Below, piece after piece: positions 1 through 64,000 of a stretch of DNA of 64,000 bases (its first letter is position 1; each line of letters begins with the position of its first letter). Source of the stretch: Sphingomonas beigongshangi (GTDB lineage: Bacteria; Pseudomonadota; Alphaproteobacteria; Sphingomonadales; Sphingomonadaceae); the NCBI RefSeq assembly GCF_016820445.1, contig NZ_JADHDT010000008.1, positions 62,001 through 126,000 of the forward strand. The letters run 5' to 3'. The notes below the pieces were generated by a model. It was not told the origin of the DNA. It saw only the letters and a program-made list of their open reading frames with translations, and ran no database searches. Made by a program: the position numbers and the translations under genes.

Positions 1-800
1 GCCGCCATGTCGTCGTTGGACGAAAAGATCGCCGTGGGCGGTTCCACCCGATCGAGCAGCTGCTCGGCCGCGTCCAGGCCCGATCGATAGGTATACAGAC
101 CTTGGACGATCAGCGACGGATCCTCCGCGATTCCCGCATCCGCCAGTGCGGCGCGAAACCCTTCGAGCCGTTCCGCGGACGCCGCAAGATTCGGGTCCCC
201 CTTGATGAAGCCGATGCGTCGGTGGCCGAGCTGCATGATGTGGCGCGTCATCGTCGCTGCGGCGGCGTGATCGTCGATCCGGATTGCCAGCCGGTCCTCA
301 TCACGCATCGCGGTGGCGACGGACACGGCACACACGTTCGCCTCGTCGAGCAGCGCGAGCAGCGCTGGTGCCTCGCAAAGGGGCGGCGGCAGGATGATAC
401 CGTCGATACCGCTCGCGATGAGATGCTGCGCCCGCTCGAGTTCGTGATCGCCGAGCTCACATTTCTCGACCACGATCTGCACGTCGCTGCGGCTCGCCTG
501 ATCGAGACTGCCGAGCAGGAACTCGCTGAGGAAGCCGGCGCTCGGATTGCTGTAGAGCAGACCGATGCGAAGCTGCCCTGCCCCGGCCAGGCTGCGCGCC
601 GCGCGATTGGGCGAATAGCCCAAAGTCGCGATCGCGGCATTGACGACTTCGCGGGTGGCGGGGCGAACGTTGTTCTCGCTGTTGATGACGCGCGACACCG
701 TCATCGGCGAGACGCCCGCCAGCTTGGCGACGTCGCTGATGGTCGGCGCGGAGCCGGATCGCCGCGACGGGCGCGGCGGGGCGGCGGTGCTGGAATCCAT
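1..800 (-). CDS. LacI-family transcriptional regulator (3' end cut by window)
   Basis: The first 266 residues of a LacI/GalR repressor are present; the C-terminus lies outside the window. After a Ser/Pro/Arg-rich leader, an N-terminal LacI-type HTH reads TISDVAKLAGVSPMTVSRVI (about residues 20-39). A periplasmic-binding-protein-like sensor domain follows (LRIGLLYSNPSAG, then GHRRIGFIKGDPN, then FSSNDDMAA). The ATG at 798-800 is chosen because the HTH lies just downstream of it. The gene is divergent from a GH43-xylB-xylA operon whose promoter carries two LacI-like operators, so a pentose- or xyloside-responsive repressor (XylR-like) is the likely role. The ligand is inferred from neighbours only. 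Confidence 0.93.
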   Translation of the reverse strand, partial: MDSSTAAPPRPSRRSGSAPTISDVAKLAGVSPMTVSRVINSENNVRPATREVVNAAIATLGYSPNRAARSLAGAGQLRIGLLYSNPSAGFLSEFLLGSLDQASRSDVQIVVEKCELGDHELERAQHLIASGIDGIILPPPLCEAPALLALLDEANVCAVSVATAMRDEDRLAIRIDDHAAAATMTRHIMQLGHRRIGFIKGDPNLAASAERLEGFRAALADAGIAEDPSLIVQGLYTYRSGLDAAEQLLDRVEPPTAIFSSNDDMA

Positions 801-879
801 GATCGTTTCGGTGCCGTCCAAGCTGAATGCGGCATGACATGAACCGATCTGCGGTGGCCCACAAGAGCGAGGATGTGAA

Positions 880-893
880 TGAAACCGCTTGCA
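880..893. promoter_or_regulatory. LacI-type operator O1, overlapping the -35 box
   Basis: TGAAACCGCTTGCA fits the LacI-family consensus TGAAANCGNTTTCA with one mismatch. It covers most of the -35 hexamer TTGCAC (889-894) of the operon promoter, so a bound repressor would block RNA polymerase. Its centre is 34 bp, about three helical turns, from a second site at 914-927. Confidence 0.7.
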
Positions 894-917
894 CCCACTC
901 CAGTCGCTCAATATGGT
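889..917 (+). promoter_or_regulatory. Sigma70-type promoter of the GH43-xylB-xylA operon
   Basis: TTGCAC (889-894), a 17-nt spacer, then TATGGT (912-917). It would start transcription near 924 and leave a leader of about 65 nt before the GH43 ATG at 991. Both hexamers overlap LacI-like operators. Called from spacing and hexamer match only. Confidence 0.6.
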
Positions 918-927
918 AGCGCTATCT
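914..927. promoter_or_regulatory. LacI-type operator O2, overlapping the -10 box
   Basis: TGGTAGCGCTATCT is a near-palindrome with a central AGCGCT, like the xylose-repressor operators described in Caulobacter-type bacteria. It overlaps the -10 hexamer and the expected start site. It differs in sequence from O1, so either the regulator tolerates both or two LacI proteins act here. Confidence 0.65.
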
Positions 928-990
928 CGATCGGAATCGGTCGTACAGGTCTCGAAAGAAGACCGCTCGTCAGGGAGGGATTTCGCGTTC

Positions 991-2088
991 ATGCACCAAC
1001 GCCTATACCGTGCGCTTGCCGCATTCGCGCTCGCCGCATCCAGTACCCTTGCGCTGGCACAAAACAGTGCGCCTGTATCCTCCCCGGACCCGCGTAGCCC
1101 CGAGGGCAAGCGCTATCTGGCGCAGCCGCTCGTGCGCGACCTCTTCTTTGCCGACCCGTCGGCCCATGTCTTCAATGGCCGAATCTACGTCTATCCGAGC
1201 CACGACGTCGACGCGGGTATTCCCGACGACGACTTGGGCAGCGAATATGCGATGCACGATTATCGCGTGCTGAGCATGGATCGCATCGGTGGTCCGGTGA
1301 CCGTGCATCCGGTGGCGCTGGATGTGAAGGACATACCATGGGCGTCGCAGCAGACCTGGGCACCCGACGCCGCCTATCGGAACGGCACCTACTATCTCTA
1401 TTTCCCCGCCCGCGACAAAGCCGGCGTCTTCCGCATCGGCGTCGCGACATCAAAGTCGCCGACCGGTCCGTTCAAGGCCGATCCGCAGCCGATCCGCGGC
1501 AGCTTCTCGATGGATCCGGCGGTCTTCACCGACACCGATGGACAGAGCTACATGTACTTCGGCGGCATTTGGGGCGGCCAGTTGCAGCGATGGGCGACGG
1601 GTCGTTACGCCCCCAAGGCCGGCGATACCGATCTCAAGCAGGACGCCAAGCCTGCGCTGATGCCGAAGATCGCGCGCATGGCGCCGGACATGAAGCAGTT
1701 CGCCGAGCCGCCCCGCGACGTCGTCATCCTCGACGAGCACGGCAAGCCCATGCTGGGCGGCGATCACGACCGCCGCTTCTTCGAGGCATCATGGGCGTTC
1801 AAGCGCGACGGCAGATATTATTTCACCTATTCGACGGGCGACACGCATTTCATCAACTATGCGATCGGCACGTCGCCCTATGGGCCCTTTCGTTATGCAG
1901 GACATGTGCTGCTGCCGGTGCAGGGTTGGACCTCCCACCATTCGATCGTCGAGTTCCAGGGCAAGTGGTGGCTGTTCTATCATGACACGCAGCTGAGCAA
2001 CAGAAACCACCTTCGCTCGGCGAAGGTGACGGAACTCACCTTCAATCCCGACGGCACGATCCGCACCGTCAATCCGTTCAAGGACTGA
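991..2088 (+). CDS. Exported glycoside hydrolase, GH43 family (xylosidase/arabinofuranosidase type)
   Basis: A 365-aa protein. It starts MHQRLYRALAAF and continues as a clear signal peptide ending near LALAQ, so it is exported. The mature part is a single five-bladed beta-propeller typical of GH43. The catalytic Asp candidates are in FFADPSAHVFNGRIY (base) and SMDPAVF (pKa modulator), and the acid Glu candidate is in FFEASWAFKRDGRYY. The ATG at 991 is chosen over upstream in-frame starts because it follows GGGAGGGA-like Shine-Dalgarno sequence at 972-980 and opens the signal peptide. It is the first gene of an operon with xylB and xylA, suggesting it frees xylose or arabinose from side chains or oligosaccharides in the periplasm. 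The exact substrate cannot be read from sequence. Confidence 0.9.
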   Translation: MHQRLYRALAAFALAASSTLALAQNSAPVSSPDPRSPEGKRYLAQPLVRDLFFADPSAHVFNGRIYVYPSHDVDAGIPDDDLGSEYAMHDYRVLSMDRIGGPVTVHPVALDVKDIPWASQQTWAPDAAYRNGTYYLYFPARDKAGVFRIGVATSKSPTGPFKADPQPIRGSFSMDPAVFTDTDGQSYMYFGGIWGGQLQRWATGRYAPKAGDTDLKQDAKPALMPKIARMAPDMKQFAEPPRDVVILDEHGKPMLGGDHDRRFFEASWAFKRDGRYYFTYSTGDTHFINYAIGTSPYGPFRYAGHVLLPVQGWTSHHSIVEFQGKWWLFYHDTQLSNRNHLRSAKVTELTFNPDGTIRTVNPFKD

Positions 2089-2096
2089 ACCGGACG

Positions 2097-3539
2097 ATGT
2101 ATCTGGGCATCGACATCGGTACATCCGGGGTGAAGGCGGTCGCACTCGATGACAGCGGCAGCGTCGTCGGACAGGGCAATGCGCCGCTGACGGTTCAGCG
2201 CCCGCATCCATCATGGTCCGAACAGGACCCGGACGCGTGGTGGACGGCGACGACGGCGGCGGTGCAGGCGATCGACCCCGTCATCCGCCGCGACGTGCGC
2301 GCTATCGGGCTGGCTGGCCAGATGCATGGGGCGACGCTGCTGGGTGGCGATGACCGGCCGCTCCGACCGGCGATCCTGTGGAACGACGGGCGCTCCTTCG
2401 CCGAATGCGCCGCGCTTGAGGCAGAAACACCGGCGTTCCATGCGATCGGCGGCAATCTGGTGATGCCAGGCTTTACCGCGCCCAAACTTGCCTGGGTCCG
2501 CGCGCACGAGCCGGACGTGTTCGCACGGACCGAAACCGTGCTGCTGCCGAAGGACTATGTGCGGCTGGTGATGACCGGCGAGAAGGCATCCGACATGTCG
2601 GATGCCGCCGGCACGTTGTGGATGGATGTCGCGGCACGGACCTGGAGCGAGACGCTTCTCGCAGCCACGGGTCTCTCGACGGCGCATATGCCGCGGCTTG
2701 TCGAGGGAAGCGAGACCGCGGGCATGCTGCGCGCCGATATCGCCGCATTCTGGGGCATGGCGCAGGTCCCGGTGGCGGGCGGCGGCGGCGACAATGCGGC
2801 GGGTGCCGCCGGGGTCGGCGTCGTGGGTGACGGAGACGCCTTGCTCTCGCTCGGCACATCGGGCGTAATTTTCGTCGCGACGCGCGACTTCAGACCTAAC
2901 GTCGCCGGCGCGGTGCACGCCTTCTGCCATTGCCTTCCCGACATGTGGCACCAGATGGCCGTCCATCTGTCAGCCGCGGCCTGTATCGACTGGGTGGCGC
3001 GCATCACGGGCGCGGCAGGAGCCGCCGACCTGTTCGCGCGCGCGGAGCAAGCCGGCCCCGCAAGCGGGCCCGAGCTGTTCCTACCGTACCTGTCGGGCGA
3101 GCGGACACCGCACAACGATCCGCAAGTGCGCGGCGGCTTCCTGCGGCTGGACCACGATACCGACCCGGCACGCCTCGCCCAGGCCGTGCTGGAGGGCGTC
3201 GGTTTCGCGTTTGCGGACGGTCTCGCCGTGCTGCGCGAGGCCGGCACGACGATCGACCGCCTGGCGGTGATCGGCGGCGGCGCCCGCTCCCGCTACTGGG
3301 GTCAAACGCTCGCGGCCGCCATGGGCGTTCCCCTCGTGTACCTCCACGGCGGCGAAGTCGGACCGGCGCTCGGCGCGGCGCGCCTCGCCCGGCTCGCGGT
3401 CGATGGGGGCGACCCGGCCGACATCTGCCGCCCGCCCCCGGTCGCGCATGTCATCGAGCCCGATCCGACGATCGCCGCGCGCCTCGCCCCGAAATACGCC
3501 GCCTATCGCGACGCCTATTCCCGCATAAGGACCCTTTGA
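2097..3539 (+). CDS. xylB: Xylulokinase
   Basis: Phosphorylates D-xylulose to xylulose 5-phosphate with ATP in the cytoplasm. At 480 aa it has normal length for the FGGY kinase family. It shows the N-terminal phosphate-binding strand [14 protein letters not shown], an MHGATLL substrate loop, [14 protein letters not shown], the LSLGTSGV ATPase motif, and the C-terminal [12 protein letters not shown] adenosine motif. It begins 8 bp after the GH43 stop and ends 2 bp before xylA, so the three genes are one transcript. Xylose isomerase next to it makes the xylulose assignment strong over glycerol or ribulose kinase. Confidence 0.97.
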
Positions 3540-3541
3540 GC

Positions 3542-4849
3542 ATGGCCGACTTCTTCGCCGACATTCCGCAGATCCGCTACGAAGGGCCGGACAGCGACAA
3601 CGAACTCGCCTACCGTTTCTACGACAAGTCGCGGGTCGTTCTGGGCAAGACGATGGAGGAGCATCTGCGCTTCGCGGCATGCTTCTGGCACACCTTCTGC
3701 TGGCCCGGCAGCGACGTGTTCGGCGGCGGCACGTTCGATCGCCCGTGGCACCGCGGCGCCAACGACGCCGATGCCGCGGCGGAGAAGCGCCGGGTCGCCT
3801 TCGACTTCTTCACCAAGCTCGACATTCCCTATTACTGCTTCCACGACGTCGACGTCATGGCGGACGCGCGAACGGTCGCCGAACATCGCGCGCATTTCGC
3901 GCAGGCGGTCGATCATCTCGAACAGCTTCAGGCCGCGTCAGGCCGCAAGCTGCTGTGGGGAACAGCCAATCTGTTCAGCCATCCGCGCTTCGCCGCCGGC
4001 GGCGCGACCAATCCCGACCCCGAAGTCTTCGCCTTCGGTGCGATGCAGGTCCGCGATGCGCTGGAAGCCACGCACCGGCTGGGTGGCAGCAACTACGTGC
4101 TTTGGGGCGGCCGCGAAGGCTATGAGACCCTGCACAACACCGATCTGAAGCGTGAACTCGACAATCTCGGCCGGTTCCTCAGCCTCGTCGTCGAGCACAA
4201 GCACAAGATCGGTTTCGCCGGCACGATCCTGATCGAGCCCAAGCCGCACGAGCCGACGAAGCACCAATATGACTTCGACACCGCAACGGTTTACGGCTTC
4301 CTAAAGCGCTACGGGCTCGAAAACGAGGTCCGCGTCAATATCGAGGCCAACCATGCGACCCTGTCGGGGCACACGTTCGAGCATGAGATCGCGACCGCCG
4401 GGGCGCTCGGCATCTTCGGTTCGATCGACGCCAACCGCGGCGACCCGCAGAATGGCTGGGACACCGACCAGTTTCCCAATTCGGTCGAGGAAATGACGCT
4501 CGCGGTCCTCGAGATCCTGCGCGCCGGCGGCTTCACCACCGGCGGCTTCAACTTCGACGCGAAGGTACGTCGTCAGTCGATCGACGCCGTCGACCTGTTC
4601 CACGGTCACATCGGCGGGATCGACGTGGTCGCCAAGGGTCTGCTGAACGCCGCCGCCCTGATCGAGGACGGCCGCCTCGACGCGATCAAGACGGAGCGAT
4701 ACGCAGGCTGGGACGCCGCCTTCGGCCAGGAGATCGCGACGCTGGACCTCGCCGGCATCGCGGACCTGGCCGTCGCACGCGACATCGATCCCCGGCCGAG
4801 GTCCGGCCGGCAAGAGCGGATCGAGAATATCATCAACCGCTTCCTCTGA
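3542..4849 (+). CDS. xylA: Xylose isomerase
   Basis: Converts D-xylose to D-xylulose using two divalent metals. The protein is 435 aa. His101 and Asp104 of the catalytic pair sit in CFHDVDV at exactly the classical positions. [47 protein letters not shown] and the metal-ligand segment [19 protein letters not shown] are all present. The start [15 protein letters not shown] is 2 bp after the xylB stop, with an AAGGA-like ribosome site inside xylB. A 12-bp hairpin follows the stop. With xylB it completes the isomerase route into the pentose phosphate pathway. Confidence 0.98.
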
Positions 4850-4858
4850 TCATCGCGC

Positions 4859-4890
4859 CCGCCGCGTCGGTCCGGTGTCCGACGCGGCGG
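4859..4890 (+). terminator. Hairpin after xylA
   Basis: A perfect 12-bp stem (4859-4870 with 4879-4890), GC-rich, with an 8-nt loop, 9 bp after the xylA stop. No run of T follows, so it may act as an mRNA-stabilising or weak terminator structure rather than a classical intrinsic terminator. Confidence 0.55.
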
Positions 4891-4980
4891 CAACTACCAG
4901 CCGAACTACCAGGCGCGGAGTGCTTTTGCGCCATATCCCGCGGGGCCTGCGGCACCTATTGTTCATGACGGAGGACTGCC

Positions 4981-5145
4981 ATGGACGATGTTGCCGAAAT
5001 GGAACGCGACTATCTCATCATGCGGCGCGACGCGCATGCGGTCCGTGCCCTTCAATGCGCCGATCCCGTCGCCCGCTCCCTGCATGAACGCTTCGCCGCG
5101 GCCTATGACGAGCGCGCCGCGAGCCTCGTGGTAGATGACGACTAG
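4981..5145 (+). CDS. Small hypothetical protein, 54 aa
   Basis: A short reading frame, MDDVAEMERDYLIMRRDAHA to LVVDDD, preceded by GGAGG about 8 bp upstream of its ATG, which supports real translation. The product is acidic and probably alpha-helical, with no signal peptide or membrane segment. I do not recognise the family. It sits alone between the xylose operon and the CsbD gene and may belong with the downstream stress group. Confidence 0.6.
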   Translation: MDDVAEMERDYLIMRRDAHAVRALQCADPVARSLHERFAAAYDERAASLVVDDD

Positions 5146-5195
5146 TCCTTCCACGCAAAAATACCAGGACCGACCTCTCTTCACATAGGTTTATG

Positions 5196-5210
5196 CGACC
5201 GGACCGGTCG
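5196..5210. repeat. 15-bp perfect palindrome in the spacer before the CsbD gene
   Basis: CGACCGGACCGGTCG (7-bp arms around one base) lies in the 266-bp gap 5146-5411. It could be an operator for the downstream gene or just a GC-rich chance palindrome. The rest of that gap shows no recognisable gene; no EcfG-type GGAAC/GTT promoter was seen. Confidence 0.3.
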
Positions 5211-5411
5211 TAATTCGCGCCCGGCGGTGTGAAGGACGTCGATGCTCCGTTTCGTCATCCGCAAGGCCCGGCGCCTGGCGACCGCCCGCAGTTCGCGGCG
5301 CGAGCGTGCGCCGTCGCGCCTGCCCGACCGGACGTAGCGCCGATTGGTGCCAGCTGCGCCGATGGTCGCCGCATCGCACTGTCCCTTTCCTCAACGATGA
5401 AGGATTTCGCC

Positions 5412-5864
5412 ATGAACAAGAACGAACTGCACGGCGGTGCCCGCTATGTCGGCGGCAAGGTCGAGAAGGCGGTCGGCGACGCGGTTGGCAGCCGCGACTG
5501 GCAGGTCGCTGGCGTGGTCGATCAGGTCGCGGGCGGCGCCGAGAATCTGTATGGTCGTGCGCGCTCGATCGGCGAGGACGCGGTCGACGCCGCTCCGGCC
5601 ATCGCGGACCATGCTAGGGAAAAGCTCGCGGATGCCGCCGACGCGATCGGTGAGACCGCGCACCGGACGGTGGAACAGGCCCGCGAGGCGGCGGGTCGCG
5701 CGGGCGAGACCGTACAGCGCGTTGCGGGCCAGGCGAGCGATGCCGCGCGCCGCGGCGGCAAGGACGCGAACGCCGCGATGTCCGCCAACGCGCTGCTGTG
5801 GGCCGTCGGCGCCGCGATCGGCGGCTACGCCCTCGGCTGGCTGATCCACGGCCGCACCGCGTAA
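5412..5864 (+). CDS. CsbD-like stress protein with C-terminal membrane anchor
   Basis: A 150-aa protein. The N-terminal part (MNKNELHGGARYVGGKVEKA, residues 1-60) resembles the CsbD family of small general-stress proteins. The middle is an Ala/Gly-rich amphipathic repeat region. The end, ANALLWAVGAAIGGYALGWL, is a single membrane helix. The start at 5412 follows GAAGGA and opens the conserved domain; upstream in-frame codons are not needed. The next gene starts 8 bp after the stop. Family members are stress-induced but lack a defined biochemical role. Confidence 0.8.
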   Translation: MNKNELHGGARYVGGKVEKAVGDAVGSRDWQVAGVVDQVAGGAENLYGRARSIGEDAVDAAPAIADHAREKLADAADAIGETAHRTVEQAREAAGRAGETVQRVAGQASDAARRGGKDANAAMSANALLWAVGAAIGGYALGWLIHGRTA

Positions 5865-5872
5865 GGCTGCGC

Positions 5873-7384
5873 ATGGCCGCGTCGCTCAAATCCCTTCGCG
5901 AGACTGTCGACCTGAGGCACCTGCGTCAGATCATCGCGGGGCTCGACGAGGGGGTGATCCTCGTCGACCCCGACCAGAGCCTGCTCTGGGCGAATGATGC
6001 CGCGCTGCGCATGCATGGCGTCGAGCGCCTGGCGCAGCTCGGCGCGGACGTCGACGAATATCGCGAGCGGTTCCAGTTGCGCTACCGCAACAACCACCGC
6101 CTCGAGGCCGACGATTATCCGATCGAGCGGGTCGTCGCGGGCGATTCCTTTTCCGAGGTCGTCGTAGAGGTCACCGTCGCGGGCGAGGATGCGCCGCGCT
6201 GGGTGCACCAGGTCCGCAGCCTGGTCCTCAACGACGCGGACGAGGATGCGCCGAGCTGCGTCGTGCTCGTCATCCAGGACGTCACGGCACGGTACGAGGC
6301 CGAGGATCGCTTCGAACAGTCGTTCAACGCCAATCCTGCGCCAGCCGTGATCTGCCGCCTGTCCGATCTCCGCTTCGTCAAGGTCAACCAGGGCTTCCTC
6401 GAGATGACCGGCCACAACCGGGACCAGGTCCTGGCAAAGACCGTCTACGAGGTGGACGTCCTGCGCGCTGCGGAGAAGCGCGACCTTGCCAAGGAGCGCC
6501 TGGCCGAGGGACGCACGATCCCGCAGATGGAGGCGGAACTCGCCCTTCCCGATGGCACCACCAAGCTCGTCATCGTGGCCGGTCAGCCGATCGATCTGTC
6601 GGATCAGCCGTGCATGCTGTTCACCTTCGCCGATCTCGAGCCCCGGCGCAAAGCCGAGGCCGCGCTGCGCCACAGCGAGGAACGGTTTACCCGCACGTTT
6701 CAGATGGCGCCGGTGGCGATGGCGATCGGCGCGCGCGACGGTCACCTGCTCTGCGAGATCAACGGCAGTTTCAGCCAGATGACGGGCTATGCATCGGCGG
6801 AGATCATTGGGCGATCGCTGCACGACGTCGGCTTGTGGATCGACGACGCCACCGCGCAGGCGATCGAGGACGGCATTGCAGGCGAGCGGGAGTTGCGCGG
6901 CCACGAGGCGCGCATCCGCAACAAGGATGGCGGCCTGATCGACTGCCTCGTGTCCACCGAAGCGTTCATGCTCGGCGGCGACACGTGCCTGCTCTGGGCG
7001 TTTCAGGACATCACCCAGCGCAAGGCGACGGAGACCGAACTGGTCGAGGCGATCGATGCCGTGATGAAGGACACGAGCTGGTTCAGCCGTTCGATCATGG
7101 ACAAGCTGGCGCGCCTTCGCGCCCCGCAGGACGAGGCGCAAGGCGCGAGCCTGGACGATCTGACCGGCCGCGAGCGCGAGGTGCTCGCGCTCATCTGCCG
7201 TGGTCTTGACGACAAGAGCATCGCGCGGACGCTCGACGTGTCGGGCAACACCGTGCGCAACCACGTCGCCCGCATCTACGCGAAGATCGGGGTCAACCGT
7301 CGAACGGCGGCGGCCGCCTGGGCGCGCGCGCGCGGCTTTGACGGCGATTCGATCGTCATCACCCGTCCGGGAGAGGCACGATGA
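5873..7384 (+). CDS. Triple-PAS sensor with C-terminal LuxR-type DNA-binding domain
   Basis: A 503-aa one-component regulator. PAS-like segments lie near residues 15-140 (GVILVDPDQSLLWANDAA), 145-265 (ANPAPAVICRLSDLRFVKVN) and 275-385 (MAPVAMAIGARDGHLLCEIN, closing with FQDITQRKATE). A LuxR/FixJ HTH sits near 435-490 (DDLTGREREVLALICRGLDD then VSGNTVRNHVARIYAKI). There is no phosphoacceptor or kinase domain, so ligand or redox sensing is direct. It sits between two CsbD-like genes and overlaps the next start by ATGA, so it probably controls this stress group. The ligand is unknown. Confidence 0.85.
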   Translation: MAASLKSLRETVDLRHLRQIIAGLDEGVILVDPDQSLLWANDAALRMHGVERLAQLGADVDEYRERFQLRYRNNHRLEADDYPIERVVAGDSFSEVVVEVTVAGEDAPRWVHQVRSLVLNDADEDAPSCVVLVIQDVTARYEAEDRFEQSFNANPAPAVICRLSDLRFVKVNQGFLEMTGHNRDQVLAKTVYEVDVLRAAEKRDLAKERLAEGRTIPQMEAELALPDGTTKLVIVAGQPIDLSDQPCMLFTFADLEPRRKAEAALRHSEERFTRTFQMAPVAMAIGARDGHLLCEINGSFSQMTGYASAEIIGRSLHDVGLWIDDATAQAIEDGIAGERELRGHEARIRNKDGGLIDCLVSTEAFMLGGDTCLLWAFQDITQRKATETELVEAIDAVMKDTSWFSRSIMDKLARLRAPQDEAQGASLDDLTGREREVLALICRGLDDKSIARTLDVSGNTVRNHVARIYAKIGVNRRTAAAAWARARGFDGDSIVITRPGEAR

Positions 7385-7560
7385 CCGGAAAGAAGACACC
7401 CCCCCTCGCCGGCCCCGACCACGTCCGCGCCGGCAAGGGCGCGGCACGAGAGGCGATCGGCAAGCTGATCGGCGACGACGCCGAAATCCGCAAGGGGCGC
7501 ACCGAACAGGCGGAGGCTGAGGATCCGCCCGCGTCCGACCCTTCCGAAAATTCCCAATAG
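7381..7560 (+). CDS. Small CsbD-like protein, 59 aa
   Basis: The ATG overlaps the stop of the PAS-LuxR gene (ATGA), a sign of translational coupling. The product, MTGKKTPPLAGPDHVRAGKG and onward, contains a short GKGAAREAIGKLIGDDAEIRKG stretch like the core of CsbD proteins, then an acidic Ser/Pro-rich tail. It is hydrophilic with no membrane segment. Likely a stress-induced soluble protein; function not known. Confidence 0.7.
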   Translation: MTGKKTPPLAGPDHVRAGKGAAREAIGKLIGDDAEIRKGRTEQAEAEDPPASDPSENSQ

Positions 7561-7571
7561 CAGGAGCAAAC

Positions 7572-8453
7572 ATGGCAACCAATATGACCACCGGCCTGAC
7601 GCCGCTCGAGGCGTCGGCCGCGACGCGCGGCATCACCCGCATTTCCTGGGGCGCGATATTCGCAGGCGTCGTTATCGCCATCGCCGTCCAGCTGGTGCTC
7701 GGCATTCTCGGCACCGGCATCGGCCTCTCGATGATCGACCCCGTCGAGGGTACGACCCCCGGCGCGACCGGTTTCGGCATCGGCGCCGGCCTGTTTTGGC
7801 TGGTCACCACCGTGGTGGCACTCGGCGCGGGCGGCTATGCCGCGGCGCGCGTCTCGGGCGTGACCGAGCGGTTCGATGCGCTGGTCCATGGCCTCGTCGT
7901 ATGGGGCGTTACGCTGATCCTGACGCTGTATCTGTTGACCAGCGCGGTCGGCGGGATCATCGGCGGCGCATTCCGCACCGTCGGGACGGTAGCGGGTGCG
8001 GCGGGACAGACCGTCGGCGCCGCAGCACCGCAGGCCGCCAAGATCGCGGGCGTCGACCAGAACGACGTCCGCGACGAAGCCGCCGCTTATCTGTCCGACG
8101 CTCCGTCCGATCCGGCGCAGATGACGCCTGAGCAGGCGCAGAAGGAAGTCGCCAAGCAGCTGCCGGCGCTCGCGCGCGGCGGCGCGGACGGCGCGAAGGC
8201 GGAAAGCCGGATCGTTGACATCGTCGCCGCGCAGCGCAAGATCAGCCGCGAGCAGGCGCAGGCGCAGGTCACCCGGGCCAAGGCCGACTTCGTCAAGGCG
8301 AAGGACCAGACGATTGCCTCGGCCAAGACGGCCGCCGACAAGGCTGCCGGCGCCGCCGCCGGTACGTCGTTCGTACTCGTGCTCGCGCTGCTGATCGGCG
8401 CGGCCGCTTCCGCCTTTGGCGCCACGACGGCGACCCGCCGCCGACTGCGCTGA
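7572..8453 (+). CDS. Multi-spanning membrane protein (conserved, unknown function)
   Basis: A 293-aa protein with hydrophobic helices near residues 25-50 (WGAIFAGVVIAIAVQLVLGI), 70-95, 108-130 and at the C-terminus (FVLVLALLIGAAASAFGA). Between them lies a long soluble Ala/Gln-rich loop (about 150-255) with EQAQKEVAKQL-type helical repeats. An AGGAG site precedes the ATG. It lies 11 bp after the mini-CsbD gene in the same stress/envelope operon. Similar proteins recur in sphingomonads next to CsbD-type genes; no biochemical role is known to me. Confidence 0.75.
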   Translation: MATNMTTGLTPLEASAATRGITRISWGAIFAGVVIAIAVQLVLGILGTGIGLSMIDPVEGTTPGATGFGIGAGLFWLVTTVVALGAGGYAAARVSGVTERFDALVHGLVVWGVTLILTLYLLTSAVGGIIGGAFRTVGTVAGAAGQTVGAAAPQAAKIAGVDQNDVRDEAAAYLSDAPSDPAQMTPEQAQKEVAKQLPALARGGADGAKAESRIVDIVAAQRKISREQAQAQVTRAKADFVKAKDQTIASAKTAADKAAGAAAGTSFVLVLALLIGAAASAFGATTATRRRLR

Positions 8454-8518
8454 AGTGTCCGCGGCGGGGTAGCGTATCGGCCCCGCCGCAACCCGTTCAC
8501 CGTTGAAGGAGACGTGTC

Positions 8519-8659
8519 ATGACCCGCAAGATCGGCCTCATCGCCGCGACCGCCGCATTCCTGGCGCTCGCCGCCTGCAACACCGTCAACGGTGCCGGCA
8601 AGGACATCAAGTCCGCGGGCACCGCCATCTCGGATGCGTCGGGCGAACCGAAGAAATGA
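8519..8659 (+). CDS. Entericidin-type small lipoprotein
   Basis: A 46-aa peptide, MTRKIGLIAATAAFLALAAC then NTVNGAGKDIKSAGTAISDA. The lipobox LAAC and the C-N-T-V-x-G-A-G-x-D core are the hallmarks of the EcnA/EcnB entericidin family, membrane lipoproteins linked to stress and cell-death balance. GAAGGAGA precedes the ATG. It follows the membrane-protein gene by 65 bp and is probably the last gene of the stress group; popZ converges from the other side. Confidence 0.88.
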   Translation: MTRKIGLIAATAAFLALAACNTVNGAGKDIKSAGTAISDASGEPKK

Positions 8660-8746
8660 AGCAGCGATGGCCGCGGCGGACGTCGACGGCCATCCGACCT
8701 GATGCAGGCGCCGTCGGAGCGATCCGGCGGCGTCCGTGCATCGGCC

Positions 8747-9337
8747 TCAGCGCATCTGCGAGGTGATCTTGGCGATTTCGCGCGCGACCAGCGTCTCGAC
8801 CATGTCCGGCAGGTTCGCATCGAGCCAGTCGCGCAGCATCGGGCGCAACATCTCGCGGACCAGGCCCTCCAGCGTGCCGTCGCTTTCGGGCGCCGGCTTG
8901 ACGATCAGCTTGCTCAGCGTCTCGAGCGAGCCGAGGCTGGCCGCCAGCGCCTGCTGCGACACGATCGGCTCGGGCGCGGAACGCGGCGTGGTATTAGGTT
9001 GATGCATTTGCGGTTGCTGCGTTTGCGGCTCGGGCTGAGGCGCAGGAGACGGCGCCGCCGGGGCGCGCGGGGCGGCACGATCGGCCAGGTGCGGCGCCGG
9101 CTCGGGCTGGCGAGGAGGCGCAGCCGGACGGCTATCCGCCGCGGGCTGCGGCATGGGATCGCTCAGCTCGAGCACTTCCTCGGCATCGATTTCCGGTTCG
9201 GGTTCGGGTTCCGGCATCGGCGCGGCACGGTGCGGCCGCCTGGCGCGGCCCTGCGTCGCTTCGCCTTCCTCGGCGATGATCCGTTTGATCGAGGACAGGA
9301 TCTCCTCCATCGACGGCTCGACGCTCATGTCCCCCAT
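8747..9337 (-). CDS. popZ: Cell-pole organising protein PopZ (DUF2497)
   Basis: The architecture is the PopZ one: a short conserved N-terminal helix (EPSMEEILSSIKRIIAEEG), a central Pro/Glu/Gln-rich disordered stretch of about 90 residues, and a conserved C-terminal helical region (LEGLVREMLRPMLRDWLDAN then VETLVAREIAKI) that drives oligomerisation. PopZ forms polar condensates that anchor chromosome and polarity factors in alphaproteobacteria. It is about 196 aa. I chose MGDMSVEPSMEEIL as the start; a start at 9370 overlapping the tolC stop (TGATG) would add 11 residues. It lies in a pcm-tolC-popZ run on one strand. Confidence 0.88.
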   Translation of the reverse strand: MGDMSVEPSMEEILSSIKRIIAEEGEATQGRARRPHRAAPMPEPEPEPEIDAEEVLELSDPMPQPAADSRPAAPPRQPEPAPHLADRAAPRAPAAPSPAPQPEPQTQQPQMHQPNTTPRSAPEPIVSQQALAASLGSLETLSKLIVKPAPESDGTLEGLVREMLRPMLRDWLDANLPDMVETLVAREIAKITSQMR

Positions 9338-9369
9338 GATTCCCGTTCCCAAGCGCATGCCCGCCACCA

Positions 9370-10899
9370 TCAGCGGTTTGGCGCCTGAGCACCTGTGGTT
9401 AACCCAGCGCTTCTGTCAACCGGTGTATCGAGCGATGGATCGAGCGGCTTGGTCACGATCGCGGTCTGCGCCGGTGTCTGCGCGGTCGATGTCGCGACGG
9501 GGGCCGGCTCGCCATCGCCGCCGAAATCGCCGATCCGACCGCGCACGCGCTGATAATTGATCGTCGGATCATACAGCGATCCGCCATCGAGCCCGAGGTC
9601 GCGCGCCTCGGCATTGCCCATCGCGGCGAGCAGCGCGAAGCCCGCGACATAGGCATCGCGACGGGCGCTCACCAATGTCACCTGGCTGTTGAGCAGTTCC
9701 TGCTCGGCGTTGAGGATGTCGAGGATGGTGCGCGTACCGACGCTGTTTTCGGCCCGCACGCCCTCCAGGCTCAGCTTGTTGGCGCTCACCGCGGCTTCCG
9801 AGCTCGCGATCACCTGTTCCGACGACTGCCACTGCGCATAGGCGGACCGCGTCGTCGCGACGACGTTGCGCTCGGTCGCGGTCAGCGTCTCGATCGCCTG
9901 GCTGCGTCCAGCTTCCGCTTGACGGACGCGGGCCGCCGGCTGGCCGCCCTGGAACAGCGGCAGCGACAATTGCAGGCCGGCCGTCGCGGCCGTGCCGCTC
10001 CCGGGGATACGCTGGCCGTTCGCGACCGTCGGGATCGATCCGAGATAATTGAAATAGGTCCCGGTCGTCACCGCCGCGACGCGGGGCAGCCGCGTCGCGC
10101 GCGCCACGCCGACGTCGTAGCGCGTCGCGTCCGCCGCCTTGCGGGCGGCGATCAGTTGCGGATTGCGTTCGAGCGCGACATCGACCGCCGCCTTCGGCGA
10201 TGTCGGCAGGTTCGGCAGCGGCGGCGCGCTCTCCAGCGTTCCGGGCGGCGCACCGACCACGGCGATATAGTTTTCGCGGCTGGCGATGAGCTGCGCCTCT
10301 GCCGACTGCAACTGCGCCCGCGCCAGCGCAAGCCGCGCCTCGGACTGCGCGACGTCAGTCCGGGTCAGATCACCGACCTGGAAACGATCGCGGCTGGCGC
10401 GCAGATTGACCTCGAGGACGTGGACGTTCTGCTGGTTGAGACCGACGATCGCCTCGTCTCGCGTCACGTTCATATAGGCGGCGACGACGCTCGTGAACGT
10501 GTTCGCCTCGACGCCGCGCAGCGTCGCCCGACCCGCTTCTACCCGCGTTTCGGCCGCCCTGACCGCATTCTTCACCGCGCCGCCCTGGTACAGCGGCACG
10601 GAGAATTGCAGCTGCCCGTTGGCGATCCGCTCGGGATTGAGAAAATTATTGTTGGCCTGCAGTACGTTGTCCGTCGCCGACCCGTTCAGCGAGAGACCGG
10701 GCAGGCCGCTGGAACGGGCGATCGGCACATTCTCGTCCGTCGCGCGCTGCGCCGCGCGTTGCGCGGTCAGCGTCGGATTGTTGGCATAGGCTTTCGCCAG
10801 CGCCTCGCGGAGGGTTTCGGCACCCGCCGGCATGGCGACCAGCGCCGCGCCGGTTGCCAGCATGATACGGAACGCGTGCATCCTCCCCCCACAGATCAT
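9370..10899 (-). CDS. tolC: TolC-family outer-membrane efflux/secretion channel
   Basis: Outer-membrane trimeric channel subunit for efflux pumps or type I secretion. A signal peptide (MHAFRIMLATGAALVAMPAG) is followed by LREALAKAYANNPTLTAQRA. The two internal repeats typical of TolC are visible, each ending in a long helix and strand; the second includes NSVGTRTILDILNAEQELLN. The 509-aa length assumes the ATG at 10899, which nearly abuts the pcm stop (TAACATG). An ATG at 10881 is also possible but its GGGGGGAGG would directly touch the codon. The C-terminal tail is Pro/Thr-rich. No pump genes are adjacent. Confidence 0.93.
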   Translation of the reverse strand: MICGGRMHAFRIMLATGAALVAMPAGAETLREALAKAYANNPTLTAQRAAQRATDENVPIARSSGLPGLSLNGSATDNVLQANNNFLNPERIANGQLQFSVPLYQGGAVKNAVRAAETRVEAGRATLRGVEANTFTSVVAAYMNVTRDEAIVGLNQQNVHVLEVNLRASRDRFQVGDLTRTDVAQSEARLALARAQLQSAEAQLIASRENYIAVVGAPPGTLESAPPLPNLPTSPKAAVDVALERNPQLIAARKAADATRYDVGVARATRLPRVAAVTTGTYFNYLGSIPTVANGQRIPGSGTAATAGLQLSLPLFQGGQPAARVRQAEAGRSQAIETLTATERNVVATTRSAYAQWQSSEQVIASSEAAVSANKLSLEGVRAENSVGTRTILDILNAEQELLNSQVTLVSARRDAYVAGFALLAAMGNAEARDLGLDGGSLYDPTINYQRVRGRIGDFGGDGEPAPVATSTAQTPAQTAIVTKPLDPSLDTPVDRSAGLTTGAQAPNR

Positions 10900-10900
10900 G

Positions 10901-11566
10901 TTAAAACGTAAAGCCCCGCGGTTTGGCGAAGCCCGGCAGGACGACGCAGTCGCTGTCCATGAACGGCTTCAACCCGAAGCCGCCGTCGGTCTTCCGCCCG
11001 CTCGCCAGGCGCACGACGCCGCCGTCGACGAGACCGGTCACGACCCGGCCGCCGGACTTGACCTGAGTGACGAGGGCGTCGGGAACATCCTCGATCGCGC
11101 CGTCGACGATCAGGACGTCATAGGGCGCGCCAGCGGCATGGCCCTGGGGAAGCGGCGCTTCCACCACCTCGACCTTGGGAGTCGCGGCAAGCGCCTCGCG
11201 CGCCAGCGCGACGAGCGTGGCATCCTCCTCGACCGCGACAACCTGCGCGACGATCTGCGCCAGCAGCGCGGCGGCATAGCCGCCGGCCGCGCCGATCAGC
11301 AGAACGCGGTCCGAAGCCTGCAGATACGCCTCGGTCAGCAGCCGGCCCGTCACCATGGGCAAATTGACCGCGCGGCCGTTGCCGACCGGCACCGCGGTAT
11401 CGCGATAGGCGATCTCGCGCGCTGCGGCGGGCACGAACATCTCGCGCGGCACTGTCATCATCGCCGCGATCACGCGCTGATCGTTGACCGCGTTGGTGCG
11501 CAGCTGGCTGGCGACCATCGCGTGCCGCATCGTTTCAGCGTTGGTGGCGTCGAAACTCGTGTTCAT
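10901..11566 (-). CDS. pcm: Protein-L-isoaspartate O-methyltransferase family protein
   Basis: A 221-aa PCMT-family SAM methyltransferase that would repair isoaspartyl residues. It begins MRHAMVASQLRTNAVNDQRV, with the PREMFVP segment typical of the family and a SAM loop VLLIGAAGGYAAALLAQ. The glycine loop departs from the usual EIGTGSGYQ, and the ISQP segment is replaced by NLPMVTGRL, so activity may differ from the textbook enzyme. The GAGAGGGG site precedes the ATG. It is the first gene of the pcm-tolC-popZ series. Confidence 0.85.
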   Translation of the reverse strand: MNTSFDATNAETMRHAMVASQLRTNAVNDQRVIAAMMTVPREMFVPAAAREIAYRDTAVPVGNGRAVNLPMVTGRLLTEAYLQASDRVLLIGAAGGYAAALLAQIVAQVVAVEEDATLVALAREALAATPKVEVVEAPLPQGHAAGAPYDVLIVDGAIEDVPDALVTQVKSGGRVVTGLVDGGVVRLASGRKTDGGFGLKPFMDSDCVVLPGFAKPRGFTF

Positions 11567-11697
11567 GCTTACCCCTCTCGCACAGCTGTCTTAGCTACGC
11601 AATACACTTCGTGATCCATCGGGCTTGTATCGTGCCCCCTGCCCCGCGCCAAGCGGCGCGATTTGCCCGATCCTGCCCCAACACCTATGGCGCGGCG

Positions 11698-12039
11698 ATG
11701 ATTCCCGCGATCTACCACCGCTTCATCGACTGGATCGGCGACGGCACCGGCCTGCCGGACACGATCCTGCATCTGCACGCCGGCCTGGCGGTGTTGATGG
11801 TCGCGCGCATCGTGACCCGCCGCTCGCTGGGCAGCTTCGTGCCCCTGTCCTTCGTCGTCCTGGCGGAAACCTTCAACGAGGTGATGGACCGGATGCATTA
11901 CGGATCGTGGCGATGGGCCGACACGACGTCCGACGTCGTCAACACCTTGTTCTGGCCGACGGTCATCTGCCTCGGCATTCGCCTTCGCCCGATGCTGATG
12001 CGGCTCGATGCCAAGCGGGTGAGAAACGACGTCGTCTGA
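11698..12039 (+). CDS. Small membrane protein, unknown function
   Basis: A 113-aa protein from the ATG at 11698 (MIPAIYHRFIDWIGDGTGLP); in-frame GTG starts upstream would add up to 29 unlikely residues. Two to three hydrophobic helices are visible (LHLHAGLAVLMVARIVT, LGSFVPLSFVVLAETFNEVM, VVNTLFWPTVICLGIRL) with a conserved-looking ETFNEVMDRMHYGSWRWAD between them. I do not recognise a named family. It ends 4 bp before the 3' end of tRNA-Cys on the other strand. Confidence 0.7.
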   Translation: MIPAIYHRFIDWIGDGTGLPDTILHLHAGLAVLMVARIVTRRSLGSFVPLSFVVLAETFNEVMDRMHYGSWRWADTTSDVVNTLFWPTVICLGIRLRPMLMRLDAKRVRNDVV

Positions 12040-12042
12040 TTC

Positions 12043-12116
12043 TGGAGGCCCGACCGGGAATCGAACCCGGGTGCAAGGATTTGCAGTCCTCTGCGTCACC
12101 ACTCCGCCATCGGGCC
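12043..12116 (-). tRNA. tRNA-Cys (anticodon GCA), CCA encoded
   Basis: A 74-nt cloverleaf including CCA. The acceptor arms GGCCCGA and TCGGGCC pair fully, the discriminator is T (the tRNA-Cys identity base), the anticodon loop is CTGCAAA, and the T-arm is CCGGGTTCGATTCCCGG. The part from position 38 to the 5' end (12080-12116) lies inside a 57-bp direct repeat shared with 21568-21624, so this half is supplied by the integrated element. Confidence 0.97.
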
Positions 12117-12136
12117 TCGACGTCGGGAGAGGCGCG
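12080..12136. repeat. attL: 57-bp direct repeat within and upstream of tRNA-Cys
   Basis: Identical to 21568-21624. On the tRNA strand the identity starts at base 38 of the anticodon loop, covers the whole 5' half and runs 20 bp into the leader. Crossover near the anticodon loop is typical for tRNA-targeting tyrosine recombinases. Identity running toward the 5' end rather than the 3' end is less usual. Confidence 0.93.
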
Positions 12137-12165
12137 CAATTGCGGGCTTTTTGCCGCCGCGTCAA
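12137..12165 (-). promoter_or_regulatory. Element-supplied promoter for tRNA-Cys
   Basis: On the tRNA strand: TTGACG (12165-12160), 17-nt spacer, CAATTG (12142-12137), then about 20 bp to the tRNA 5' end. The -10 is poor but the spacing is right. A matching arrangement stands at 21626-21654 on the far side of the element, where the original promoter now lies. Confidence 0.5.
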
Positions 12166-12221
12166 CGGGCGCGAAACGAAAGTTCGCACTTTTCTGGATC
12201 GAGTTCGCAGTTCGGCAAACC

Positions 12222-13247
12222 TCAGCCGGCATCGCGCGCCTCCATCGCCGCAATAGCGGCTTGCGCGCGAAGCCGCTGGGAAGCGTACTTTAGGGCCATC
12301 TTGAAGGTCTGGTGCCCGAGCACCGCCTCGATCTCCGCAACCGAACACCCGGCCTCGCTCATCCGAGAACCAGCAGCATAGCGGAGGCCATGCAGCGACC
12401 GATCGTCGGGCAAGCCAATGGTCATCTTCACAACCCGGCGCAGTGCCTGTGAAAGGCTGTTGGGTGTGTACGCCCTCCCCTCGATGCTCGTGCAGATTAC
12501 CACACCTTTCGCGCGGCCTCGTAACTGGTCGAGATGACGACGAAGCTCGCTGTGGCAAGCGACGTCTAACAGGGCTCCGGTCTTGCTCTGGCGAACCCGG
12601 ATGACATCCCCCTGGAACTGTTGCCAGGTCATGCGAACGATGTCCTGCCGACGCTGCCCAGTATAGAGCGCGAGCAGCACGGGCGTCTTCACGTGTTCAG
12701 GGCAGCCGGCCAGCATCAGCGCGATTTCCGCGTCGGACCAGACTACGATCTCCTTGGCACCGCCTTTCGGCCGCACTTGTCGAATGCCCTTGGCAGGATT
12801 GAAGCCATCAGGGACCAGACTGTTTTCCTCTGCCCATGAATACAGGCGACTGACCATCTGCTTGATCTTATGCGCCTTGCGCGGATGCTCGGCATGACCG
12901 TCGCGGACGGCCTTGATCATTGCTCTAGTGGTGAACCGATAGCGCCTGGAACCTAATTCCTCCTCGATGAGAAATAGGGTCTTGATGTAATCTGCCTGTG
13001 TCGTGTCCGCGAGGCTCTTGAATTCGACGCTGCGCTGATACTCGCTAATCAAGCCTGCGAAGGTGTCTCGCTCGACTTTTTTGCAAGGCCTGACCGCAAT
13101 CTCCAGTAATTCGGCATAGCGCGCATGAAACTCCGGATCGCCGGGCGAGCCGGGGAGCGGCACGTCACCGACAGTCGGAATATGCCGAAAGCGCCAGTAC
13201 CGTCCGCCCTTAACTGGGTAGGTATACTTGAGATGCTTCCTAGCCAT
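12222..13247 (-). CDS. int: Tyrosine recombinase (integrase) of the tRNA-Cys element
   Basis: A 341-aa phage-type integrase. The N-terminal DNA-binding part begins MARKHLKYTYPVKGGRYWRF; a core-binding helical domain covers about 70-160 and the catalytic domain the remainder. The first Arg is in LYTGQRRQDIVRMTW, the HxxR box in SLHGLRYAAGS, a second His in VLGHQTF and the nucleophile Tyr in MALKYASQ. The ATG at 13247 overlaps the preceding small HTH gene by 8 bp. It sits next to attL and reads toward the tRNA, as expected for the enzyme that integrates and, with the HTH partner, excises the element. Confidence 0.95.
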   Translation of the reverse strand: MARKHLKYTYPVKGGRYWRFRHIPTVGDVPLPGSPGDPEFHARYAELLEIAVRPCKKVERDTFAGLISEYQRSVEFKSLADTTQADYIKTLFLIEEELGSRRYRFTTRAMIKAVRDGHAEHPRKAHKIKQMVSRLYSWAEENSLVPDGFNPAKGIRQVRPKGGAKEIVVWSDAEIALMLAGCPEHVKTPVLLALYTGQRRQDIVRMTWQQFQGDVIRVRQSKTGALLDVACHSELRRHLDQLRGRAKGVVICTSIEGRAYTPNSLSQALRRVVKMTIGLPDDRSLHGLRYAAGSRMSEAGCSVAEIEAVLGHQTFKMALKYASQRLRAQAAIAAMEARDAG

Positions 13248-13512
13248 GGCCGCGAGCCGCCCTGTCGCGGAAGAACGCACGTTCTTCATCCAATGCGCAA
13301 CCTGCGGCTTCATTGGGAGTCAATGGCTGACCAGCGAGACGATCGGCATACCGGTCCAGCGATTTGCGATCGTACAGGACGCGCCGACCGGGCGTCTCAA
13401 TCGGTGCAATACCCCACGACTGAAGGGTGCCGGAGCTGACACCAAGATAGGAGGCCGCCATGCCTGCGCTCATCAATCTCGGCCAATCGGGAAGGTTCAG
13501 CCGTTCAGCCAC
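13240..13512 (-). CDS. Small HTH protein, excisionase/AlpA-like
   Basis: A 90-aa protein with a MerR-like winged helix: RLMSAGMAASYLGVSSGTLQ followed by GRRVLYDRKSLDRYADRL, the layout of excisionases and AlpA-type regulators. I chose GTG at 13512, which overlaps the upstream stop (GTGGCTGA) and has an AAGGGGG site 7 bp ahead. Because it overlaps the integrase start, the two are co-translated. Expected role: recombination directionality factor or regulator of integrase. Confidence 0.75.
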   Translation of the reverse strand: MAERLNLPDWPRLMSAGMAASYLGVSSGTLQSWGIAPIETPGRRVLYDRKSLDRYADRLAGQPLTPNEAAGCALDEERAFFRDRAARGHG

Positions 13513-14140
13513 GGCGCGCCCCCTTTGCCGGCCGCCCATCGTGCTGACACGCCGTCCTTCCGGGCGGAAGGATAGCCGGTTCGCCTGTCGTGGATGGCGG
13601 GTTGCGGTCGACGCCCAACGCCTCGAGAACTCGCGTTTCGATGTCGTTGAGGAAGAGCAGCACTGACGCCGACGGCTTATGAGTCTCTGGATCCTCGATC
13701 GCCTCCGCGATCTGGATTTGATTCGAAGCCGGGAACACCCGCACTGCTCCCGTCGCCGGAAAGAAGGCCATGAACGTAAAGCCGACCTGTTGAGCGTCCC
13801 ATAGTTCGCCAGGCTGTCGCGCGGGCGGCATTCCCGGTATGGGCGGGTCGAATTGCATGCTGCCGACATGAGCAAAGCCCCACATGGCGGCCTTGAAAGC
13901 TTTGCCCGCATCCACCCCGACGCGGATGAGTTCTCCGGCAATCGCGAACCCCAGTGCGTCGCGTAAGCTCCACATGTGCGCCACCCCGTGTGAGGCGGCA
14001 AGTTGCTCTGTCTCACCCAACATCAGGAAGTGCCCGCGCTTGAAATACGCCCGGAAGGTGTTGATCTCGATGCCGGCGGCCGCAGCAACCAAAGACGATT
14101 TGAAGCGGGCTGTATCGTAATCGATCATCGCAAACCCCAT
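13505..14140 (-). CDS. Hypothetical protein of the element, 211 aa
   Basis: Not assigned to a named family. The N-terminus (MIDYDTARFKSSLVAAAAGI then EINTFRAYFKRGHFLMLGET) resembles a MerR/AlpA-type DNA-binding helix pair, followed by a helical segment (SLRDALGFAIAGELIRVGVD) and a beta-rich part. A start at 14128 (MIDYD) is as likely as 14140, since 14140 lies inside a 16-bp perfect inverted repeat. The gene leads the run into the HTH gene and integrase. A role as regulator binding the inverted repeat is an inference from position. Confidence 0.6.
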   Translation of the reverse strand: MGFAMIDYDTARFKSSLVAAAAGIEINTFRAYFKRGHFLMLGETEQLAASHGVAHMWSLRDALGFAIAGELIRVGVDAGKAFKAAMWGFAHVGSMQFDPPIPGMPPARQPGELWDAQQVGFTFMAFFPATGAVRVFPASNQIQIAEAIEDPETHKPSASVLLFLNDIETRVLEALGVDRNPPSTTGEPAILPPGRTACQHDGRPAKGARRG

Positions 14141-14177
14141 TGCACTTGCACCGTCATAGGCCGGTGCAAGTGCAATG
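14138..14177. repeat. Perfect 16-bp inverted repeat at the start of the integrase operon
   Basis: Arms 14138-14153 (CATTGCACTTGCACCG) and 14162-14177 pair without mismatch around an 8-bp spacer. It overlaps the first possible start codon of the 211-aa gene and ends 1 bp before the stop codon of the gene upstream, so it could be a strong operator, a hairpin at the 5' end of the mRNA, or a terminator for the upstream gene. Confidence 0.85.
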
Positions 14178-14903
14178 TCAAATGGGAAGGTTATGCTTGG
14201 AGCCTAGCAGGCGCCGGGCGTCACGCAGCATCGGCTCAACGTAGGCGATCGACCAGGAGGCGGTGCAGCCATCCCCGTCATCGTTAATCAGTCGCTCAAG
14301 CTTCCAAAGCAGGGCTTTCCGATTTGGCGACGGCATTTCGAGCAGTCGATCCTCGCATCGGCAAACATCCGCAATTGCCTCGTCGCATCGATCTGCCGCC
14401 TCTTTCGCTCGCCGGGCATGCTTCTGATCGTTGATCTCTGCGGCCTCGCGGAAAGCCTCAAGCTGATCCAAAGCGGCCAAACGACGAAGTGCCCGCCCCG
14501 GGTCGTGGAGCCAATACCCACGATTAATCTGTCGCTGGGTAGCTTCGCGCGCTGCGCCTATATCAATAGCGCGGTAGGTGCCGATGCGAGGGAGGATGCC
14601 ATTTAGGCCCTCCCAGTCGACCGTGGCCCTGTCCGGTTCACCAGCGGCATAAGCAGCACGAGCGGCAACATCCTGCGCCGTTGCAGCAGCCAAAATCCGT
14701 TCCGCTTTCAGAAGATTTTCAGTTGCAGCGTTCCAGTCAGAATCGCTGGCACCCTGTCTGGGTGTCGATGGCGAGGCGGCGACCAGCATTGGCAAGGTTG
14801 CCAGCATCCCGAGGGCGCCCCGACGTGAGGCGGAAAGGTCATTTGATTTTCTCGGTGACGCAGCCGTCACCGTGGCGCTATGCGCGCCCTCAGCCTGTTG
14901 CAT
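14178..14903 (-). CDS. Hypothetical secreted or membrane-targeted protein of the element, 241 aa
   Basis: Begins MQQAEGAHSATV after a clear GGAGGATAAGTCC ribosome site. Residues 29-50 read ASRRGALGMLATLPMLVAAS, a twin-arginine-like or ordinary export signal with a hydrophobic core. The rest is helical and charged, with EGLNGILPRIGTYRAIDIG and Cys-containing CDEAIADVCRCEDRL. No family recognised. Divergent from the RHH gene, so both probably share the regulated spacer 14904-14986. Confidence 0.55.
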   Translation of the reverse strand: MQQAEGAHSATVTAASPRKSNDLSASRRGALGMLATLPMLVAASPSTPRQGASDSDWNAATENLLKAERILAAATAQDVAARAAYAAGEPDRATVDWEGLNGILPRIGTYRAIDIGAAREATQRQINRGYWLHDPGRALRRLAALDQLEAFREAAEINDQKHARRAKEAADRCDEAIADVCRCEDRLLEMPSPNRKALLWKLERLINDDGDGCTASWSIAYVEPMLRDARRLLGSKHNLPI

Positions 14904-14967
14904 GGACTTATCCTCCAGCGATGGGTCAGAGCCGGTGCGGTCGTTGGTAGCTTCCGCCCGGCTCGAC

Positions 14968-15015
14968 CTTCTGATAACAGAAGCGCATGATCCCTGCAAG
15001 TTCTGATAACAGAAG
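14968..15015. promoter_or_regulatory. Twin palindromic operators around the RHH gene start
   Basis: CTTCTGATAACAGAAG (14968-14983, perfect) and TTCTGATAACAGAA (15001-15014, perfect) lie 32 bp apart centre to centre, about three helical turns. The first ends 3 bp before the RHH ATG; the second lies inside its first codons. This is the expected layout for autorepression by a ribbon-helix-helix protein. Confidence 0.72.
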
Positions 15016-15169
15016 TTCGAAGCGCCCGGGCCAATCAGGCCAGCTAATCGGTGTACGGCTTCAACCCGACCAATTGGCCGACCTCGACGCGTGGATCGAA
15101 CGACAGGATCCACATCCGTCGCGGCCCGAAGCAATTCGGATGATCCTCAAGATGTCTTTAGGTAAATGA
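14987..15169 (+). CDS. Ribbon-helix-helix DNA-binding protein, 60 aa
   Basis: A short protein. Its C-terminal 38 residues (LIGVRLQPDQLADLDAWIER then SRPEAIRMILKMSL) have the beta-strand, helix, helix pattern of CopG/Arc/MetJ-type RHH proteins: alternating V-R-L strand, DxWI helix, and an SRPEAIR second-helix start. Palindromic operators overlap its start. The DUF4145-like gene begins 1 bp after its stop, so it may act like an antitoxin-style autoregulator of that gene. Confidence 0.82.
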   Translation: MIPASSDNRSSKRPGQSGQLIGVRLQPDQLADLDAWIERQDPHPSRPEAIRMILKMSLGK

Positions 15170-15170
15170 C

Positions 15171-15929
15171 ATGCGAGATGTCCCTCGCCGGTTGCTCGTT
15201 TTGGAGAATTCTGTGGCGGAGATGGTCAGCGATTGTCCGAGATGCGCATCGTCCTACATCACGTTTGACGTATATGCAGACGTATTCGTCGGTACCAGCC
15301 ATGGCTGGGTGACCAATCATGAAGTCATTGGAACGTGCAGGCGGTGTCACCGCCCGTCAATATTTCGTTGCCAGCTTAGAGCTATTGAAGACACGGATAA
15401 ATATCGTAGAGATAATTCTCTCCGCTCGTATGACGGTACCCTTAACGATAAGCTGACAATAAAAGGCGTCGTTACTCAGCGCGACGTCGCAAGCGCTCAG
15501 GCTCCTGCATATACGCCAGAAACAATTCAACAGGTTTTCGCCGAGGGCACCGCTTCGGTTGCTGGCGGGTGCTATAATGCCGCTGGGGCGATGTTTCGCC
15601 TCTGCTTGGACATCGTCACGAAGGGCCTTCTTCCTACAAACGCAGATGACGCCACTAAACAGCCGAACAGGCAGCAACGTGAGAAGCTTGCCTATCGGCT
15701 CGAGTGGTTGTTCCAAGAGAATATGCTTCCTCTCGACCTGAAAGAGCTCGCGCGTTGCGTAAGAGAAGACGGGAATGATGGCGCCCATGACGGCACTCTA
15801 GACGAAGTGGATGCAGGTGATCTTCAGGACTTCACAAACGCGCTTTTAGAACGCATCTACACCGAACCTGGAAAAATCTTAGCAGCACAGGCTCGGAGAG
15901 AGGCGCGTCGTAAACCTCCACAGAGTTAG
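15171..15929 (+). CDS. DUF4145-like protein with N-terminal zinc ribbon
   Basis: A 252-aa protein. The N-terminal 65 residues hold two CxxC pairs (CPRCASSYITF and CRRCHRPSIFRC), a zinc ribbon. The C-terminal half (SVAGGCYNAAGAMFRLCLDI then LAYRLEWLFQENMLPLDLKE, and RCVREDGNDGAHDGTLDEVD) matches the DUF4145 pattern, a family often found in mobile elements and beside restriction or defence genes. It uses more A/T-ending and AGA/ATA codons than the host genes around the island, which fits recent transfer. A start at 15222 is possible. No enzymatic motif is visible. Confidence 0.75.
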   Translation: MRDVPRRLLVLENSVAEMVSDCPRCASSYITFDVYADVFVGTSHGWVTNHEVIGTCRRCHRPSIFRCQLRAIEDTDKYRRDNSLRSYDGTLNDKLTIKGVVTQRDVASAQAPAYTPETIQQVFAEGTASVAGGCYNAAGAMFRLCLDIVTKGLLPTNADDATKQPNRQQREKLAYRLEWLFQENMLPLDLKELARCVREDGNDGAHDGTLDEVDAGDLQDFTNALLERIYTEPGKILAAQARREARRKPPQS

Positions 15930-16120
15930 TCAGCCGCGACATGGGGCCTTTTACCTGAAAGGCTCTGAGGCCCTTCGGCGCTCCCTTCCATGAGGGGCGC
16001 AGCCTCTTCAACTGTCCGGACTATCCTTACAAGCGGCATCATCTATCAATTGCATGACCGGCACCGCAGCACCGCAGAGGGTTGCGCTCGGCACACAAGC
16101 ATAGAAGCTTTTGCTTCAAC
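15930..16120. other. Gene-free spacer with two ACTRTCC-type motifs
   Basis: No coding frame is supported in these 191 bp between two convergent genes. It holds ACTGTCCG at 16011-16018 and the related ACTATCCT at 16020-16027, copies of the 8-mer that is iterated at 20980-21420 at the other end of the element. Confidence 0.6.
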
Positions 16121-16783
16121 TTAGCCGAAAATGCCAGCGAATGGATTTGCTTCCAAATCCCAATCTGCAATCGCGAACATGCCACCGACAGGCGGGGATT
16201 TGACTGTGCGAGCGCCGGCAATCACATGCTCAACCTCATGGCCAAGCGCCCGCAGCGCGCGGGCGCAAGCGATGGCGTGACCGCCACCCGTCACCACGTC
16301 ATCAACAAGCACTACAGGTCGCTTTGCGAGGTCTGTCCGTGCTCGGACGTTAGCGAAGAGCGTTTCGGCATCCCTAGGGCCGCCAGAGCGGGCGCTAGGC
16401 AGCTGTATGTGCCAATGGAGGGCATCCACCGAACGCGACGCGCTGCGGGCCGCTATGGCCGCCGCCAGGGCGCGCCCCTTCGGGTCCTGACCGACGCTGA
16501 GACATGACGACGACGGCACAGGCACCAACCATGCCCCATCGGGGTATAGCTGGTTTGCGATGGCCCCGCCCCACTCACCAAAGGCAGCGAATGCGTTGTG
16601 CCGCAGCGGCGTCGATATCTTGAGTTTCCCCGGACCGGTCGCGCGCGGCAACCAACCGTAACCGTTCGCGACCTCTCCCTTAAGCAACTGAACGAACTTG
16701 TGCGCAACGTGCTCGCCGTCTCCCCACGGATAGGCGTTCTCATAGCTGGCATAGCCGCCGTAGACGTGCGCCCAGAGCGTCAT
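16121..16783 (-). CDS. Phosphoribosyltransferase-fold protein paired with DprA
   Basis: A 220-aa protein. The PRPP-binding signature VVLVDDVVTGGGHAIACARA (two acidic residues then a GGG loop) lies near residues 155-175, with the strand LVPVPSSSCLSVGQDPKGRA upstream, like ComF-type and other class I PRTases. The N-terminal zinc finger of ComF is absent. The ATG overlaps the dprA stop by 4 bp (ATGA), so the pair is one unit. In cellular ComF the fold is linked to competence; in an island next to dprA a role in DNA or nucleotide sensing in defence is plausible but unproven. Confidence 0.82.
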   Translation of the reverse strand: MTLWAHVYGGYASYENAYPWGDGEHVAHKFVQLLKGEVANGYGWLPRATGPGKLKISTPLRHNAFAAFGEWGGAIANQLYPDGAWLVPVPSSSCLSVGQDPKGRALAAAIAARSASRSVDALHWHIQLPSARSGGPRDAETLFANVRARTDLAKRPVVLVDDVVTGGGHAIACARALRALGHEVEHVIAGARTVKSPPVGGMFAIADWDLEANPFAGIFG

Positions 16784-17571
16784 TCGCCGTAGATGGTCGC
16801 CAGAAGCTGCGGTGTGCTCTCCAAGATCGTCGTCATCGGCTTGCCGATGAACTTGGCCGGCCAAGTCAACGCCGGATCGTCCTTCACGCTTTTCGCGATC
16901 ACTAGCCAGCGGCCCAGCTTCTGGCATTCCGCCGCTTGGTGCAGCGTGCCGGACGTGTCTGACGCCTCGATGACAACGCTGGCGTCCGAAATCGCTGCCA
17001 TAGTGCGATTCCGTGCTGGAAAGTTGGACGGAAAAACGCGCGCGCCGATCGGAAACTGCGAGATGAGAAGATGATCCCGATAGATCGCCTCCTGTAGCGC
17101 CTTGTTCTTCGCGGGATAGGCTTGGTCAATCGGGGTGCCGATGACGGCCACCACCTTGCCGCCGGCCTCCATCGCTCCGCTGAGGGCCTCAGTGTCGATC
17201 CCCTCGGCGAGGCCAGACACCACCACGACGCCGGCTTGCGCTAACTGGCGGCCGAGCTGGCGTGCGCGACGCCGGCCCATCTCAGTCGCTTTCCGCGCGC
17301 CGATGACCGCTATGCAGCGACCCTCCAGCAAGTGGATGTTGCCCGCATAGAACACGCGCGCAGCGCCAGCCTCGTCTGTGTCCGCAACGGCATTAAGCAT
17401 GCTCATTTGCCGTTCGGCAAAGGTGTTGCGGCCGATGGCCTCTAACAGGCCGGTCAGCGGATATGCGTGAACGTCGCTTGGCGGAACGTAGCGGCCAGAT
17501 CGGCCAGCGCTGGCGCCGGCGGCCGGGACCGATCGCGCCGATCGGCGCTGCCCTCCCGCATCATCCGCCAT
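16780..17571 (-). CDS. dprA: DprA/SMF-family protein
   Basis: About 263 aa with the SMF Rossmann-like core intact: IAVIGARKATEMGRRRARQL, VVSGLAEGIDTEALSGAMEA, VIGTPIDQAYPAKNKALQEA, then FPARNRTMAAISDASVVIEA and DTSGTLHQAAECQKLGR. Cellular DprA binds ssDNA and loads RecA during transformation. This copy lies inside the tRNA-Cys element and is coupled to a PRTase, and it lacks the C-terminal winged helix of many housekeeping DprA proteins. I chose ATG 17571; a GTG at 17589 would add six residues. Likely an element-encoded accessory or anti-phage factor rather than the competence gene. Confidence 0.9.
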   Translation of the reverse strand: MADDAGGQRRSARSVPAAGASAGRSGRYVPPSDVHAYPLTGLLEAIGRNTFAERQMSMLNAVADTDEAGAARVFYAGNIHLLEGRCIAVIGARKATEMGRRRARQLGRQLAQAGVVVVSGLAEGIDTEALSGAMEAGGKVVAVIGTPIDQAYPAKNKALQEAIYRDHLLISQFPIGARVFPSNFPARNRTMAAISDASVVIEASDTSGTLHQAAECQKLGRWLVIAKSVKDDPALTWPAKFIGKPMTTILESTPQLLATIYGE

Positions 17572-17946
17572 GACTCGTCTTTCCAGCACCCACCCACCCT
17601 ACCTATCGGGCGGCCGGTTTCAATACCATCGCCAAGAGGCGGTTGGAGAAGCGGCTAAATGGCTGCGGGCGATGCGGCCTGCATCGCCCGCTTTTGGCCT
17701 GCCAGAGGCCAGCGTGACAGGATGTGGACCGACCATGAAGTCGAGGGCCGGAGCGCGGTCCTGATTGTCACGCCTATCCGCGCTTCGCTTTCAGGAAACT
17801 CGATAGCGTGAGGGGAGCCACGTTCCCGTGGCTCCCCTCTGCGACGTTGTCCGATTGAGCCCCCACAACACCGTAGTGCGCCCCTGAGCATCGGACTTTC
17901 CGTTGTTGGCTGCGCCGCAGCAGCCGCAAGGATAGGGGCAGTCTCG
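17572..17946. other. Gene-free spacer between dprA and capsid genes
   Basis: 375 bp without a convincing gene; short frames here have no ribosome site and no family character. It should hold the promoter of the dprA-PRTase pair and contains a strong hairpin at 17811-17838. Confidence 0.6.
17811..17838 (-). terminator. Hairpin downstream of the capsid gene
   Basis: Perfect 12-bp stem AGGGGAGCCACG with CGTGGCTCCCCT and a TTCC loop, about 110 bp after the capsid stop. No T-run follows on either strand, so its terminator role is inferred from place and stability. Confidence 0.5.
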
Positions 17947-19140
17947 TTACGCGGGCAGGGCCTTGACCACCTTGATGGCCTCGCTGTTCAGTACCGAGCC
18001 GTACACCCGCTTGCGGAAGTACCACTGGATGCGACCCTTGACGGTGTAGGGATCGCGCAGGACGTTCAGCTGCGTCCGATCCCCGATCATGTAACCGCGC
18101 TGCCAGTTGCCGAACGCGAGCGGATAGGCCTGCGATTCAGTCGCCGGCATATGCTCGCACTCCACGACAGGATAGCCCAGCAGGGTGCCGGGCAAGTTCT
18201 CCTGAAGGCTCGGCATGTAGAACGGCTTGCCGGTTGCGTCGGTCATCGTCGCCAGCCGCGCGATCATGTCGGTAGAGGCGAGCCATGCGGTGCCAGGCGC
18301 CTGCCGATAGCCACCCTTCAGCGAGAAGATGACAGCCAGCAGGAACTTCCAATCGATCTCCATTTGGACGCCACGGATAGGCATAGCCACGCTCTGGATC
18401 GTCCCAACCTTGCGATCATCATCGTTCTCATCCGTGATCGTCTGCGCGAGGAAACCCGCCGGCTTGCGGATGCCATCACCGTAGATGAACGCTTTGCTCT
18501 CCTGCTCCGCTATCGAGTCGACCACGTTCTCTTCGATGAATTGCTCGAGGTTGACGATCGCGTCATCGACGAGTTCTTCGGTTGCGCTCGGGAGCGCGTA
18601 AACCGTGCCGCCGGGGGGTGTCATCGCCGCGAGGCTCGGCCCCTTCGTCTCGACACGTTCCTCGTCCTCGCCGACCCAGCCGGACGTCGCACCACCCTTG
18701 TTGATCGGGAAAACCGTCTTGCCCGTTTCGAGACTGACGACGCGCGCCATGCGGCGGATCGGCGACTGCCGCCGCACCATCGCCTCGATCTGCGTGGCGA
18801 TGGCCTCCGGAACGAGGACGCCGCCATCCCCTTCATCGGCTTCGCGCATTGCCGATGTATGGCCCCGCATGATCTTGCCCATGATCTTGCGATCTTCGGC
18901 GCTGATCGACATGCGAGCGCCGTTGCCGGCCCCCAAATCAAGGGTAGCGGCTGGCGCTGCCACCGTGTCGATTTGAATGCGGCCACCCCGGGCAACAGAC
19001 CCGGTGGACCGACTTAGCGCGCTCTGATGCGCCTGCACCAGTTCCTCCAGCGTCGTAACCTGCCCCTGAAAACCTTCCAGCGCCTCGTCCACATTGGCGA
19101 CGTGCTGACGCAGCAGTTCTTCGATATCGGCCATGTTCAC
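17947..19140 (-). CDS. HK97-family phage major capsid protein
   Basis: A 397-aa protein of normal length for the family. The first 90 or so residues (MADIEELLRQHVANVDEALE and onward) form the helical scaffold-like region removed by the prohead protease. The folded coat follows: VPEAIATQIEAMVRRQSPIR, a beta-hinge PLNKGG-like VFPINKGGATSGWVGEDEER, PSATEELVDDAIVNLEQFIE, and a C-terminal YMIGDRTQLNVLRDPYT strand. The GTG start overlaps the protease stop (GTGA). It shows that the element encodes its own shell; no portal or tail genes accompany it. Confidence 0.95.
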   Translation of the reverse strand: MNMADIEELLRQHVANVDEALEGFQGQVTTLEELVQAHQSALSRSTGSVARGGRIQIDTVAAPAATLDLGAGNGARMSISAEDRKIMGKIMRGHTSAMREADEGDGGVLVPEAIATQIEAMVRRQSPIRRMARVVSLETGKTVFPINKGGATSGWVGEDEERVETKGPSLAAMTPPGGTVYALPSATEELVDDAIVNLEQFIEENVVDSIAEQESKAFIYGDGIRKPAGFLAQTITDENDDDRKVGTIQSVAMPIRGVQMEIDWKFLLAVIFSLKGGYRQAPGTAWLASTDMIARLATMTDATGKPFYMPSLQENLPGTLLGYPVVECEHMPATESQAYPLAFGNWQRGYMIGDRTQLNVLRDPYTVKGRIQWYFRKRVYGSVLNSEAIKVVKALPA

Positions 19141-19784
19141 TTATCCTTTTTGAAGCGTGCGAGAGACTGGCTCGCACCGGTGAGGATGGATACCAACGCG
19201 GCATCCGGTTCATCAGTGGTGTTGATTGCGCGCCATGCGGCAGACGCGCCTGCCTTGGCTTTACGGCCCGAAAGTCCAGCTTCGCGCAGAAGTTCTTCCA
19301 GATCGCGGGCACCGCCAATGGAATTTACCCGCAATACTCTCGCGCTAGGCAACGCGGGCACCGAAACAAGGCTGATTTCATACAGATCAGCCTTCTTCAC
19401 TATCGTACCCGGCTTGTCGCGATTGCGGCTTACATCCTCTAAATGGTGGATTGCGCCAGTAGACAGGCCGGCCAGCGACCCCGCTTTCAGATGCGCATAG
19501 GCTTCCCGCCCATCCGCAGTTTCGAGCGTGAGACGGCCTTGGACCTTCAGGCCCGTCGCTATGGGGGTGATTTCCTTCCAAGCACCGACAGGCTTGGTCA
19601 GATCGTGATGCAGCAGCAGGGCCGGCATTGTGCCCCGTGCCTTGTGTTCGGCAAGCGAGGCAGTGAATGCATCGGGAGAGTAATCATACCGATTGCGGTT
19701 CATTCCAGCAGCCGAGGCTATGCCGGTGAATGAGCCGGCCTCATCAAGGCCGCTCAAAACAAACGATTGGTCGTGGATGTGCAT
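19137..19784 (-). CDS. HK97-type prohead protease
   Basis: A 215-aa serine protease that matures the capsid by cleaving the scaffold region. Start MHIHDQSFVLSGLDEAGSFT. Catalytic candidates are His in MPALLLHHDLTKPVG, Ser in LKAGSLAGLSTGAIH and Glu in DLYEISLVSVPALPSARV, in the order of the family. The C-terminal 55 residues are basic and may be the part that binds the prohead interior. It is coupled to the capsid gene by a 4-bp overlap. Confidence 0.92.
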   Translation of the reverse strand: MHIHDQSFVLSGLDEAGSFTGIASAAGMNRNRYDYSPDAFTASLAEHKARGTMPALLLHHDLTKPVGAWKEITPIATGLKVQGRLTLETADGREAYAHLKAGSLAGLSTGAIHHLEDVSRNRDKPGTIVKKADLYEISLVSVPALPSARVLRVNSIGGARDLEELLREAGLSGRKAKAGASAAWRAINTTDEPDAALVSILTGASQSLARFKKDK

Positions 19785-19839
19785 TGCGCGTCTCGACAGC
19801 TGCGCCCCAACGGGGCGGTTCCTAAAGCCGTCGCCTGAC

Positions 19840-19884
19840 GCGCATCTCACGCGGGTGGCGGGGTGCCATCGCGCATCTCACGCG
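19840..19884. repeat. Two direct repeats upstream of the prohead protease gene
   Basis: GCGCATCTCACGCG occurs at 19840-19853 and again at 19871-19884, 31 bp apart, in the 144-bp spacer before the protease start. Spacing of three helical turns suggests a regulator site for the late genes. The spacer is otherwise empty. Confidence 0.6.
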
Positions 19885-19928
19885 ATTAGCGACCCCTCCG
19901 CTAACACTTTCCAGGCGACAGAACAAGA

Positions 19929-20168
19929 TCAATCTTGGATGAGGTTTCGGGCACCCCGGTCGAGCAAATCCATGCGCTCCAAACGACTTGCTTCGTTCCG
20001 AAGGATGCGGGGCAAGGCCTCGGCTGCGCCATAGCGGGTCAGCGTAAATAGGCAGGCCGCTGAAACGCCCGCCAGAACGTCAGCCGGCTGTGTGCCGGCC
20101 GCCTCCAGCGTTCCAATGAGGGTAAGGATCGACGTTCCGACGTCGTTTGCGCTCGGCTCAGGCTTCAT
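19929..20168 (-). CDS. Small hypothetical protein of the late block, 79 aa
   Basis: MKPEPSANDVGTSILTLIGT and onward; helical, with a mildly hydrophobic Ala/Leu-rich centre (VLAGVSAACLFTLTRYGAAE). The ATG overlaps the stop of the HTH gene upstream (ATGA), so it is coupled to it. Position between a packaging-type HTH gene and the protease suggests a structural or packaging accessory; the family is not recognised. Confidence 0.55.
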   Translation of the reverse strand: MKPEPSANDVGTSILTLIGTLEAAGTQPADVLAGVSAACLFTLTRYGAAEALPRILRNEASRLERMDLLDRGARNLIQD

Positions 20169-20374
20169 TTCGTTGGGTCCTTCGGCAAGGGGGCAAATGG
20201 CAAGTACGGCTGTTGCTGTGCTGAGCCGGGCCTTTTTCGTCGGCGATCAATCCAGTGTTCTCGGATGAATCGCTCAGCCGCATCGAGATCAATGATATAC
20301 GATCGTCCCGAATGGCCTCTGGTTTCGATGGGGAAGTCGGGCCGCGCTGAGATGAAGCGCTGCAAGGTTGGCAA
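20165..20374 (-). CDS. Packaging/AlpA-type HTH protein, probable 5' frame break
   Basis: The frame from TTG at 20374 gives 69 aa: LPTLQRFISARPDFPIETRG then HSGRSYIIDLDAAERFIREH, the wing and second half of a Nu1/AlpA-like HTH as in small terminase or DNA-packaging proteins. The missing first helix is found in another frame just upstream (from GTG 20466: GQRFGSLRELGAR). Joining the two near 20385-20395 by one extra base gives a complete HTH. So the gene is either frameshifted, affected by a sequence error, or starts unusually at TTG. Confidence 0.5.
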   Translation of the reverse strand: MPTLQRFISARPDFPIETRGHSGRSYIIDLDAAERFIREHWIDRRRKRPGSAQQQPYLPFAPLPKDPTK

Positions 20375-20475
20375 GCTGGCATATCTGGACGCGCGCCGAG
20401 CTCGCGCAGCGAGCCAAACCTCTGACCGGGCACTGTGGATTTCGACTGCTCAAGGGAAACCGTCACGGGAGGCTC

Positions 20476-20958
20476 TTACAAAAAACTTTCCCGGCGAATT
20501 TCGCGCCGAGATTTTCTCTGTTGCGATCCGGTCCCGGCGTTGACGGCCTCAGACTTTTGACCACCCCCCGGTGCAGGCCTGATCATCCCACCTGGGCTTC
20601 CAGCGCGCACGGCAGTGCTCTCAAGCGCCTGCATCACGATCGCCAGATGGGCCTTTGCCAATTCGATATGTCGGCGGAGGATCGGTCGAGGCGCCCCATC
20701 GACTACGTCGGCAAACGCCACACCATCGTAGAAGCTGCCATCGTTTCGGACGTAGCGATGGCCAAGCCGGGACATTTCACGCTTCAAGGCCGGGTAACTC
20801 AACGCGGGCAACCCTAAGGGCTCCGCCCACGCCGCATAGACGGCGCGCAAGTCCTTAGTTGCGATTCGAGCCCCAGGATCAGTCCGCAGCTGACCACTGC
20901 AGAACGTCGTGAAGTTATCCCGCGCGGGGCTGTGAGCAAGAGGGTCAACCATAGCCAT
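20476..20958 (-). CDS. Winged-helix protein like the C-terminal domain of phage/plasmid primases
   Basis: A 160-aa protein. Residues 20-85 (FCSGQLRTDPGARIATKDLR then AVYAAWAEPLGLPALSYPAL and YVRNDGSFYDGVAF) resemble the DNA-binding winged helix found after P4/D5-type primase-helicases. The remaining tail is basic and Gly/Pro-rich. The catalytic primase and helicase parts are not present anywhere in the element. It starts 21 bp from a tandem pair of ACTATCCG motifs, so it may be an origin- or operator-binding protein. The family call is by resemblance only. Confidence 0.55.
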   Translation of the reverse strand: MAMVDPLAHSPARDNFTTFCSGQLRTDPGARIATKDLRAVYAAWAEPLGLPALSYPALKREMSRLGHRYVRNDGSFYDGVAFADVVDGAPRPILRRHIELAKAHLAIVMQALESTAVRAGSPGGMIRPAPGGGQKSEAVNAGTGSQQRKSRREIRRESFL

Positions 20959-20979
20959 CTTTTATCTTCTCTTATGGTA

Positions 20980-21420
20980 CGGATAGTACGGATAGTATGT
21001 GCATATCGCACATGCACACGCACACATATGGAAAGGTCTTTGAACGAACTATCCGAACCCTCCGGACTGTCCGTAACTCAAGAATTTCCGCGGCTCTCGA
21101 CAACGGACAGTCAACGGACGGCCGGATAGTTCGCGCGGCGCCGGAGAAGGCTGAAGCCCAATTATAGGTCCAAGATTGGACCTTTCGTGCTTGTTCAAGG
21201 CCGAAAGTACGGAGGGTTGAACCAAACTATCCGTAGACTGTCCGGTCGAGGTGACCTTACCGCGCGCTGCCTCAGCGACCGCAACGCCCAGCGGACAAAC
21301 TGAGACATAGGTCGACGAACATTTGCGTGGGCAGCCGCCGCGTATTCCTAGCGACGGTGCACTCTCGCGGTCGCTTCTAATGGTGCAGCGGGTAGCTGTC
21401 GACTGTCCGGAAACTGTCCG
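20980..21420. repeat. Iteron-like array: ten copies of ACTRTCCG in a non-coding tract
   Basis: The 8-mer ACTATCCG or ACTGTCCG occurs, on either strand, at 20980, 20989, 21048, 21066, 21104, 21123, 21226, 21237, 21402 and 21413 (left ends), often in pairs 9, 11, 18 or 19 bp apart. The tract (20959-21567) holds no supported gene and also has an AT-rich inverted repeat (20997-21013) and a small hairpin (21166-21183). Chance expectation for this motif in 441 bp is far below one. Candidate replication origin, packaging site or multi-operator control region of the element. Confidence 0.85.
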
Positions 21421-21567
21421 TATTGCCGATGATCTCGACAGGCAGGCCGACGGTAAGCGCGCGCCTGGCCGCGGTTCGCACTGACCGGCTAAGTCATTGA
21501 TTTTCAGTGACTGGTGGGAGGCTGGAAAACTGCGAACAACCGCTGAATTCTGGCGATTCGGTGGGGC

Positions 21568-21624
21568 TTTGCAGTCCTCTGCGTCACCACTCCGCCATCG
21601 GGCCTCGACGTCGGGAGAGGCGCG
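21568..21624. repeat. attR: 57-bp direct repeat holding the 5' half of a displaced tRNA-Cys
   Basis: Identical to 12080-12136. Bases 21568-21604 are the tRNA-Cys 5' half up to anticodon-loop base 38, and the rest is the original leader. Before integration the intact tRNA-Cys followed mutT directly. Confidence 0.93.
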
Positions 21625-21625
21625 G

Positions 21626-21654
21626 CTGATGATGGCTTTTTGCGCCGCGGTCAA
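21626..21654 (-). promoter_or_regulatory. Original tRNA-Cys promoter, now reading a half tRNA
   Basis: TTGACC (21654-21649, overlapping the mutT stop codon), 17-nt spacer, CATCAG (21631-21626), then the tRNA 5' end at 21604. It matches the layout at 12137-12165 and should still fire into the truncated tRNA and the element. Confidence 0.5.
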
Positions 21655-22097
21655 CCGTCCGCGTGCAAATCCTTTCCGGACCAGGCTCCGAGCGCCGCAA
21701 CCAGCGGCACGTCCGCCGGTGGCATCGGCAGGTCCGCCATATCGGCGGGCGCAACCCAGCGCAGTTCGGGTGATTCGACGGGGCGCGGCTCGCCCCGCCA
21801 TGCGACGACGCGGTAGAGCAGCAGCAGCAGTTGCCGTCCCGCCAGCGGCGCAGCGGTGAAGGTGATCGGCTGCACGTCAGGCAGCGCCACTTCGACGGCC
21901 AATTCCTCCGCCAGCTCTCGGACAAGTGCCGCGTCGGGCGCCTCGCCGGGTTCGACCTTGCCGCCGGGAAACTCCCACAGGCCGGCCATCGCCTTTCCCT
22001 CCGGCCGGCGTTGCAGCAGCACGCGACCGTCAGCATCGATCATGGCAGCGGCGACGACGACCAAAGGTGGGCTCGCTACGGTTCCTTTGTCAGCCAA
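21651..22097 (-). CDS. mutT: Nudix hydrolase, MutT type (8-oxo-dGTP diphosphatase)
   Basis: A 148-aa Nudix protein with the full box in two pieces, GGKVEPGEAPDAALVRELAE and EL, preceded by VLLQRRPEGKAMAGLWEFP, the typical MutT lead-in. It cleanses oxidised dGTP from the nucleotide pool. Its stop codon overlaps the -35 of the former tRNA-Cys promoter, so it marks the right-hand chromosomal flank of the element. Confidence 0.93.
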   Translation of the reverse strand: MADKGTVASPPLVVVAAAMIDADGRVLLQRRPEGKAMAGLWEFPGGKVEPGEAPDAALVRELAEELAVEVALPDVQPITFTAAPLAGRQLLLLLYRVVAWRGEPRPVESPELRWVAPADMADLPMPPADVPLVAALGAWSGKDLHADG

Positions 22098-22128
22098 TCG
22101 TAAACCCTTTTCCGTTTAAGGCGGTGGC

Positions 22129-22329
22129 ATGACCGTGCGCCTTGCCCTTCGCCGCCTGTGTCAGGCCGTCTTCGCGTTCGCCCGCGAGGCGCGTGGCGCG
22201 ACTGCGGTCGAATATGGCCTGGTGGTCGCCCTGATCGTTATCGCGATGATCGCGGCGCTCAAGGGCGTTGCCGACGCCAACACCAACATGTGGACGCAGG
22301 TCAGCAGCAAGGTGCAAAGTGCAAACTAA
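22129..22329 (+). CDS. Flp/Fap-type type IVb pilin
   Basis: A 66-aa prepilin. A basic leader ends in Gly, then the mature start ATAVEYGLVVALIVIAMIAA with the conserved Glu5 and adjacent Tyr of Flp pilins, and a single hydrophobic helix. Pilin of a Tad-type pilus, processed by a TadV/CpaA-like peptidase. No tad/cpa assembly genes are nearby. A second pilin follows 117 bp downstream. Confidence 0.92.
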   Translation: MTVRLALRRLCQAVFAFAREARGATAVEYGLVVALIVIAMIAALKGVADANTNMWTQVSSKVQSAN

Positions 22330-22446
22330 GCGCCCGAGCCGCCGCGCTTTAAATGTTTCGCAACCTCTCTCCCGCTAATCCGGATGTGCTGGTCCGGTCG
22401 CAAACCGGTTCAGCCGGGTGACTGACGTTTGATAGTGGAGACCGGA

Positions 22447-22614
22447 ATGCTCGCGATTCGCAAATTCATCAAGAACAGCAAGGGCGCGACCGCCATCGAG
22501 TACGGCCTGATCGCCGCGCTGATTGCCGTGGCCGCGATTGCCGCGATGAAGGGTCTGGGCGGCAAGCTCACGACGACCTTCCAGAACGTGACGTCGAACA
22601 TGACCGTCAGCTAA
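22447..22614 (+). CDS. Flp/Fap-type type IVb pilin, second copy
   Basis: A 55-aa prepilin starting MLAIRKFIKNSKG, with the mature end ATAIEYGLIAALIAVAAIAA and then KLTTTFQNVTSNMTVS. The GGAG site 9 bp before ATG 22447 fixes the start over an in-frame codon at 22429. It has a shorter leader than the first copy. A strong terminator follows, consistent with high expression of a pilin. Confidence 0.93.
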   Translation: MLAIRKFIKNSKGATAIEYGLIAALIAVAAIAAMKGLGGKLTTTFQNVTSNMTVS

Positions 22615-22636
22615 GCTGACGATCGGACGATCAAGA

Positions 22637-22671
22637 AAAGGGGCGGCGGACCATCGGTTCGCCGCCCTTTT
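22637..22671. terminator. Bidirectional intrinsic terminator between pilin and accA
   Basis: Stem 22637-22650 with 22658-22671, GC-rich core GGGCGGCG/CGCCGCCC, with AAAA on the left and TTTT on the right. It lies between two convergent genes and can stop both. Confidence 0.88.
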
Positions 22672-22699
22672 GGTTTGTCAGTCCGGCGCCGACTGCCGA

Positions 22700-23647
22700 T
22701 CAGAGGCGCCCCATCGCCAGGAACTTCTGCCGCCGCTCCTGGCGCAGCGCCTTGCCATCGAGGGGCGCAAGCGAATCGAGCGCCTGCGCCAGTGCATCGC
22801 CCAGCGCCTGTATCGCCGCGGCGGGATCGCGATGCGCGCCGCCCAGCGGCTCCGGAACGATCGTGTCGACGATACCAAGTCCACGCAGGTCCTGCGCGGT
22901 GATTCGCATCGCCTCGGCCGCATCCGGCGCCTTGTCGGACGTGCGCCAGAGGATCGCCGCGCACCCTTCGGGACTGATCACCGAATAAACGGCATGTTCG
23001 AACATCAGCACGCGATTGCCCGCGGCCAGCGCGACCGCGCCGCCGGATCCGCCCTCGCCGACGATCGCCGCGACGACCGGGACACCGGCGGCAAGGCACG
23101 CCTCGGTCGAGCGTGCGATCGCTTCGGCCTGGCCGCGCTCTTCGGCCTGCACGCCCGGGAAGGCGCCCGCCGTGTCGACCAGCGTCACGACCGGCAGCCC
23201 GAATCGATCGGCAAGCTCGACGAGGCGGATCGCCTTGCGATAGCCCTCCGGCTTGGCGGAGCCGAAATTGTGCTTCAGGCGACTGGCGATGTCCCAGCCC
23301 TTTTCATGCCCGATCGCCATCACGCGCCGGCCGCGGAAGGTGGCGAAGCCGCCGACGATCGCCTGATCGTCCGCGAATGCGCGATCGCCCGCGAGCGGCA
23401 CGAATTCGTCGAACAGGCCGGCGACGTAATCACGAAAATGCGGTCGCTCCGGATGGCGCGCAACCTGGGTCTTCTGCCAGGGCGTCAGCTTCGCGAAGGT
23501 GTCGCGCAACAGCTTGTCGGACTTGGCCTGGAGTCGCGCCACGTCGGCGGCGATATCGACCCCGCCGTCGGCGGCGGTTTCACGCAATTCGTCGATCTGG
23601 CCCTGCAACTGGGCGATCGGCTTTTCGAAATCGAGGAAGCTCGGCAT
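22700..23647 (-). CDS. accA: Acetyl-CoA carboxylase carboxyltransferase subunit alpha
   Basis: A 315-aa protein. It transfers CO2 from carboxybiotin to acetyl-CoA for fatty acid synthesis, with AccD. Hallmarks: FLDFEKPIAQLQGQIDELR start, HPERPHFRDYV, VMAIGHEKG, GSAKPEGYRKAIRLVELADR, VTLVDTAGAFPGVQAEERGQ, VGEGGSGGAVALAAGNRVLM and SPEGCAAILWRTSDKA. Start MPSFLDF fits the family. It lies just downstream of xerD on the same strand, a usual alphaproteobacterial neighbour. Confidence 0.98.
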   Translation of the reverse strand: MPSFLDFEKPIAQLQGQIDELRETAADGGVDIAADVARLQAKSDKLLRDTFAKLTPWQKTQVARHPERPHFRDYVAGLFDEFVPLAGDRAFADDQAIVGGFATFRGRRVMAIGHEKGWDIASRLKHNFGSAKPEGYRKAIRLVELADRFGLPVVTLVDTAGAFPGVQAEERGQAEAIARSTEACLAAGVPVVAAIVGEGGSGGAVALAAGNRVLMFEHAVYSVISPEGCAAILWRTSDKAPDAAEAMRITAQDLRGLGIVDTIVPEPLGGAHRDPAAAIQALGDALAQALDSLAPLDGKALRQERRQKFLAMGRL

Positions 23648-23657
23648 CGGCGGGGGG

Positions 23658-24569
23658 TTAGATGCGCGCCGCCTTCCCGTCAACGCGGCCGCTGTCGGCG
23701 AGCGGATGGCGGCTGTTGACGAGCTCCACTAACCGGCCGCTGTCGACATGCGTGTAGATCTCGGTCGTCGCGATGTCGGCATGACCGAGCATGGCCTGCA
23801 GCGCGCGCAGGTCGGCTCCGCCCGCGAGCAGGTGCGTCGCGAAAGCATGACGCAAGACATGCGGGCTGACCCGGTCGGGCGCGATTCCCGCCTCGGCGGC
23901 AAGCGCCTTCACCAATTGATACAGCCGGATGCGCGACAGGTGGCCCTTTCCCGACGGAAACAGCCAGGCTCGGTCCGGCGCTACATGGGCCCGCCACGCC
24001 GCCACGGCGGCGCGGGCGCGGTCGGAGATCGGCACCAGACGCTCCCGCCCGCCCTTGCCGCGCAAGATCAGGAACGGCCGGTCGGGATGCACGGCCGCGC
24101 GCGGCAGCGCCACGACCTCGGTCGCGCGCAGGCCGGAGCCGTACAGCAACTCGATCAGGGCGGCGAGACGCAGGTCGCCCGGCAGCGGCCGCGCCACGCC
24201 CGTACGCCCGGCGATCGCGGCGAACAGGCGCTCTACGTCCGCGTGGCTCAGCACCTTGGGCAGCCGCCGCGCGCTGCCGGGACGTGGCAACGCGACGGAG
24301 GGATCGTCCGCGATGTCGCCCTCGCCATGCAGGAACGCGAAAAAGCGACGGAGCGCCGCTGCCTTGCGCGCGACGGTCGCGCGCGTCAGCGGCGCCCAGA
24401 GTTCCGACAGGTGCCGGATCGCGGCTTCGTCCGCCGTCTTCAACCGCCCACCGAGCGCTTGCGACGCCAGCATGAGATCGCTGCGATAGGCCGCGATGGT
24501 ATTGGCCGCCGCCCCCTGCTCCGCGGCGAGCATGTCGAGAAAACGATCGATCAGCGGAGCGTCGCTCAC
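23658..24569 (-). CDS. xerD: Tyrosine recombinase XerD
   Basis: A 303-aa protein of housekeeping Xer size. The N-terminal SAM-like core (IDRFLDMLAAEQGAAANTIA) precedes the catalytic domain with Arg in LYGSGLRATEVV, Lys in RGKGGRERLVP, HVLRHAFATHLL, LGHADIATTEIYTHV with nucleophile Tyr. Resolves chromosome dimers at dif with XerC. GTG start overlaps the preceding stop (GTGA). It is clearly distinct from the island integrase. Confidence 0.93.
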   Translation of the reverse strand: MSDAPLIDRFLDMLAAEQGAAANTIAAYRSDLMLASQALGGRLKTADEAAIRHLSELWAPLTRATVARKAAALRRFFAFLHGEGDIADDPSVALPRPGSARRLPKVLSHADVERLFAAIAGRTGVARPLPGDLRLAALIELLYGSGLRATEVVALPRAAVHPDRPFLILRGKGGRERLVPISDRARAAVAAWRAHVAPDRAWLFPSGKGHLSRIRLYQLVKALAAEAGIAPDRVSPHVLRHAFATHLLAGGADLRALQAMLGHADIATTEIYTHVDSGRLVELVNSRHPLADSGRVDGKAARI

Positions 24570-26368
24570 ACGCGCGCGAGCGCCTCCGCCGCGATCATCC
24601 GCGCTTCGCCTTCCAGCCCGACGGTGCGGAGCGCCCCGACGATCCGGTAGAGCATCGCGGGGGGCACGCCGCGCCAGTGCGGCGTCTGCATGCCGATCGC
24701 TGCCAACAGGATGACGTTGCCCTGGTCACCGTTCGCCGCGGCGCGATCGATCGCCTGGGTCCAGGGTGTCGATGCGCCGATCCGCACGTCGAGTGCCTCG
24801 GCGGCACGCTCCACGTCCTCGGGCGCCAGGCGGCCGAGCCCCGCCAGGCCCGCGAAGAACAGCCGTTGCTTCAACGCCGCATCCCCGCTGCCCGAATAGC
24901 GCGACAGCACGCCATAGTTCAGGCGCTCGCCCGCGTCGGGATCGGCGAGCGTGATCATCGCCCAGGCGTCGCCGCCTTCCGGTACCGCCATGCGCCATCG
25001 CGCCGCGCTGCGATCGAGCCCCGCGGTCAGCATCGATGCGACCAGACGGTCGGCATCGCTCAGCCCTATCCGCGCGGGGATCCGCCCGGCCGCGCGCGCG
25101 GTAAGGACCAGCCGCGCATAGGGTGGCTGCGTCGTCGCATCACCCCACAATTGGCGCATCGCCGCCAAGCGGGCATCGACGCTCCCCCCGGCATAAGCGG
25201 TCCTGAGATCGCTCGCCGTCGCGCTGGCGACGCCGGGCATGTCGTCGGCCGCGTCGACAGCGGCATAGAGATCGACCAATGCGTTCGACGAGAGGACGCC
25301 CTGCCCCGCCGCCGCCTCGGCGGCCGCAATCCGGTCGCCCAGGCCGATGCCGGGCGACAGGGCATACCAGTAGCGCACCTGCGGGCCGACCGATGCGAGC
25401 AAGGGGTCGGGGATCGTGACGCCCGTCGCGGCGGCAAGGCCGAACCGCCAGTCGTCGATTCGGTCGACGCCGGCCCACTCGATCGTCACCGCCTGTCCGC
25501 CGCCCGGCGCGGCGCCGACCACCTTCTGCGTCAGCTGCAGGTCGATGCCGGTCGCAACGTTGCGGCGCCGGATCGCGGTCATCTGCGCCTTGGCCGCCGC
25601 CGCTTCGCCGCGCAGCGCGGTGCAGATCGCGCGTGCCAGCACCCAGCCCCGCGCCGGCGCCTGCGTCGCGCCGGCGTCCGCCAGCGGGCACAGGCCGGCC
25701 GGATCGCCGCTCGCCAGTTCGGCACTCATCGCGACCTGGAAGAGTTTGGGGGTATAGTCCTCGGTGTCGACGCTCTGCACCACTGCGCGCGCCGCCACCG
25801 ACTCCCCCATGCGCAGCAGCAGCCAGGCGCGTTCCGCGGCGAAATCCGCGCCGTCGACCCCGGCGGGCGTCGCGACGCGCGTCGCAAGGGCGCGGCGCAA
25901 CAGGATCGACATCCAGCGGGACGGCAAGGGAGCGGCGATACGCCGCATCAGCGCCTCGGCGAAATGGCCGTCCGCCTGCGCGAACAGATCCGCATCCAGT
26001 CCGCCCTCGCGCGGCCCGACCGGCCCGACCGCATCGAGCGATCGCCGCGCATAATCGGGCATCTCATATTGCGCGAGCACGGCGGGATCCACCGTCGGCA
26101 TCGCGCTGGGCGTCGCGGTGGGCGACGCGCTGGCCGTCGGCAACGGCTGGACCATCGTATCCGGCGACACGGTCGCGCCCGGCGCCGGCGCGGTGGCGCT
26201 GGACGATGGACGCGGGGTGGGACTGGCCTGGGCGGCCGGTTCCCCGAATCCGGGGGGCAGGATCGATTCGGGGCGCTCCTGGCCCGATGCCGGGCCGAAC
26301 GCGGCGATCGCCACCGCGCCGAGCGCGGCCGCGGCGACGCCGACGCGCAGCCTAGCTGAGATTGGCAA
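24566..26368 (-). CDS. Conserved hypothetical exported protein, 600 aa
   Basis: Starts at TTG 26368 (MPISARLRVGVAAAALGAVA), which begins a signal peptide ending near ASGQE. A Pro/Ser/Ala-rich linker of about 60 residues follows and then a long all-helical region with TPR-like helix pairs (LLRMGESVAARAVVQSVDTE; AISDA-type repeats). No catalytic motif seen. It overlaps a 44-aa membrane peptide gene upstream and xerD downstream, so the three are co-transcribed. Function unknown. Confidence 0.72.
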   Translation of the reverse strand: MPISARLRVGVAAAALGAVAIAAFGPASGQERPESILPPGFGEPAAQASPTPRPSSSATAPAPGATVSPDTMVQPLPTASASPTATPSAMPTVDPAVLAQYEMPDYARRSLDAVGPVGPREGGLDADLFAQADGHFAEALMRRIAAPLPSRWMSILLRRALATRVATPAGVDGADFAAERAWLLLRMGESVAARAVVQSVDTEDYTPKLFQVAMSAELASGDPAGLCPLADAGATQAPARGWVLARAICTALRGEAAAAKAQMTAIRRRNVATGIDLQLTQKVVGAAPGGGQAVTIEWAGVDRIDDWRFGLAAATGVTIPDPLLASVGPQVRYWYALSPGIGLGDRIAAAEAAAGQGVLSSNALVDLYAAVDAADDMPGVASATASDLRTAYAGGSVDARLAAMRQLWGDATTQPPYARLVLTARAAGRIPARIGLSDADRLVASMLTAGLDRSAARWRMAVPEGGDAWAMITLADPDAGERLNYGVLSRYSGSGDAALKQRLFFAGLAGLGRLAPEDVERAAEALDVRIGASTPWTQAIDRAAANGDQGNVILLAAIGMQTPHWRGVPPAMLYRIVGALRTVGLEGEARMIAAEALARV

Positions 26369-26486
26369 GCGTCACGGCCTTCTCGACATGGGTCTGGGGC
26401 CGCTCGGAGGCGCGCCCGGCGAGCAGGAACAGCCCGCCGACCACAACCACGAGGAGCACGATGACGGAGATCGCGAAGCGGGACAT
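26352..26486 (-). CDS. 44-aa single-span membrane peptide
   Basis: MSRFAISVIVLLVVVVGGLF then LLAGRASERPQTHVEKAVTL. One N-terminal membrane helix and a short polar tail. Its 3' end overlaps the start of the 600-aa exported protein by 17 bp in another frame, indicating coupled expression. It is divergent from aroK. Confidence 0.65.
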   Translation of the reverse strand: MSRFAISVIVLLVVVVGGLFLLAGRASERPQTHVEKAVTLANLS

Positions 26487-26563
26487 AACCTACCTTGGCT
26501 CACGGAAAAACGCGGGGACGGAGCTTTTGCCCCGTCCGCCCCCGCTGTATAGCGCGGCAAACC

Positions 26564-27139
26564 ATGTTGCAAAGCGCTGTTCCCCAGACTGCCGGGCCGG
26601 ACCCTGCATCCGCCGCGCCGGCGGCGCGCCCGATCGTGCTCGTCGGGCTGATGGGCGTCGGCAAGTCGACCGTGGGTCGCCGCCTCGCCGGCCGCCTCTC
26701 CCTGCCCTTCGTCGACGCGGACCATGCGATCGAGGAGGCGGCGGGCATGACGATCGCCGAGATCTTCGAACGGTTCGGCGAGGCCTATTTCCGCGATGGC
26801 GAGCGTCGGGTCATCGCGCGGCTCATGGACGGCCGGCCGAAGGTGATCGCAACCGGTGGCGGCGCGTTCATCAATGCCGAGACGCGCGCGCTGATCCTCG
26901 CGGAGGCGACCGCCATCTGGCTCGACGCGCATCCGCACGTCCTGGCCGAGCGCGTTCGCCGCCGCGACACGCGCCCGCTCCTGCGCGGCAAGGATCCGCT
27001 ACAGGTGCTCACCGAGCTCGCCGCCGTCCGCAACCCCATCTACGCCGAGGCGCATATCCACATCATCAGCCACAAGGCCCCGCACGAGGCGACGGTCGCC
27101 GCCATCCTGAAGGCGCTGGGCGCGGGCGGCCGCCGATGA
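26564..27139 (+). CDS. aroK: Shikimate kinase
   Basis: A 191-aa protein. Phosphorylates shikimate in the aromatic amino acid pathway. P-loop GLMGVGKSTVGRRLA (about 28-42), FVDADHAIEEAAGMTIAEIF, FRDGERRVI and ATGGGAFINAETR are the family motifs; RRRDTRPLLRGKDPL is the lid. ATG 26564 gives a short Ala/Pro-rich leader before the core. The last codon overlaps the aroB start. Confidence 0.97.
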   Translation: MLQSAVPQTAGPDPASAAPAARPIVLVGLMGVGKSTVGRRLAGRLSLPFVDADHAIEEAAGMTIAEIFERFGEAYFRDGERRVIARLMDGRPKVIATGGGAFINAETRALILAEATAIWLDAHPHVLAERVRRRDTRPLLRGKDPLQVLTELAAVRNPIYAEAHIHIISHKAPHEATVAAILKALGAGGRR

Positions 27140-28239
27140 GCCGAACCGTCACCGTCGCGCTCGGCGACCGCAGCTATCCGATCCTGATCGAGGCCGGCGT
27201 ACTCGCGCGCGCGGGCGAGCAGCTCGCGCCGCTGGCGCGCGGCAGACGGATGGCGATCGTCAGCGACGAGAACATCCGACCGCACCTTGCGACGCTACAG
27301 GCGTCGCTCGATGCCGCCGGTATCGAGAGCGAGGCGATCGTGCTCCCACCCGGCGAGGGGACAAAGAGCTGGAGCCAGCTTGCCGCCCTGTGCGATCGGC
27401 TGCTCGAGCTGGGCGTCGAGCGCGGAGACCATGTCTTGGCGTTGGGCGGCGGCGTGATCGGCGATCTCGTCGGCTTCGCCTGCGCGATCCTCAAGCGCGG
27501 CTGCGGCTTCGTGCAGATGCCCACTACCCTGCTCGCGCAGGTCGACAGTTCCGTCGGCGGCAAAACCGCGATCAACACGCGCGCGGGCAAGAACCTGATC
27601 GGTGCCTTCCACCAGCCTTCGCTGGTGCTGATCGACCCGACCGTGCTCGACACGCTGCCGCCGCGCGAGATGCGGGCCGGTTATGCGGAGGTCGTCAAAT
27701 ACGGGCTGATCGACGATGCGCCTTTCTTCGCCTGGTGCGAGGCGAACGGCGAAGCGCTGCTCGCGGGCGATGCCGCGGCGCGGGAATATGCCATCGCGTA
27801 TGCCGTCGCCGCAAAGGCGCGCATCGTCGCGGCGGACGAGCATGAAACCAACGGCATGCGCGCGCTGCTCAACCTCGGCCACACCTTCGGCCACGCGCTG
27901 GAGGCGGAAACGGGATATTCGCAGCGGCTGCTGCATGGCGAAGGGGTCGCCGCGGGCTGCGCGCTCGCCTTCGCCTTTTCGGCAGCGCAGGGGTTGTGCG
28001 GCACGGAAGACGCCGCGCGGGTCGCCGCGCATTTCCGCAACGTGGGCCTGCCGGACGGCCTCGCCGCCACAGGTATCGCGGCATCGGGTGCGACGCTGGT
28101 CGCGCATATGCGCCATGACAAGAAGATGGCGGCCGGGACCCTGCCCTTTCTCCTCGCTCGTGGAATCGGCGCGACCTACCTCGATCGAACGGTTGACCTC
28201 TCCGCCGTCGAGACATTCCTCGACACGCAAGGCCGCTGA
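27136..28239 (+). CDS. aroB: 3-dehydroquinate synthase
   Basis: A 367-aa NAD- and metal-dependent enzyme that closes the first ring of the shikimate pathway. [71 protein letters not shown] and [16 protein letters not shown] are all present. The start overlaps aroK by 4 bp (ATGA) and the stop overlaps the DUF2256 start, so aroK-aroB-DUF2256 form one operon. Confidence 0.98.
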
Positions 28240-28379
28240 TGCCGAACGGCGTCGACAAGCGCGACCTGCCGACCAAGGTCTGCCCGGCCTGCAACCGCCC
28301 GTTCGCTTGGCGCAAGAAATGGGCGCGCGATTGGGAGAATGTCGTCTATTGCTCGGACGCGTGCCGACGGAAGCGGTGA
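28239..28379 (+). CDS. DUF2256 zinc-binding small protein
   Basis: A 46-aa protein, [20 protein letters not shown] then [20 protein letters not shown] and ACRRKR. The CxxC ... CxxxC pairs and the PFxWRKKWxxxWxxVxYCSxxC core define DUF2256. Its ATG shares one base with the aroB stop (TGATG). Function unknown; probably a tiny zinc-binding protein. Confidence 0.9.
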
Positions 28380-28433
28380 CCATGCGCGCCATCCGTTCCC
28401 ACCGGAGCGGTAGGCGCGCGAAGGATCAGCGCG

Positions 28434-28778
28434 TCACCCCGCCCGCAGCGACCAAGCCAGCCACAGCCACCCGCCGATCAGCATCGCGCCGCCGATCGGC
28501 GTGATCGCGCCGAACCAGCGCGGCGCGCCGACCGCCATCAGGTAGAGCGTGCCAGCGAAGATCGCGCCGCCCGCGACGAACAGCCAGGCCGGCCCCCGCG
28601 CCTCCATGCGCAGGGCAACGAGCGCGGCGACGGCATGGATCAGCTGGTAATGTCCGCCCGTCTTCAGCCATTCCTGCGCCGCGCCGCTGGCACCATGCGC
28701 GCCGAACGCCCCCGCAGCGACTGCGAGCGCGCCGGACAGGGCTGCCAATATGCCGAGCATCAGCGGTCGTTCCCCCAT
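28434..28778 (-). CDS. DUF423 membrane protein
   Basis: A 114-aa protein with four membrane helices: LGILAALSGALAVAAGAFGA, HYQLIHAVAALVALRM, WLFVAGGAIFAGTLYLMAVG, and ITPIGGAMLIGGWLWLAW. The FGAHG and HAVAAL motifs are those of DUF423 (YwdK-like). Its start overlaps the end of the antiporter gene by 19 bp. Function not known. Confidence 0.9.
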   Translation of the reverse strand: MGERPLMLGILAALSGALAVAAGAFGAHGASGAAQEWLKTGGHYQLIHAVAALVALRMEARGPAWLFVAGGAIFAGTLYLMAVGAPRWFGAITPIGGAMLIGGWLWLAWSLRAG

Positions 28779-30517
28779 GGCTGCTGCTCCGCGACCAGAG
28801 CGCGGGCGGCCCGGATGTCGCCTGCCTCGATCTGGATCCGCAACCGCTCCTTGTCGCGGGACCGGTACATTTCCTCGGCGCGATCGATGTCGGCCTCCGA
28901 GACGCCCAGCCCGTCGAGCGCGAGCCGCGCCATCTTGACCGCCGATTCCAGCACCTCGCGCACGACGTAGCGCGCCGGCCCCTGCTTCAGTTTGACCAGC
29001 GCGCGCCGGTCATAGGCACGGACGTAGATCTCGGCGTCAGGAAAGGCCTCGTGCACCGCTTCGAGCGTGTCGGGCTGGATTTGGTCGCCGTCGATGCAGA
29101 ACAGGATCAGTTCCGCTTCCGCGGCGCCCGCCTGGCGCAGCAGGTCGAGCCGCGTCCCGTCGCCATAATAGACCTTGGCGCCGAACTCGCCCGCGATGTC
29201 GATCATCTCGATATCGGTATCGATCAGCGTCACCGGAATGTCGCTGGCGAGCAGCATCTGTCCGACCGTCTGCCCGAACCTGCCGTATCCCACGATGATC
29301 GCATTGGCACCGTCCGCCTTGGGGCCGTCGCGCTCCTGGTTTTTCGCGATCGGCTCTTCCCGGAAGCGGCGGGTGACGCCCATCAGGAACGGCGTCGTCG
29401 CCATCGACAGCGTGACGATGGCGCCGAACAGGCTGGCCGCATCCGGCGCTATCAGGAAGCCGGCCTGCGCCTGGGCGAAGAGCACGAAGCCGAACTCACC
29501 GCCCTGGCTGAGCAACAGCCCCAGCGCCAGCGCGCTGCGCCACGTCATGCGGAAGGCCAGCCCGATCAGGAAGATGACCGCCGCCTTGGTGGCGATCAGC
29601 GCCACCGCCATCGTCGCGACAAACGCCGGCCGCTCGACGATGGCGGGCAGATTCAGCATCATACCGACGGCAAGGAAGAACAGGCCGAGCAAGACCGCGC
29701 GAAAGGGATCGACGTCCGCCTCCAGTTCGTGGCGGTAGGGGCTGTCGGCAAGCATCACGCCCGCGATGAACGCGCCCAGCGCGGTCGAAAGCCCCAGCGC
29801 TTCCATGATCGCGGCGCTGGCGATGACGGTGAACAACGCGGCGAAGACGAACATCTCGCGCTCGCCGAGATTGCCGATCAGGCGGAACAAGGGGCGCAAC
29901 AGGAACCGCCCCGCCAGGATCAGGCCGAAAACCGCAAGCACCGTGTAGATGCCGAGCAACCAGCCCGGCGGTGCGTTGGCATCGGCCGGATTGCGGCTCA
30001 TCGCCGCCACGATGGTGATCAGCGGGACGATCGACAGGTCCTGGAACAGCAGGATCGAGAAGGCGCGCTCACCAAAGGGCGTGCGCAGCCTCCCAGCCGA
30101 CTGCAGCATCGGCAGCACCTGCGCGGTCGAGGACAGCGCCAGCGGCAGGCCGAGCGCGAGCGCGGCGGTGATCGAGAAGCCGGCGAACCAGACGATTGCG
30201 GTGATCGCCAGTCCGCAGGCCACGACCTGGAGCAGGCCGACGCCGAAAATCTCCTTCTTCATCCGCCACAAGCGCGACGGATTCAGTTCCAGCCCGACGA
30301 TGAACAGCAGCAGCGTGATGCCCAGTTCGGCAACGCCGATCTTCGATTCGGCATCGCCGACCACGCCCAGCACATGCGGCCCCACCACGGCACCCGCGAC
30401 GAGAAAGCCCAGAGTGGCACCAAGGCCGAGGCGGCGGAACAGGAGCACGAAGGCGAGGCCGGCACCGAGCAGCACCATGCCGTCGCGCAGGATGGATACG
30501 GGCGACGCATCATGCAT
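28760..30517 (-). CDS. CPA2-family monovalent cation:proton antiporter with RCK domain (KefB/C-like)
   Basis: A 585-aa protein. The N-terminal membrane domain has about 12 helices with GLELNPSRLWRMKKEIFGVG, ALSSTAQVLPML and LSTALGAFIAGVMLADSPYR, typical of CPA2 exchangers. The C-terminal part has a TrkA-N/RCK Rossmann fold, IIVGYGRFGQTVGQMLL, then YYGDGTRLDLLRQAGA. K+ or Na+ efflux in exchange for H+ is the family role. Start MHDASP overlaps the NifU-like gene by 8 bp; it lies in the cvpA operon. Confidence 0.92.
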   Translation of the reverse strand: MHDASPVSILRDGMVLLGAGLAFVLLFRRLGLGATLGFLVAGAVVGPHVLGVVGDAESKIGVAELGITLLLFIVGLELNPSRLWRMKKEIFGVGLLQVVACGLAITAIVWFAGFSITAALALGLPLALSSTAQVLPMLQSAGRLRTPFGERAFSILLFQDLSIVPLITIVAAMSRNPADANAPPGWLLGIYTVLAVFGLILAGRFLLRPLFRLIGNLGEREMFVFAALFTVIASAAIMEALGLSTALGAFIAGVMLADSPYRHELEADVDPFRAVLLGLFFLAVGMMLNLPAIVERPAFVATMAVALIATKAAVIFLIGLAFRMTWRSALALGLLLSQGGEFGFVLFAQAQAGFLIAPDAASLFGAIVTLSMATTPFLMGVTRRFREEPIAKNQERDGPKADGANAIIVGYGRFGQTVGQMLLASDIPVTLIDTDIEMIDIAGEFGAKVYYGDGTRLDLLRQAGAAEAELILFCIDGDQIQPDTLEAVHEAFPDAEIYVRAYDRRALVKLKQGPARYVVREVLESAVKMARLALDGLGVSEADIDRAEEMYRSRDKERLRIQIEAGDIRAARALVAEQQPWGNDR

Positions 30518-30947
30518 GGGCGCGCGCCTTGACGGCCTGCTCCGCCGCCTCCGCCGCCGCTTCGAAGGCGAGGCGGATCGATGCGTGGCGCGCGCTATAG
30601 TCGCGCGCGGGCGCCAGTACGTCGATCCCGGGCCAGTCCGGCGCAGTCCCCTCGCCCGAGAGCCATGCGGCGAGCGCATCGCGGGCCGCGGCGACGTCCT
30701 CCGGCGTGCGGCCGAGGATGTGGGCGGCGAGCAGCGACGCGGACGCCTGGCCGAGCGCGCAGGCGCGCACCAGCAATCCCACCGCGTCGACGCGGCCTTG
30801 CTCGTCCACCCCGACGTCCACCGTTACCCGGCTGCCGCAGACGGGCGATCGTTTCTCCGCGGTGGCGGCGGCATGCGTCAGCCGTTCGTGATGCGGGATG
30901 GACGCGGCGAGGCGGAGGATCTCCGCATTGTAGAGGGGGGCGTTCAT
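30510..30947 (-). CDS. NifU/IscU-like iron-sulfur scaffold family protein
   Basis: A 145-aa protein in the NifU N-terminal/SufU fold: LYNAEILRLAASIPHHERLT, SPVCGSRVTVDV and LLVRACALGQASASLLAAHI. Two ligand Cys are seen in the usual places. At the third position the segment reads YSARHASIRLAFEAAAEAAE, with no Cys. So it may be a trafficking or regulatory relative rather than a standard scaffold. Overlaps cvpA by ATGA. Confidence 0.8.
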   Translation of the reverse strand: MNAPLYNAEILRLAASIPHHERLTHAAATAEKRSPVCGSRVTVDVGVDEQGRVDAVGLLVRACALGQASASLLAAHILGRTPEDVAAARDALAAWLSGEGTAPDWPGIDVLAPARDYSARHASIRLAFEAAAEAAEQAVKARAHA

Positions 30948-31513
30948 GGCGCGTCACTCGCATTGGTCGGGGCGGATTCGGCGATCGCGGCGCGCGACCC
31001 GAACACGGGCAGGCCACGGCGGCGGCGATCGACGAAATCGGCGATGCCGGCGCTCGTGGCGTTGAGCAGCGGATAGGTGCGCGACCGGATCATCCATTCG
31101 GGCCGGTTCGCCGCGCCGCCGCGCGCCGTATCGACCACCAGCGCGGCGAGGAGAAAGCCGAGGCTGGCGAGGATCAATCCCTTCAGCGCCCCGAAGCCGA
31201 AGCCGAGGGCCCGGTCGACGGGCCCGAGGATCGAGCTGCGCGTCCGCCGCCCGATCGCGGTGGCGACGAGCCGGCCGACCACATAGGTGCCGCCCGCGAT
31301 GATCGCGAAGGCCGCGACAGCCGCCCCGGAGGGCGTACCGATGGTTTTGACCAATGTCGCGGCCAGCGCGATGTGGAACAGCTTGAGCATCGCCACGATC
31401 GCCACCCAGGCGAACAGCGACAGCACCTCCGTCACGAACCCGCGCACCAATCCCATACCGGCGGTGCCGAGGACGAGAAGCAGCACGATGGTATCGAGAG
31501 CGGTCAAAGCCAT
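30944..31513 (-). CDS. cvpA: CvpA family membrane protein
   Basis: A 189-aa protein with four membrane helices: LDTIVLLLVLGTAGMGLVRG then FVTEVLSLFAWVAIVAM, AVAAFAIIAGGTYVVGRLVA, and LGFGFGALKGLILASLGFLL. Matches CvpA, linked in enterics to colicin V production and purF, with likely envelope roles. Ends with a short hydrophilic tail. Sits between radA and the NifU-like gene on the same strand. Confidence 0.93.
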   Translation of the reverse strand: MALTALDTIVLLLVLGTAGMGLVRGFVTEVLSLFAWVAIVAMLKLFHIALAATLVKTIGTPSGAAVAAFAIIAGGTYVVGRLVATAIGRRTRSSILGPVDRALGFGFGALKGLILASLGFLLAALVVDTARGGAANRPEWMIRSRTYPLLNATSAGIADFVDRRRRGLPVFGSRAAIAESAPTNASDAP

Positions 31514-31620
31514 GCAACCTTCGATAGGGACGCGAGGCCGCCGCGACTAGGGGGTCAGCGCGGTTCCGGTCGCGCGGCGGACGCGCCGACCCGTAGCGGA
31601 CGGCCGCGGTTCGCCCGCCC

Positions 31621-33006
31621 CTAACGCCCGAGCATATGATCGACGAACTGCGCCAAGGTGCGAAACCCGGACAGGGTCAGCGCGCTCTCTTCCTTCGCCA
31701 TCGCGGTCGGCACCAGCGCGCGCTCGAAGCCCAGCTTGCCGGCTTCCTTCAGCCGCAGTGCGGCATGGGCGACCGGCCGGATCTCTCCCGACAGGGCGAT
31801 TTCGCCGAACGCCACCGCGTCCACGGGTACCGGCCGCTCGGACAGCGCCGACACCAGCGCCGCCGCGACCGCCAGATCCGCCGCCGGATCCTGCACGCGA
31901 TAACCGCCCGCGACGTTGAGATAGACTTCCGCCGACGAGAAGGACAAGCCGCAGCGCGCCTCCAGCACCGCAAGGATCATTGCCAGACGACCCGAGTCCC
32001 AGCCGACGACCGCGCGCCGGGGCGTCGCGCCGCTCGCCAGCCGCACCGTCAGCGCCTGGATTTCGACCAATACCGGCCGGGTTCCCTCGAGCGCCGGAAA
32101 CACCGTGGCGCCCGTCACCCCCTCGTCCCGATGCGTCAGGAACAGCGCGGAGGGATTGGCGACCTCGCTCAGCCCCTCGCTCTGCATCGAGAAGACGCCG
32201 ATCTCGTCGGTGCCGCCGAACCGGTTCTTGATCGCACGCAGGATCCGATACTGATGGCTCCGTTCGCCCTCGAAGGCGAGCACGGTATCGACCATATGCT
32301 CCAGCACGCGCGGCCCCGCGATGCTGCCGTCCTTCGTGACATGGCCGACGAGCACGAGCGCGGTACCCCGCTCCTTGGCGAACCGGATCAGTTCCTGTGC
32401 GGAGGCACGGACCTGGCTCACCGTGCCCGGCGCGCCCTCGATCAGATCGGAATGCATCGTCTGGATCGAATCGATCACCAGCAGGTCGGGCGCCGCCCCG
32501 ATCGAGAGCGTCGTCAATATGTCGCGCGTCGAGGTCGCGGCGGCGAGCTGGACGGGCGCGTTGCCCAGCCCGAGCCGCCGGGCGCGCAGCCGCACCTGGT
32601 CGGCCGCCTCCTCGCCGGACACATAGGCCACGCGCCTCGCCGCTCCATCGGGCGCGCCGCTCGCCAATCGCGCCGCGGCCTGCAGCAACAGAGTCGACTT
32701 GCCGATACCCGGGTCACCGCCGATCAGCGTCGCCGATCCCTGGACGAACCCGCCGCCGAGCGCGCGATCGAGTTCGGCGATGCCGGTCGCCATCCGGTCC
32801 GGCAGCGCGATATCGGCATCGAGCCCGACGAGCTGCACCGTCCGCCCGCCGCTCTGCAGATTGTGCTTCGCCTGGAACGGCGTAACGACCGCGCCCGCTT
32901 CCTCGACCAGCGTGTTCCACTCGGCACAATCGCCGCACTGCCCCGTCCAGCGATGAGAGACCGAGCCGCAGGCCTGACACACGTAGCGTTTCTGGGGTTT
33001 CGCCAT
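31621..33006 (-). CDS. radA: DNA repair protein RadA
   Basis: A 461-aa RecA-like branch-migration ATPase. N-terminal zinc finger YVCQACGSVSHRWTGQCGDC, Walker A LIGGDPGIGKSTLLLQ, Walker B LLVIDSIQTM, the RadA-specific KNRFGGTDEIGVFSM, and a C-terminal Lon-protease-like domain (LNVAGGYRVQDPAADLAVAA). Standard length and order. A spacer of 107 bp separates it from cvpA. Confidence 0.98.
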   Translation of the reverse strand: MAKPQKRYVCQACGSVSHRWTGQCGDCAEWNTLVEEAGAVVTPFQAKHNLQSGGRTVQLVGLDADIALPDRMATGIAELDRALGGGFVQGSATLIGGDPGIGKSTLLLQAAARLASGAPDGAARRVAYVSGEEAADQVRLRARRLGLGNAPVQLAAATSTRDILTTLSIGAAPDLLVIDSIQTMHSDLIEGAPGTVSQVRASAQELIRFAKERGTALVLVGHVTKDGSIAGPRVLEHMVDTVLAFEGERSHQYRILRAIKNRFGGTDEIGVFSMQSEGLSEVANPSALFLTHRDEGVTGATVFPALEGTRPVLVEIQALTVRLASGATPRRAVVGWDSGRLAMILAVLEARCGLSFSSAEVYLNVAGGYRVQDPAADLAVAAALVSALSERPVPVDAVAFGEIALSGEIRPVAHAALRLKEAGKLGFERALVPTAMAKEESALTLSGFRTLAQFVDHMLGR

Positions 33007-33094
33007 GCCGCCTATCTAGCCCATGCGGAACGATAAGGGAACACGCGCATCGTGATGGAAAGTTCATCTTTGCCGTGATAGGGCCGATTCGAGT

Positions 33095-33526
33095 ATGTTG
33101 CCGACTGAACCTCTTGCATTGAACCACAGTTGGCCGATCGCCGAACGCGCGAGCCGGTTCGATCTGGGCGTGGTTCATGATTCGCTAAAGGTGCCGGGCG
33201 GCATGCCGGGACTCTGGCGTTGCGAGTTCCCAACGGAGCGGCTGATCTGGTCCGACGCGGTCTACGATCTGTTCGGTCTGCCGCGGGGTGCCCTGATCAC
33301 CCGTCAGGACGCGGTGCGGCTATATGCCGAACATTCCCGCGCGGCGATGGAGCGGCTGCGCAAACATGCGCTCAAGCACCATCGCGGCTTCACGCTCGAC
33401 GTCGAACTGCGCCCCGTGAACGGCGGCGTCCGCTGGATGCGTCTGGTCGCCGCGCCCTTCTTTCGAGGCGGCACGCTCACCGCGCTCGAGGGCCTGAAGT
33501 TCGACGTCAGCGCCCTCTACCGTTGA
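33095..33526 (+). CDS. Single PAS-fold protein
   Basis: A 143-aa protein. Residues 35-140 (GMPGLWRCEFPTERLIWSDA, VYDLFGLPRGALITRQDAVR, GFTLDVELRPVNGGVRWMRL) form a PAS_3-type fold like those at the front of histidine kinases and diguanylate cyclases, but no output domain follows. Probably a stand-alone sensory or adaptor protein; partner unknown. Convergent with the GST gene. Confidence 0.8.
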   Translation: MLPTEPLALNHSWPIAERASRFDLGVVHDSLKVPGGMPGLWRCEFPTERLIWSDAVYDLFGLPRGALITRQDAVRLYAEHSRAAMERLRKHALKHHRGFTLDVELRPVNGGVRWMRLVAAPFFRGGTLTALEGLKFDVSALYR

Positions 33527-33542
33527 ACGCCCGCGCGGTGGA

Positions 33543-34247
33543 TCAGCCCCGCGCCGGGATCGTGAGCCCTCGCTGCACCGCCGGACGGTCCAGCCCGCGC
33601 GCCAGCCACGCCGCGACGTTGCCGAACCGGTCGAAGCCGACCAGGTCGCGCGCCTCGTAGAAGGTCACGAGACCACGAACCCAACCGAGCATGGCGATGT
33701 CGGCGATCGAATAATGATCGCCCAGGAACCAGTCCTTACCCGCCAGGGCCGCGTCCATCACCCCCAGCAAACGCTGCGTTTCGGCGAGGTAGCGGTCGCG
33801 CGGACGCTTGTCCTCCCAGTCCTTGCCGGCAAACTTGTTGAAGAAGCCGAGCTGGCCGAACATTGGTCCGACACCGCCCATCTGGAACATGACCCATTGG
33901 ATTGCCTCCCAGCGGTCGACCGGCCCCTGCCCCAGGAACCTGCCGGTCTTTTCAGCCAGGTACAGCAGGATCGCGCCGCTCTCGAACAGGGCCATCGGCT
34001 GGCCGCCGGGCCCTTCCGGGTCGATCATCGCCGGGATCTTGCCATTGGGATTGAGCGACAGGAACTCGGGCGTCTTCTGATCGTCGCTGGCGAAGTCGAT
34101 GAGGTGCGGCTCGTAGGACAAGCCCGTCTCCTCCAGCATGATGGAGACCTTGACCCCATTGGGCGTCGGCAACGAGTAGAGCTGGATCCGATCCGGAAAC
34201 TGCGCGGGCCAGCGGGTTGCGATCGGAAAGGCGGACAGGTCGGCCAT
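33543..34247 (-). CDS. Glutathione S-transferase family protein (Nu class, YghU/YfcG-like)
   Basis: A 234-aa protein. The N-terminal thioredoxin-like domain has IQLYSLPTPNGVKVSIMLEE (Thr/Asn active-site loop rather than Tyr), LNPNGKIPAMIDPEGPGG and ALFESGAILLYLAEK. The C-terminal helical domain has WVMFQMGGVGPMFGQLGFFN, a signature of Nu-class disulfide-reducing GSTs. Start MADLSAFPIATRWP follows GAGGAG-type sequence. Confidence 0.92.
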   Translation of the reverse strand: MADLSAFPIATRWPAQFPDRIQLYSLPTPNGVKVSIMLEETGLSYEPHLIDFASDDQKTPEFLSLNPNGKIPAMIDPEGPGGQPMALFESGAILLYLAEKTGRFLGQGPVDRWEAIQWVMFQMGGVGPMFGQLGFFNKFAGKDWEDKRPRDRYLAETQRLLGVMDAALAGKDWFLGDHYSIADIAMLGWVRGLVTFYEARDLVGFDRFGNVAAWLARGLDRPAVQRGLTIPARG

Positions 34248-34307
34248 GGCAAGCTCCTCGGGATGCGTATTGCAGCGACGACATAGTCGTGCCGCATTCT
34301 GAAGGCT

Positions 34308-35462
34308 ATGGCACGCGGCATCATGCAACCGTCCGACCTGCGCGTCGCCCTGTTCAGCGGCAACTACAACTACACCCGCGACGGTGCGAACCAGGCACTG
34401 AACCTGCTTGTCGGCCACCTGCTCGCCGCGGGCGTGACCGTCCGCGTCTATTCGCCGACGATCGATCCGCCCGCCTTCGCGCCGACGGGCGATCTCGTAT
34501 CCGTGCCCGCCATACCGATGCCGGGCGGCCGCGCCGAATACCGGCTCGGCCGCTATCTGCCCGCCGCGACGCGGCGCGATCTGGAGGCGTTCGCGCCCAA
34601 CATCGTCCACGTCTCCGCCCCGGAGTTTCTCAACCACGGCGCGGTCACCTGGGCGCGTCGCCACGATGTCGCGGTCGTCGCCTCGTTCCACACGCGGTTC
34701 GAGACCTATTTCCGCTACTATCGGATCGGTTTCATCGAGCCGCTGATCAAGGCGATCATGACGCGCTTCTACAATCGCGTCGATCTCGTCATGCCCCCGA
34801 GCCCCAGCATGGGCGCGCTGCTCAAGGAATGGGGTGTCACGACGCCGATGACGCTCTGGTCGCGCGGCATCGACCACGCCCGGTTCACGCCTGAGCGGCG
34901 CAGCCTCGACTGGCGACGCGGGCTCGGCATCGCCGACGACGAGATCGCGGTCGGCTTCCTCGGCAGGCTCGTCAAGGAAAAGGGGCTCGACGTCTTTGCG
35001 GACGTGCTCGCCGAACTGCGCCGCCGCGGCGTCCGCCACAAGGCGCTGGTGATCGGCAAGGGGCCGGCCGAGGAGTGGTTCGCCCAGGTCGCGCCCGGCG
35101 CGGTCTTTGCGGGCTTCCAATCAGGCGACGATCTCGGTCGCGCCGTCGCGTCGATGGACGTGTTCTTCAACCCGAGCATCACCGAGACGTTCGGCAACGT
35201 GACCACGGAGGCGATGGCCGCCGGTGTGCCCGTTGTCGCCGCGCGAGCGACCGGCGCAGTCGATCTGGTCGAGGATGGCGTCACCGGTTTCCTCGTCGAT
35301 CCGACCGACGTCGCGGGCTATGCCGACGCGATCGCACGGATCGCCGCCGATCCTGGCCTTCGCGCCGGTATGGGCGCGGCCGGGCACGAGCGGGCCGCCG
35401 CCTATCGCTGGGACACCGCGAATCAGGCGGTGCTTGATGCCTATCTCGCGCTGGCGCGTTGA
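34308..35462 (+). CDS. GT4-family glycosyltransferase
   Basis: A 384-aa protein of the GT-B fold. The N-terminal acceptor domain holds LFSGNYNYTRDGANQALNLL, HVSAPEFLNHGAV and VASFHTRFETYFRYY. The C-terminal nucleotide-sugar domain holds VGFLGRLVKEKGLDVFADVL, FFNPSITETFGNVTTEAMAA and GVPVVAARATGAVDLVEDGV, with the EX7E pattern. It resembles enzymes that mannosylate or glucosylate diacylglycerol lipids, but the substrate cannot be set from sequence. Confidence 0.9.
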   Translation: MARGIMQPSDLRVALFSGNYNYTRDGANQALNLLVGHLLAAGVTVRVYSPTIDPPAFAPTGDLVSVPAIPMPGGRAEYRLGRYLPAATRRDLEAFAPNIVHVSAPEFLNHGAVTWARRHDVAVVASFHTRFETYFRYYRIGFIEPLIKAIMTRFYNRVDLVMPPSPSMGALLKEWGVTTPMTLWSRGIDHARFTPERRSLDWRRGLGIADDEIAVGFLGRLVKEKGLDVFADVLAELRRRGVRHKALVIGKGPAEEWFAQVAPGAVFAGFQSGDDLGRAVASMDVFFNPSITETFGNVTTEAMAAGVPVVAARATGAVDLVEDGVTGFLVDPTDVAGYADAIARIAADPGLRAGMGAAGHERAAAYRWDTANQAVLDAYLALAR

Positions 35463-35528
35463 CGCGACCGGACGATCGGCCGCCGATGCCGCTCCGTCGA
35501 CGCCCATGCGCAATCGGGGAGTGACGCG

Positions 35529-36557
35529 ATGACGAGGATGATCGGCGTCGGCCTGATCGGCTATGGCCTCGGCGGCCGCGCCTTTCATGCGCCCTATGTC
35601 GCCGCGTCGCAGGACATGGCGCTTCGAGCGGTCGTATCCCGCGACTCCGCCAAGGTCCACGCCGACATTCCCGCGGTGCGCGTGGTCCCAAGCGTCGAAC
35701 AGCTCCTCGACGACCGGGACATTGACCTCGTCATCGTCTCGAGCCCGGACGCACTGCATGCCGAGCATGCGCTGGCGGCGCTCGCCGCCGGCAAGAGCGT
35801 GCTGGTCGACAAACCGTTCGCGACGACGCTTGAGGACGCCCGCCGCCTCGTCGCCGTGAGCGAGCGATCCGGCCAGCTGCTAACCGTCTTCCACAATCGT
35901 CGCTGGGATGCCGACTTCCGCACGCTCCGGACGCTGATAGCGGACGGTCGCCTCGGCGCCGTGGCCACGATGGAAAGCCGCTTCGATCGGTGGCGGCCCG
36001 TGCCCGCCGCCACGTGGAAGGAAGCGCGCGCCGGGGGATCGTGGCTGGATCTTGGGCCGCATCTGGTCGATCAGGCGCTGCTGCTCTTCGGTCGCCCGCT
36101 CGCGATCAGCGCGGATATCGCCACCTTGCGCGCGGGTGCGCCCGCCCCCGACTATTTTCAGGCCGTATTGCGCTATGCGGACAAGCGGGTGACGCTGCAT
36201 TCCAGCAAGATCGCCGCCGCGCACGACCTGCGCTTCGCCGTGCACGGCACGGGCGGCAGCTGGATCAAAAACGGCATCGATCCTCAGGAGGCGGCGACGA
36301 TCGCGGGCCGTCGGCCACAGGGCAAGGATTGGGGGCATGATCCGCTCGACGGCATCCTGACCCCCGTCGACGGCCCCGCGGCCGCCGTTCGCGTGCCGAA
36401 CGCACGCGGCGATTACCGGCTGTTCTGGTCCGCCCTTGCCGCCGCGATCCGCGGGGAAGGTCCCAATCCGGTGCCGCCCGGCGAGGCGCTGGCCGTGATG
36501 GAGGTGCTCGACGCGGGATCGCGAAGCGCGGCCGAACGCCGCGAGATCGCCTTGTGA
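35529..36557 (+). CDS. Gfo/Idh/MocA-family oxidoreductase
   Basis: A 342-aa NAD(P)-dependent sugar or polyol dehydrogenase type protein. N-terminal Rossmann IGVGLIGYGLGGRAFHAPYV, DKPFATTLEDARRLV, HNRRWDADFRTLR, and the C-terminal GGSWLDLGPHLVDQALLLFG. The family catalytic Lys (DKPF) is intact. Starts 66 bp after the glycosyltransferase gene; co-transcription possible. Confidence 0.92.
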   Translation: MTRMIGVGLIGYGLGGRAFHAPYVAASQDMALRAVVSRDSAKVHADIPAVRVVPSVEQLLDDRDIDLVIVSSPDALHAEHALAALAAGKSVLVDKPFATTLEDARRLVAVSERSGQLLTVFHNRRWDADFRTLRTLIADGRLGAVATMESRFDRWRPVPAATWKEARAGGSWLDLGPHLVDQALLLFGRPLAISADIATLRAGAPAPDYFQAVLRYADKRVTLHSSKIAAAHDLRFAVHGTGGSWIKNGIDPQEAATIAGRRPQGKDWGHDPLDGILTPVDGPAAAVRVPNARGDYRLFWSALAAAIRGEGPNPVPPGEALAVMEVLDAGSRSAAERREIAL

Positions 36558-36596
36558 CCTGATGCGCATCGACCGCGGCCGCGCAGCGTGCCCGCG

Positions 36597-37499
36597 TCAC
36601 GCCTCCGCACGGACGAAATCGACAAAGGCGCGGAGCGGCGGCGGCACCAGCCGGCGCCCGGAATAATAGAGGAAGGGGCCGGAAAAGGACTGCCACCAGT
36701 CGTGCAGCACCGGTTCCAGCGCCCCGCTGTTCAGTGCCGGCCGCAGCCAATCCTCGAACAGATGGACGATCCCCCCACCGGCGATCGCGACGTCGACCAG
36801 CAGGTCGACCGCGCCGGCGACGCTGGCGACGAGGGGACCCTGAGGTTCGACCCGGACGATCTCGGTGCCGCACTCGAACTCCCAAGGGCCGGTCAGCGCC
36901 CCGCTGCCGAACCGTCCGCGCAGGCAGGGATGCGACAGCAGGTCGCGTGGATGGCCCGGCCGCCCTCGCGCGTCCAGATAGGCGGGCGCCGCCGCCGTCG
37001 CGAACCGCTGCACGCGAGGGCCGATCGGCACGGCTATCATGTCCTGCTCGAGCCGCTCGTCATAGCGTATGCCCGCATCGCAGCCCGACGCCACCACGTC
37101 GACGAACCCGTCCTCCGCGACGATCTCGACCTGGATGTCGGGATAAGCGGCGAGGAACCGCGGGAGGATCGTCGGCAGCACCAACCGCGCCGCGCTCACC
37201 GGCACGTTGAGGCGCAGCGTTCCCGCCGGACGGTCGCGGAACAGAGCGATCACGTCGAGCGCCGCCTCCACCTCGCCCAGCGCCGGGGTCAATCGCTCGA
37301 TGAGCCGCGCGCCCGCCTCCGTCGGCACGACGCTCCGCGTCGAGCGATGCAGCAGGCGGACACCCAGATGCGCCTCCAGCCTGCGGACCGCCTCGCTCAG
37401 CGTCGACGCACTCGAACCGGCCGCGCGGGCCGCGTCGCGAAAGCCGCGTGCGCGTGCGACCGACAAAAATGCGTTAAGATCGGCGAGATCGGCCTTCAT
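36597..37499 (-). CDS. LysR-family transcriptional regulator
   Basis: A 300-aa protein. N-terminal winged HTH (LNAFLSVARARGFRDAARAA then SASTLSEAVRRLEAHLGVRL) and a C-terminal substrate-binding domain (PAGTLRLNVPVSAARLVLPT). Divergent from the aldo/keto reductase gene across an 89-bp spacer, so it probably regulates that gene and itself. Inducer unknown. Confidence 0.95.
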   Translation of the reverse strand: MKADLADLNAFLSVARARGFRDAARAAGSSASTLSEAVRRLEAHLGVRLLHRSTRSVVPTEAGARLIERLTPALGEVEAALDVIALFRDRPAGTLRLNVPVSAARLVLPTILPRFLAAYPDIQVEIVAEDGFVDVVASGCDAGIRYDERLEQDMIAVPIGPRVQRFATAAAPAYLDARGRPGHPRDLLSHPCLRGRFGSGALTGPWEFECGTEIVRVEPQGPLVASVAGAVDLLVDVAIAGGGIVHLFEDWLRPALNSGALEPVLHDWWQSFSGPFLYYSGRRLVPPPLRAFVDFVRAEA

Positions 37500-37588
37500 C
37501 GTTCGGTTTTCCGCACAGCCTGTTCGGATATCTCCCGCTTATCGCGAAGATAGGCAACACGTATCTCCGGCCGGCAAGGAGACAGACG

Positions 37589-38449
37589 ATGATCGAACAG
37601 GCAGGCACCTATTCCTTCGCGGGGCGTACCGTGAAGCGGCTCGGCTATGGCGCGATGCAACTTGCCGGCCCGGGGGTGTTCGGACCGCCCCGCGACAACG
37701 ACCAGGCGCTCGCCGTCCTGCGGGCCGCGCTCGACGCCGGGGTCGACCACATCGACACGAGCGACTTCTACGGCCCGCATGTCACCAATCGGCTGATCCG
37801 CGAGGCGCTGGCGCCCTATCCCGACGATCTGCTGATCGTCACGAAAATCGGCGCCCGCCGCGGCGACGACGCATCATGGTTGCCCGCGTTCGAGCCCGAT
37901 AACCTCGCGCGCGCGGTCGAGGACAATCTCCGGAACCTCGGTCTGACGTCGCTGCCCGTCGTCAACCTGCGCCTGATGTTCGATGTTCACGGCCCAGCGG
38001 AAGGCTCGCTCGCCGCGCCGCTGAAGGCGCTGGCGGACCTCCAGCGGCAGGGACTCGTCGAGCATATCGGCCTCAGCAACGTCACGCCCGCGCAGTTCGA
38101 GGAGGCTCGCGGCATCGCGCCGATCGTCTGCGTCCAGAACCAGTACAATCTCGCCCACCGCGCCGACGATGATTTCATCGACACACTCGCGGCGGAAGGC
38201 GTCGCCTACGTCCCGTTTTTCCCACTCGGCGGGTTCAGCCCACTGCAGTCGACGGCATTGTCCGATGTCGCCGCACGGCTGGACGCAACGCCGATGCAGG
38301 TGGCGCTGGCGTGGCTGCTCCGGCGCTCGCCCAACATCCTGCTGATCCCCGGCACGTCATCGCCGGCCCATTTGCAGGAAAACCTCGCCGCGGCCGCGCT
38401 GTCGCTGCCCGAGGCGGCCGTCGCCGAACTCGACGCGATCGGCCGGTGA
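37589..38449 (+). CDS. Aldo/keto reductase
   Basis: A 286-aa NADPH-dependent reductase with (beta/alpha)8 fold: RLGYGAMQLAGPGVFGPP, HIDTSDFYGPHVTNRLIREA with catalytic Asp and Tyr, LIVTKIGARRG with the Lys, LVEHIGLSNVTPAQFEEARG, CVQNQYNLAHR, and LLIPGTSSPAHLQENLAA. GGCAAGGAG precedes the start. Under likely LysR control. Confidence 0.95.
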   Translation: MIEQAGTYSFAGRTVKRLGYGAMQLAGPGVFGPPRDNDQALAVLRAALDAGVDHIDTSDFYGPHVTNRLIREALAPYPDDLLIVTKIGARRGDDASWLPAFEPDNLARAVEDNLRNLGLTSLPVVNLRLMFDVHGPAEGSLAAPLKALADLQRQGLVEHIGLSNVTPAQFEEARGIAPIVCVQNQYNLAHRADDDFIDTLAAEGVAYVPFFPLGGFSPLQSTALSDVAARLDATPMQVALAWLLRRSPNILLIPGTSSPAHLQENLAAAALSLPEAAVAELDAIGR

Positions 38450-38761
38450 TCACACCGGCCGATTGGCGAGCACCGCGTCGAGCAGTCCGGGAAAACGCGC
38501 GTCGAATTCCTCGCGGCGCAGCACGTTGATCATCTCGCGCCCCGCCTGCGTCGTCTCGATCAACCCCGCCGCGCGCAACAGCTTGAGGTGATTGGACAGC
38601 GTGCTCTTGGGGATCGACTCGCACGGTGCGGCATCGGCGCAGCTCAGCCGTTCCGCCGTCGCGAGCCGCGCCACCATGCCCAGCCGATTGGGATCGGCCA
38701 GGGCGTGCAGCGCCAGATCGAGCGGCACGTCCTCCAGCCGGGGATGGGTGAAGCGGGGCAT
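38450..38761 (-). CDS. ArsR-family transcriptional repressor
   Basis: About 103 aa. Winged HTH: LDLALHALADPNRLGMVARL, then SIPKSTLSNHLKLLRAAGLI and ETTQAGREMINVLRREEFDA. No CxC metal site at the usual helix; ERLSCADAAPCES gives two Cys before the recognition helix that could sense metal or thiols. GTG 38767 is an alternative start. Divergent from an SDR gene. Confidence 0.93.
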   Translation of the reverse strand: MPRFTHPRLEDVPLDLALHALADPNRLGMVARLATAERLSCADAAPCESIPKSTLSNHLKLLRAAGLIETTQAGREMINVLRREEFDARFPGLLDAVLANRPV

Positions 38762-38776
38762 GGGCACGATATAGGA

Positions 38777-38787
38777 CGAATAATTCG
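38777..38787. promoter_or_regulatory. Palindrome in the ArsR/SDR divergent spacer
   Basis: CGAATAATTCG, a perfect 11-bp palindrome 16 bp from the ArsR start in an AT-rich 130-bp divergent spacer. A likely ArsR operator controlling both genes. TGAACCGTTGAACCG further right is a tandem repeat of unknown role. Confidence 0.45.
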
Positions 38788-38891
38788 ATTTAATAGTTCG
38801 GGATCATTGAACCGTTGAACCGATCCCCCATCTTCCTCGGGCCGACAGCGCACGATGCCGTGATCGCGGGCAAGGAATTTGGAGACTGCAC

Positions 38892-39626
38892 ATGTCACTT
38901 GAAGGAAAGAAGGCGCTCGTCACCGGCGGTTCGCGCGGCATCGGCGCGGCGATCGCCAGGCGGCTCGCCGCAGACGGCGCGGCGGTCGCCATCACCTATG
39001 CCGGCAACAAGGCCGCGGCGGAGGCCATCGTCGCCGCCATCGAGGGCGCTGGCGGCACGGCCTTCGCGTTCCAGGCGAATGCCGCCGTTCCTGCGTCGCA
39101 GCGTGCCGGGGTCGAACAGGCGGCCGATGCACTGGGCGGGATCGACATCCTCGTGCACAATGCCGGTGTGGCCGAATTCTCGCTGATTACGGACGACACG
39201 GACGAAACCTACGAGCGGCAGTTCGGCGTCAACGTAAAGGGCCTCCACGTCGGCACGCGCGCGGCACTGCCGCATCTCCGGGACGGCGGCCGGATCATCC
39301 TGATCGGCAGCATCTCCAGCGAGAAGGCCTTTCCGGCGACCACCGTCTATAGCGCGACCAAGGCGGCGGTGGCGGCGCTCGCCCGCGGCTGGGCGAAGGA
39401 CCTCGCGCCGCGCAACATCCTGGTCAACACGGTGCAGCCGGGACCCATCGACACCGACATGAACCCCGCCGACGGCGAATTCGCGCAGCAGATGACCGGC
39501 GCCATCCCCCTCGGTCGCTATGGCACGGTCGAAGAGATCGCGGGCGCCGTCGCCTTCCTCGCGGGCCCGGACGCCAGCTACATCACCGGCACCACGCTGA
39601 ACATCGACGGCGGCGCGACCGCCTAG
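38892..39626 (+). CDS. Short-chain dehydrogenase/reductase
   Basis: A 244-aa classical SDR: LVTGGSRGIGAAIARRLAAD (NADP-binding), DILVHNAGVAEFS, LIGSISSEK, YSATKAAVAALARGWAKDLA (Tyr-xxx-Lys) and YITGTTLNIDGGAT. Resembles 3-oxoacyl-ACP reductase type enzymes. GGAG precedes the ATG. Probably repressed by the divergent ArsR protein. Confidence 0.95.
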   Translation: MSLEGKKALVTGGSRGIGAAIARRLAADGAAVAITYAGNKAAAEAIVAAIEGAGGTAFAFQANAAVPASQRAGVEQAADALGGIDILVHNAGVAEFSLITDDTDETYERQFGVNVKGLHVGTRAALPHLRDGGRIILIGSISSEKAFPATTVYSATKAAVAALARGWAKDLAPRNILVNTVQPGPIDTDMNPADGEFAQQMTGAIPLGRYGTVEEIAGAVAFLAGPDASYITGTTLNIDGGATA

Positions 39627-39640
39627 CGCGGCCCTTGCCA

Positions 39641-39664
39641 GACCCCTCCCCACCGGGAGGGGTC
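39641..39664. repeat. Dispersed hairpin GACCCCTCCC/GGGAGGGGTC, copy 1
   Basis: A perfect 10-bp stem around a CACC loop in the 195-bp gap 39627-39821. The identical stem with another loop recurs at 57408-57432. The gap holds no supported gene. Confidence 0.85.
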
Positions 39665-39821
39665 GACCGCTCCGCGATGTGGCACGGCGCGGGCGTTCCC
39701 TCGGTCCCGATGCAGCCCGCGGCCGACGAAGGGTCGCGCAGGCCCCAACCGGCCGGGAGGCGATCACCCGGCTGCCGACCCATGCCGGAGCCGTTTCGGC
39801 CGCCCGCTCGTTCGGGCGCCC

Positions 39822-40703
39822 ATGAGCCGCGACCACCATCACCGCTATCCCTATCGACCGATCACCGACCGTCCGGTGTACGACTGGCCCGGCGGCGCGC
39901 GCCTTGCGCTCTATTTCGGCGTCAATCACGAGGTCTTCGACTTCGGCGGCGGGCTGGGCGCGGAACTGGCGCCGTCGCAGACCGACCCCGACGTGATGAA
40001 CTATGCCTGGCGCGATTACGGCAATCGCGTCGGGGTATGGCGCCTGTTCGACCTGTTCGACCGATTGGACCTGCGCACCACCGCGCTGCTCAACGCCGAC
40101 GTTCTCGATCGCTGTCCCGGGCTCGCCGAAGCCTGCCGCGATCGTGGCGACGAGATCGCCGCGCATGGCGGCAGCAACGCCGCCGCACAGGGCGGCATGC
40201 ACCGCCATGGGGAGGATCGCATGATCCGCGACGTGACGGAGCGGCTCGCCGCGCTTGGAACGCGGCCGACCGGCTGGCTCGGCCCATGGATTTCCGAAAG
40301 CCGCCACACGCCCGACCTCCTCGCGAAAGAAGGCTATAGCTACGTGCTGGACTGGGCGCACGACGACCAGCCGACACGGCTCGCCACACGCGGAGGCAGC
40401 TTATTGTCGATACCATATTCGCAGGAAATCAACGATATACCGGCCATTATTCAGCGCAGGCAGGAGGCCGAGACCTTTGCCGGCATGATCCGGTCGGCGG
40501 TGGATCAGCTATTGTCCGAATGCGATCGCCGGCCACTGGTGCTGGGCATCGCCTTGCATCCCTACATCATGGGGCAAGCGCACCGCGTGCCGCCGCTCGC
40601 CCGCGTCCTCACGGCGCTGCGCGAGGCGAACGATCCCCGGATATGGTGGACGACCGCGGGCGAGATCGCGGCGTACGTCACCGCCAACGGCCTCGCGGCC
40701 TGA
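39822..40703 (+). CDS. Polysaccharide deacetylase-family protein (PuuE/allantoinase-like)
   Basis: A 293-aa NodB-homology protein. ALYFGVNHEVFDFGGG, RVGVWRLFDLFDRLDLRTTA, CRDRGDEIAAHGGSNAAAQG, DLLAKEGYSYVLDWAHDDQP and LVLGIALHPYIMGQAHRVPP are the PuuE-type motifs. It lacks a signal peptide, so it acts in the cytoplasm, possibly on a small amide rather than a polymer. Substrate not determined. Confidence 0.9.
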   Translation: MSRDHHHRYPYRPITDRPVYDWPGGARLALYFGVNHEVFDFGGGLGAELAPSQTDPDVMNYAWRDYGNRVGVWRLFDLFDRLDLRTTALLNADVLDRCPGLAEACRDRGDEIAAHGGSNAAAQGGMHRHGEDRMIRDVTERLAALGTRPTGWLGPWISESRHTPDLLAKEGYSYVLDWAHDDQPTRLATRGGSLLSIPYSQEINDIPAIIQRRQEAETFAGMIRSAVDQLLSECDRRPLVLGIALHPYIMGQAHRVPPLARVLTALREANDPRIWWTTAGEIAAYVTANGLAA

Positions 40704-40793
40704 GCGACCGAGGCGGCCCGCCCGATGCGAGCCGCCCGATATAAACAACAAAATCAGGACATTATTCGGATAATCTGATGGGCGACGGGATGT

Positions 40794-41825
40794 TCATCGA
40801 GCGACGAAGACATGTTTGGGCAGCACGACGTGCGCGCCCTTGTTGCGATCCACGAGCTCGGTAACCTCCACGTCGCCGGCGGTGCTGACGAGCATATAGG
40901 CGTCGTCGCGCGTCATCCCCCTGGCAGCGACGAGGAACGCGATCATGTTCCGCACGGCCTTGCGCGCGGCGTTGGACAGGTCCTCGTCATAGCCCATGGC
41001 GACATAGGCATCGGGCGTCTCGGCGCGCGGATAGGCCGCCTCGGTGGCAGTCCCCTCCCCCTGCTTGTGCAGGATGAGCTGCAGCGTCCCCGTCAGCGAT
41101 GTCTCCAGGGCGGTGATATCCACCTCGCCATTGCCCTGCGCTGCATGGCCGTCACCGACCTCCAGCAGGCCACCCGGCGCGTGCACCGGCAGGAACAGCG
41201 TCGTGCCCGCGACCAGCAGGCGATTGTCCATGTTGCCGCCGTGGATCGATGGAGCGGTGGAGTCGTAGCGGCCGAACGCCGCTGGCGGGGCGACGCCCAT
41301 CGACCCGAAGAAAGGATGCAGCGGCACCTCCACGCCGGGGGCGAGCCTGCCGATCATGCGGCGCCGGTCCAGCGGCACGATCTTGATCCGCCGATAGGGG
41401 AAATCGTCGGTGAGGAAGCCGGTCGTGGGGCCGAAGGCGTTGTAGGCGTAGGGGATTGCGAGGTCGATTTTGAGGATCCGGACCTCAAGCGTGTCGCCCG
41501 GCTGCGCGCCCTCGATCGCGATCGGCCCGGTGAGGATATGCCCGCCGGGCCCTCGCGCCGACGTCGGGACGCCGTCGAATACCGCCCGCAGCGAGGGCTC
41601 CACCTGGTCCGCGGGCAGTCCAGCCGCCTCCAGCCCCTTGGGGCTGTTGGTAATCAGCGTATGCACGACCACCGTGTCCCCCGACCGCACCGTCAGCACC
41701 GGGGTCGCGCCCGCTTCATAATGTCCCCACGCGACCGTGGCCGGCGTCGCGGGCAGGTCATATTGCTTGGCGCCGGCGGCGCTCGACACCGCGAGCAGCA
41801 GCACCAATTTCCAGGTCACGGCCAT
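40794..41825 (-). CDS. Acetamidase/formamidase family protein, exported
   Basis: A 343-aa protein. Starts with a signal peptide (MAVTWKLVLLLAVSSAAGAK). Family motifs: GPGGHILTGPIAIEGAQPGD, HPFFGSMGVAPP, SIHGGNMDNRLLVAGTTLFL, VGDGHAAQGNGEVDITALET and DDAYMLVSTAGDVEVTELVD. Hydrolyses short amides to ammonia and acid. The secretion signal is less common in the family. Divergent from the alpha/beta hydrolase gene. Confidence 0.93.
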   Translation of the reverse strand: MAVTWKLVLLLAVSSAAGAKQYDLPATPATVAWGHYEAGATPVLTVRSGDTVVVHTLITNSPKGLEAAGLPADQVEPSLRAVFDGVPTSARGPGGHILTGPIAIEGAQPGDTLEVRILKIDLAIPYAYNAFGPTTGFLTDDFPYRRIKIVPLDRRRMIGRLAPGVEVPLHPFFGSMGVAPPAAFGRYDSTAPSIHGGNMDNRLLVAGTTLFLPVHAPGGLLEVGDGHAAQGNGEVDITALETSLTGTLQLILHKQGEGTATEAAYPRAETPDAYVAMGYDEDLSNAARKAVRNMIAFLVAARGMTRDDAYMLVSTAGDVEVTELVDRNKGAHVVLPKHVFVAR

Positions 41826-41903
41826 ATCGATCCTTCCTCCATCCGGGCGAAGCCTAGGGGCCGATCCACGTTCGTGGAAGCGGTGCCACGACGATCCGCT
41901 CTG

Positions 41904-43076
41904 ATGACAATGACTTGCCAGCCGTTCGATCAGAGGCGACGATGGGTCATGGTGTTCCTAGCCCCGCTTCTGCTGCTGCAGGCCGCAACCGCGCTCGGCG
42001 CGCCCCAGCCGCAGGCTCAGTCTCAGCCCCAGCCGCTGGCCCCCGCGGCCAGGCCCGCTCCGGCCGTCTCCCGATGGCCCGCGCGCGACGCGCAGTTCAC
42101 CATCCGCGATTTCCGCTTTCGATCCGGCGAAACGCTGCCGACGTTGCGCATCAATTACACCACTTTGGGGCAGCCGCACCGCAACGCCAGGGGCGAGATC
42201 GACAATGCCGTCATGGTGCTGCACGGCACCGGCGGGACCGGGCGACAGTTCCTCAGCCCACAATTCGCGGACGAACTCTACGGGCCCGGCCAGCCGCTCG
42301 ACATCGCCCGCTACTGGATCATCCTTCCTGACGGGATCGGCCACGGCAAATCGTCGAAGCCGTCCGACGGGCTGCGCATGCATTTTCCACAGTACGACTA
42401 TGACGACATGGTCGAGGCGCAATATCGGCTGCTGCACGATGGTCTGGGGATCCGCCGGATGCGGCTGATCATGGGAACCTCGATGGGGTGCATGCACAGC
42501 CTCGTCTGGGGCGAATCGCATCCCGATTTCGCCAGGGCGCTGATGCCGCTGGCCTGCGAGCCGGTCGAGATCGCAGGGCTCAACCGCATGTGGCGACAGC
42601 TCGCGATCGACGGGATCAAGGCCGATCCCGCCTGGGCGGACGGCGACTATCGCGCGCCGCCGGTGCAGGGACTGCGCACCGCCGCCAGCCTGTTGTTCGT
42701 CGCGGGCGCCGCGCCCCTGTACTTCCAGGCGCAATATCCCACGCGCGACGCCGCCGCGACCTTCGCGCGAGAACGCGTCGCGGCGTCGATCGCGGCGACC
42801 GACGCGAACGACCTCATCTACCAGCTGGACGCATCGCGGCATTATGCGCCCTGGTCGCGGCTCGAGGCGATTACGGCGCCCACCACCTGGATCAATTCCG
42901 CCGACGATTTCATCAATCCGCGCAACCTGGATTATCCGCGGCGTGCGGTCGCACGGATGAAGGACGCGCGGTTCTTCCTTATCCCCGAAAGCGACGACAC
43001 GCGCGGGCACGGTACCCATACCGCCGCCCGCTTCTGGAAACAGGATCTGGTCGCCTTGCTCCGGCGCAGCGAATAA
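41904..43076 (+). CDS. Exported alpha/beta hydrolase, homoserine O-acetyltransferase-like
   Basis: A 390-aa protein. N-region QRRRW then VMVFLAPLLLLQAATALGAP makes a signal peptide from ATG 41904 (ATG 41949 would lack the basic n-region). Nucleophile elbow LIMGTSMGCMHSLVWGE, oxyanion VMVLHGTGGTGRQFLS, acid in TWINSADDFINP, and His in DTRGHGTHTAARF complete the triad. It resembles MetX-like hydrolases but is exported, so an esterase or hydrolase role is more likely than methionine synthesis. Confidence 0.9.
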   Translation: MTMTCQPFDQRRRWVMVFLAPLLLLQAATALGAPQPQAQSQPQPLAPAARPAPAVSRWPARDAQFTIRDFRFRSGETLPTLRINYTTLGQPHRNARGEIDNAVMVLHGTGGTGRQFLSPQFADELYGPGQPLDIARYWIILPDGIGHGKSSKPSDGLRMHFPQYDYDDMVEAQYRLLHDGLGIRRMRLIMGTSMGCMHSLVWGESHPDFARALMPLACEPVEIAGLNRMWRQLAIDGIKADPAWADGDYRAPPVQGLRTAASLLFVAGAAPLYFQAQYPTRDAAATFARERVAASIAATDANDLIYQLDASRHYAPWSRLEAITAPTTWINSADDFINPRNLDYPRRAVARMKDARFFLIPESDDTRGHGTHTAARFWKQDLVALLRRSE

Positions 43077-43198
43077 CGGCCCGACGTTCCGGGAGGCCCC
43101 TCGCCGGCAAGCAACGTGCCGCGCGGCGCCGATCCGCCGTCAGCGGCACGAGATGCCGTCGCGGCGAACCCCGAAGCCGTCACGGCCGGGGCGCCACG

Positions 43199-44062
43199 TC
43201 AGCGCAATTGCATGAACATCGCCAGGGCGTTCCGCTCGCTGTCGGCGAAATAGTCGTAGAGACGACGCGCGATCGACGCGATGCCGGACTGACGATCACG
43301 CCCGCCGCGGGCGAAGATGGCGACCGCCACGCGGTGACCGTCAGGCATGGTGACGAACCCGACGTCGTTGGTGACGCCGTCGAGCGTGCCTGTCTTATCC
43401 TCCACCGTCGTACCGGTGGGGAGCAATGCCCTGATACGATGCGTGCCGGTCGCGCAACGCCGCATGAGGTCGAACAGGAAGGTGCTGCTCTTTGGGGTCA
43501 GCACCGTCGCGTCCACCAATCGTCCCAGCAGCGCGACCATGGCGTTCGGCGTCGCCACGTCCTTCACGTCCGCGAGATGGCCACGATCGCGCAACAGCTG
43601 CGCGATCGTCCGGTCGACCCGTATGCCTGCCATGTCGTGCGAGCGCAGCCATTGCTGGACGACGGCAGGCCCGCCCAGCGCGGCGAGAAGCTGGTCCGCC
43701 GCCTGGTTGTCGCTGCGGACGATCATCAGCTCCATGGCCTTCGCCGCGCTCCGCCCCGCGACGGTATCGCTCAGGCTGCGGCGTCCCTTGTCGACATCGG
43801 CGAGATAGGCGGCGGCGATGGCCAGCTTTACCGTGCTGGCCATCGCAAAGGACACGTTGCCGTTCACCGCCACGCTGGACCCGTCGCGAAGATCGAGCGC
43901 CGCAATGCCATATTCGCCTGGTCGTCCGCTCACCAGCGCACTGAGCTGGCGCTCGAGGCCGATGAGGTGGGGCGACGTCGCCGCCGCCGCGGGGATGGGC
44001 GACAACAGGGTCGCCGCCATGCCGGTAAGAAGGAAGAGGCGGGAAAGCATCGGTGCGCGCAT
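43199..44062 (-). CDS. Class-A-beta-lactamase-like serine hydrolase lacking the omega-loop Glu
   Basis: About 287 aa with a signal peptide (MLSRLFLLTGMAATLLSPIP). SxxK in FAMASTVKLAIAAAYLAD, SDN in MIVRSDNQAADQLL, and KTG in VEDKTGTLDGVTNDVGFV are intact. The omega loop that should read ExxLN instead reads VDRTIAQLLRDRGHL, without Glu166. So acylation is plausible but ordinary deacylation is not. It may be a peptidoglycan-active or penicillin-binding relative rather than a resistance enzyme. Confidence 0.88.
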   Translation of the reverse strand: MRAPMLSRLFLLTGMAATLLSPIPAAAATSPHLIGLERQLSALVSGRPGEYGIAALDLRDGSSVAVNGNVSFAMASTVKLAIAAAYLADVDKGRRSLSDTVAGRSAAKAMELMIVRSDNQAADQLLAALGGPAVVQQWLRSHDMAGIRVDRTIAQLLRDRGHLADVKDVATPNAMVALLGRLVDATVLTPKSSTFLFDLMRRCATGTHRIRALLPTGTTVEDKTGTLDGVTNDVGFVTMPDGHRVAVAIFARGGRDRQSGIASIARRLYDYFADSERNALAMFMQLR

Positions 44063-44170
44063 GATCGGCCTTGTTCTACGTCCTTGGCTTACCCTTAACA
44101 CGGCAAGCCTGAACAGACCCTCTCCGCATTCAGACCGAATTCTTGTCGCCGCCTCCGGTCACCGTGCCGC

Positions 44171-44461
44171 TTATCCCTGACGCCAATCGAACGTCAGCGG
44201 TGCCTCGCGGAAGGCGAAGCGGTCGAGGTGGCTCGCGACCACCTCGCGCATCCGCGCCTCGTCTTCGCCGTCGGGAACCGTCAGCAGCAGGTCCAGCGTG
44301 TCGTCGCTGGCCCGCATCTCCAGTCGCGATGCGTTGGGAAAGACGATCGTCCCCTCCTCCGCGGTGAAGACGACCTCCATCTTGTGGCTCCAGTGTTTCG
44401 CCAATTGCTGGAGGTAGCGGCTCGACGAATGCGTCGGCACGCGCGCGACCGACACGCTCAT
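44171..44461 (-). CDS. DUF2218 family protein
   Basis: A 96-aa protein: SRYLQQLAKHWSHKMEVVFT then GTIVFPNASRLEMRASDDTL and VVASHLDRFAFREAPLTFDW. It matches DUF2218, small cytoplasmic proteins often near siderophore or iron genes. Coupled to the PadR-type gene by an ATGA overlap. Function unknown. Confidence 0.9.
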   Translation of the reverse strand: MSVSVARVPTHSSSRYLQQLAKHWSHKMEVVFTAEEGTIVFPNASRLEMRASDDTLDLLLTVPDGEDEARMREVVASHLDRFAFREAPLTFDWRQG

Positions 44462-45114
44462 TTCAACCGCTCCACCTTTTGCGCCGCTTCGTCGAGGATG
44501 CCAGCGATACGATGGATCCTCTCCACCTCCGCCTCTCCCTTGGGGACGGCATTCTGGATCGCATGGCGCAGGTTGCCCATCGCACGCTGGATCGGCGAGC
44601 GCATCCAGCCGACCCTGTCGCGCTCCGAGCCGACATCTGTCAGCCGCTCGATCAATGTCGCTACCGCATCGGCATTCTCGGCCAAATGCGCCCGCCCCGC
44701 CTCGGTTACCGCGAAACGCTTGCGGGAACCCTCGCTTGCCTGCTCCTCGATCAACTCCATCTCGTCCAGCATCGACAGCGCCGGGTAGACGACGCCGGGG
44801 CTCGGGGCATAGGCGCCGCTCGTCAGCTCCTCGATCGCCTTGATCAGCTCATAGCCATGGCGCGGAGAGTCCGCGATCAGCTTCAGCAGGACAAGGCGCA
44901 ACTCGCTGCCATCGAACATGCGCCGTCGGCCACCGCCGCCACCGCCGCCGCCGCGACCGGCATGCTCCCCGAAAATCTCGGCGAAGCGCTGCTCCAGTCG
45001 CTCGCCCCATTGTTCCCAGCCGCCGCGCGGCCCGAAACCGTTCGCGCGCCCGCGCGCATAGGCACCGTGGCCGCCATGACGGCCGTGATCGCGGTGATCC
45101 CTGTGATCGAACAT
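44458..45114 (-). CDS. PadR-family regulator with His-rich N-terminal extension
   Basis: A 218-aa protein. Residues 1-25 are very rich in His (MFDHRDHRDHGRHGGHGAY), then a helical stretch, a run of eight Gly, and the PadR winged HTH (LVLLKLIADSPRHGYELIKA, SPGVVYPALSMLDEMELIEE), with a C-terminal dimerisation helix. The extension suggests metal binding. The start at 45114 has a GGAG six bases ahead. Palindromes with half-site CAAGATA lie just upstream. Confidence 0.92.
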   Translation of the reverse strand: MFDHRDHRDHGRHGGHGAYARGRANGFGPRGGWEQWGERLEQRFAEIFGEHAGRGGGGGGGGRRRMFDGSELRLVLLKLIADSPRHGYELIKAIEELTSGAYAPSPGVVYPALSMLDEMELIEEQASEGSRKRFAVTEAGRAHLAENADAVATLIERLTDVGSERDRVGWMRSPIQRAMGNLRHAIQNAVPKGEAEVERIHRIAGILDEAAQKVERLK

Positions 45115-45139
45115 CATCAACTCCATATCTCGATGCGCT

Positions 45140-45189
45140 CAAGATATATCTTGATATTCAGTCGTCAAGATACCTCACGATATATCTTG
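45140..45189. promoter_or_regulatory. PadR-type operators (CAAGATA half-sites)
   Basis: CAAGATATATCTTG (45140-45153) is a perfect palindrome. The same half-site recurs inverted at 45166-45172 and 45183-45189 with a 10-bp gap. Both lie between the PadR start and rarA in an AT-rich patch. Likely autoregulatory sites that may also touch rarA. Confidence 0.7.
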
Positions 45190-45264
45190 GAAAACCGCCA
45201 AAACACTGCGACTTTTGTGACCTTCCACGTCGACGCACCCGCCCCGGCAACCTATCTTCCGGCC

Positions 45265-46593
45265 ATGGCAGACCTGCTGACCGGGCTCGAACCGGCGCCT
45301 TCCCCCAATGCCTCTGGACCCGGACCCGATGCGCCGCTCGCCGATCGGCTTCGCCCGCGGACGCTGGCGCAGGTCGTCGGGCAGGAGCATCTGACCGGTC
45401 CCGACGGGGCGATCGGGCGTATGGTCGCCGCCGGCCGCCTGTCGTCGATGATCCTGTGGGGGCCGCCGGGCACGGGCAAGACGACGATCGCACGCCTGCT
45501 CGCGGATGCGGTGGGCCTGCGCTTCGTCCCGATCAGCGCGGTCTTCTCCGGCGTCGCCGAGCTGAAGAAGGCCTTTGCCGAGGCGCGCGACCATGCGCGC
45601 ATCGGCAGGCGCACCCTGCTCTTCGTCGACGAGATCCACCGGTTCAATCGCGCGCAGCAGGACGGCTTCCTCCCCTATGTCGAGGACGGCACGGTGACGC
45701 TGGTCGGCGCGACCACCGAGAATCCGTCGTTCGAGCTGAACGCGGCGGTGCTCAGCCGCGCGCAGGTGCTGATCCTGCATCGCCTCGGTGCGCCCGCGCT
45801 GACGAAGCTCCTCGACCGGGCGGAGGCGGCGGAAGGTCGCGCCCTGCCCCTCACCGCCGCCGCCCGCGAGGCGATGGTCGCGCAGGCCGACGGCGATGGC
45901 CGCTTCCTGCTGAATCAGGCCGAGACGCTGTTTTCTGTCGAACTGTCGGAACCGCTCGATCCGGCGGGCCTGTCGGCATTCCTGCAGCGGCGCGTCGCGG
46001 TCTACGACAAGGATCGCGAGGGTCACTACAATCTGATCAGCGCGCTGCACAAATCGATCCGGGGTTCCGACCCGCAGGCGGCGCTTTACTATCTCGCCCG
46101 CATGCTCACGGCGGGCGAGGAACCGCTCTACGTACTGCGGCGGCTTACCCGCGCTGCGGTGGAGGATATCGGGCTCGCCGATCCGCAGGCCTTGGTGCAA
46201 TGCATCGCGGCGAAGGACACCTACGACTTCCTCGGCTCGCCGGAGGGGGAACTGGCGATTGCCCAGGCCTGCCTGTATCTCGCCACCGCCCCCAAGTCGA
46301 ACGCAGCCTATAAGGCGCAGAAGAGCGCCTGGCGGACCGCGAAGGAGACGGGCTCGCTGATGCCGCCCGACAACATCCTCAACGCACCGACGAAGCTCAT
46401 GAAGCAGATCGGCTATGGCGCCGATTATGCTTATGACCATGATACGGAGGATGCCTTTTCGGGCGCGAACTACTGGCCGCAGGATCTGGGCCCGCAGCGC
46501 TTCTACGAACCCACCGGGCGCGGGTTCGAGAAGAGGTTGCAGGAGCGGCTCGCCTATTGGGAGCAGCTGCGTCGCGAGCGCGGCGGGGCATAA
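45265..46593 (+). CDS. rarA: Replication-associated recombination protein A (RarA/MgsA)
   Basis: A 442-aa AAA+ ATPase that acts at stalled forks. PLADRLRPRTLAQVVGQEHL, Walker A MILWGPPGTGKTTIARLL, Walker B TLLFVDEIHRFNRAQQDGFL, sensor LVGATTENPSFELNAAVLSR, and the C-terminal tetramerisation part KSIRGSDPQAALYYLARML. Start MADLLTGLEP is the first in-frame ATG next to the core. Confidence 0.97.
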   Translation: MADLLTGLEPAPSPNASGPGPDAPLADRLRPRTLAQVVGQEHLTGPDGAIGRMVAAGRLSSMILWGPPGTGKTTIARLLADAVGLRFVPISAVFSGVAELKKAFAEARDHARIGRRTLLFVDEIHRFNRAQQDGFLPYVEDGTVTLVGATTENPSFELNAAVLSRAQVLILHRLGAPALTKLLDRAEAAEGRALPLTAAAREAMVAQADGDGRFLLNQAETLFSVELSEPLDPAGLSAFLQRRVAVYDKDREGHYNLISALHKSIRGSDPQAALYYLARMLTAGEEPLYVLRRLTRAAVEDIGLADPQALVQCIAAKDTYDFLGSPEGELAIAQACLYLATAPKSNAAYKAQKSAWRTAKETGSLMPPDNILNAPTKLMKQIGYGADYAYDHDTEDAFSGANYWPQDLGPQRFYEPTGRGFEKRLQERLAYWEQLRRERGGA

Positions 46594-46611
46594 GGTCTGC
46601 CGTCATCCGTT

Positions 46612-47490
46612 TCATGGCAACGACGGCGGATCGAGGAAGGCGATGGCATCCCCGGACCGGATCGCCTCGCCCTCGACCAGCTCGGGCCGCAGGCGCACGC
46701 CCCTGGGTACGAAGACGAGGATCGTCGATCCATGTTCGAACCAACCCATCTCGGCGCCCTTGGACAAGGCGACGTCGCACGCGAGCCGTGCCGATCCTAA
46801 GTCGCGCAGGCATTGCGCGCTGCCCAGGAACGCCAGCCGGATGCTCGCCACCAGGATCGCCGCGACCGGCACCAGCAGCACCGGCGTCCCGTCGTCGAGG
46901 CGCGTCTCGATGACCGCCCTCTCGTTGCGGCAGAACAGCCGTTCGACGCGCTTCAGTGCGATCGGATTGACGTTCCAGCAGTCGCCGGAGAGATAGGTCA
47001 ATCCCTCGACGGTCAGATCGTGCGGCGCGTGGAACCGGTGATACATTCCCGCGGTCAGTCGCAGCGTCACGAAGCTGCCGTCGCGGAACCGCTCGACCAG
47101 GGCGGGATCGGGAATGAGGTCGCCGAGCCGGTAGGGGAAGCCCTTGACCTGGTACAGCGCATCGCCGTCGATCCGGCCGTGCGCGCCGACGATCGCGTCG
47201 CAGGGCGCGGCGATCGTCGCCGGGTCGGGGTCGAACCGCCGCGCGCCCGGCTTCAACGCCCGGGTGAAGCCATCGCGCAGGGACCGGAACCGCGTCGTCG
47301 CCGCGTCCGACAGGTCGACCCCTCCGAAAAACCGCCACAAGGCGATTGCCGGTTTCGCGACCAGCGGATGCTCGACGCGGGCGATCCGGCCTACCAGCGT
47401 CGTCGCGAGACGACGGGGAAGACGGTTGGTCAGGAGGAAATTGACGTCCTCCTGCATCAGCACGCGCATCAATCCCTTCGGCGCTGTCAT
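46612..47490 (-). CDS. psd: Phosphatidylserine decarboxylase family protein
   Basis: A 292-aa protein. LTAGMYHRFHAPHDLTVEGL, SGDCWNVNPIALKRV, NERAVIETRLDDGTPVLLVP and a C-terminal MGWFEHGSTILVFVPRG carry the family order, with self-cleavage expected before the Ser of HGST to make the pyruvoyl enzyme. Makes phosphatidylethanolamine. Full-length type, not the short PSD-A form. A start at 47469 is possible, with AAGGGA ahead. It lies near a pmtA gene. Confidence 0.93.
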   Translation of the reverse strand: MTAPKGLMRVLMQEDVNFLLTNRLPRRLATTLVGRIARVEHPLVAKPAIALWRFFGGVDLSDAATTRFRSLRDGFTRALKPGARRFDPDPATIAAPCDAIVGAHGRIDGDALYQVKGFPYRLGDLIPDPALVERFRDGSFVTLRLTAGMYHRFHAPHDLTVEGLTYLSGDCWNVNPIALKRVERLFCRNERAVIETRLDDGTPVLLVPVAAILVASIRLAFLGSAQCLRDLGSARLACDVALSKGAEMGWFEHGSTILVFVPRGVRLRPELVEGEAIRSGDAIAFLDPPSLP

Positions 47491-47523
47491 CGGCGCGTCA
47501 CGCGCATGCGCTCAGTCGCATCC

Positions 47524-49176
47524 ATGTCCATCCTCCTCTATCCCATCGCCGCAGGCGCCGGACTGATCGCCGCGGCCAAGGGGCGCCGGCGCCTCGCGCT
47601 GTCGCGCGCCAAGCATCGGTCGCTCGGCGGGCACGTCCGCATGGCGAAGCGCATCGCCGGCCAGATCCCCTTCTACGAATATGGTCCCGAGCGCTTCTTC
47701 CGGGCCGACGGCGCACCAGACGAGATCGCCGCACGGCGACAGGCGGCGTTCGAACGGCTGGGCGCGCTCTATGCGACGCGGTTCGCCAGAACGCTGGCGC
47801 TGACGCGTGCGACCCGCGACGGCCTGTCCGACCTGCAGTTCACCGGCGCCTATCGCGTGCCCTTCCAGTTCAGCCGCCGCGTTCGCGAGACCTTGGGCAC
47901 GGGCGCCTTCCTCGAACGGTCCGACGGCCCCAACGTCTATGATCTCGACGGCAACCGCCTGATCGACCTGACCGGTTCGTACGGTGTCAACCTGCTCGGC
48001 TATGACGCCTATAAGCAGATGATCCGCGAGGGCGCCGCGCTGGTGGAGGATCTCGGGCCGGTGCTGGGCGCGCTGCATCCGGTGGTCGCGGACAATGTCG
48101 CGCGCCTGCGTGCGCTGTCCGGCATGGACGAAGTGTCGTTCCACATGTCCGGCACGGAGGCGGTGATGCAGGCGGTCAGGCTCGCGCGCTACCATACCCG
48201 CCGGCGCCGGCTCGTCCGGTTCGCCGGAGCCTATCATGGCTGGTGGGGCGACGTGCAGCCGGGGATCGGCAATCCCGTCCCCGCCGACGGCACGCTGACG
48301 CTGGCCGACCAGTCGGAGCAGACGCTGCATGTGCTCGCCACGCGCAAGGACATCGCCTGTGTGCTCGTCAATCCGCTGCAGGTTCTCCACCCCAATGGCG
48401 CTGCCCCGTCCGATGGACAGCTCGTCGACGGCGGGCGGAAGGCCGGCATCGACCGCGACGCCTATGCCGCCTGGCTGCGCCGGCTGGCGGCGGTATGCCG
48501 CGCCAACGGCATTGTGCTGATCCTCGACGAGGTCTTCGTGGGCTTCCGCCTCGCGAAGGGCGGCGCGGCGGCCTATTTCGATGTAAGGCCCGACCTTGTC
48601 ACCTATGGCAAGACGCTGGGCGGCGGTCTGCCCGTGGGGGTTCTCGCGGGACGTGCCGATCTGATGAAGAGGTGGCGCGACGATCGCCCCGTCGACATCT
48701 GCTTCGCGCGCGGCACGTTCAACGCGCATCCCTATGTAATGGGATCGATGAATGCCTTCCTCCGCCACATCGAAGGACCCGCGGGCGACGCGCTGTATGA
48801 CGGGCTCGACCGGCGCTGGGACGCGCGCGCCGCGACGCTCAACGCCGCGCTGGCGGCGGAGGGGTTGCCGGTGCGCGTCGCGAACATCCAGACGATCTGG
48901 ACCGTGCTCTACGACGCGCCCTCGGCCTACAACTGGATGCTGCAATTCTACCTCCGGGCGGCGGGCCTTGCGCTCAGCTGGGTCGGCACGGGGCGACTGA
49001 TCTTCAGCCTCGACATCGACGACAGCCTGTTCGCCGAGATCGTCGAGCGGTTCGTCGTGGCGGTGCGCACGATGCGCGACGACGGCTGGTTCTGGCATGC
49101 AGAGGGCGCGACCAACAAGGACGTCCGCCGGCGGCTGCTCCGCGAAACGATCGCGGCTCGGTTCGGCCGAGGCTGA
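47524..49176 (+). CDS. Class III aminotransferase family protein
   Basis: A 550-aa PLP enzyme of the glutamate-1-semialdehyde aminomutase/omega-transaminase type. It has an N-terminal hydrophobic stretch (MSILLYPIAAGAGLIAAAKG) that may bind membrane. VYDLDGNRLIDLTGSYGVNL, VSFHMSGTEAVMQAVRLARY, FAGAYHGWWGDVQPGI, LILDEVFVGFRLAKGG and the PLP-Lys box LVTYGKTLGGGLPVGVLAG are intact. Longer than usual and divergent from psd, so lipid-head-group or polyketide-type amination is conceivable; substrate unknown. Confidence 0.9.
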   Translation: MSILLYPIAAGAGLIAAAKGRRRLALSRAKHRSLGGHVRMAKRIAGQIPFYEYGPERFFRADGAPDEIAARRQAAFERLGALYATRFARTLALTRATRDGLSDLQFTGAYRVPFQFSRRVRETLGTGAFLERSDGPNVYDLDGNRLIDLTGSYGVNLLGYDAYKQMIREGAALVEDLGPVLGALHPVVADNVARLRALSGMDEVSFHMSGTEAVMQAVRLARYHTRRRRLVRFAGAYHGWWGDVQPGIGNPVPADGTLTLADQSEQTLHVLATRKDIACVLVNPLQVLHPNGAAPSDGQLVDGGRKAGIDRDAYAAWLRRLAAVCRANGIVLILDEVFVGFRLAKGGAAAYFDVRPDLVTYGKTLGGGLPVGVLAGRADLMKRWRDDRPVDICFARGTFNAHPYVMGSMNAFLRHIEGPAGDALYDGLDRRWDARAATLNAALAAEGLPVRVANIQTIWTVLYDAPSAYNWMLQFYLRAAGLALSWVGTGRLIFSLDIDDSLFAEIVERFVVAVRTMRDDGWFWHAEGATNKDVRRRLLRETIAARFGRG

Positions 49177-49233
49177 AAGGCCACTGGAGGGGGCGCAGCA
49201 GCAACCCCCTTCGATGGCGACCGCTGCGGCGCC

Positions 49234-49839
49234 TCAGCCGTGCGCCGCTTCCGGGTCGTCGAACCGCTCGCCGCGCAGCAGGCGGCGCGGCGCGCTCTTG
49301 TACATGCGGAAGTCGTTGAACGGATCGGTGATGATCTTCGCCGCCCAGACGAGTCCGGTCTCGACGTCGCGCTGCACGAACAGCTGCAGCGAGCGGAATA
49401 CGATGGCCCCTGCCCCGAGCACCAGCCAGGCCGTGCCGACGCGGCGCAGCGTCGTCTGCCAGCCATCGGGCGCAGGCAGCAGGCCGAACAGCGTCGGCTC
49501 GAGGAACAGCGTGACGGGGATCAGCGCCCACAGGCTCATCAGCACGACCTTGCGGGCGAGATTGTAGCCGACCTTGATCTCTTCCTTATGGGCATGCGTC
49601 GCCTGATTCTTGTGATCGTAGCCCTTCGGCTCGAAGAAGAAATGGCCGGCCTGGCGACTGGTCATCGCGACCCCCCAGGCGAGCAGGCTGGCGACCGCGG
49701 CATCGACGAACAGCAGCGCATAGGCCGTCAGGAAGGTACAGGCGCTGATGAAATGGAGGCTCTGGTTGACCAGGCTGTGGTGATAGTAACGATGGTCGTC
49801 CCATCGCTGTTCGGCGAGCTGCGTGCGGAAGTTGGTCAT
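49234..49839 (-). CDS. Membrane protein next to pmtA
   Basis: A 201-aa protein. About four membrane helices with conserved His/Asn features: RYYHHSLVNQSLHFISACTF then SRQAGHFFFEPKGYDHKNQA and THAHKEEIKVGYN. This loosely recalls Mpo1/DUF962-type hydroxy-lipid dioxygenases, but I cannot place it firmly. The ATG overlaps the pmtA stop (ATGA), so a role with pmtA in lipid metabolism is likely. Confidence 0.7.
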   Translation of the reverse strand: MTNFRTQLAEQRWDDHRYYHHSLVNQSLHFISACTFLTAYALLFVDAAVASLLAWGVAMTSRQAGHFFFEPKGYDHKNQATHAHKEEIKVGYNLARKVVLMSLWALIPVTLFLEPTLFGLLPAPDGWQTTLRRVGTAWLVLGAGAIVFRSLQLFVQRDVETGLVWAAKIITDPFNDFRMYKSAPRRLLRGERFDDPEAAHG

Positions 49840-50486
49840 CGGACGGGGTCCTGCGTGGAGGCATGCTTGGCGATGCGGACAAGCGAGAAGTGGCCGAGCG
49901 GGGGGATGGGCCGCGCTTCGATCAACGTCACGTCGTCGCGCCCCGCCGCCCAATTCTCGTAGAGCGAGAAGGGAAAGTCGGTGCGGAAACCGAGGCGGCT
50001 GGTGATCGGCATCAGCCCTTTCTCGATCCTGCCGCGCATGCCCCCGGTCGCGCTGACCCGCGTCGTCACCACGATCTCGCCGCCCGGCCGGCAGACGCGG
50101 GCGAACTCGTCGAGCGCCCGGTGCGGGTTGGGAACGGCGGAGACGACATATTGCGCGACGACCGCGTCGAACGCGTTGTCGGGATAGCGCAGGGCCTCGG
50201 CATCGCCGATTTCGATCGCCTCGACGTTCGCCAGCCGAAGCTTGCGGACGCGATCGCGCGCCTTGTCCAGCATGTCCTCGGAAATGTCGACGCCAACGAT
50301 GCGGCTGCCGGCGGAATAACCGGGCAGCGAGATACCGGTACCGACCCCCACCTCGAGGATGCGCGCCCCGGCGCGTTCCGCCGCACGGATCGCTGCGGCG
50401 CGGCCTTGCCGGAACACGGGACCGAAGACGAGGTCATAGACCGGCGCCCAGCGGTCATACGCCTTGGCGACACCCGCCGTATTCAT
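49836..50486 (-). CDS. pmtA: Phospholipid N-methyltransferase, PmtA type
   Basis: A 216-aa SAM methyltransferase of the Rhodobacter-type PmtA family: AYDRWAPVYDLVFGPVFRQG, ILEVGVGTGISLPGYSAGSR, VAQYVVSAVPNPHRALDEFA and the C-terminal PIPPLGHFSLVRIA. It would convert phosphatidylethanolamine to phosphatidylcholine. ATG 50486 chosen over a TTG at 50498. UbiE-like alternatives are less likely given the C-terminal motif and the nearby psd. Confidence 0.85.
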   Translation of the reverse strand: MNTAGVAKAYDRWAPVYDLVFGPVFRQGRAAAIRAAERAGARILEVGVGTGISLPGYSAGSRIVGVDISEDMLDKARDRVRKLRLANVEAIEIGDAEALRYPDNAFDAVVAQYVVSAVPNPHRALDEFARVCRPGGEIVVTTRVSATGGMRGRIEKGLMPITSRLGFRTDFPFSLYENWAAGRDDVTLIEARPIPPLGHFSLVRIAKHASTQDPVR

Positions 50487-50692
50487 CTGCGTTGCCAAAC
50501 GATGCTCCCTTGCCCTCGCGAATAGCTCGCAACATCTCGGGACAAGGCTGTGACAGCCGAGCGTGTCAGTTTGGCGACCGTCGTGCGACAGCGCTCATCA
50601 TAAATGCGAAACCGAGCTGTCACAAATTCGCGGAAGCCGATCCCGCCAGGATGCGTTACGCAGACGCACCTCGATCGACGACGGAAAGGACG

Positions 50693-51043
50693 ATGACGAT
50701 GCGCGTGCTGGCGATGACGTTCCCGGCCATGGCCCTGCTGGCGGCCTGCGGCCCGTCGAACCAAGGAGCTTCGAACGCCGCCACGCCGACGGTCGTCGCA
50801 AAGCCCGGCGGGTTCGCGGAAAAGGTCGTCGCTCTTTCCGAACCGCAGCGCCGCGGCGTGATCCTGCGCGCGATCCGCGATGCCGGCAACGCCTGTCAGG
50901 GCGTCATCGGCACGCGCCGTCAGCCGGCCGGGATCAATGGCCTGCCAGCCTGGGCCGCGACGTGCCGTGACGGCAGCAACTGGCTGATCTCGTTCGGAGA
51001 CGACGGCATGGCCCGTGTGACGGGCCTGCCCGCGCGCAAATAA
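50693..51043 (+). CDS. Small lipoprotein, unknown function
   Basis: A 116-aa lipoprotein: MTMRVLAMTFPAMALLAACG with a LAAC lipobox, then a short linker and a folded domain with VILRAIRDAGNACQGVIGTR, GLPAWAATCRDGSNWLISFG. Two Cys in the mature part may pair. Preceded by GAAAGGA. Family unknown to me; common in sphingomonads. Confidence 0.78.
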   Translation: MTMRVLAMTFPAMALLAACGPSNQGASNAATPTVVAKPGGFAEKVVALSEPQRRGVILRAIRDAGNACQGVIGTRRQPAGINGLPAWAATCRDGSNWLISFGDDGMARVTGLPARK

Positions 51044-51112
51044 GTCTGCCGCGACGGGGCGCGCTTCCAGCCCTCGGGGCGCATGCCCCGCGACGGTAAG
51101 CGCGCCCGCTCA

Positions 51113-51136
51113 CCATCCCCGGCGCACCGGGGATGG
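51113..51136. terminator. Hairpin between convergent genes
   Basis: CCATCCCCGG pairs with CCGGGGATGG around a CGCA loop, between the lipoprotein gene and the M1 peptidase gene. No clear T-run, so a GC-rich bidirectional terminator is inferred from place and stability. Confidence 0.55.
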
Positions 51137-51164
51137 CGAGAACGCCGCATGCAGGCCGCTTGAC

Positions 51165-53747
51165 CTAGCGCCCCACCCAGCGCGCCACCGCGGGCCGGAG
51201 GCGATCGGCGACCGACTTGCGGACCGCGATGCCCGACAGCGTTCGCTTCGCGCCGCCGCGCGACGCGGCAGGGATATACTTGTCGGCATAAGCCTGGATC
51301 TTGCCGGGCATCGCCGGGTCGTTCGATCCGCCACCCAGGCCGACGATGAAGCCCGCGCGCTGGCTTTCCTCGACGAAAGGCTCGACCAATGCGCGGTTAG
51401 CCACCGCCCAATCGAACGCCATGTCCGGGTGCGACCCCGAAACCGACCGGAGCAGCGAAGCCTTTTGCGGCGCCGTGAATGTGTCCGTGCGCAGCAGTTC
51501 GAGCGCCTTGGCGGCGACGGTGTCGTCGCGGCTGGCCCCCAAGAGCGAGACGAAGCCGTTCTTCGCGACCGGATTTTTCTCGGCCTTCGCCAGCGCCAGC
51601 AGCTGCTCCCACTCGGCGGGTGTCGCGTTGATCGCGAAGGTCGACAGGATCGGCTGGCGGATCGCAGGCGGGATGGCGGTGGGATCGGTCGCCAGCGCCG
51701 CGACATAACGGCGCGCCTGTGCGGTCACTTCGGGATCGCCGTTCGAGCCGAGGCGCGCGACCAAAGACTCGCGCAGGTTGGAGACGAGCGGCGATTCGCC
51801 CAGCTTCGCGGCAAAGCCGATGCGCTGCATGATCGGCGCCAGCACCTGGACGGTACGCTGGCGCAGCGGCTGCTCCAGCGGCGTCTTGTAATACAGGCCG
51901 GTCAGGCTGCCGAGGCGGCCCGCGACGATCTCCCATTCCAGCGGATCGGCGTCCGGCGCCACCTTCGCCATGACATCGAAGAAGCGCGAGAGGTCCTGAT
52001 ATCCGCCCGCCGCCAGCGCATAATCGTCGCCCAGCGTGCCGAGCCGATCGGTGAGCGCGAGCCTGGTATAGTCGCGCACGATCGCGTCATGACCCGCCTG
52101 ATCGTACATCACGCGCGTATAGCTGCCCTTGCCACGGTTGAGCACGAGCGTGCCGCAGCCCTTGATGCTGACGGCCGTCGCAGCGCCCGTGACCACGGTG
52201 CGTGTCTCGCCGCCGCCCAGCGTCGCGGCGACCAGGGGGACATGCCATGTCTGCGGGGTCTTGGACGCCGCGTCCATGCCGAAGCGCCCCTGCGCCAGGC
52301 TGGCCTGCGTCACGCCGGCGACGCAGCGGGCATTCGACAGGCTGACCAGCGGGACGCCCCCCTGCAACGTGAAGTCGTGCGCGATCTGTTCGACCGGCGT
52401 GCCGGCGGCGGCGGACAGTTCCGACCACAGCTGATCGGTGACGGTGTTCGAATATTTGTACTTCGCCATGTAACGGCGGATGCCGGCGCGGAAGGTGTCC
52501 GGGCCCAGCGTCGATTCGAGCATGCCGATCACGGCCTGCCCCTTCGAATAGGTGATGCCGTCGAAGGCCTCGCCGATCTGGTCGACCGTCTCGACGTGGC
52601 GGATGATGGGGTGCGTCGCGGCGGTGGCGTCGAAGCCCATCGCGCCTTCGCGATCGAAGGCGACGGCGGACGCGCCGGCCTCCCACGACGGATTGAGATC
52701 GCCGGCGGACTTGCTTTCCATCCACGAGGCGAAGCCCTCGTTGAGCCACAGGTCATCCCACCAGGCCATGGTGACGAGGTCGCCGAACCATTGGTGCGCC
52801 ATCTCGTGGGCCACGACCGTGAAGATCCGCTGGCGGCCGCTCTCCGTCGCACGCTTCGGGTCGAACAGCAGTTCGGGCTCGAAATAGAAGATCGCGCCCC
52901 AATTCTCCATCGCGCCGAAGAACTGGCTGGAGCCGGGGCCAGCGATCATGTCCATCTTCGGCAGCGGATAGGGCGTGCCGAAATAATCGTTGTAATAGGT
53001 CAGCAGGCGCTTCGCCTGGGCGAGCGCGTAATCGCCCTGATCGACCACCCCGCGGCGCGTGATCACGCCGATCTCGACGTTGCCGGCCTTGACCGTCTTG
53101 CGTTCCATGTCGCCCATGCCGAGGAACAGCAGGTAGCTCGACATCACCGGCGTCTCGGCGAAGCTGTAGAGCTGCTTTCCGTCAGCCTGTGTCGTGACGT
53201 TGCTGGCCGGCATGTTGGAGAAGGCGAGTTGCCCCTTCGGTGCGACCGCCTTCAGCCGGAACTTCGCCTTGAACGCGGGTTCGTCCCACATCGGCGCAAA
53301 CCGGCGGGCGTCGGGCGCCTCGAATTGCGTCGCGAGCATGCGCGCCTTGGAGCCGTCCTGGTTGGTATAGTCGATCGCGAAGAAGCCCGCCGCCGACTGG
53401 TTGATCTTGCCCGTCCATGTGAAGGATATCGTGTGCCGGCCGTTCGCGGCGGCCTGCGGCAGGGTGAGCGTGAGCTGCTGCTTGTCCTTGTCGATCGCGA
53501 ACGGAACAGCCTTGCCGTCGAAGGACGCGCTGGCGACGGCGAGGTCGACGGCATTGAGCACGATCGAGCGGGTGACCGCCTTGACGTCGACCGTCACGTC
53601 CTCGCTGCCCGAAAACACCATCTTGTCCGCGTCGGGCGACACGGTGATGTCGTAGAGGACCGGAACGACGGTCTTGGGCAGGGAGCCGGCGGCGAGCGCC
53701 GGCGTGGAGACGGTCAGCGCGAGCGCGGTGACGGCGGCGAACTTCAT
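51165..53747 (-). CDS. Exported M1-family aminopeptidase
   Basis: A 860-aa zinc aminopeptidase. Signal peptide MKFAAVTALALTVSTPALAA. The M1 catalytic core has the exopeptidase motif FFGAMENWGAIFYF and the zinc site VAHEMAHQWFGDLV with the third ligand Glu in WLNEGFASWMESK. The C-terminal ERAP1-like helical domain follows (PILSTFAINATPAEWEQLL). Periplasmic peptide trimming is expected. TTG 53753 would add two residues. Confidence 0.96.
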   Translation of the reverse strand: MKFAAVTALALTVSTPALAAGSLPKTVVPVLYDITVSPDADKMVFSGSEDVTVDVKAVTRSIVLNAVDLAVASASFDGKAVPFAIDKDKQQLTLTLPQAAANGRHTISFTWTGKINQSAAGFFAIDYTNQDGSKARMLATQFEAPDARRFAPMWDEPAFKAKFRLKAVAPKGQLAFSNMPASNVTTQADGKQLYSFAETPVMSSYLLFLGMGDMERKTVKAGNVEIGVITRRGVVDQGDYALAQAKRLLTYYNDYFGTPYPLPKMDMIAGPGSSQFFGAMENWGAIFYFEPELLFDPKRATESGRQRIFTVVAHEMAHQWFGDLVTMAWWDDLWLNEGFASWMESKSAGDLNPSWEAGASAVAFDREGAMGFDATAATHPIIRHVETVDQIGEAFDGITYSKGQAVIGMLESTLGPDTFRAGIRRYMAKYKYSNTVTDQLWSELSAAAGTPVEQIAHDFTLQGGVPLVSLSNARCVAGVTQASLAQGRFGMDAASKTPQTWHVPLVAATLGGGETRTVVTGAATAVSIKGCGTLVLNRGKGSYTRVMYDQAGHDAIVRDYTRLALTDRLGTLGDDYALAAGGYQDLSRFFDVMAKVAPDADPLEWEIVAGRLGSLTGLYYKTPLEQPLRQRTVQVLAPIMQRIGFAAKLGESPLVSNLRESLVARLGSNGDPEVTAQARRYVAALATDPTAIPPAIRQPILSTFAINATPAEWEQLLALAKAEKNPVAKNGFVSLLGASRDDTVAAKALELLRTDTFTAPQKASLLRSVSGSHPDMAFDWAVANRALVEPFVEESQRAGFIVGLGGGSNDPAMPGKIQAYADKYIPAASRGGAKRTLSGIAVRKSVADRLRPAVARWVGR

Positions 53748-53875
53748 GGGCAAGTCTCTCCGGTAGGTGTATGGTTAACCTCCTACACCTTTACCATGGT
53801 GCCGCAAGCGCCCGGACATCCGACCGACCGCCGACCCGCTGGACAGCGCGATCCGTTGCGCTACAAAACCGATCC

Positions 53876-54844
53876 ATGAGCCTGCCTGCCCTGTTCGATC
53901 GCCTGCGCCTGCCCGTCATCGGGTCGCCGCTGTTCATCATTTCCAACCCGGATCTGGTCATCGCGCAATGCAAGGCCGGCATTGTCGGCTCGTTCCCGGC
54001 GCTCAACGCGCGACCGCAGGCGCTGCTCGACGAATGGCTTCATCGCATCACCGAGGAACTGGCGGCGCACAACCGCGACCATCCGGATGCGCCCGCCGCG
54101 CCGTTCGCCGTCAACCAGATCGTGCACAAGTCGAACGATCGGCTGGAGGCGGACCTGGCGACCTGCGCGAAATGGCAGGTCCCGATCGTCATCACCTCGC
54201 TCGGCGCGCGCGAGGATCTCAACACCGCGGTTCACGACTGGGGCGGCATCACGCTGCACGACGTCATCGACGACCGGTTCGCGCGCAAGGCGATCGAAAA
54301 GGGCGCGGACGGGCTGATCGCGGTCGCCGCCGGTGCCGGCGGCCATGCGGGCCGGCTGTCGCCGTTCGCCATCGTGCAGGAGATCCGGCAATGGTTCGAC
54401 GGACCGCTGGCGCTGTCCGGTTCGATCGCGACGGGTGATGCGATCCTCGCCGCACAGGCGATGGGCGCGGACCTCGCCTATATCGGCTCCCCGTTCATCG
54501 CGACCGACGAAGCGAACGCCGCCCCCGCCTACAAGGACGCGATCGTTGCCGGGCGCGCCGCCGACATCGTGTATTCGAACCTCTTCACCGGTGTGCACGG
54601 CAATTACCTGCGCAGCTCGATCGAGGCGGCGGGGCTCGACCCGGACCATCTGCCCGAGGGCGATCTCAAGACGATGGATTTCGGCGGCGGCAATGGCGCC
54701 AAGGCCAAGGCGTGGCGGGACATCTGGGGTTCCGGACAGGGAATCGGCGCGGTGGAGGCGGTCGAGCCGGCGGCTGCGCGCGTCGCCCGCCTGGCGGACC
54801 AGTATCGCGCCGCCCGGGCTCGTATGGGTCTGACGACCGGCTGA
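53876..54844 (+). CDS. Nitronate monooxygenase family protein
   Basis: A 322-aa FMN enzyme, TIM barrel: LRLPVIGSPLFIISNPDLVI, GIVGSFPALNARP, VIHK-like QIVHKSNDRL, GADGLIAVAAGAGGHAGRLS and LSGSIATGDAILAAQAMGAD. The active-site His of class I NMOs is in GGHAG. Oxidises nitroalkane-type anions such as propionate 3-nitronate; may detoxify. Followed by a GH130-like gene. Confidence 0.93.
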   Translation: MSLPALFDRLRLPVIGSPLFIISNPDLVIAQCKAGIVGSFPALNARPQALLDEWLHRITEELAAHNRDHPDAPAAPFAVNQIVHKSNDRLEADLATCAKWQVPIVITSLGAREDLNTAVHDWGGITLHDVIDDRFARKAIEKGADGLIAVAAGAGGHAGRLSPFAIVQEIRQWFDGPLALSGSIATGDAILAAQAMGADLAYIGSPFIATDEANAAPAYKDAIVAGRAADIVYSNLFTGVHGNYLRSSIEAAGLDPDHLPEGDLKTMDFGGGNGAKAKAWRDIWGSGQGIGAVEAVEPAAARVARLADQYRAARARMGLTTG

Positions 54845-54958
54845 ACCGGCGGCGGCTGGTCGGCGGACCGATCCGAGACCGCCGACATGGATCAATCGCG
54901 CGTCTGCTGCGCTGTGCCGTCGATACGGGACGCCGCTTGCCGAAGGACGCAGAAGCCG

Positions 54959-56248
54959 ATGAACGCCGCCGATGTCTTCACCACCCTCGACCTGCTATTG
55001 CAGCCGGATCCGGCACGGACCGTGATCCGGCCGTTCGACTTCGGCTACCCCGATGCCTTCGCCAAGGATCGCCCGACCCGGGTCGCGCAGGTCACGGCAC
55101 GGTTGATGGCGCTGGACGAGACGATGCGGACGCGCATGCTCGACCTGCTGCACGGCGCGATGCGAGAGCGGCACCGCAACGTCGACGAGGCCTTTCTCCG
55201 TCGCTTCGAGCAGATGCGGGACAGGCTCGACTGCGGTCCCATCACGCAGGAGCGCGACCGCCTGCTGCTCGGCGCCTATTTCAGCCAGGAATATGCCTTC
55301 GAGTCGGCAGCGCTGTTCAACCCCAGCATCGTCCGCGCGCCCGATCGGGTGCAGGACGGCGGCGACCCGCGCTTCATCCTGTCGCTGCGCGGGATCGGCG
55401 AGGGTCACATCTCTTCCGTGACGTTCCGTACCGGACGGTGGGACGGCGCGCACGGCCTCGTCATCGACCCCGCCAGCGATCAGGGTGTGCCCCCGACCAT
55501 CGAGAGCGACGACGACGCCGGTTGGGTCAGACTCCACTCGCCCGACAGTCGCGACATTTCGGAAACGGTGATCTTTCCCATCCTGCCCAGTCAGCGTCAG
55601 GGTGTCGAAGACCTCCGCCTCGTCAATTTCACCGATCACGACGGGGTCGAGAGCGTGCTTGGCACCTATACCGCATTCGACGGGCGCGAAGCGCGCTGCG
55701 AATTGCTGCGCGGCATAGACGAGCGGACGTACGAAATGCGCCCGCTGCTCGGCGCAATGGCCGGCTACAAGGGCATGGCACTGTTCCCGCGGCGGGTCGA
55801 CGGCCAGTTCGTCATGCTCGGGCGACAGGACAACGAGCGCATCTGGCTGCTGCGCTCGCCCGATCTTTACACGTGGGAGCACGGCGAACCGATCATGGCG
55901 CCCCAATATCCCTGGGAATTCGTGCAGATCGGCAATTGCGGTTCGCCGATCGAGATCGACGAAGGCTGGCTCGTCTTCACGCATGGCGTCGGCATGGTGC
56001 GCGGCTATTGCGTCGGCGCCTGCCTGCTCGACAAGGACGATCCGTCGCGCGTCCTTGCCCGCACCCCGTCCCCCTTACTGTTCCCCAGCGCGGAGCAGCG
56101 CGGCGGCTACGTGCCCAACGTCACCTATAGCTGCGGCGCGCTGCTGCAGGGCCGGCGCATCCTCCTGCCCTACGCGGTGGGCGACGAGCATACCGCTTTC
56201 GCGGTTGGCAGTGTGGATGACCTGCTGTCGGTGATGGCGCCGCAATAA
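54959..56248 (+). CDS. GH130-like glycoside phosphorylase/hydrolase
   Basis: A 429-aa protein. N-terminal helices then a five-bladed beta-propeller: YAFESAALFNPSIVRAPDRV, RFILSLRGIGEGHISSVTFR, IDERTYEMRPLLG, KGMALFPRRVDGQFVMLGRQ, GNCGSPIEIDEGWLVFTHGV. The FNPS, GEGHISS and KG..LFPR motifs match GH130 beta-mannoside phosphorylases/hydrolases. Substrate likely mannosyl-containing; not fixed by sequence. No transporter nearby. Confidence 0.9.
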   Translation: MNAADVFTTLDLLLQPDPARTVIRPFDFGYPDAFAKDRPTRVAQVTARLMALDETMRTRMLDLLHGAMRERHRNVDEAFLRRFEQMRDRLDCGPITQERDRLLLGAYFSQEYAFESAALFNPSIVRAPDRVQDGGDPRFILSLRGIGEGHISSVTFRTGRWDGAHGLVIDPASDQGVPPTIESDDDAGWVRLHSPDSRDISETVIFPILPSQRQGVEDLRLVNFTDHDGVESVLGTYTAFDGREARCELLRGIDERTYEMRPLLGAMAGYKGMALFPRRVDGQFVMLGRQDNERIWLLRSPDLYTWEHGEPIMAPQYPWEFVQIGNCGSPIEIDEGWLVFTHGVGMVRGYCVGACLLDKDDPSRVLARTPSPLLFPSAEQRGGYVPNVTYSCGALLQGRRILLPYAVGDEHTAFAVGSVDDLLSVMAPQ

Positions 56249-56253
56249 CCTGG

Positions 56254-56715
56254 TCAAAAGGCCTGCGCGATCCGGTCGTGGAGGCCGTGAACGGGGCTGA
56301 CGATGCCGGCGGCAATGCCCTGCGCGCCATCAAGCAACCCGACGCGGCGATGCAGGTCGGCGCTGGACGCCACGAGTGCCCGCGCGCGGGGTGGCAGCGC
56401 ATCGAGAAGGTCGGCGTCGAACGAGGGGGCCGTACCGAGCCGGCGGGTGGGGTCGAGCGCCTCGCGCGGCTTGAGTTCGCCCGCGTCGACCGCACGCTGC
56501 GTCAGCAGCCAGGCGATCACGTGCATGAGGCGCGTGGTCACCTTCAGCGACTCGCACGAAAATCCCACGCGGATCAGCGGGTCGAGCGCGTCCCGCTCGG
56601 CTCGGCCCGCCTCGTCGAAATACGCCCGCGCCTCGTCGGCGAGCACCATCGCCTCGGTATAGAGGGCGTCGATGAGGCGCCGATGGATCCGCGATTCGGA
56701 GTGTCCGGAATTCAT
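56254..56715 (-). CDS. DUF1465 family protein
   Basis: About 153 aa, start MNSGHSESRIHRRLIDALYT. Helical, with YTEAMVLADEARAYFDEAGR and SCESLKVTTRLMHVIAWLLT. Matches DUF1465, an alphaproteobacteria-restricted family linked to cell envelope or division genes by conservation. No catalytic motif. Convergent with the GH130 gene. Confidence 0.88.
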   Translation of the reverse strand: MNSGHSESRIHRRLIDALYTEAMVLADEARAYFDEAGRAERDALDPLIRVGFSCESLKVTTRLMHVIAWLLTQRAVDAGELKPREALDPTRRLGTAPSFDADLLDALPPRARALVASSADLHRRVGLLDGAQGIAAGIVSPVHGLHDRIAQAF

Positions 56716-56820
56716 CGTTTTGCGGGTGCCACAGGCCGAGCGCGGGAGCCATAAGCACCGCACCATATGGTGTGTCGAACTGGGGCGGTTGCGGCGATGA
56801 TCGTCATCGGCGTCGGCATA

Positions 56821-57018
56821 TCAGGCGATGATATCGGGGATGAGCGTGTCCTCCAGCATCGCGATCTCGTCCTTCAGGCGCAACTTCCGCTTCTTCAGCC
56901 TCGCAAGCTGCAACTGGTCGGGAACCCCCACCCCTCCCAGGGCCTCGATCGCGGCGTCCAGGTCGCGATGCTCGGTCCTGAGTCGATCGAGTCGTGCTGC
57001 GATCTCGTTTTCGTCCAT
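56821..57018 (-). CDS. DUF465 (YdcH-like) small helical protein
   Basis: A 65-aa coiled-coil protein: MDENEIAARLDRLRTEHRDL, LQLARLKKRKLRLKDEIAML. The LKKRKLRLKDEI end is the DUF465 signature. GGGGGCACG-type sequence precedes it. A paralogue lies divergently at 57239-57394, so the pair share a promoter spacer. Function unknown. Confidence 0.92.
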   Translation of the reverse strand: MDENEIAARLDRLRTEHRDLDAAIEALGGVGVPDQLQLARLKKRKLRLKDEIAMLEDTLIPDIIA

Positions 57019-57238
57019 CGTGCCCCCTCGCGTCACGTCGATCGGGATCGACGACGCGGCCGCAGTTTACGAAACGCTCGTCGCCGCAACAAGCGCTGCG
57101 GCAGCATCGCCGGTCGCATGCAGGTCGTCGCATACCATGGCTCGGCCGGTCGCTTTGACCTGATTTCGGTGAGGACTTTTTCGCCCTTTGGTGATTAACT
57201 CCATTCCCCCAACCGCATGCATCAGGAGGTACACCGAA

Positions 57239-57394
57239 ATGCACACTGCGCATCAACAGGCTCTGGAGACCAAGCATGCCGCGCTCGACCGCCGCATCGC
57301 AGACGAGGTCCATCGCCCGATGCCCGACGCGGCGACGCTAGCCGACCTGAAGCGCCAGAAACTGCGGATCAAGGAAGAGATCGCACGACTCTGA
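57239..57394 (+). CDS. DUF465 (YdcH-like) small helical protein, second copy
   Basis: A 51-aa protein: MHTAHQQALETKHAALDRRI then ATLADLKRQKLRIKEEIARL. Clear AGGAGGT ribosome site. Shorter at the C-terminus than its divergent paralogue, but with the same LKRQKLRIKEEI signature. Followed by the GACCCCTCCC hairpin. Confidence 0.92.
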   Translation: MHTAHQQALETKHAALDRRIADEVHRPMPDAATLADLKRQKLRIKEEIARL

Positions 57395-57407
57395 CGGGTT
57401 CGCGACC

Positions 57408-57432
57408 GACCCCTCCCGACGCGGGAGGGGTC
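57408..57432. repeat. Dispersed hairpin GACCCCTCCC/GGGAGGGGTC, copy 2
   Basis: The same 10-bp stem as at 39641-39664 with a GACGC loop, between the second DUF465 gene and the dksA stop. It could end both transcripts, or be a REP-like dispersed element. Confidence 0.85.
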
Positions 57433-57446
57433 CTCAGCGAGATTCG

Positions 57447-57911
57447 TCAGTCTTCGCGGGAAATCTTCTCGCTGCGCTCGTGGCGCTCTTGCGCTTCGAC
57501 CGTCATCGTCGCGATCGGGCGTGCCTCCAGCCGTCCCAGGCTGATCGGTTCGCCAGTCACTTCGCAATAGCCGTATTCGCCGTCGTCGATCCGACGGAGC
57601 GCCGCATCGATCTTTGCGATCAGCTTGCGCTGCCTATCCCGCGTCCGCAGTTCGATCGACCAATCCGTCTCGCTCGAAGCGCGATCGGTGAGATCGGCCT
57701 CGCGCAGCGAGTCCAGCTGCAACTGGTTGAGCGTTCCTGCGGCGTCGCTCAGGATCGCCTCCTTCCACCGAAGCAGCTTCGCCCGGAAATAGGCCTGCTG
57801 CCTCAGGCTCATGAACGGCTCGTCGGCGCTGGGACGATAGCCGTCCTCCGCGTCGTTGGCCGGCAATGGATTGGTCGTGTCGTCGTGTACGCGATGCACT
57901 TGCGCTACCAT
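57447..57911 (-). CDS. dksA: DksA family RNA polymerase-binding regulator
   Basis: A 154-aa protein. A coiled coil (MSLRQQAYFRAKLLRWKEAI) with DWSIELRTRDRQRKLIAKID and a C-terminal globular domain, YGYCEVTGEPISLGRLEARP followed by EAQERHERSEKI. Only the first Cys of the canonical four-Cys zinc finger is retained, as is usual in alphaproteobacterial DksA. Binds RNAP secondary channel with ppGpp. The start at 57911 has a GGAGGGAGAG site; a sigma70 promoter lies at 57972-58000. Confidence 0.94.
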   Translation of the reverse strand: MVAQVHRVHDDTTNPLPANDAEDGYRPSADEPFMSLRQQAYFRAKLLRWKEAILSDAAGTLNQLQLDSLREADLTDRASSETDWSIELRTRDRQRKLIAKIDAALRRIDDGEYGYCEVTGEPISLGRLEARPIATMTVEAQERHERSEKISRED

Positions 57912-58304
57912 GCCACTCTCCCTCCGGCCCCTCGAGTGCCAAGGGCCCGCCCCCAAGTCTTGGTGTTCGCGCCTATAATCGTGCCCCGCGTCATTCACAA
58001 GCGAGGCGAGTTGCCGAATTCTGCGCATTCGCGACATTTTCTTGCGAATCACCATGTCGACGGCGTCGGCTATCGCAAATAGCCCTGTCGCCGAACCGCG
58101 CCTTCGCGGACGACGATGTGTTTCGCCTTGGCACATTAAGGCTGTTGAGGCCGATCGCATGGCATTTCAGGCGCCGGATTCGCCGATGATCATGGTTAAT
58201 GATCTTGCGCTTCAACCTTTGATTTGCACTTGGTGAGCTAGCGGCGATCCTTCGACGCAATGGGGATACCGGCCAGCGCAGGTCGGAAGTGAGAGAGAAC
58301 AGAT
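57912..58304. other. Divergent spacer of dksA and the Ser/Asn-rich protein gene
   Basis: 393 bp without a supported gene. It holds the dksA promoter and leader on one side; the right half (58150-58304) has AT-rich patches that may hold the promoter of the PEP-CTERM-like gene, but no clear hexamer pair was found. Confidence 0.6.
57972..58000 (-). promoter_or_regulatory. Sigma70-type promoter of dksA
   Basis: TTGTGA (58000-57995), 17-nt spacer, TATAGG (57977-57972) on the minus strand, giving a leader of about 55 nt before the dksA ATG at 57911. Confidence 0.6.
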
Positions 58305-59285
58305 ATGTCCGTCCGAATGGCCCTGGCGAAACTGTGCGCTTGCGCATGCGGCGGCGCATTGATCGGCGGCGGAGCGGTGCATGTCGCCGAGCGGCCCAGC
58401 CGCCCCACTCTCGTCAAGCAGGTCAAGAAGCGCGTCGTGCACCGCGAGCTGGCCTCGGTCGTGCGGAAGGGGGGCGTTCGCCGGATCGTGACGCGGACCA
58501 CCACGACCTGCGCGCCGGCTGTCGTCACGGTGGCGAGCCAGGCAGCGCCGGTCCCGCTTCCTCTGCCCCGCGGCGAGGGATTCGTCAGCGGCGGCGGCGG
58601 TGCCGTGCCGGTCGTTGTCGGCGGCAGCGGCGGCTGGGCCGGCGGCGGCGGCGGGTTCTTCGGCGGCGGGTTCTTCGGCGGCGGCAGTTCGGGATCGAGC
58701 GGCAGCATCGTAATCTCGTCGACGTCGAGCGGCGGATCGACGTCGAGCAGCAGTTCCTCGTCCTCCTCCGGCAATGTCTCCAGTTCCGGCAACGTCTCGA
58801 GTTCGTCGTCCGGAAACGTCTCCAGTTCGTCGTCCGGCAACGTCTCCAGCAGCTCCTCGTCGTCCGGAAACGTCTCGAGCTCGACGTCGAGCTCCACCGG
58901 CGGCGCCAATGTCGTCGTCGACAATCAGAACAACATCAACAACCAGAACAACAACAGCAATCAGAATTCGAACAGCAACCAAAACTCGAACAACAATCAG
59001 AACACCAACACCAATACGAATCAGCAAAGCCAGGACCAGAACCAGAACCAGAACCAGCAGCAGGGGCAGCAACAGGGACAGCAGCAGAACCAGGATCAGA
59101 AGGGCTGGAGTACGAGTGGCGGATGGTCCTCGAGCGGTCCGAACCCGCCGCCGCCGCCGCCGGGGCCTCCCGGACCTCCGGGACCGCCCGCGCCGGTGCC
59201 GGCTCCGCCGATGGTCCTGCTGTTCGGCGCGGCCGCAGCGGCGCTCGTCGTCAGGCGCCGGATGGCGCGCCCGGCGACCGCCTGA
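58305..59285 (+). CDS. Ser/Asn/Gln-rich surface protein with PEP-CTERM-like C-terminus
   Basis: A 326-aa protein. Short signal-like N-terminus (ALAKLCACACGGALIGGGAV), a basic stretch, a Gly-rich part, then repeats of SSSSGNVS (about residues 140-200), an Asn/Gln-only tract (about 205-255), a Pro-rich hinge and the end PMVLLFGAAAAALVVRRR. The last 18 residues have the helix-plus-Arg pattern of PEP-CTERM exosortase sorting tails. No folded domain is evident. Possibly an exported, heavily modified filament or matrix protein. Confidence 0.8.
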   Translation: MSVRMALAKLCACACGGALIGGGAVHVAERPSRPTLVKQVKKRVVHRELASVVRKGGVRRIVTRTTTTCAPAVVTVASQAAPVPLPLPRGEGFVSGGGGAVPVVVGGSGGWAGGGGGFFGGGFFGGGSSGSSGSIVISSTSSGGSTSSSSSSSSSGNVSSSGNVSSSSSGNVSSSSSGNVSSSSSSSGNVSSSTSSSTGGANVVVDNQNNINNQNNNSNQNSNSNQNSNNNQNTNTNTNQQSQDQNQNQNQQQGQQQGQQQNQDQKGWSTSGGWSSSGPNPPPPPPGPPGPPGPPAPVPAPPMVLLFGAAAAALVVRRRMARPATA

Positions 59286-59308
59286 CACGTTACCTTCGCT
59301 TCTAAAAA

Positions 59309-59342
59309 GGGGGCCGCCGGATTGCATCCGGCGGCCCCTTTT
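59309..59342. terminator. Bidirectional intrinsic terminator
   Basis: Stem 59309-59322 with 59326-59339 (GGGGCCGCCGGAT/ATCCGGCGGCCCC), loop TGC, AAAAA on the left and TTTT on the right, between convergent genes. Confidence 0.9.
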
Positions 59343-59365
59343 CGTTTACGCCTATCGTCGGCGCG

Positions 59366-61258
<1,893 letters not shown>

Positions 61259-61259
61259 G

Positions 61260-62405
61260 ATGAAGCGCGTCGCGGCCCCGTTCGCGCTGCTGTTGCTGGG
61301 GGGATGCATCCCCAGCGTGGATATGCCCGTCGAGGACGCGCCCCCCCCACCCCCGCCGGTCCGCGAGGCGCCTGCCCGCCAGCCCCAGCGATACGACCCG
61401 CCGCCGGTCGCCTATCCGCGTGCGCCATGGCGTGACGCCGCGAACGACGGCGACGACCGTCCGGCGCGGCAGGTCGACGTTCCCGTCGCGATGCCGCGCA
61501 CCGCGCGGCCGGCGTGGGAGGCGCGTCCCGTCACGCCGGATGCGCGGACCGTCTCCGACCAGCGCTACGTCGTGCAGCCCGGCGATTCGCTGCGCGGCAT
61601 CGCGGAGCGCACCGGCGCGGGATCGGAGGCGATCGCCCGCGCCAACGATCTGGCCCCGCCCTTCACCGTCCGCGCCGGCGAGCGACTGACCATTCCCGGC
61701 GGGCGCTACCACCTGGTGCGCCAGGGCGAGAGCGGGATCGCCATCGCCCGCGCCTATGGCGTCGAATGGTCGCGGATCGTTGCCGCCAATGCGCTGGAGG
61801 AACCGTACATCCTGCGGGCCGGGCAGCGCATCCTGATCCCCGGCGAGCCGGGCCGCGCGGCCTCCACCGCCGAGCGCGCCGCCGCCTTTCGCCTCGATAT
61901 CGACGATATCCTCACCGGCGGCGAACCCGCCCCCGCGCCGCGGCAGGCACCCGCCAAGCCCGTCGCCAGCGCACGGCGCGTGCTCCCGCCGACCGCGGTG
62001 GTCGAGGCGCCGACCCGCCTTGCAGGGGGCGGCTTCGCCTGGCCGGCCGAGGGCAATGTCGTCGGCCGCTTCGGTCCGGGACGCAGCGGCGAGCGCAACG
62101 ACGGCATCACGATCGCGGTGCCGATCGGCACCCCGATCCGCGCCACCGCGGATGGCGTCGTGGCCTATGCCGGCGACGGCATCGCGGCGCTGGGCGGCCT
62201 CGTCATCATCAAGCACGGCGGCGGCTGGACCAGCGTCTATGGCTATGCCAGCAAGTTGCTGGTCCAGCGCGGGCAGAGCGTGAAGCGTGGCCAGACGATC
62301 GCCTTGTCGGGCGACACCGGCTTCGCCGACCGGCCGGAGTTGCACTTCGAATTGCGCAAGGGCCGGACCCCGGTGGATCCGCAGGTGCAGCTGCCGCGGC
62401 GCTGA
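61260..62405 (+). CDS. nlpD: NlpD-like lipoprotein: LysM domains plus degenerate LytM (M23) domain
   Basis: A 381-aa lipoprotein. Lipobox LLLGGC, a Pro-rich linker, two LysM-type repeats (YVVQPGDSLRGIAERTGAGS and YHLVRQGESGIAIARAYGVE) and a C-terminal M23 fold. Active-site residues are lost: the metal His-x-x-x-Asp reads RNDGITIA and HLHF reads ELHF. So it is a non-hydrolytic LytM factor like NlpD/EnvC that activates amidases at division. It starts 1 bp after serS. Confidence 0.93.
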   Translation: MKRVAAPFALLLLGGCIPSVDMPVEDAPPPPPPVREAPARQPQRYDPPPVAYPRAPWRDAANDGDDRPARQVDVPVAMPRTARPAWEARPVTPDARTVSDQRYVVQPGDSLRGIAERTGAGSEAIARANDLAPPFTVRAGERLTIPGGRYHLVRQGESGIAIARAYGVEWSRIVAANALEEPYILRAGQRILIPGEPGRAASTAERAAAFRLDIDDILTGGEPAPAPRQAPAKPVASARRVLPPTAVVEAPTRLAGGGFAWPAEGNVVGRFGPGRSGERNDGITIAVPIGTPIRATADGVVAYAGDGIAALGGLVIIKHGGGWTSVYGYASKLLVQRGQSVKRGQTIALSGDTGFADRPELHFELRKGRTPVDPQVQLPRR

Positions 62406-62469
62406 GCCCGGGTCGCGCGCCCACCAACCCCCGTGACGGGACCGTCCCGGCTGTGTAACGGCTGCGCGC

Positions 62470-63714
62470 ATGACCTATGCCTCCGACCTGCTCAATACGC
62501 TCTCGACGCGCGGCTACATCCACCAGCTGACCGATGCGGAGGCGCTCGACGCGCTGGCGGCCAAGCAGGTCGTCCCCGGCTATATCGGCTTCGACCCCAC
62601 TGCGCCGTCGCTCCACGTCGGCAGCCTCGTGCAAATCATGCTGCTGCGTCGCCTGCAGCAGACCGGTCACAAGCCGATCGTGCTGATGGGCGGCGGTACC
62701 GGCAAGATCGGCGACCCGAGCTTCAAGGACGAGGCGCGCAAGCTGCTCGGCGAAGAGGGGATCAAGGCCAACGTCGCCTCGATCAAGCGCATCTTCGAAC
62801 GCTTCCTGACCTTCGGCCCCGAAGGTGAGATGGGGGGACCGACCGACGCGGTGATGCTCGACAATGCCGAGTGGCTCGACCGCCTCGAGTACATTCCCTT
62901 CCTGCGCGAGGTCGGCCAGCATTTCAGCGTCAACCGGATGCTGAGCTTCGACTCGGTCAAGCTGCGGCTCGATCGCGAACAGTCGCTGAGCTTCCTCGAG
63001 TTCAACTACATGATCCTGCAGGCCTATGATTTCCGGGAACTGGCGCATCGCCACGGCTGCCGGTTGCAGATGGGCGGCAGCGACCAGTGGGGCAATATCG
63101 TCAACGGCATCGAGCTCGCCCGCAGGATGGACGGGACGGAGGTGTTCGGCGTCACCACGCCGCTGATTACCACCGCCGACGGCGGCAAGATGGGCAAGAC
63201 GATGGCGGGCGCCGTCTGGCTGCACGAGGACCAGCTACCGCACTTCGATTATTGGCAGTTCTGGCGCAACACCGACGACCGCGACGTCGGCCGGTTCCTG
63301 CGGCTGTTCACCGACCTGCCCCTCGACGAGATCGCCCGTCTCGAAGCGCTGGAAGGCGCCGAGATCAACGAGGCGAAGAAGGTGCTGGCCAACGCGGCGA
63401 CCGCGATGTGCCGGGGCAGCGCCGCCGCCGAGGAGGCGGCAGAGACCGCACGCCGCACGTTCGAGGAAGGCAGCGCCGGTGCCGCGCTGCCGACGATCAC
63501 CGTCGAGGGCGGCACGATCGGCGTCGTCGACGCGCTGATCGCGCTGGGCTTCGCCAAGTCGAAGGGCGAGGCGCGCCGGCTGATCGCGGGCGGCGGCGCG
63601 CGCATCGGCGCCGAGAAGGTGACCGACGAGGCGCAGATGATCGTCGTCGGCGCCGAGCCGGTCCGTCTTTCGGCCGGCAGAAAAAATCACGGATTGCTCA
63701 TTCCGGCGGAATAA
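62470..63714 (+). CDS. tyrS: Tyrosyl-tRNA synthetase
   Basis: A 414-aa class I synthetase. HIGH-type box [44 protein letters not shown]-type box [14 protein letters not shown], and a C-terminal S4 RNA-binding domain ([20 protein letters not shown]). Normal length for the proteobacterial TyrRS group. The start follows GGCTGCGCGC; no T-box leader is seen. Confidence 0.97.
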
Positions 63715-63792
63715 GCCTTTGTAAACTTACTCTCCCTATGATTGATCCATATTGGTCCAAATTGTACCGTAGCGGACCAAGGGAGAACCGGC

Positions 63793-64000
63793 GTGACGAG
63801 TGCTGCTTCGATGGGTCTTTCCGATGGACGCCACTCGGCCGACGGGCGGGCCGAGCCGCGCGACGAGGTGCATCATCGCAGCCGGGCGAGACTGGTCGAC
63901 GGCCGCACGCTGCCGGTGCTGATCGTCAACCTGTCGCCTGGGGGATTGATGCTCCGCAGCGATGCCGCCGTCAGCGTCGGCGAATGGATCTCCATCCAGC
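63793..64000 (+). CDS. PilZ-domain protein (cut by window end)
   Basis: The first 69 residues from GTG 63793 are present, with GGGAGA ahead. After a short polar leader comes HHRSRARLVDGRTLPVLIVN then LSPGGLMLRSDAAVSVGEWI, a PilZ-fold start, although the classical RxxxR is only partly matched. Members bind cyclic di-GMP and tune motility or exopolysaccharide. The C-terminus lies outside the window. Confidence 0.75.
   Translation, partial: MTSAASMGLSDGRHSADGRAEPRDEVHHRSRARLVDGRTLPVLIVNLSPGGLMLRSDAAVSVGEWISIQ

What the first reader, a model, noticed from the sequence alone, without database searches (positions are those of the whole stretch)
12080..21624. A 9.5-kb capsid-encoding satellite-like element integrated in tRNA-Cys
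Perfect 57-bp direct repeats, an adjacent tyrosine integrase and excisionase-like gene delimit the element exactly. It encodes an HK97 capsid and its prohead protease, a packaging-type HTH and a primase-associated winged helix, but no portal, large terminase, tail, lysis or full replication genes. That gene set fits a phage satellite that makes its own shell and borrows the rest (capsid-forming PICI logic), in a sphingomonad host. A decayed prophage is the alternative.
Basis: partly seen in the sequence, partly recalled or inferred. Interest (0 to 1): 0.88.

Follow-up and report, generated by a model that had tools for sequence, protein, structure and literature searches.

The report
Capsid-carrying phage satellite in tRNA-Cys
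A 9.5-kb mobile DNA element in a Sphingomonas-type bacterium carries genes for a virus shell and for anti-virus defence, but not the virus's DNA-packaging motor or tail, so it probably travels as a parasite of full viruses; three close sisters at the same site in other genomes suggest a lineage and not a random wreck.

Summary
A 9,488-bp element lies between exact 57-bp repeats (12080-12136 / 21568-21624) in tRNA-Cys; genome G017 has the empty site. It encodes integrase, excisionase-like protein, HK97 capsid, S78 prohead protease and a primase-tail winged-helix protein beside ten clustered iterons. No portal or large terminase was found, and no unassigned gene is large enough to be one.

Three sister elements (10.0-10.9 kb) at the same tRNA-Cys share integrase, excisionase-like and winged-helix genes, encode a fused protease-capsid protein, and lack the portal that 15 of the 18 fetched loci with this fused gene carry. 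A second group (seven genomic elements at other tRNAs, one circular viral contig) repeats the pattern with another capsid clade.

Best reading: a satellite that makes its own head shell and borrows portal, motor and tail. It fails the cf-PICI definition; SaPIbov5 (Ccm) and PmCI172 are the nearest precedents. New are the own protease and, in relatives, tape measure and neck genes.

Caveats: one HTH gene looks frameshifted; this capsid is an orphan; prophages with related integrase, head and ShosTA genes exist in the genus; no helper or mobilisation is shown.

The parts
12043..12116 (-). tRNA-Cys(gca), integration target; its 5' half is inside the repeat
   Evidence: ARAGORN
12080..12136 (.). 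attL, exact 57-bp direct repeat
12222..13313 (-). tyrosine integrase, 363 aa
   Evidence: PF00589 6.8e-15; relatives at E <= 1e-40 in 20 other genomes of 295
13240..13527 (-). HTH_17 excisionase-like protein, 95 aa
   Evidence: PF12728 1.6e-4, phrog_66/25900; homologues beside the integrase in the fetched stretches
13505..14140 (-). MerR-like HTH regulator, 211 aa
   Evidence: phmmer 2.5e-14 to L221 and 4.6e-12 to L168; the L168 protein hits MerR_1 1.8e-4
14178..14906 (-). protein with a twin-arginine-like N-terminus (motif read by eye), about 242 aa, unknown role
   Evidence: homologue in sister L342, 1.5e-7; no PHROG family, Pfam only DMP19 at E 0.093
14987..15169 (+). ribbon-helix-helix regulator, 60 aa
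   Evidence: phrog_4738 0.0085; homologues in L156 3.8e-11, L341 1.5e-9, L342 1.2e-12
15171..15929 (+). DUF4145 protein, possible defence gene
   Evidence: PF13643 1.7e-6; PADLOC PD-T7-4 1.6e-4; phrog_1305 1.4e-31
16121..16924 (-). ShosT-like phosphoribosyltransferase
   Evidence: PADLOC ShosT 1.7e-9
16780..17589 (-). ShosA-like DprA-family protein (start uncertain; 16780-17559 was searched)
   Evidence: PADLOC ShosA 2e-64, profile positions 101-283 of 303; PF02481 2.1e-50
17947..19140 (-). HK97-fold major capsid protein, 397 aa
   Evidence: PF05065 2e-68; model pLDDT 83.6; best PDB matches GTA capsid 6tb9 and cf-PICI EcCI2 capsid 9gyi
19137..19850 (-). S78 prohead protease (start uncertain; 19137-19790 was searched)
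   Evidence: PF04586 2.9e-16, phrog_80 1.4e-27
19929..20168 (-). 79-aa protein, unknown; small genes at a similar place in sisters
   Evidence: no family; no significant match to sister genes, weak alignment only
20165..20466 (-). HTH gene split over two frames: apparent frameshift
   Evidence: three-frame translation; one-frame homologues in L354 1.1e-14 and L341 1.3e-5
20476..20958 (-). winged-helix protein like the C-terminus of phage primases, putative replication initiator, 160 aa
   Evidence: phrog_1156 0.002; homologues in L341, L342, L351, E 1.5e-8 to 2.5e-8
20980..21420 (.). ten ACTRTCCG iterons, putative replication origin
21568..21624 (.). attR, second copy of the 57-bp repeat

Best explanation
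This is an integrated phage satellite. Shown by sequence: it is bounded by att repeats in tRNA-Cys; the same site is empty in a relative; it carries integrase, excisionase-like, regulatory, capsid, prohead-protease, winged-helix and defence-type genes; portal, large terminase, HNH and tail genes were not found in it. Inferred: on infection or induction of a helper tailed phage it excises, the winged-helix protein opens replication at the iterons (with helper or host replication proteins), and its capsid protein, matured by its own protease, builds a shell sized for about 10 kb around the helper's portal. The helper's terminase and tail complete the particle. The ShosTA-like pair and the DUF4145 gene are cargo against competing phages. 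The confidence given is for a satellite that supplies capsid protein and borrows portal, motor and tail; whether the shell is all its own (my preference) or mixed with helper capsid (rival 2) is a question inside it.
For: Exact att repeats and target tRNA. Empty site in G017 (L233): left flank 318-1537, att 1538-1590 and right flank from 1645 lie side by side without an insertion.

Three sisters at the same tRNA-Cys with exact repeats of 58, 38 and 71 bp: L341 10,882 bp, L342 10,038 bp, L351 10,102 bp. They share integrase (67, 66, 55%), excisionase-like and winged-helix genes (RHH in L341 and L342 only), and encode a fused protease-capsid protein (phrog_4523, 2.6e-172 to 7.9e-179), TMP in 2 of 3, Neck1 in 2 of 3. 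Portal and TerL HMMs find nothing. Of 18 fetched loci with the fused gene, 15 have a lambda-type portal and these 3 do not; no unassigned gene over 330 aa is left in them.

L165, a piece of a 48.6-kb viral contig with a 61%-identical integrase, has 40 nt of tRNA-Cys (97.5%) near that integrase.

Second group: 7 of 8 genomes matched at E <= 1e-95 by the L062 capsid among 295 (the query's own included) hold tRNA-adjacent elements without portal or PF03354 TerL; direct repeats found for 6 of 7; TerS in 5 of 7. L077, an 11.4-kb contig with a 127-bp terminal repeat, has integrase (38% to ours), HNH, TerS, capsid and TMP, no portal or TerL. Capsids of this group fall in one clade (SH-aLRT 99, quick tree).

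Precedent: SaPIbov5 Ccm redirects head size (PMC8569155, passages).
Against: No helper, excision, particle or packaging signal is shown. No TerS or other packaging gene is identifiable here. The HTH gene at 20165-20466 looks frameshifted, so this copy may be partly decayed, or the assembly wrong. This capsid has no close relative: only itself at E <= 1e-68 in 385 class genomes; at E <= 1e-60 in 295 genus genomes two others, one in a GTA-type cluster and one in a prophage-type region; it is a long branch outside the satellite capsid clade.

Fuller elements share its genes: integrase relatives occur in L168, L221, L228 and L181, which have portal and TerL, with the regulator in L168 and L221 and the RHH in L181. 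Prophage-like L355 and L357 (same genus) have an integrase of 49%, a fused head gene of 32-34% to the sisters', and a portal; L357 also has ShosT (60%) and a ShosA piece (77%) beside its integrase. Loss of portal and motor from such an ancestor is therefore possible.
Confidence: 0.66

Rival explanations
1. Remnant of a complete prophage or of a full cf-PICI that lost portal, terminase and connectors by deletion and is no longer mobile.
For: Apparent frameshift in the HTH gene. Integrase and regulator relatives occur in elements with portal and TerL. Prophage-like L355 and L357 have related integrase, head and (L357) ShosTA genes and a portal. Integrase relatives beside tRNA-Cys include phage-like regions.
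Against: Both att copies are exact. Integrase, capsid and protease are open frames; the capsid match spans 279 of 280 profile positions. No portal or TerL match in open stretches of 40 aa or more. Three sisters of like size lack the same genes, and a second group with its own capsid clade does too, which makes repeated chance deletion less likely.
Confidence: 0.2
2. Ccm-type variant of the satellite reading: the capsid protein does not build a shell alone but mixes with the helper's capsid protein (for example as pentamers) to shrink helper heads. Not exclusive with the best explanation's wider claim.
For: SaPIbov5 Ccm forms the pentamers of small shells (PMC8569155, passages). PmCI172 encodes a capsid homologue and small heads are seen (PMC6092414 and PMC6893505, passages).
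Against: [quoted passage not shown] here the satellite brings its own, and the sisters have a fused protease-capsid gene, which suits a separate shell. The capsid is not close to the strain's own prophage capsid (29-30% identity), though the true helper is unknown.
Confidence: 0.28
3. The capsid and protease work as interference: they poison or divert helper assembly to protect the host, and packaging of the element is secondary or absent.
For: The element carries a ShosTA-like pair and a DUF4145 gene. Sisters and second-group elements carry single tape measure or neck proteins, which could act as dominant-negative parts; I did not scan each of their ORFs for other tail genes.
Against: Integrase and excisionase-like genes are kept across the sisters, TerS is present in 5 of 7 of the second group, and one relative is a circular viral contig: signs of transfer.
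Confidence: 0.12
4. On origin only: the capsid was captured from a gene transfer agent.
For: Best fold match is the GTA capsid 6tb9; the nearest sequences in the fetched loci, 42-43% identical, lie in clusters with GTA-type genes ('GTA' rests on my recognition of the own-genome cluster and on the annotation of its relative L056).
Against: The tree gives no join to GTA capsids; mobile-element context with att sites and integrase.
Confidence: 0.05

Closest known systems
Capsid-forming PICI (cf-PICI)
   Same: Integrase, own capsid protein and prohead protease; capsid fold match to EcCI2 9gyi.
   Different: cf-PICIs carry portal, connectors, TerS, TerL and HNH and need only tails (PMC10690885, passages) and average 14 kb (PMC10803314, passages); here portal, TerL and HNH were not found and the size is 9.5 kb.
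SaPIbov5 (Ccm), a cos-type SaPI
   Same: Satellite with a capsid homologue, using helper particle parts (PMC8569155 and PMC6893505, passages).
   Different: [quoted passage not shown] this element has one, and relatives have fused protease-capsid, tape measure or neck genes. Different bacterial phylum (recalled).
PmCI172, a Pasteurella PICI
   Same: Encodes a capsid homologue and small heads are seen (PMC6092414 and PMC6893505, passages).
   Different: Gammaproteobacterial; no sequence comparison was made here.
DprA plus PRTase defence system of a P2-like phage hotspot
   Same: DprA-like plus phosphoribosyltransferase pair carried by a phage element (PMC9122126, passages).
   Different: Different carrier; activity of this pair is untested.

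Membership tests
cf-PICI | own major capsid protein | tested here: met
   PF05065 2e-68
cf-PICI | own head maturation protease | tested here: met
   PF04586 2.9e-16
cf-PICI | portal protein | tested here: not met
   no unassigned ORF of that size
cf-PICI | large terminase | tested here: not met
cf-PICI | small terminase | tested here: inconclusive
   HTH gene without family support and apparently frameshifted
cf-PICI | HNH endonuclease | tested here: not met
   no HNH match among the element's proteins scanned
cf-PICI | head-tail connectors | tested here: not met
   no connector match among the element's proteins scanned; Neck1 in sisters L342 and L351
PICI | specific attachment site with integrase and excision gene | tested here: met
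   excision gene by similarity only
PICI | conserved replication origin beside the initiator gene | tested here: inconclusive
   iterons upstream of the winged-helix gene and another array in L341; none so dense in L342 or L351; no initiator function shown
PICI | phage-dependent induction and packaging into particles | not testable with these tools
   needs experiments
PICI | helper interference genes | not tested
   no cpm, ppi or rpp homologue was looked for by name
Ccm-type PICI (SaPIbov5) | capsid homologue without own portal or TerL | tested here: met
Ccm-type PICI (SaPIbov5) | helper cos site and homology of the capsid protein to its helper's | not tested
   helper unknown
ShosTA defence system | ShosT PRTase next to ShosA DprA-like protein | tested here: met
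   PADLOC 1.7e-9 and 2e-64, adjacent genes

The most novel reading that the evidence does not exclude
A distinct class of alphaproteobacterial phage satellites that bring the head shell and its maturation protease, and often the tape measure and a neck protein, but leave portal, packaging motor and tail tube to the helper. They would lie between classical PICIs (no shell) and cf-PICIs (everything but the tail), and would show that portal and capsid can come from different genomes and still assemble.
Probability: 0.5. Interest if true: 0.75.

Novelty: new variant of a known kind. Interest (0 to 1): 0.62.

Why it matters
If these elements are mobilised, capsid and portal from different genomes must fit together, which makes the rules of capsid-portal matching and head-size choice testable in natural pairs. 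Relatives that also carry a tape measure would test whether tail length can be re-set by a parasite. ShosTA-like, DRT and ApeA-like genes lie next to the shell genes of this element, of L063/L154 and of L062, so such satellites may be a moving store of phage defence in sphingomonads.

Tried and rejected
This element's capsid and 160-aa protein found no relatives in viral contigs. The 160-aa protein found only its own genome in 296 order genomes, although homologues of 32-35% identity were later seen in three sisters, so that negative was weak. The genome-contig scan gave one distant capsid. The 125 capsid places listed were compared with the portal places listed (a list cut at its weak end): 21 had no portal within 12 kb. 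One is this element; 14 stretches were read: 2 are new satellites (L062, L063), L065/L066 prophage pieces, the other 10 GTA-type, L070 with few such genes; 6 were not fetched widely. Of the 21 other integrase places, 19 were fetched and read; 3 of these stretches are under 5 kb, so further sisters may be missed. L155's second att copy was not found.

My portal and TerL HMMs are of the HK97/GTA kind and miss the lambda-type portal and the 704-aa protein of L355/L357, which I take for a large terminase from recall (no PDB match; the portal matches 8gtd at 6.9e-12). I therefore searched for both directly: absent from this element, the three sisters, the seven second-group elements, L076 and L077.

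The structure of the 160-aa protein was too poor to use (pLDDT 45.1). A Nu1-like small terminase reading of the HTH gene found no support. Protease relatives in viral contigs (L160-L164) all carry portal and TerL. The flank test alone was ambiguous, because the element's own sequence beside attL resembles the right flank; one search settled it with G017.
Full report
Observation. The element lies between exact 57-bp repeats, 12080-12136 and 21568-21624, 9,488 bp apart. The left repeat holds the 5' half of tRNA-Cys(gca) (12043-12116, minus strand) up to the anticodon loop. GC is 60.3% in the element and 68.0% in the rest of the window. In relative genome G017 the left flank (76% identity over 1,224 bp), a 53-bp att and the right flank (74% over 1,503 bp) lie side by side without an insertion (L233), so the element is an insertion.

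Gene content. Reading from attR to attL, mostly on the minus strand: iterons, a 160-aa winged-helix protein, an HTH gene, a 79-aa protein, S78 protease, HK97 capsid protein, ShosA-like, ShosT-like, then (plus strand) DUF4145 and RHH, then a protein with a twin-arginine-like start (my reading by eye), a MerR-like regulator, an excisionase-like protein and the integrase. The largest gene not tied to a family is about 240 aa, so a portal or TerL has no room. The capsid model is confident (pLDDT 83.6, pTM 0.75) and matches the GTA capsid 6tb9 (E 1.9e-24) and the cf-PICI EcCI2 capsid 9gyi (E 1.3e-20). ACTRTCCG occurs 13 times in the window, 10 of them at 20980-21420; 500 shuffles of that region gave a mean of 0.03 and a maximum of 2.

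The broken gene. Translation of 20165-20466 shows the N-terminal part of the HTH protein in one frame and the rest in another. Homologues in L354 (1.1e-14) and L341 (1.3e-5) run through both parts in one frame; the N-terminal likeness is my reading of the sequences printed. Either this copy has lost the gene, the assembly is wrong, or the frame change is used; I cannot tell. It counts against full activity of this copy.

Sisters at tRNA-Cys. The integrase has relatives at E <= 1e-40 in 21 of 295 genus genomes, own included. I fetched 19 of the 21 other places. Three are close sisters with both att copies in the stretch: L341 (10,882 bp between copies), L342 (10,038 bp), L351 (10,102 bp). They share integrase (67, 66 and 55% identity), excisionase-like and winged-helix genes; RHH is found in L341 and L342, the twin-arginine-like protein in L342, the HTH gene in L341. 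Shared genes stand in the same order as here. Each encodes a 666-820-aa fused protease-capsid protein (phrog_4523, E 2.6e-172 to 7.9e-179); L341 and L351 add a tape measure protein, L342 and L351 a Neck1 protein. L341 has its own iteron array with another motif at the same place; L342 and L351 show no array of that density. L354 (17.2 kb, same site) shares integrase, excisionase-like, regulator, RHH, DUF4145 and HTH genes, and has a full primase.

Is the portal really absent in the sisters? HK97-type HMMs find none. The fused head gene occurs in 18 fetched loci; 15 of them (13 viral contigs brought in by the integrase, and the prophage-like L355 and L357) carry a lambda-type portal, and the three sisters do not (the portal matches PDB 8gtd, 6.9e-12). 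Apart from integrase, tape measure and head gene, the largest ORFs called in the sisters are 328 aa (L342) and 269 aa (L351). I did not scan every sister ORF for tail genes.

A second group. Two capsid-carrying elements without portal (L062, L063) were found through capsids that lack a nearby portal in 150 relatives. A capsid search with L062 then gave 8 of 295 genomes, its own included: 7 are elements beside tRNA-Ser (3), tRNA-Lys (2), tRNA-Arg and tRNA-Gln, of 10.1-11.2 kb where both repeats were found (6 of 7); the eighth (G068) lies in a prophage piece. Pfam searches place no PF04860 portal and no PF03354 TerL in them; local HMMs and the second portal/TerL type agree. TerS was found in 5 of 7. 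Cargo includes DRT genes in L063 and L154 and an ApeA-like gene in L062; L155 and L157 carry tape measure proteins; L156 a Neck1 protein. In a quick tree of 122 capsids these seven, with L074, L076 and L077, fall in a clade of 12 (SH-aLRT 99) that also holds L075, which has portal and TerL, and L057, not examined. L077 is an 11.4-kb viral contig with a 127-bp terminal repeat, so probably a circle, with integrase (38% to ours), HNH, TerS, capsid and tape measure, no portal or TerL. This element's own capsid stands apart on a long branch.

Links to fuller elements. Integrase relatives occur in compact elements that do carry portal and TerL (L168, L221, L228, L181), with the regulator in two and the RHH in one of them. 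L355 and L357 are prophage-like, with integrase (49%), fused head gene (32-34% to the sisters') and portal; L357 has ShosT (60%) and a ShosA piece cut by the end of the stretch (77%) beside its integrase. These may be relatives of the ancestor, of the helper, or both. L165, a piece of a 48.6-kb viral contig with a 61%-identical integrase, holds 40 nt of tRNA-Cys at 97.5% identity near that gene. The strain's own genome has a prophage with TerL, portal and capsid on contig C21 and a GTA-type cluster on C17, so possible helpers exist; none is shown to help.

Interpretation. I take it as a satellite whose capsid and protease make a small shell on a helper portal, with helper motor and tail. The sequence facts are shown; excision, shell formation, helper use and the role of the iterons are inferred. 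A mixed shell as in SaPIbov5, where Ccm forms the pentamers (PMC8569155, passages), is the main mechanistic rival; the satellite's own protease speaks for a separate shell, since none has been identified in SaPIbov5 (same passages). Decay of a fuller element is the main historical rival and cannot be excluded for this copy.

Relation to known kinds. It is not a cf-PICI by definition (PMC10690885, passages). It works like a PICI with a capsid homologue (SaPIbov5, PmCI172). In the listings of ten paper searches I saw no report of such satellites in sphingomonads or of satellites with capsid plus tape measure; the original cf-PICI and SatelliteFinder papers were not held, so this is no proof that they are unlisted.

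Noticed in passing
window 16011-16026: An ACTGTCCG motif beside a near copy lies alone between the convergent DUF4145 and ShosT genes, far from the main iteron cluster.
   Followed up: no
L155:6837-9134 and L157:6159-8585: Tape measure genes in tRNA-Lys satellites that carry a capsid but no portal found; also in L077, L341 and L351.
   Followed up: partly
L063:7777-9438 and L154:10968-12599: DRT (Drt6/Drt4-type) reverse transcriptase genes directly beyond the capsid gene of two tRNA-Ser satellites.
   Followed up: partly
L357:18938-19812: A ShosT gene (60% to ours) and a ShosA piece (77%) on the far side of the integrase of a prophage-like region in another genome of the genus.
   Followed up: partly
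L074:44-11006: A satellite-like stretch (capsid, tape measure, TerS, integrase) followed directly by genes like prophage head-tail connectors; perhaps a satellite inside or beside a prophage, or a chimeric contig.
   Followed up: no
L349:18945-19185: Two copies of the tRNA-Cys att sequence about 160 bp apart (start to start) beside an integrase, a possible tandem att left by an excision.
   Followed up: no
window 14178-14906; L077:9754-10761; L076:7119-7787; L341:3017-3559; L342:2966-3406: Proteins with a twin-arginine-like N-terminus recur in these satellites; role unknown (motif read by eye; only L342 matches ours by sequence).
   Followed up: partly
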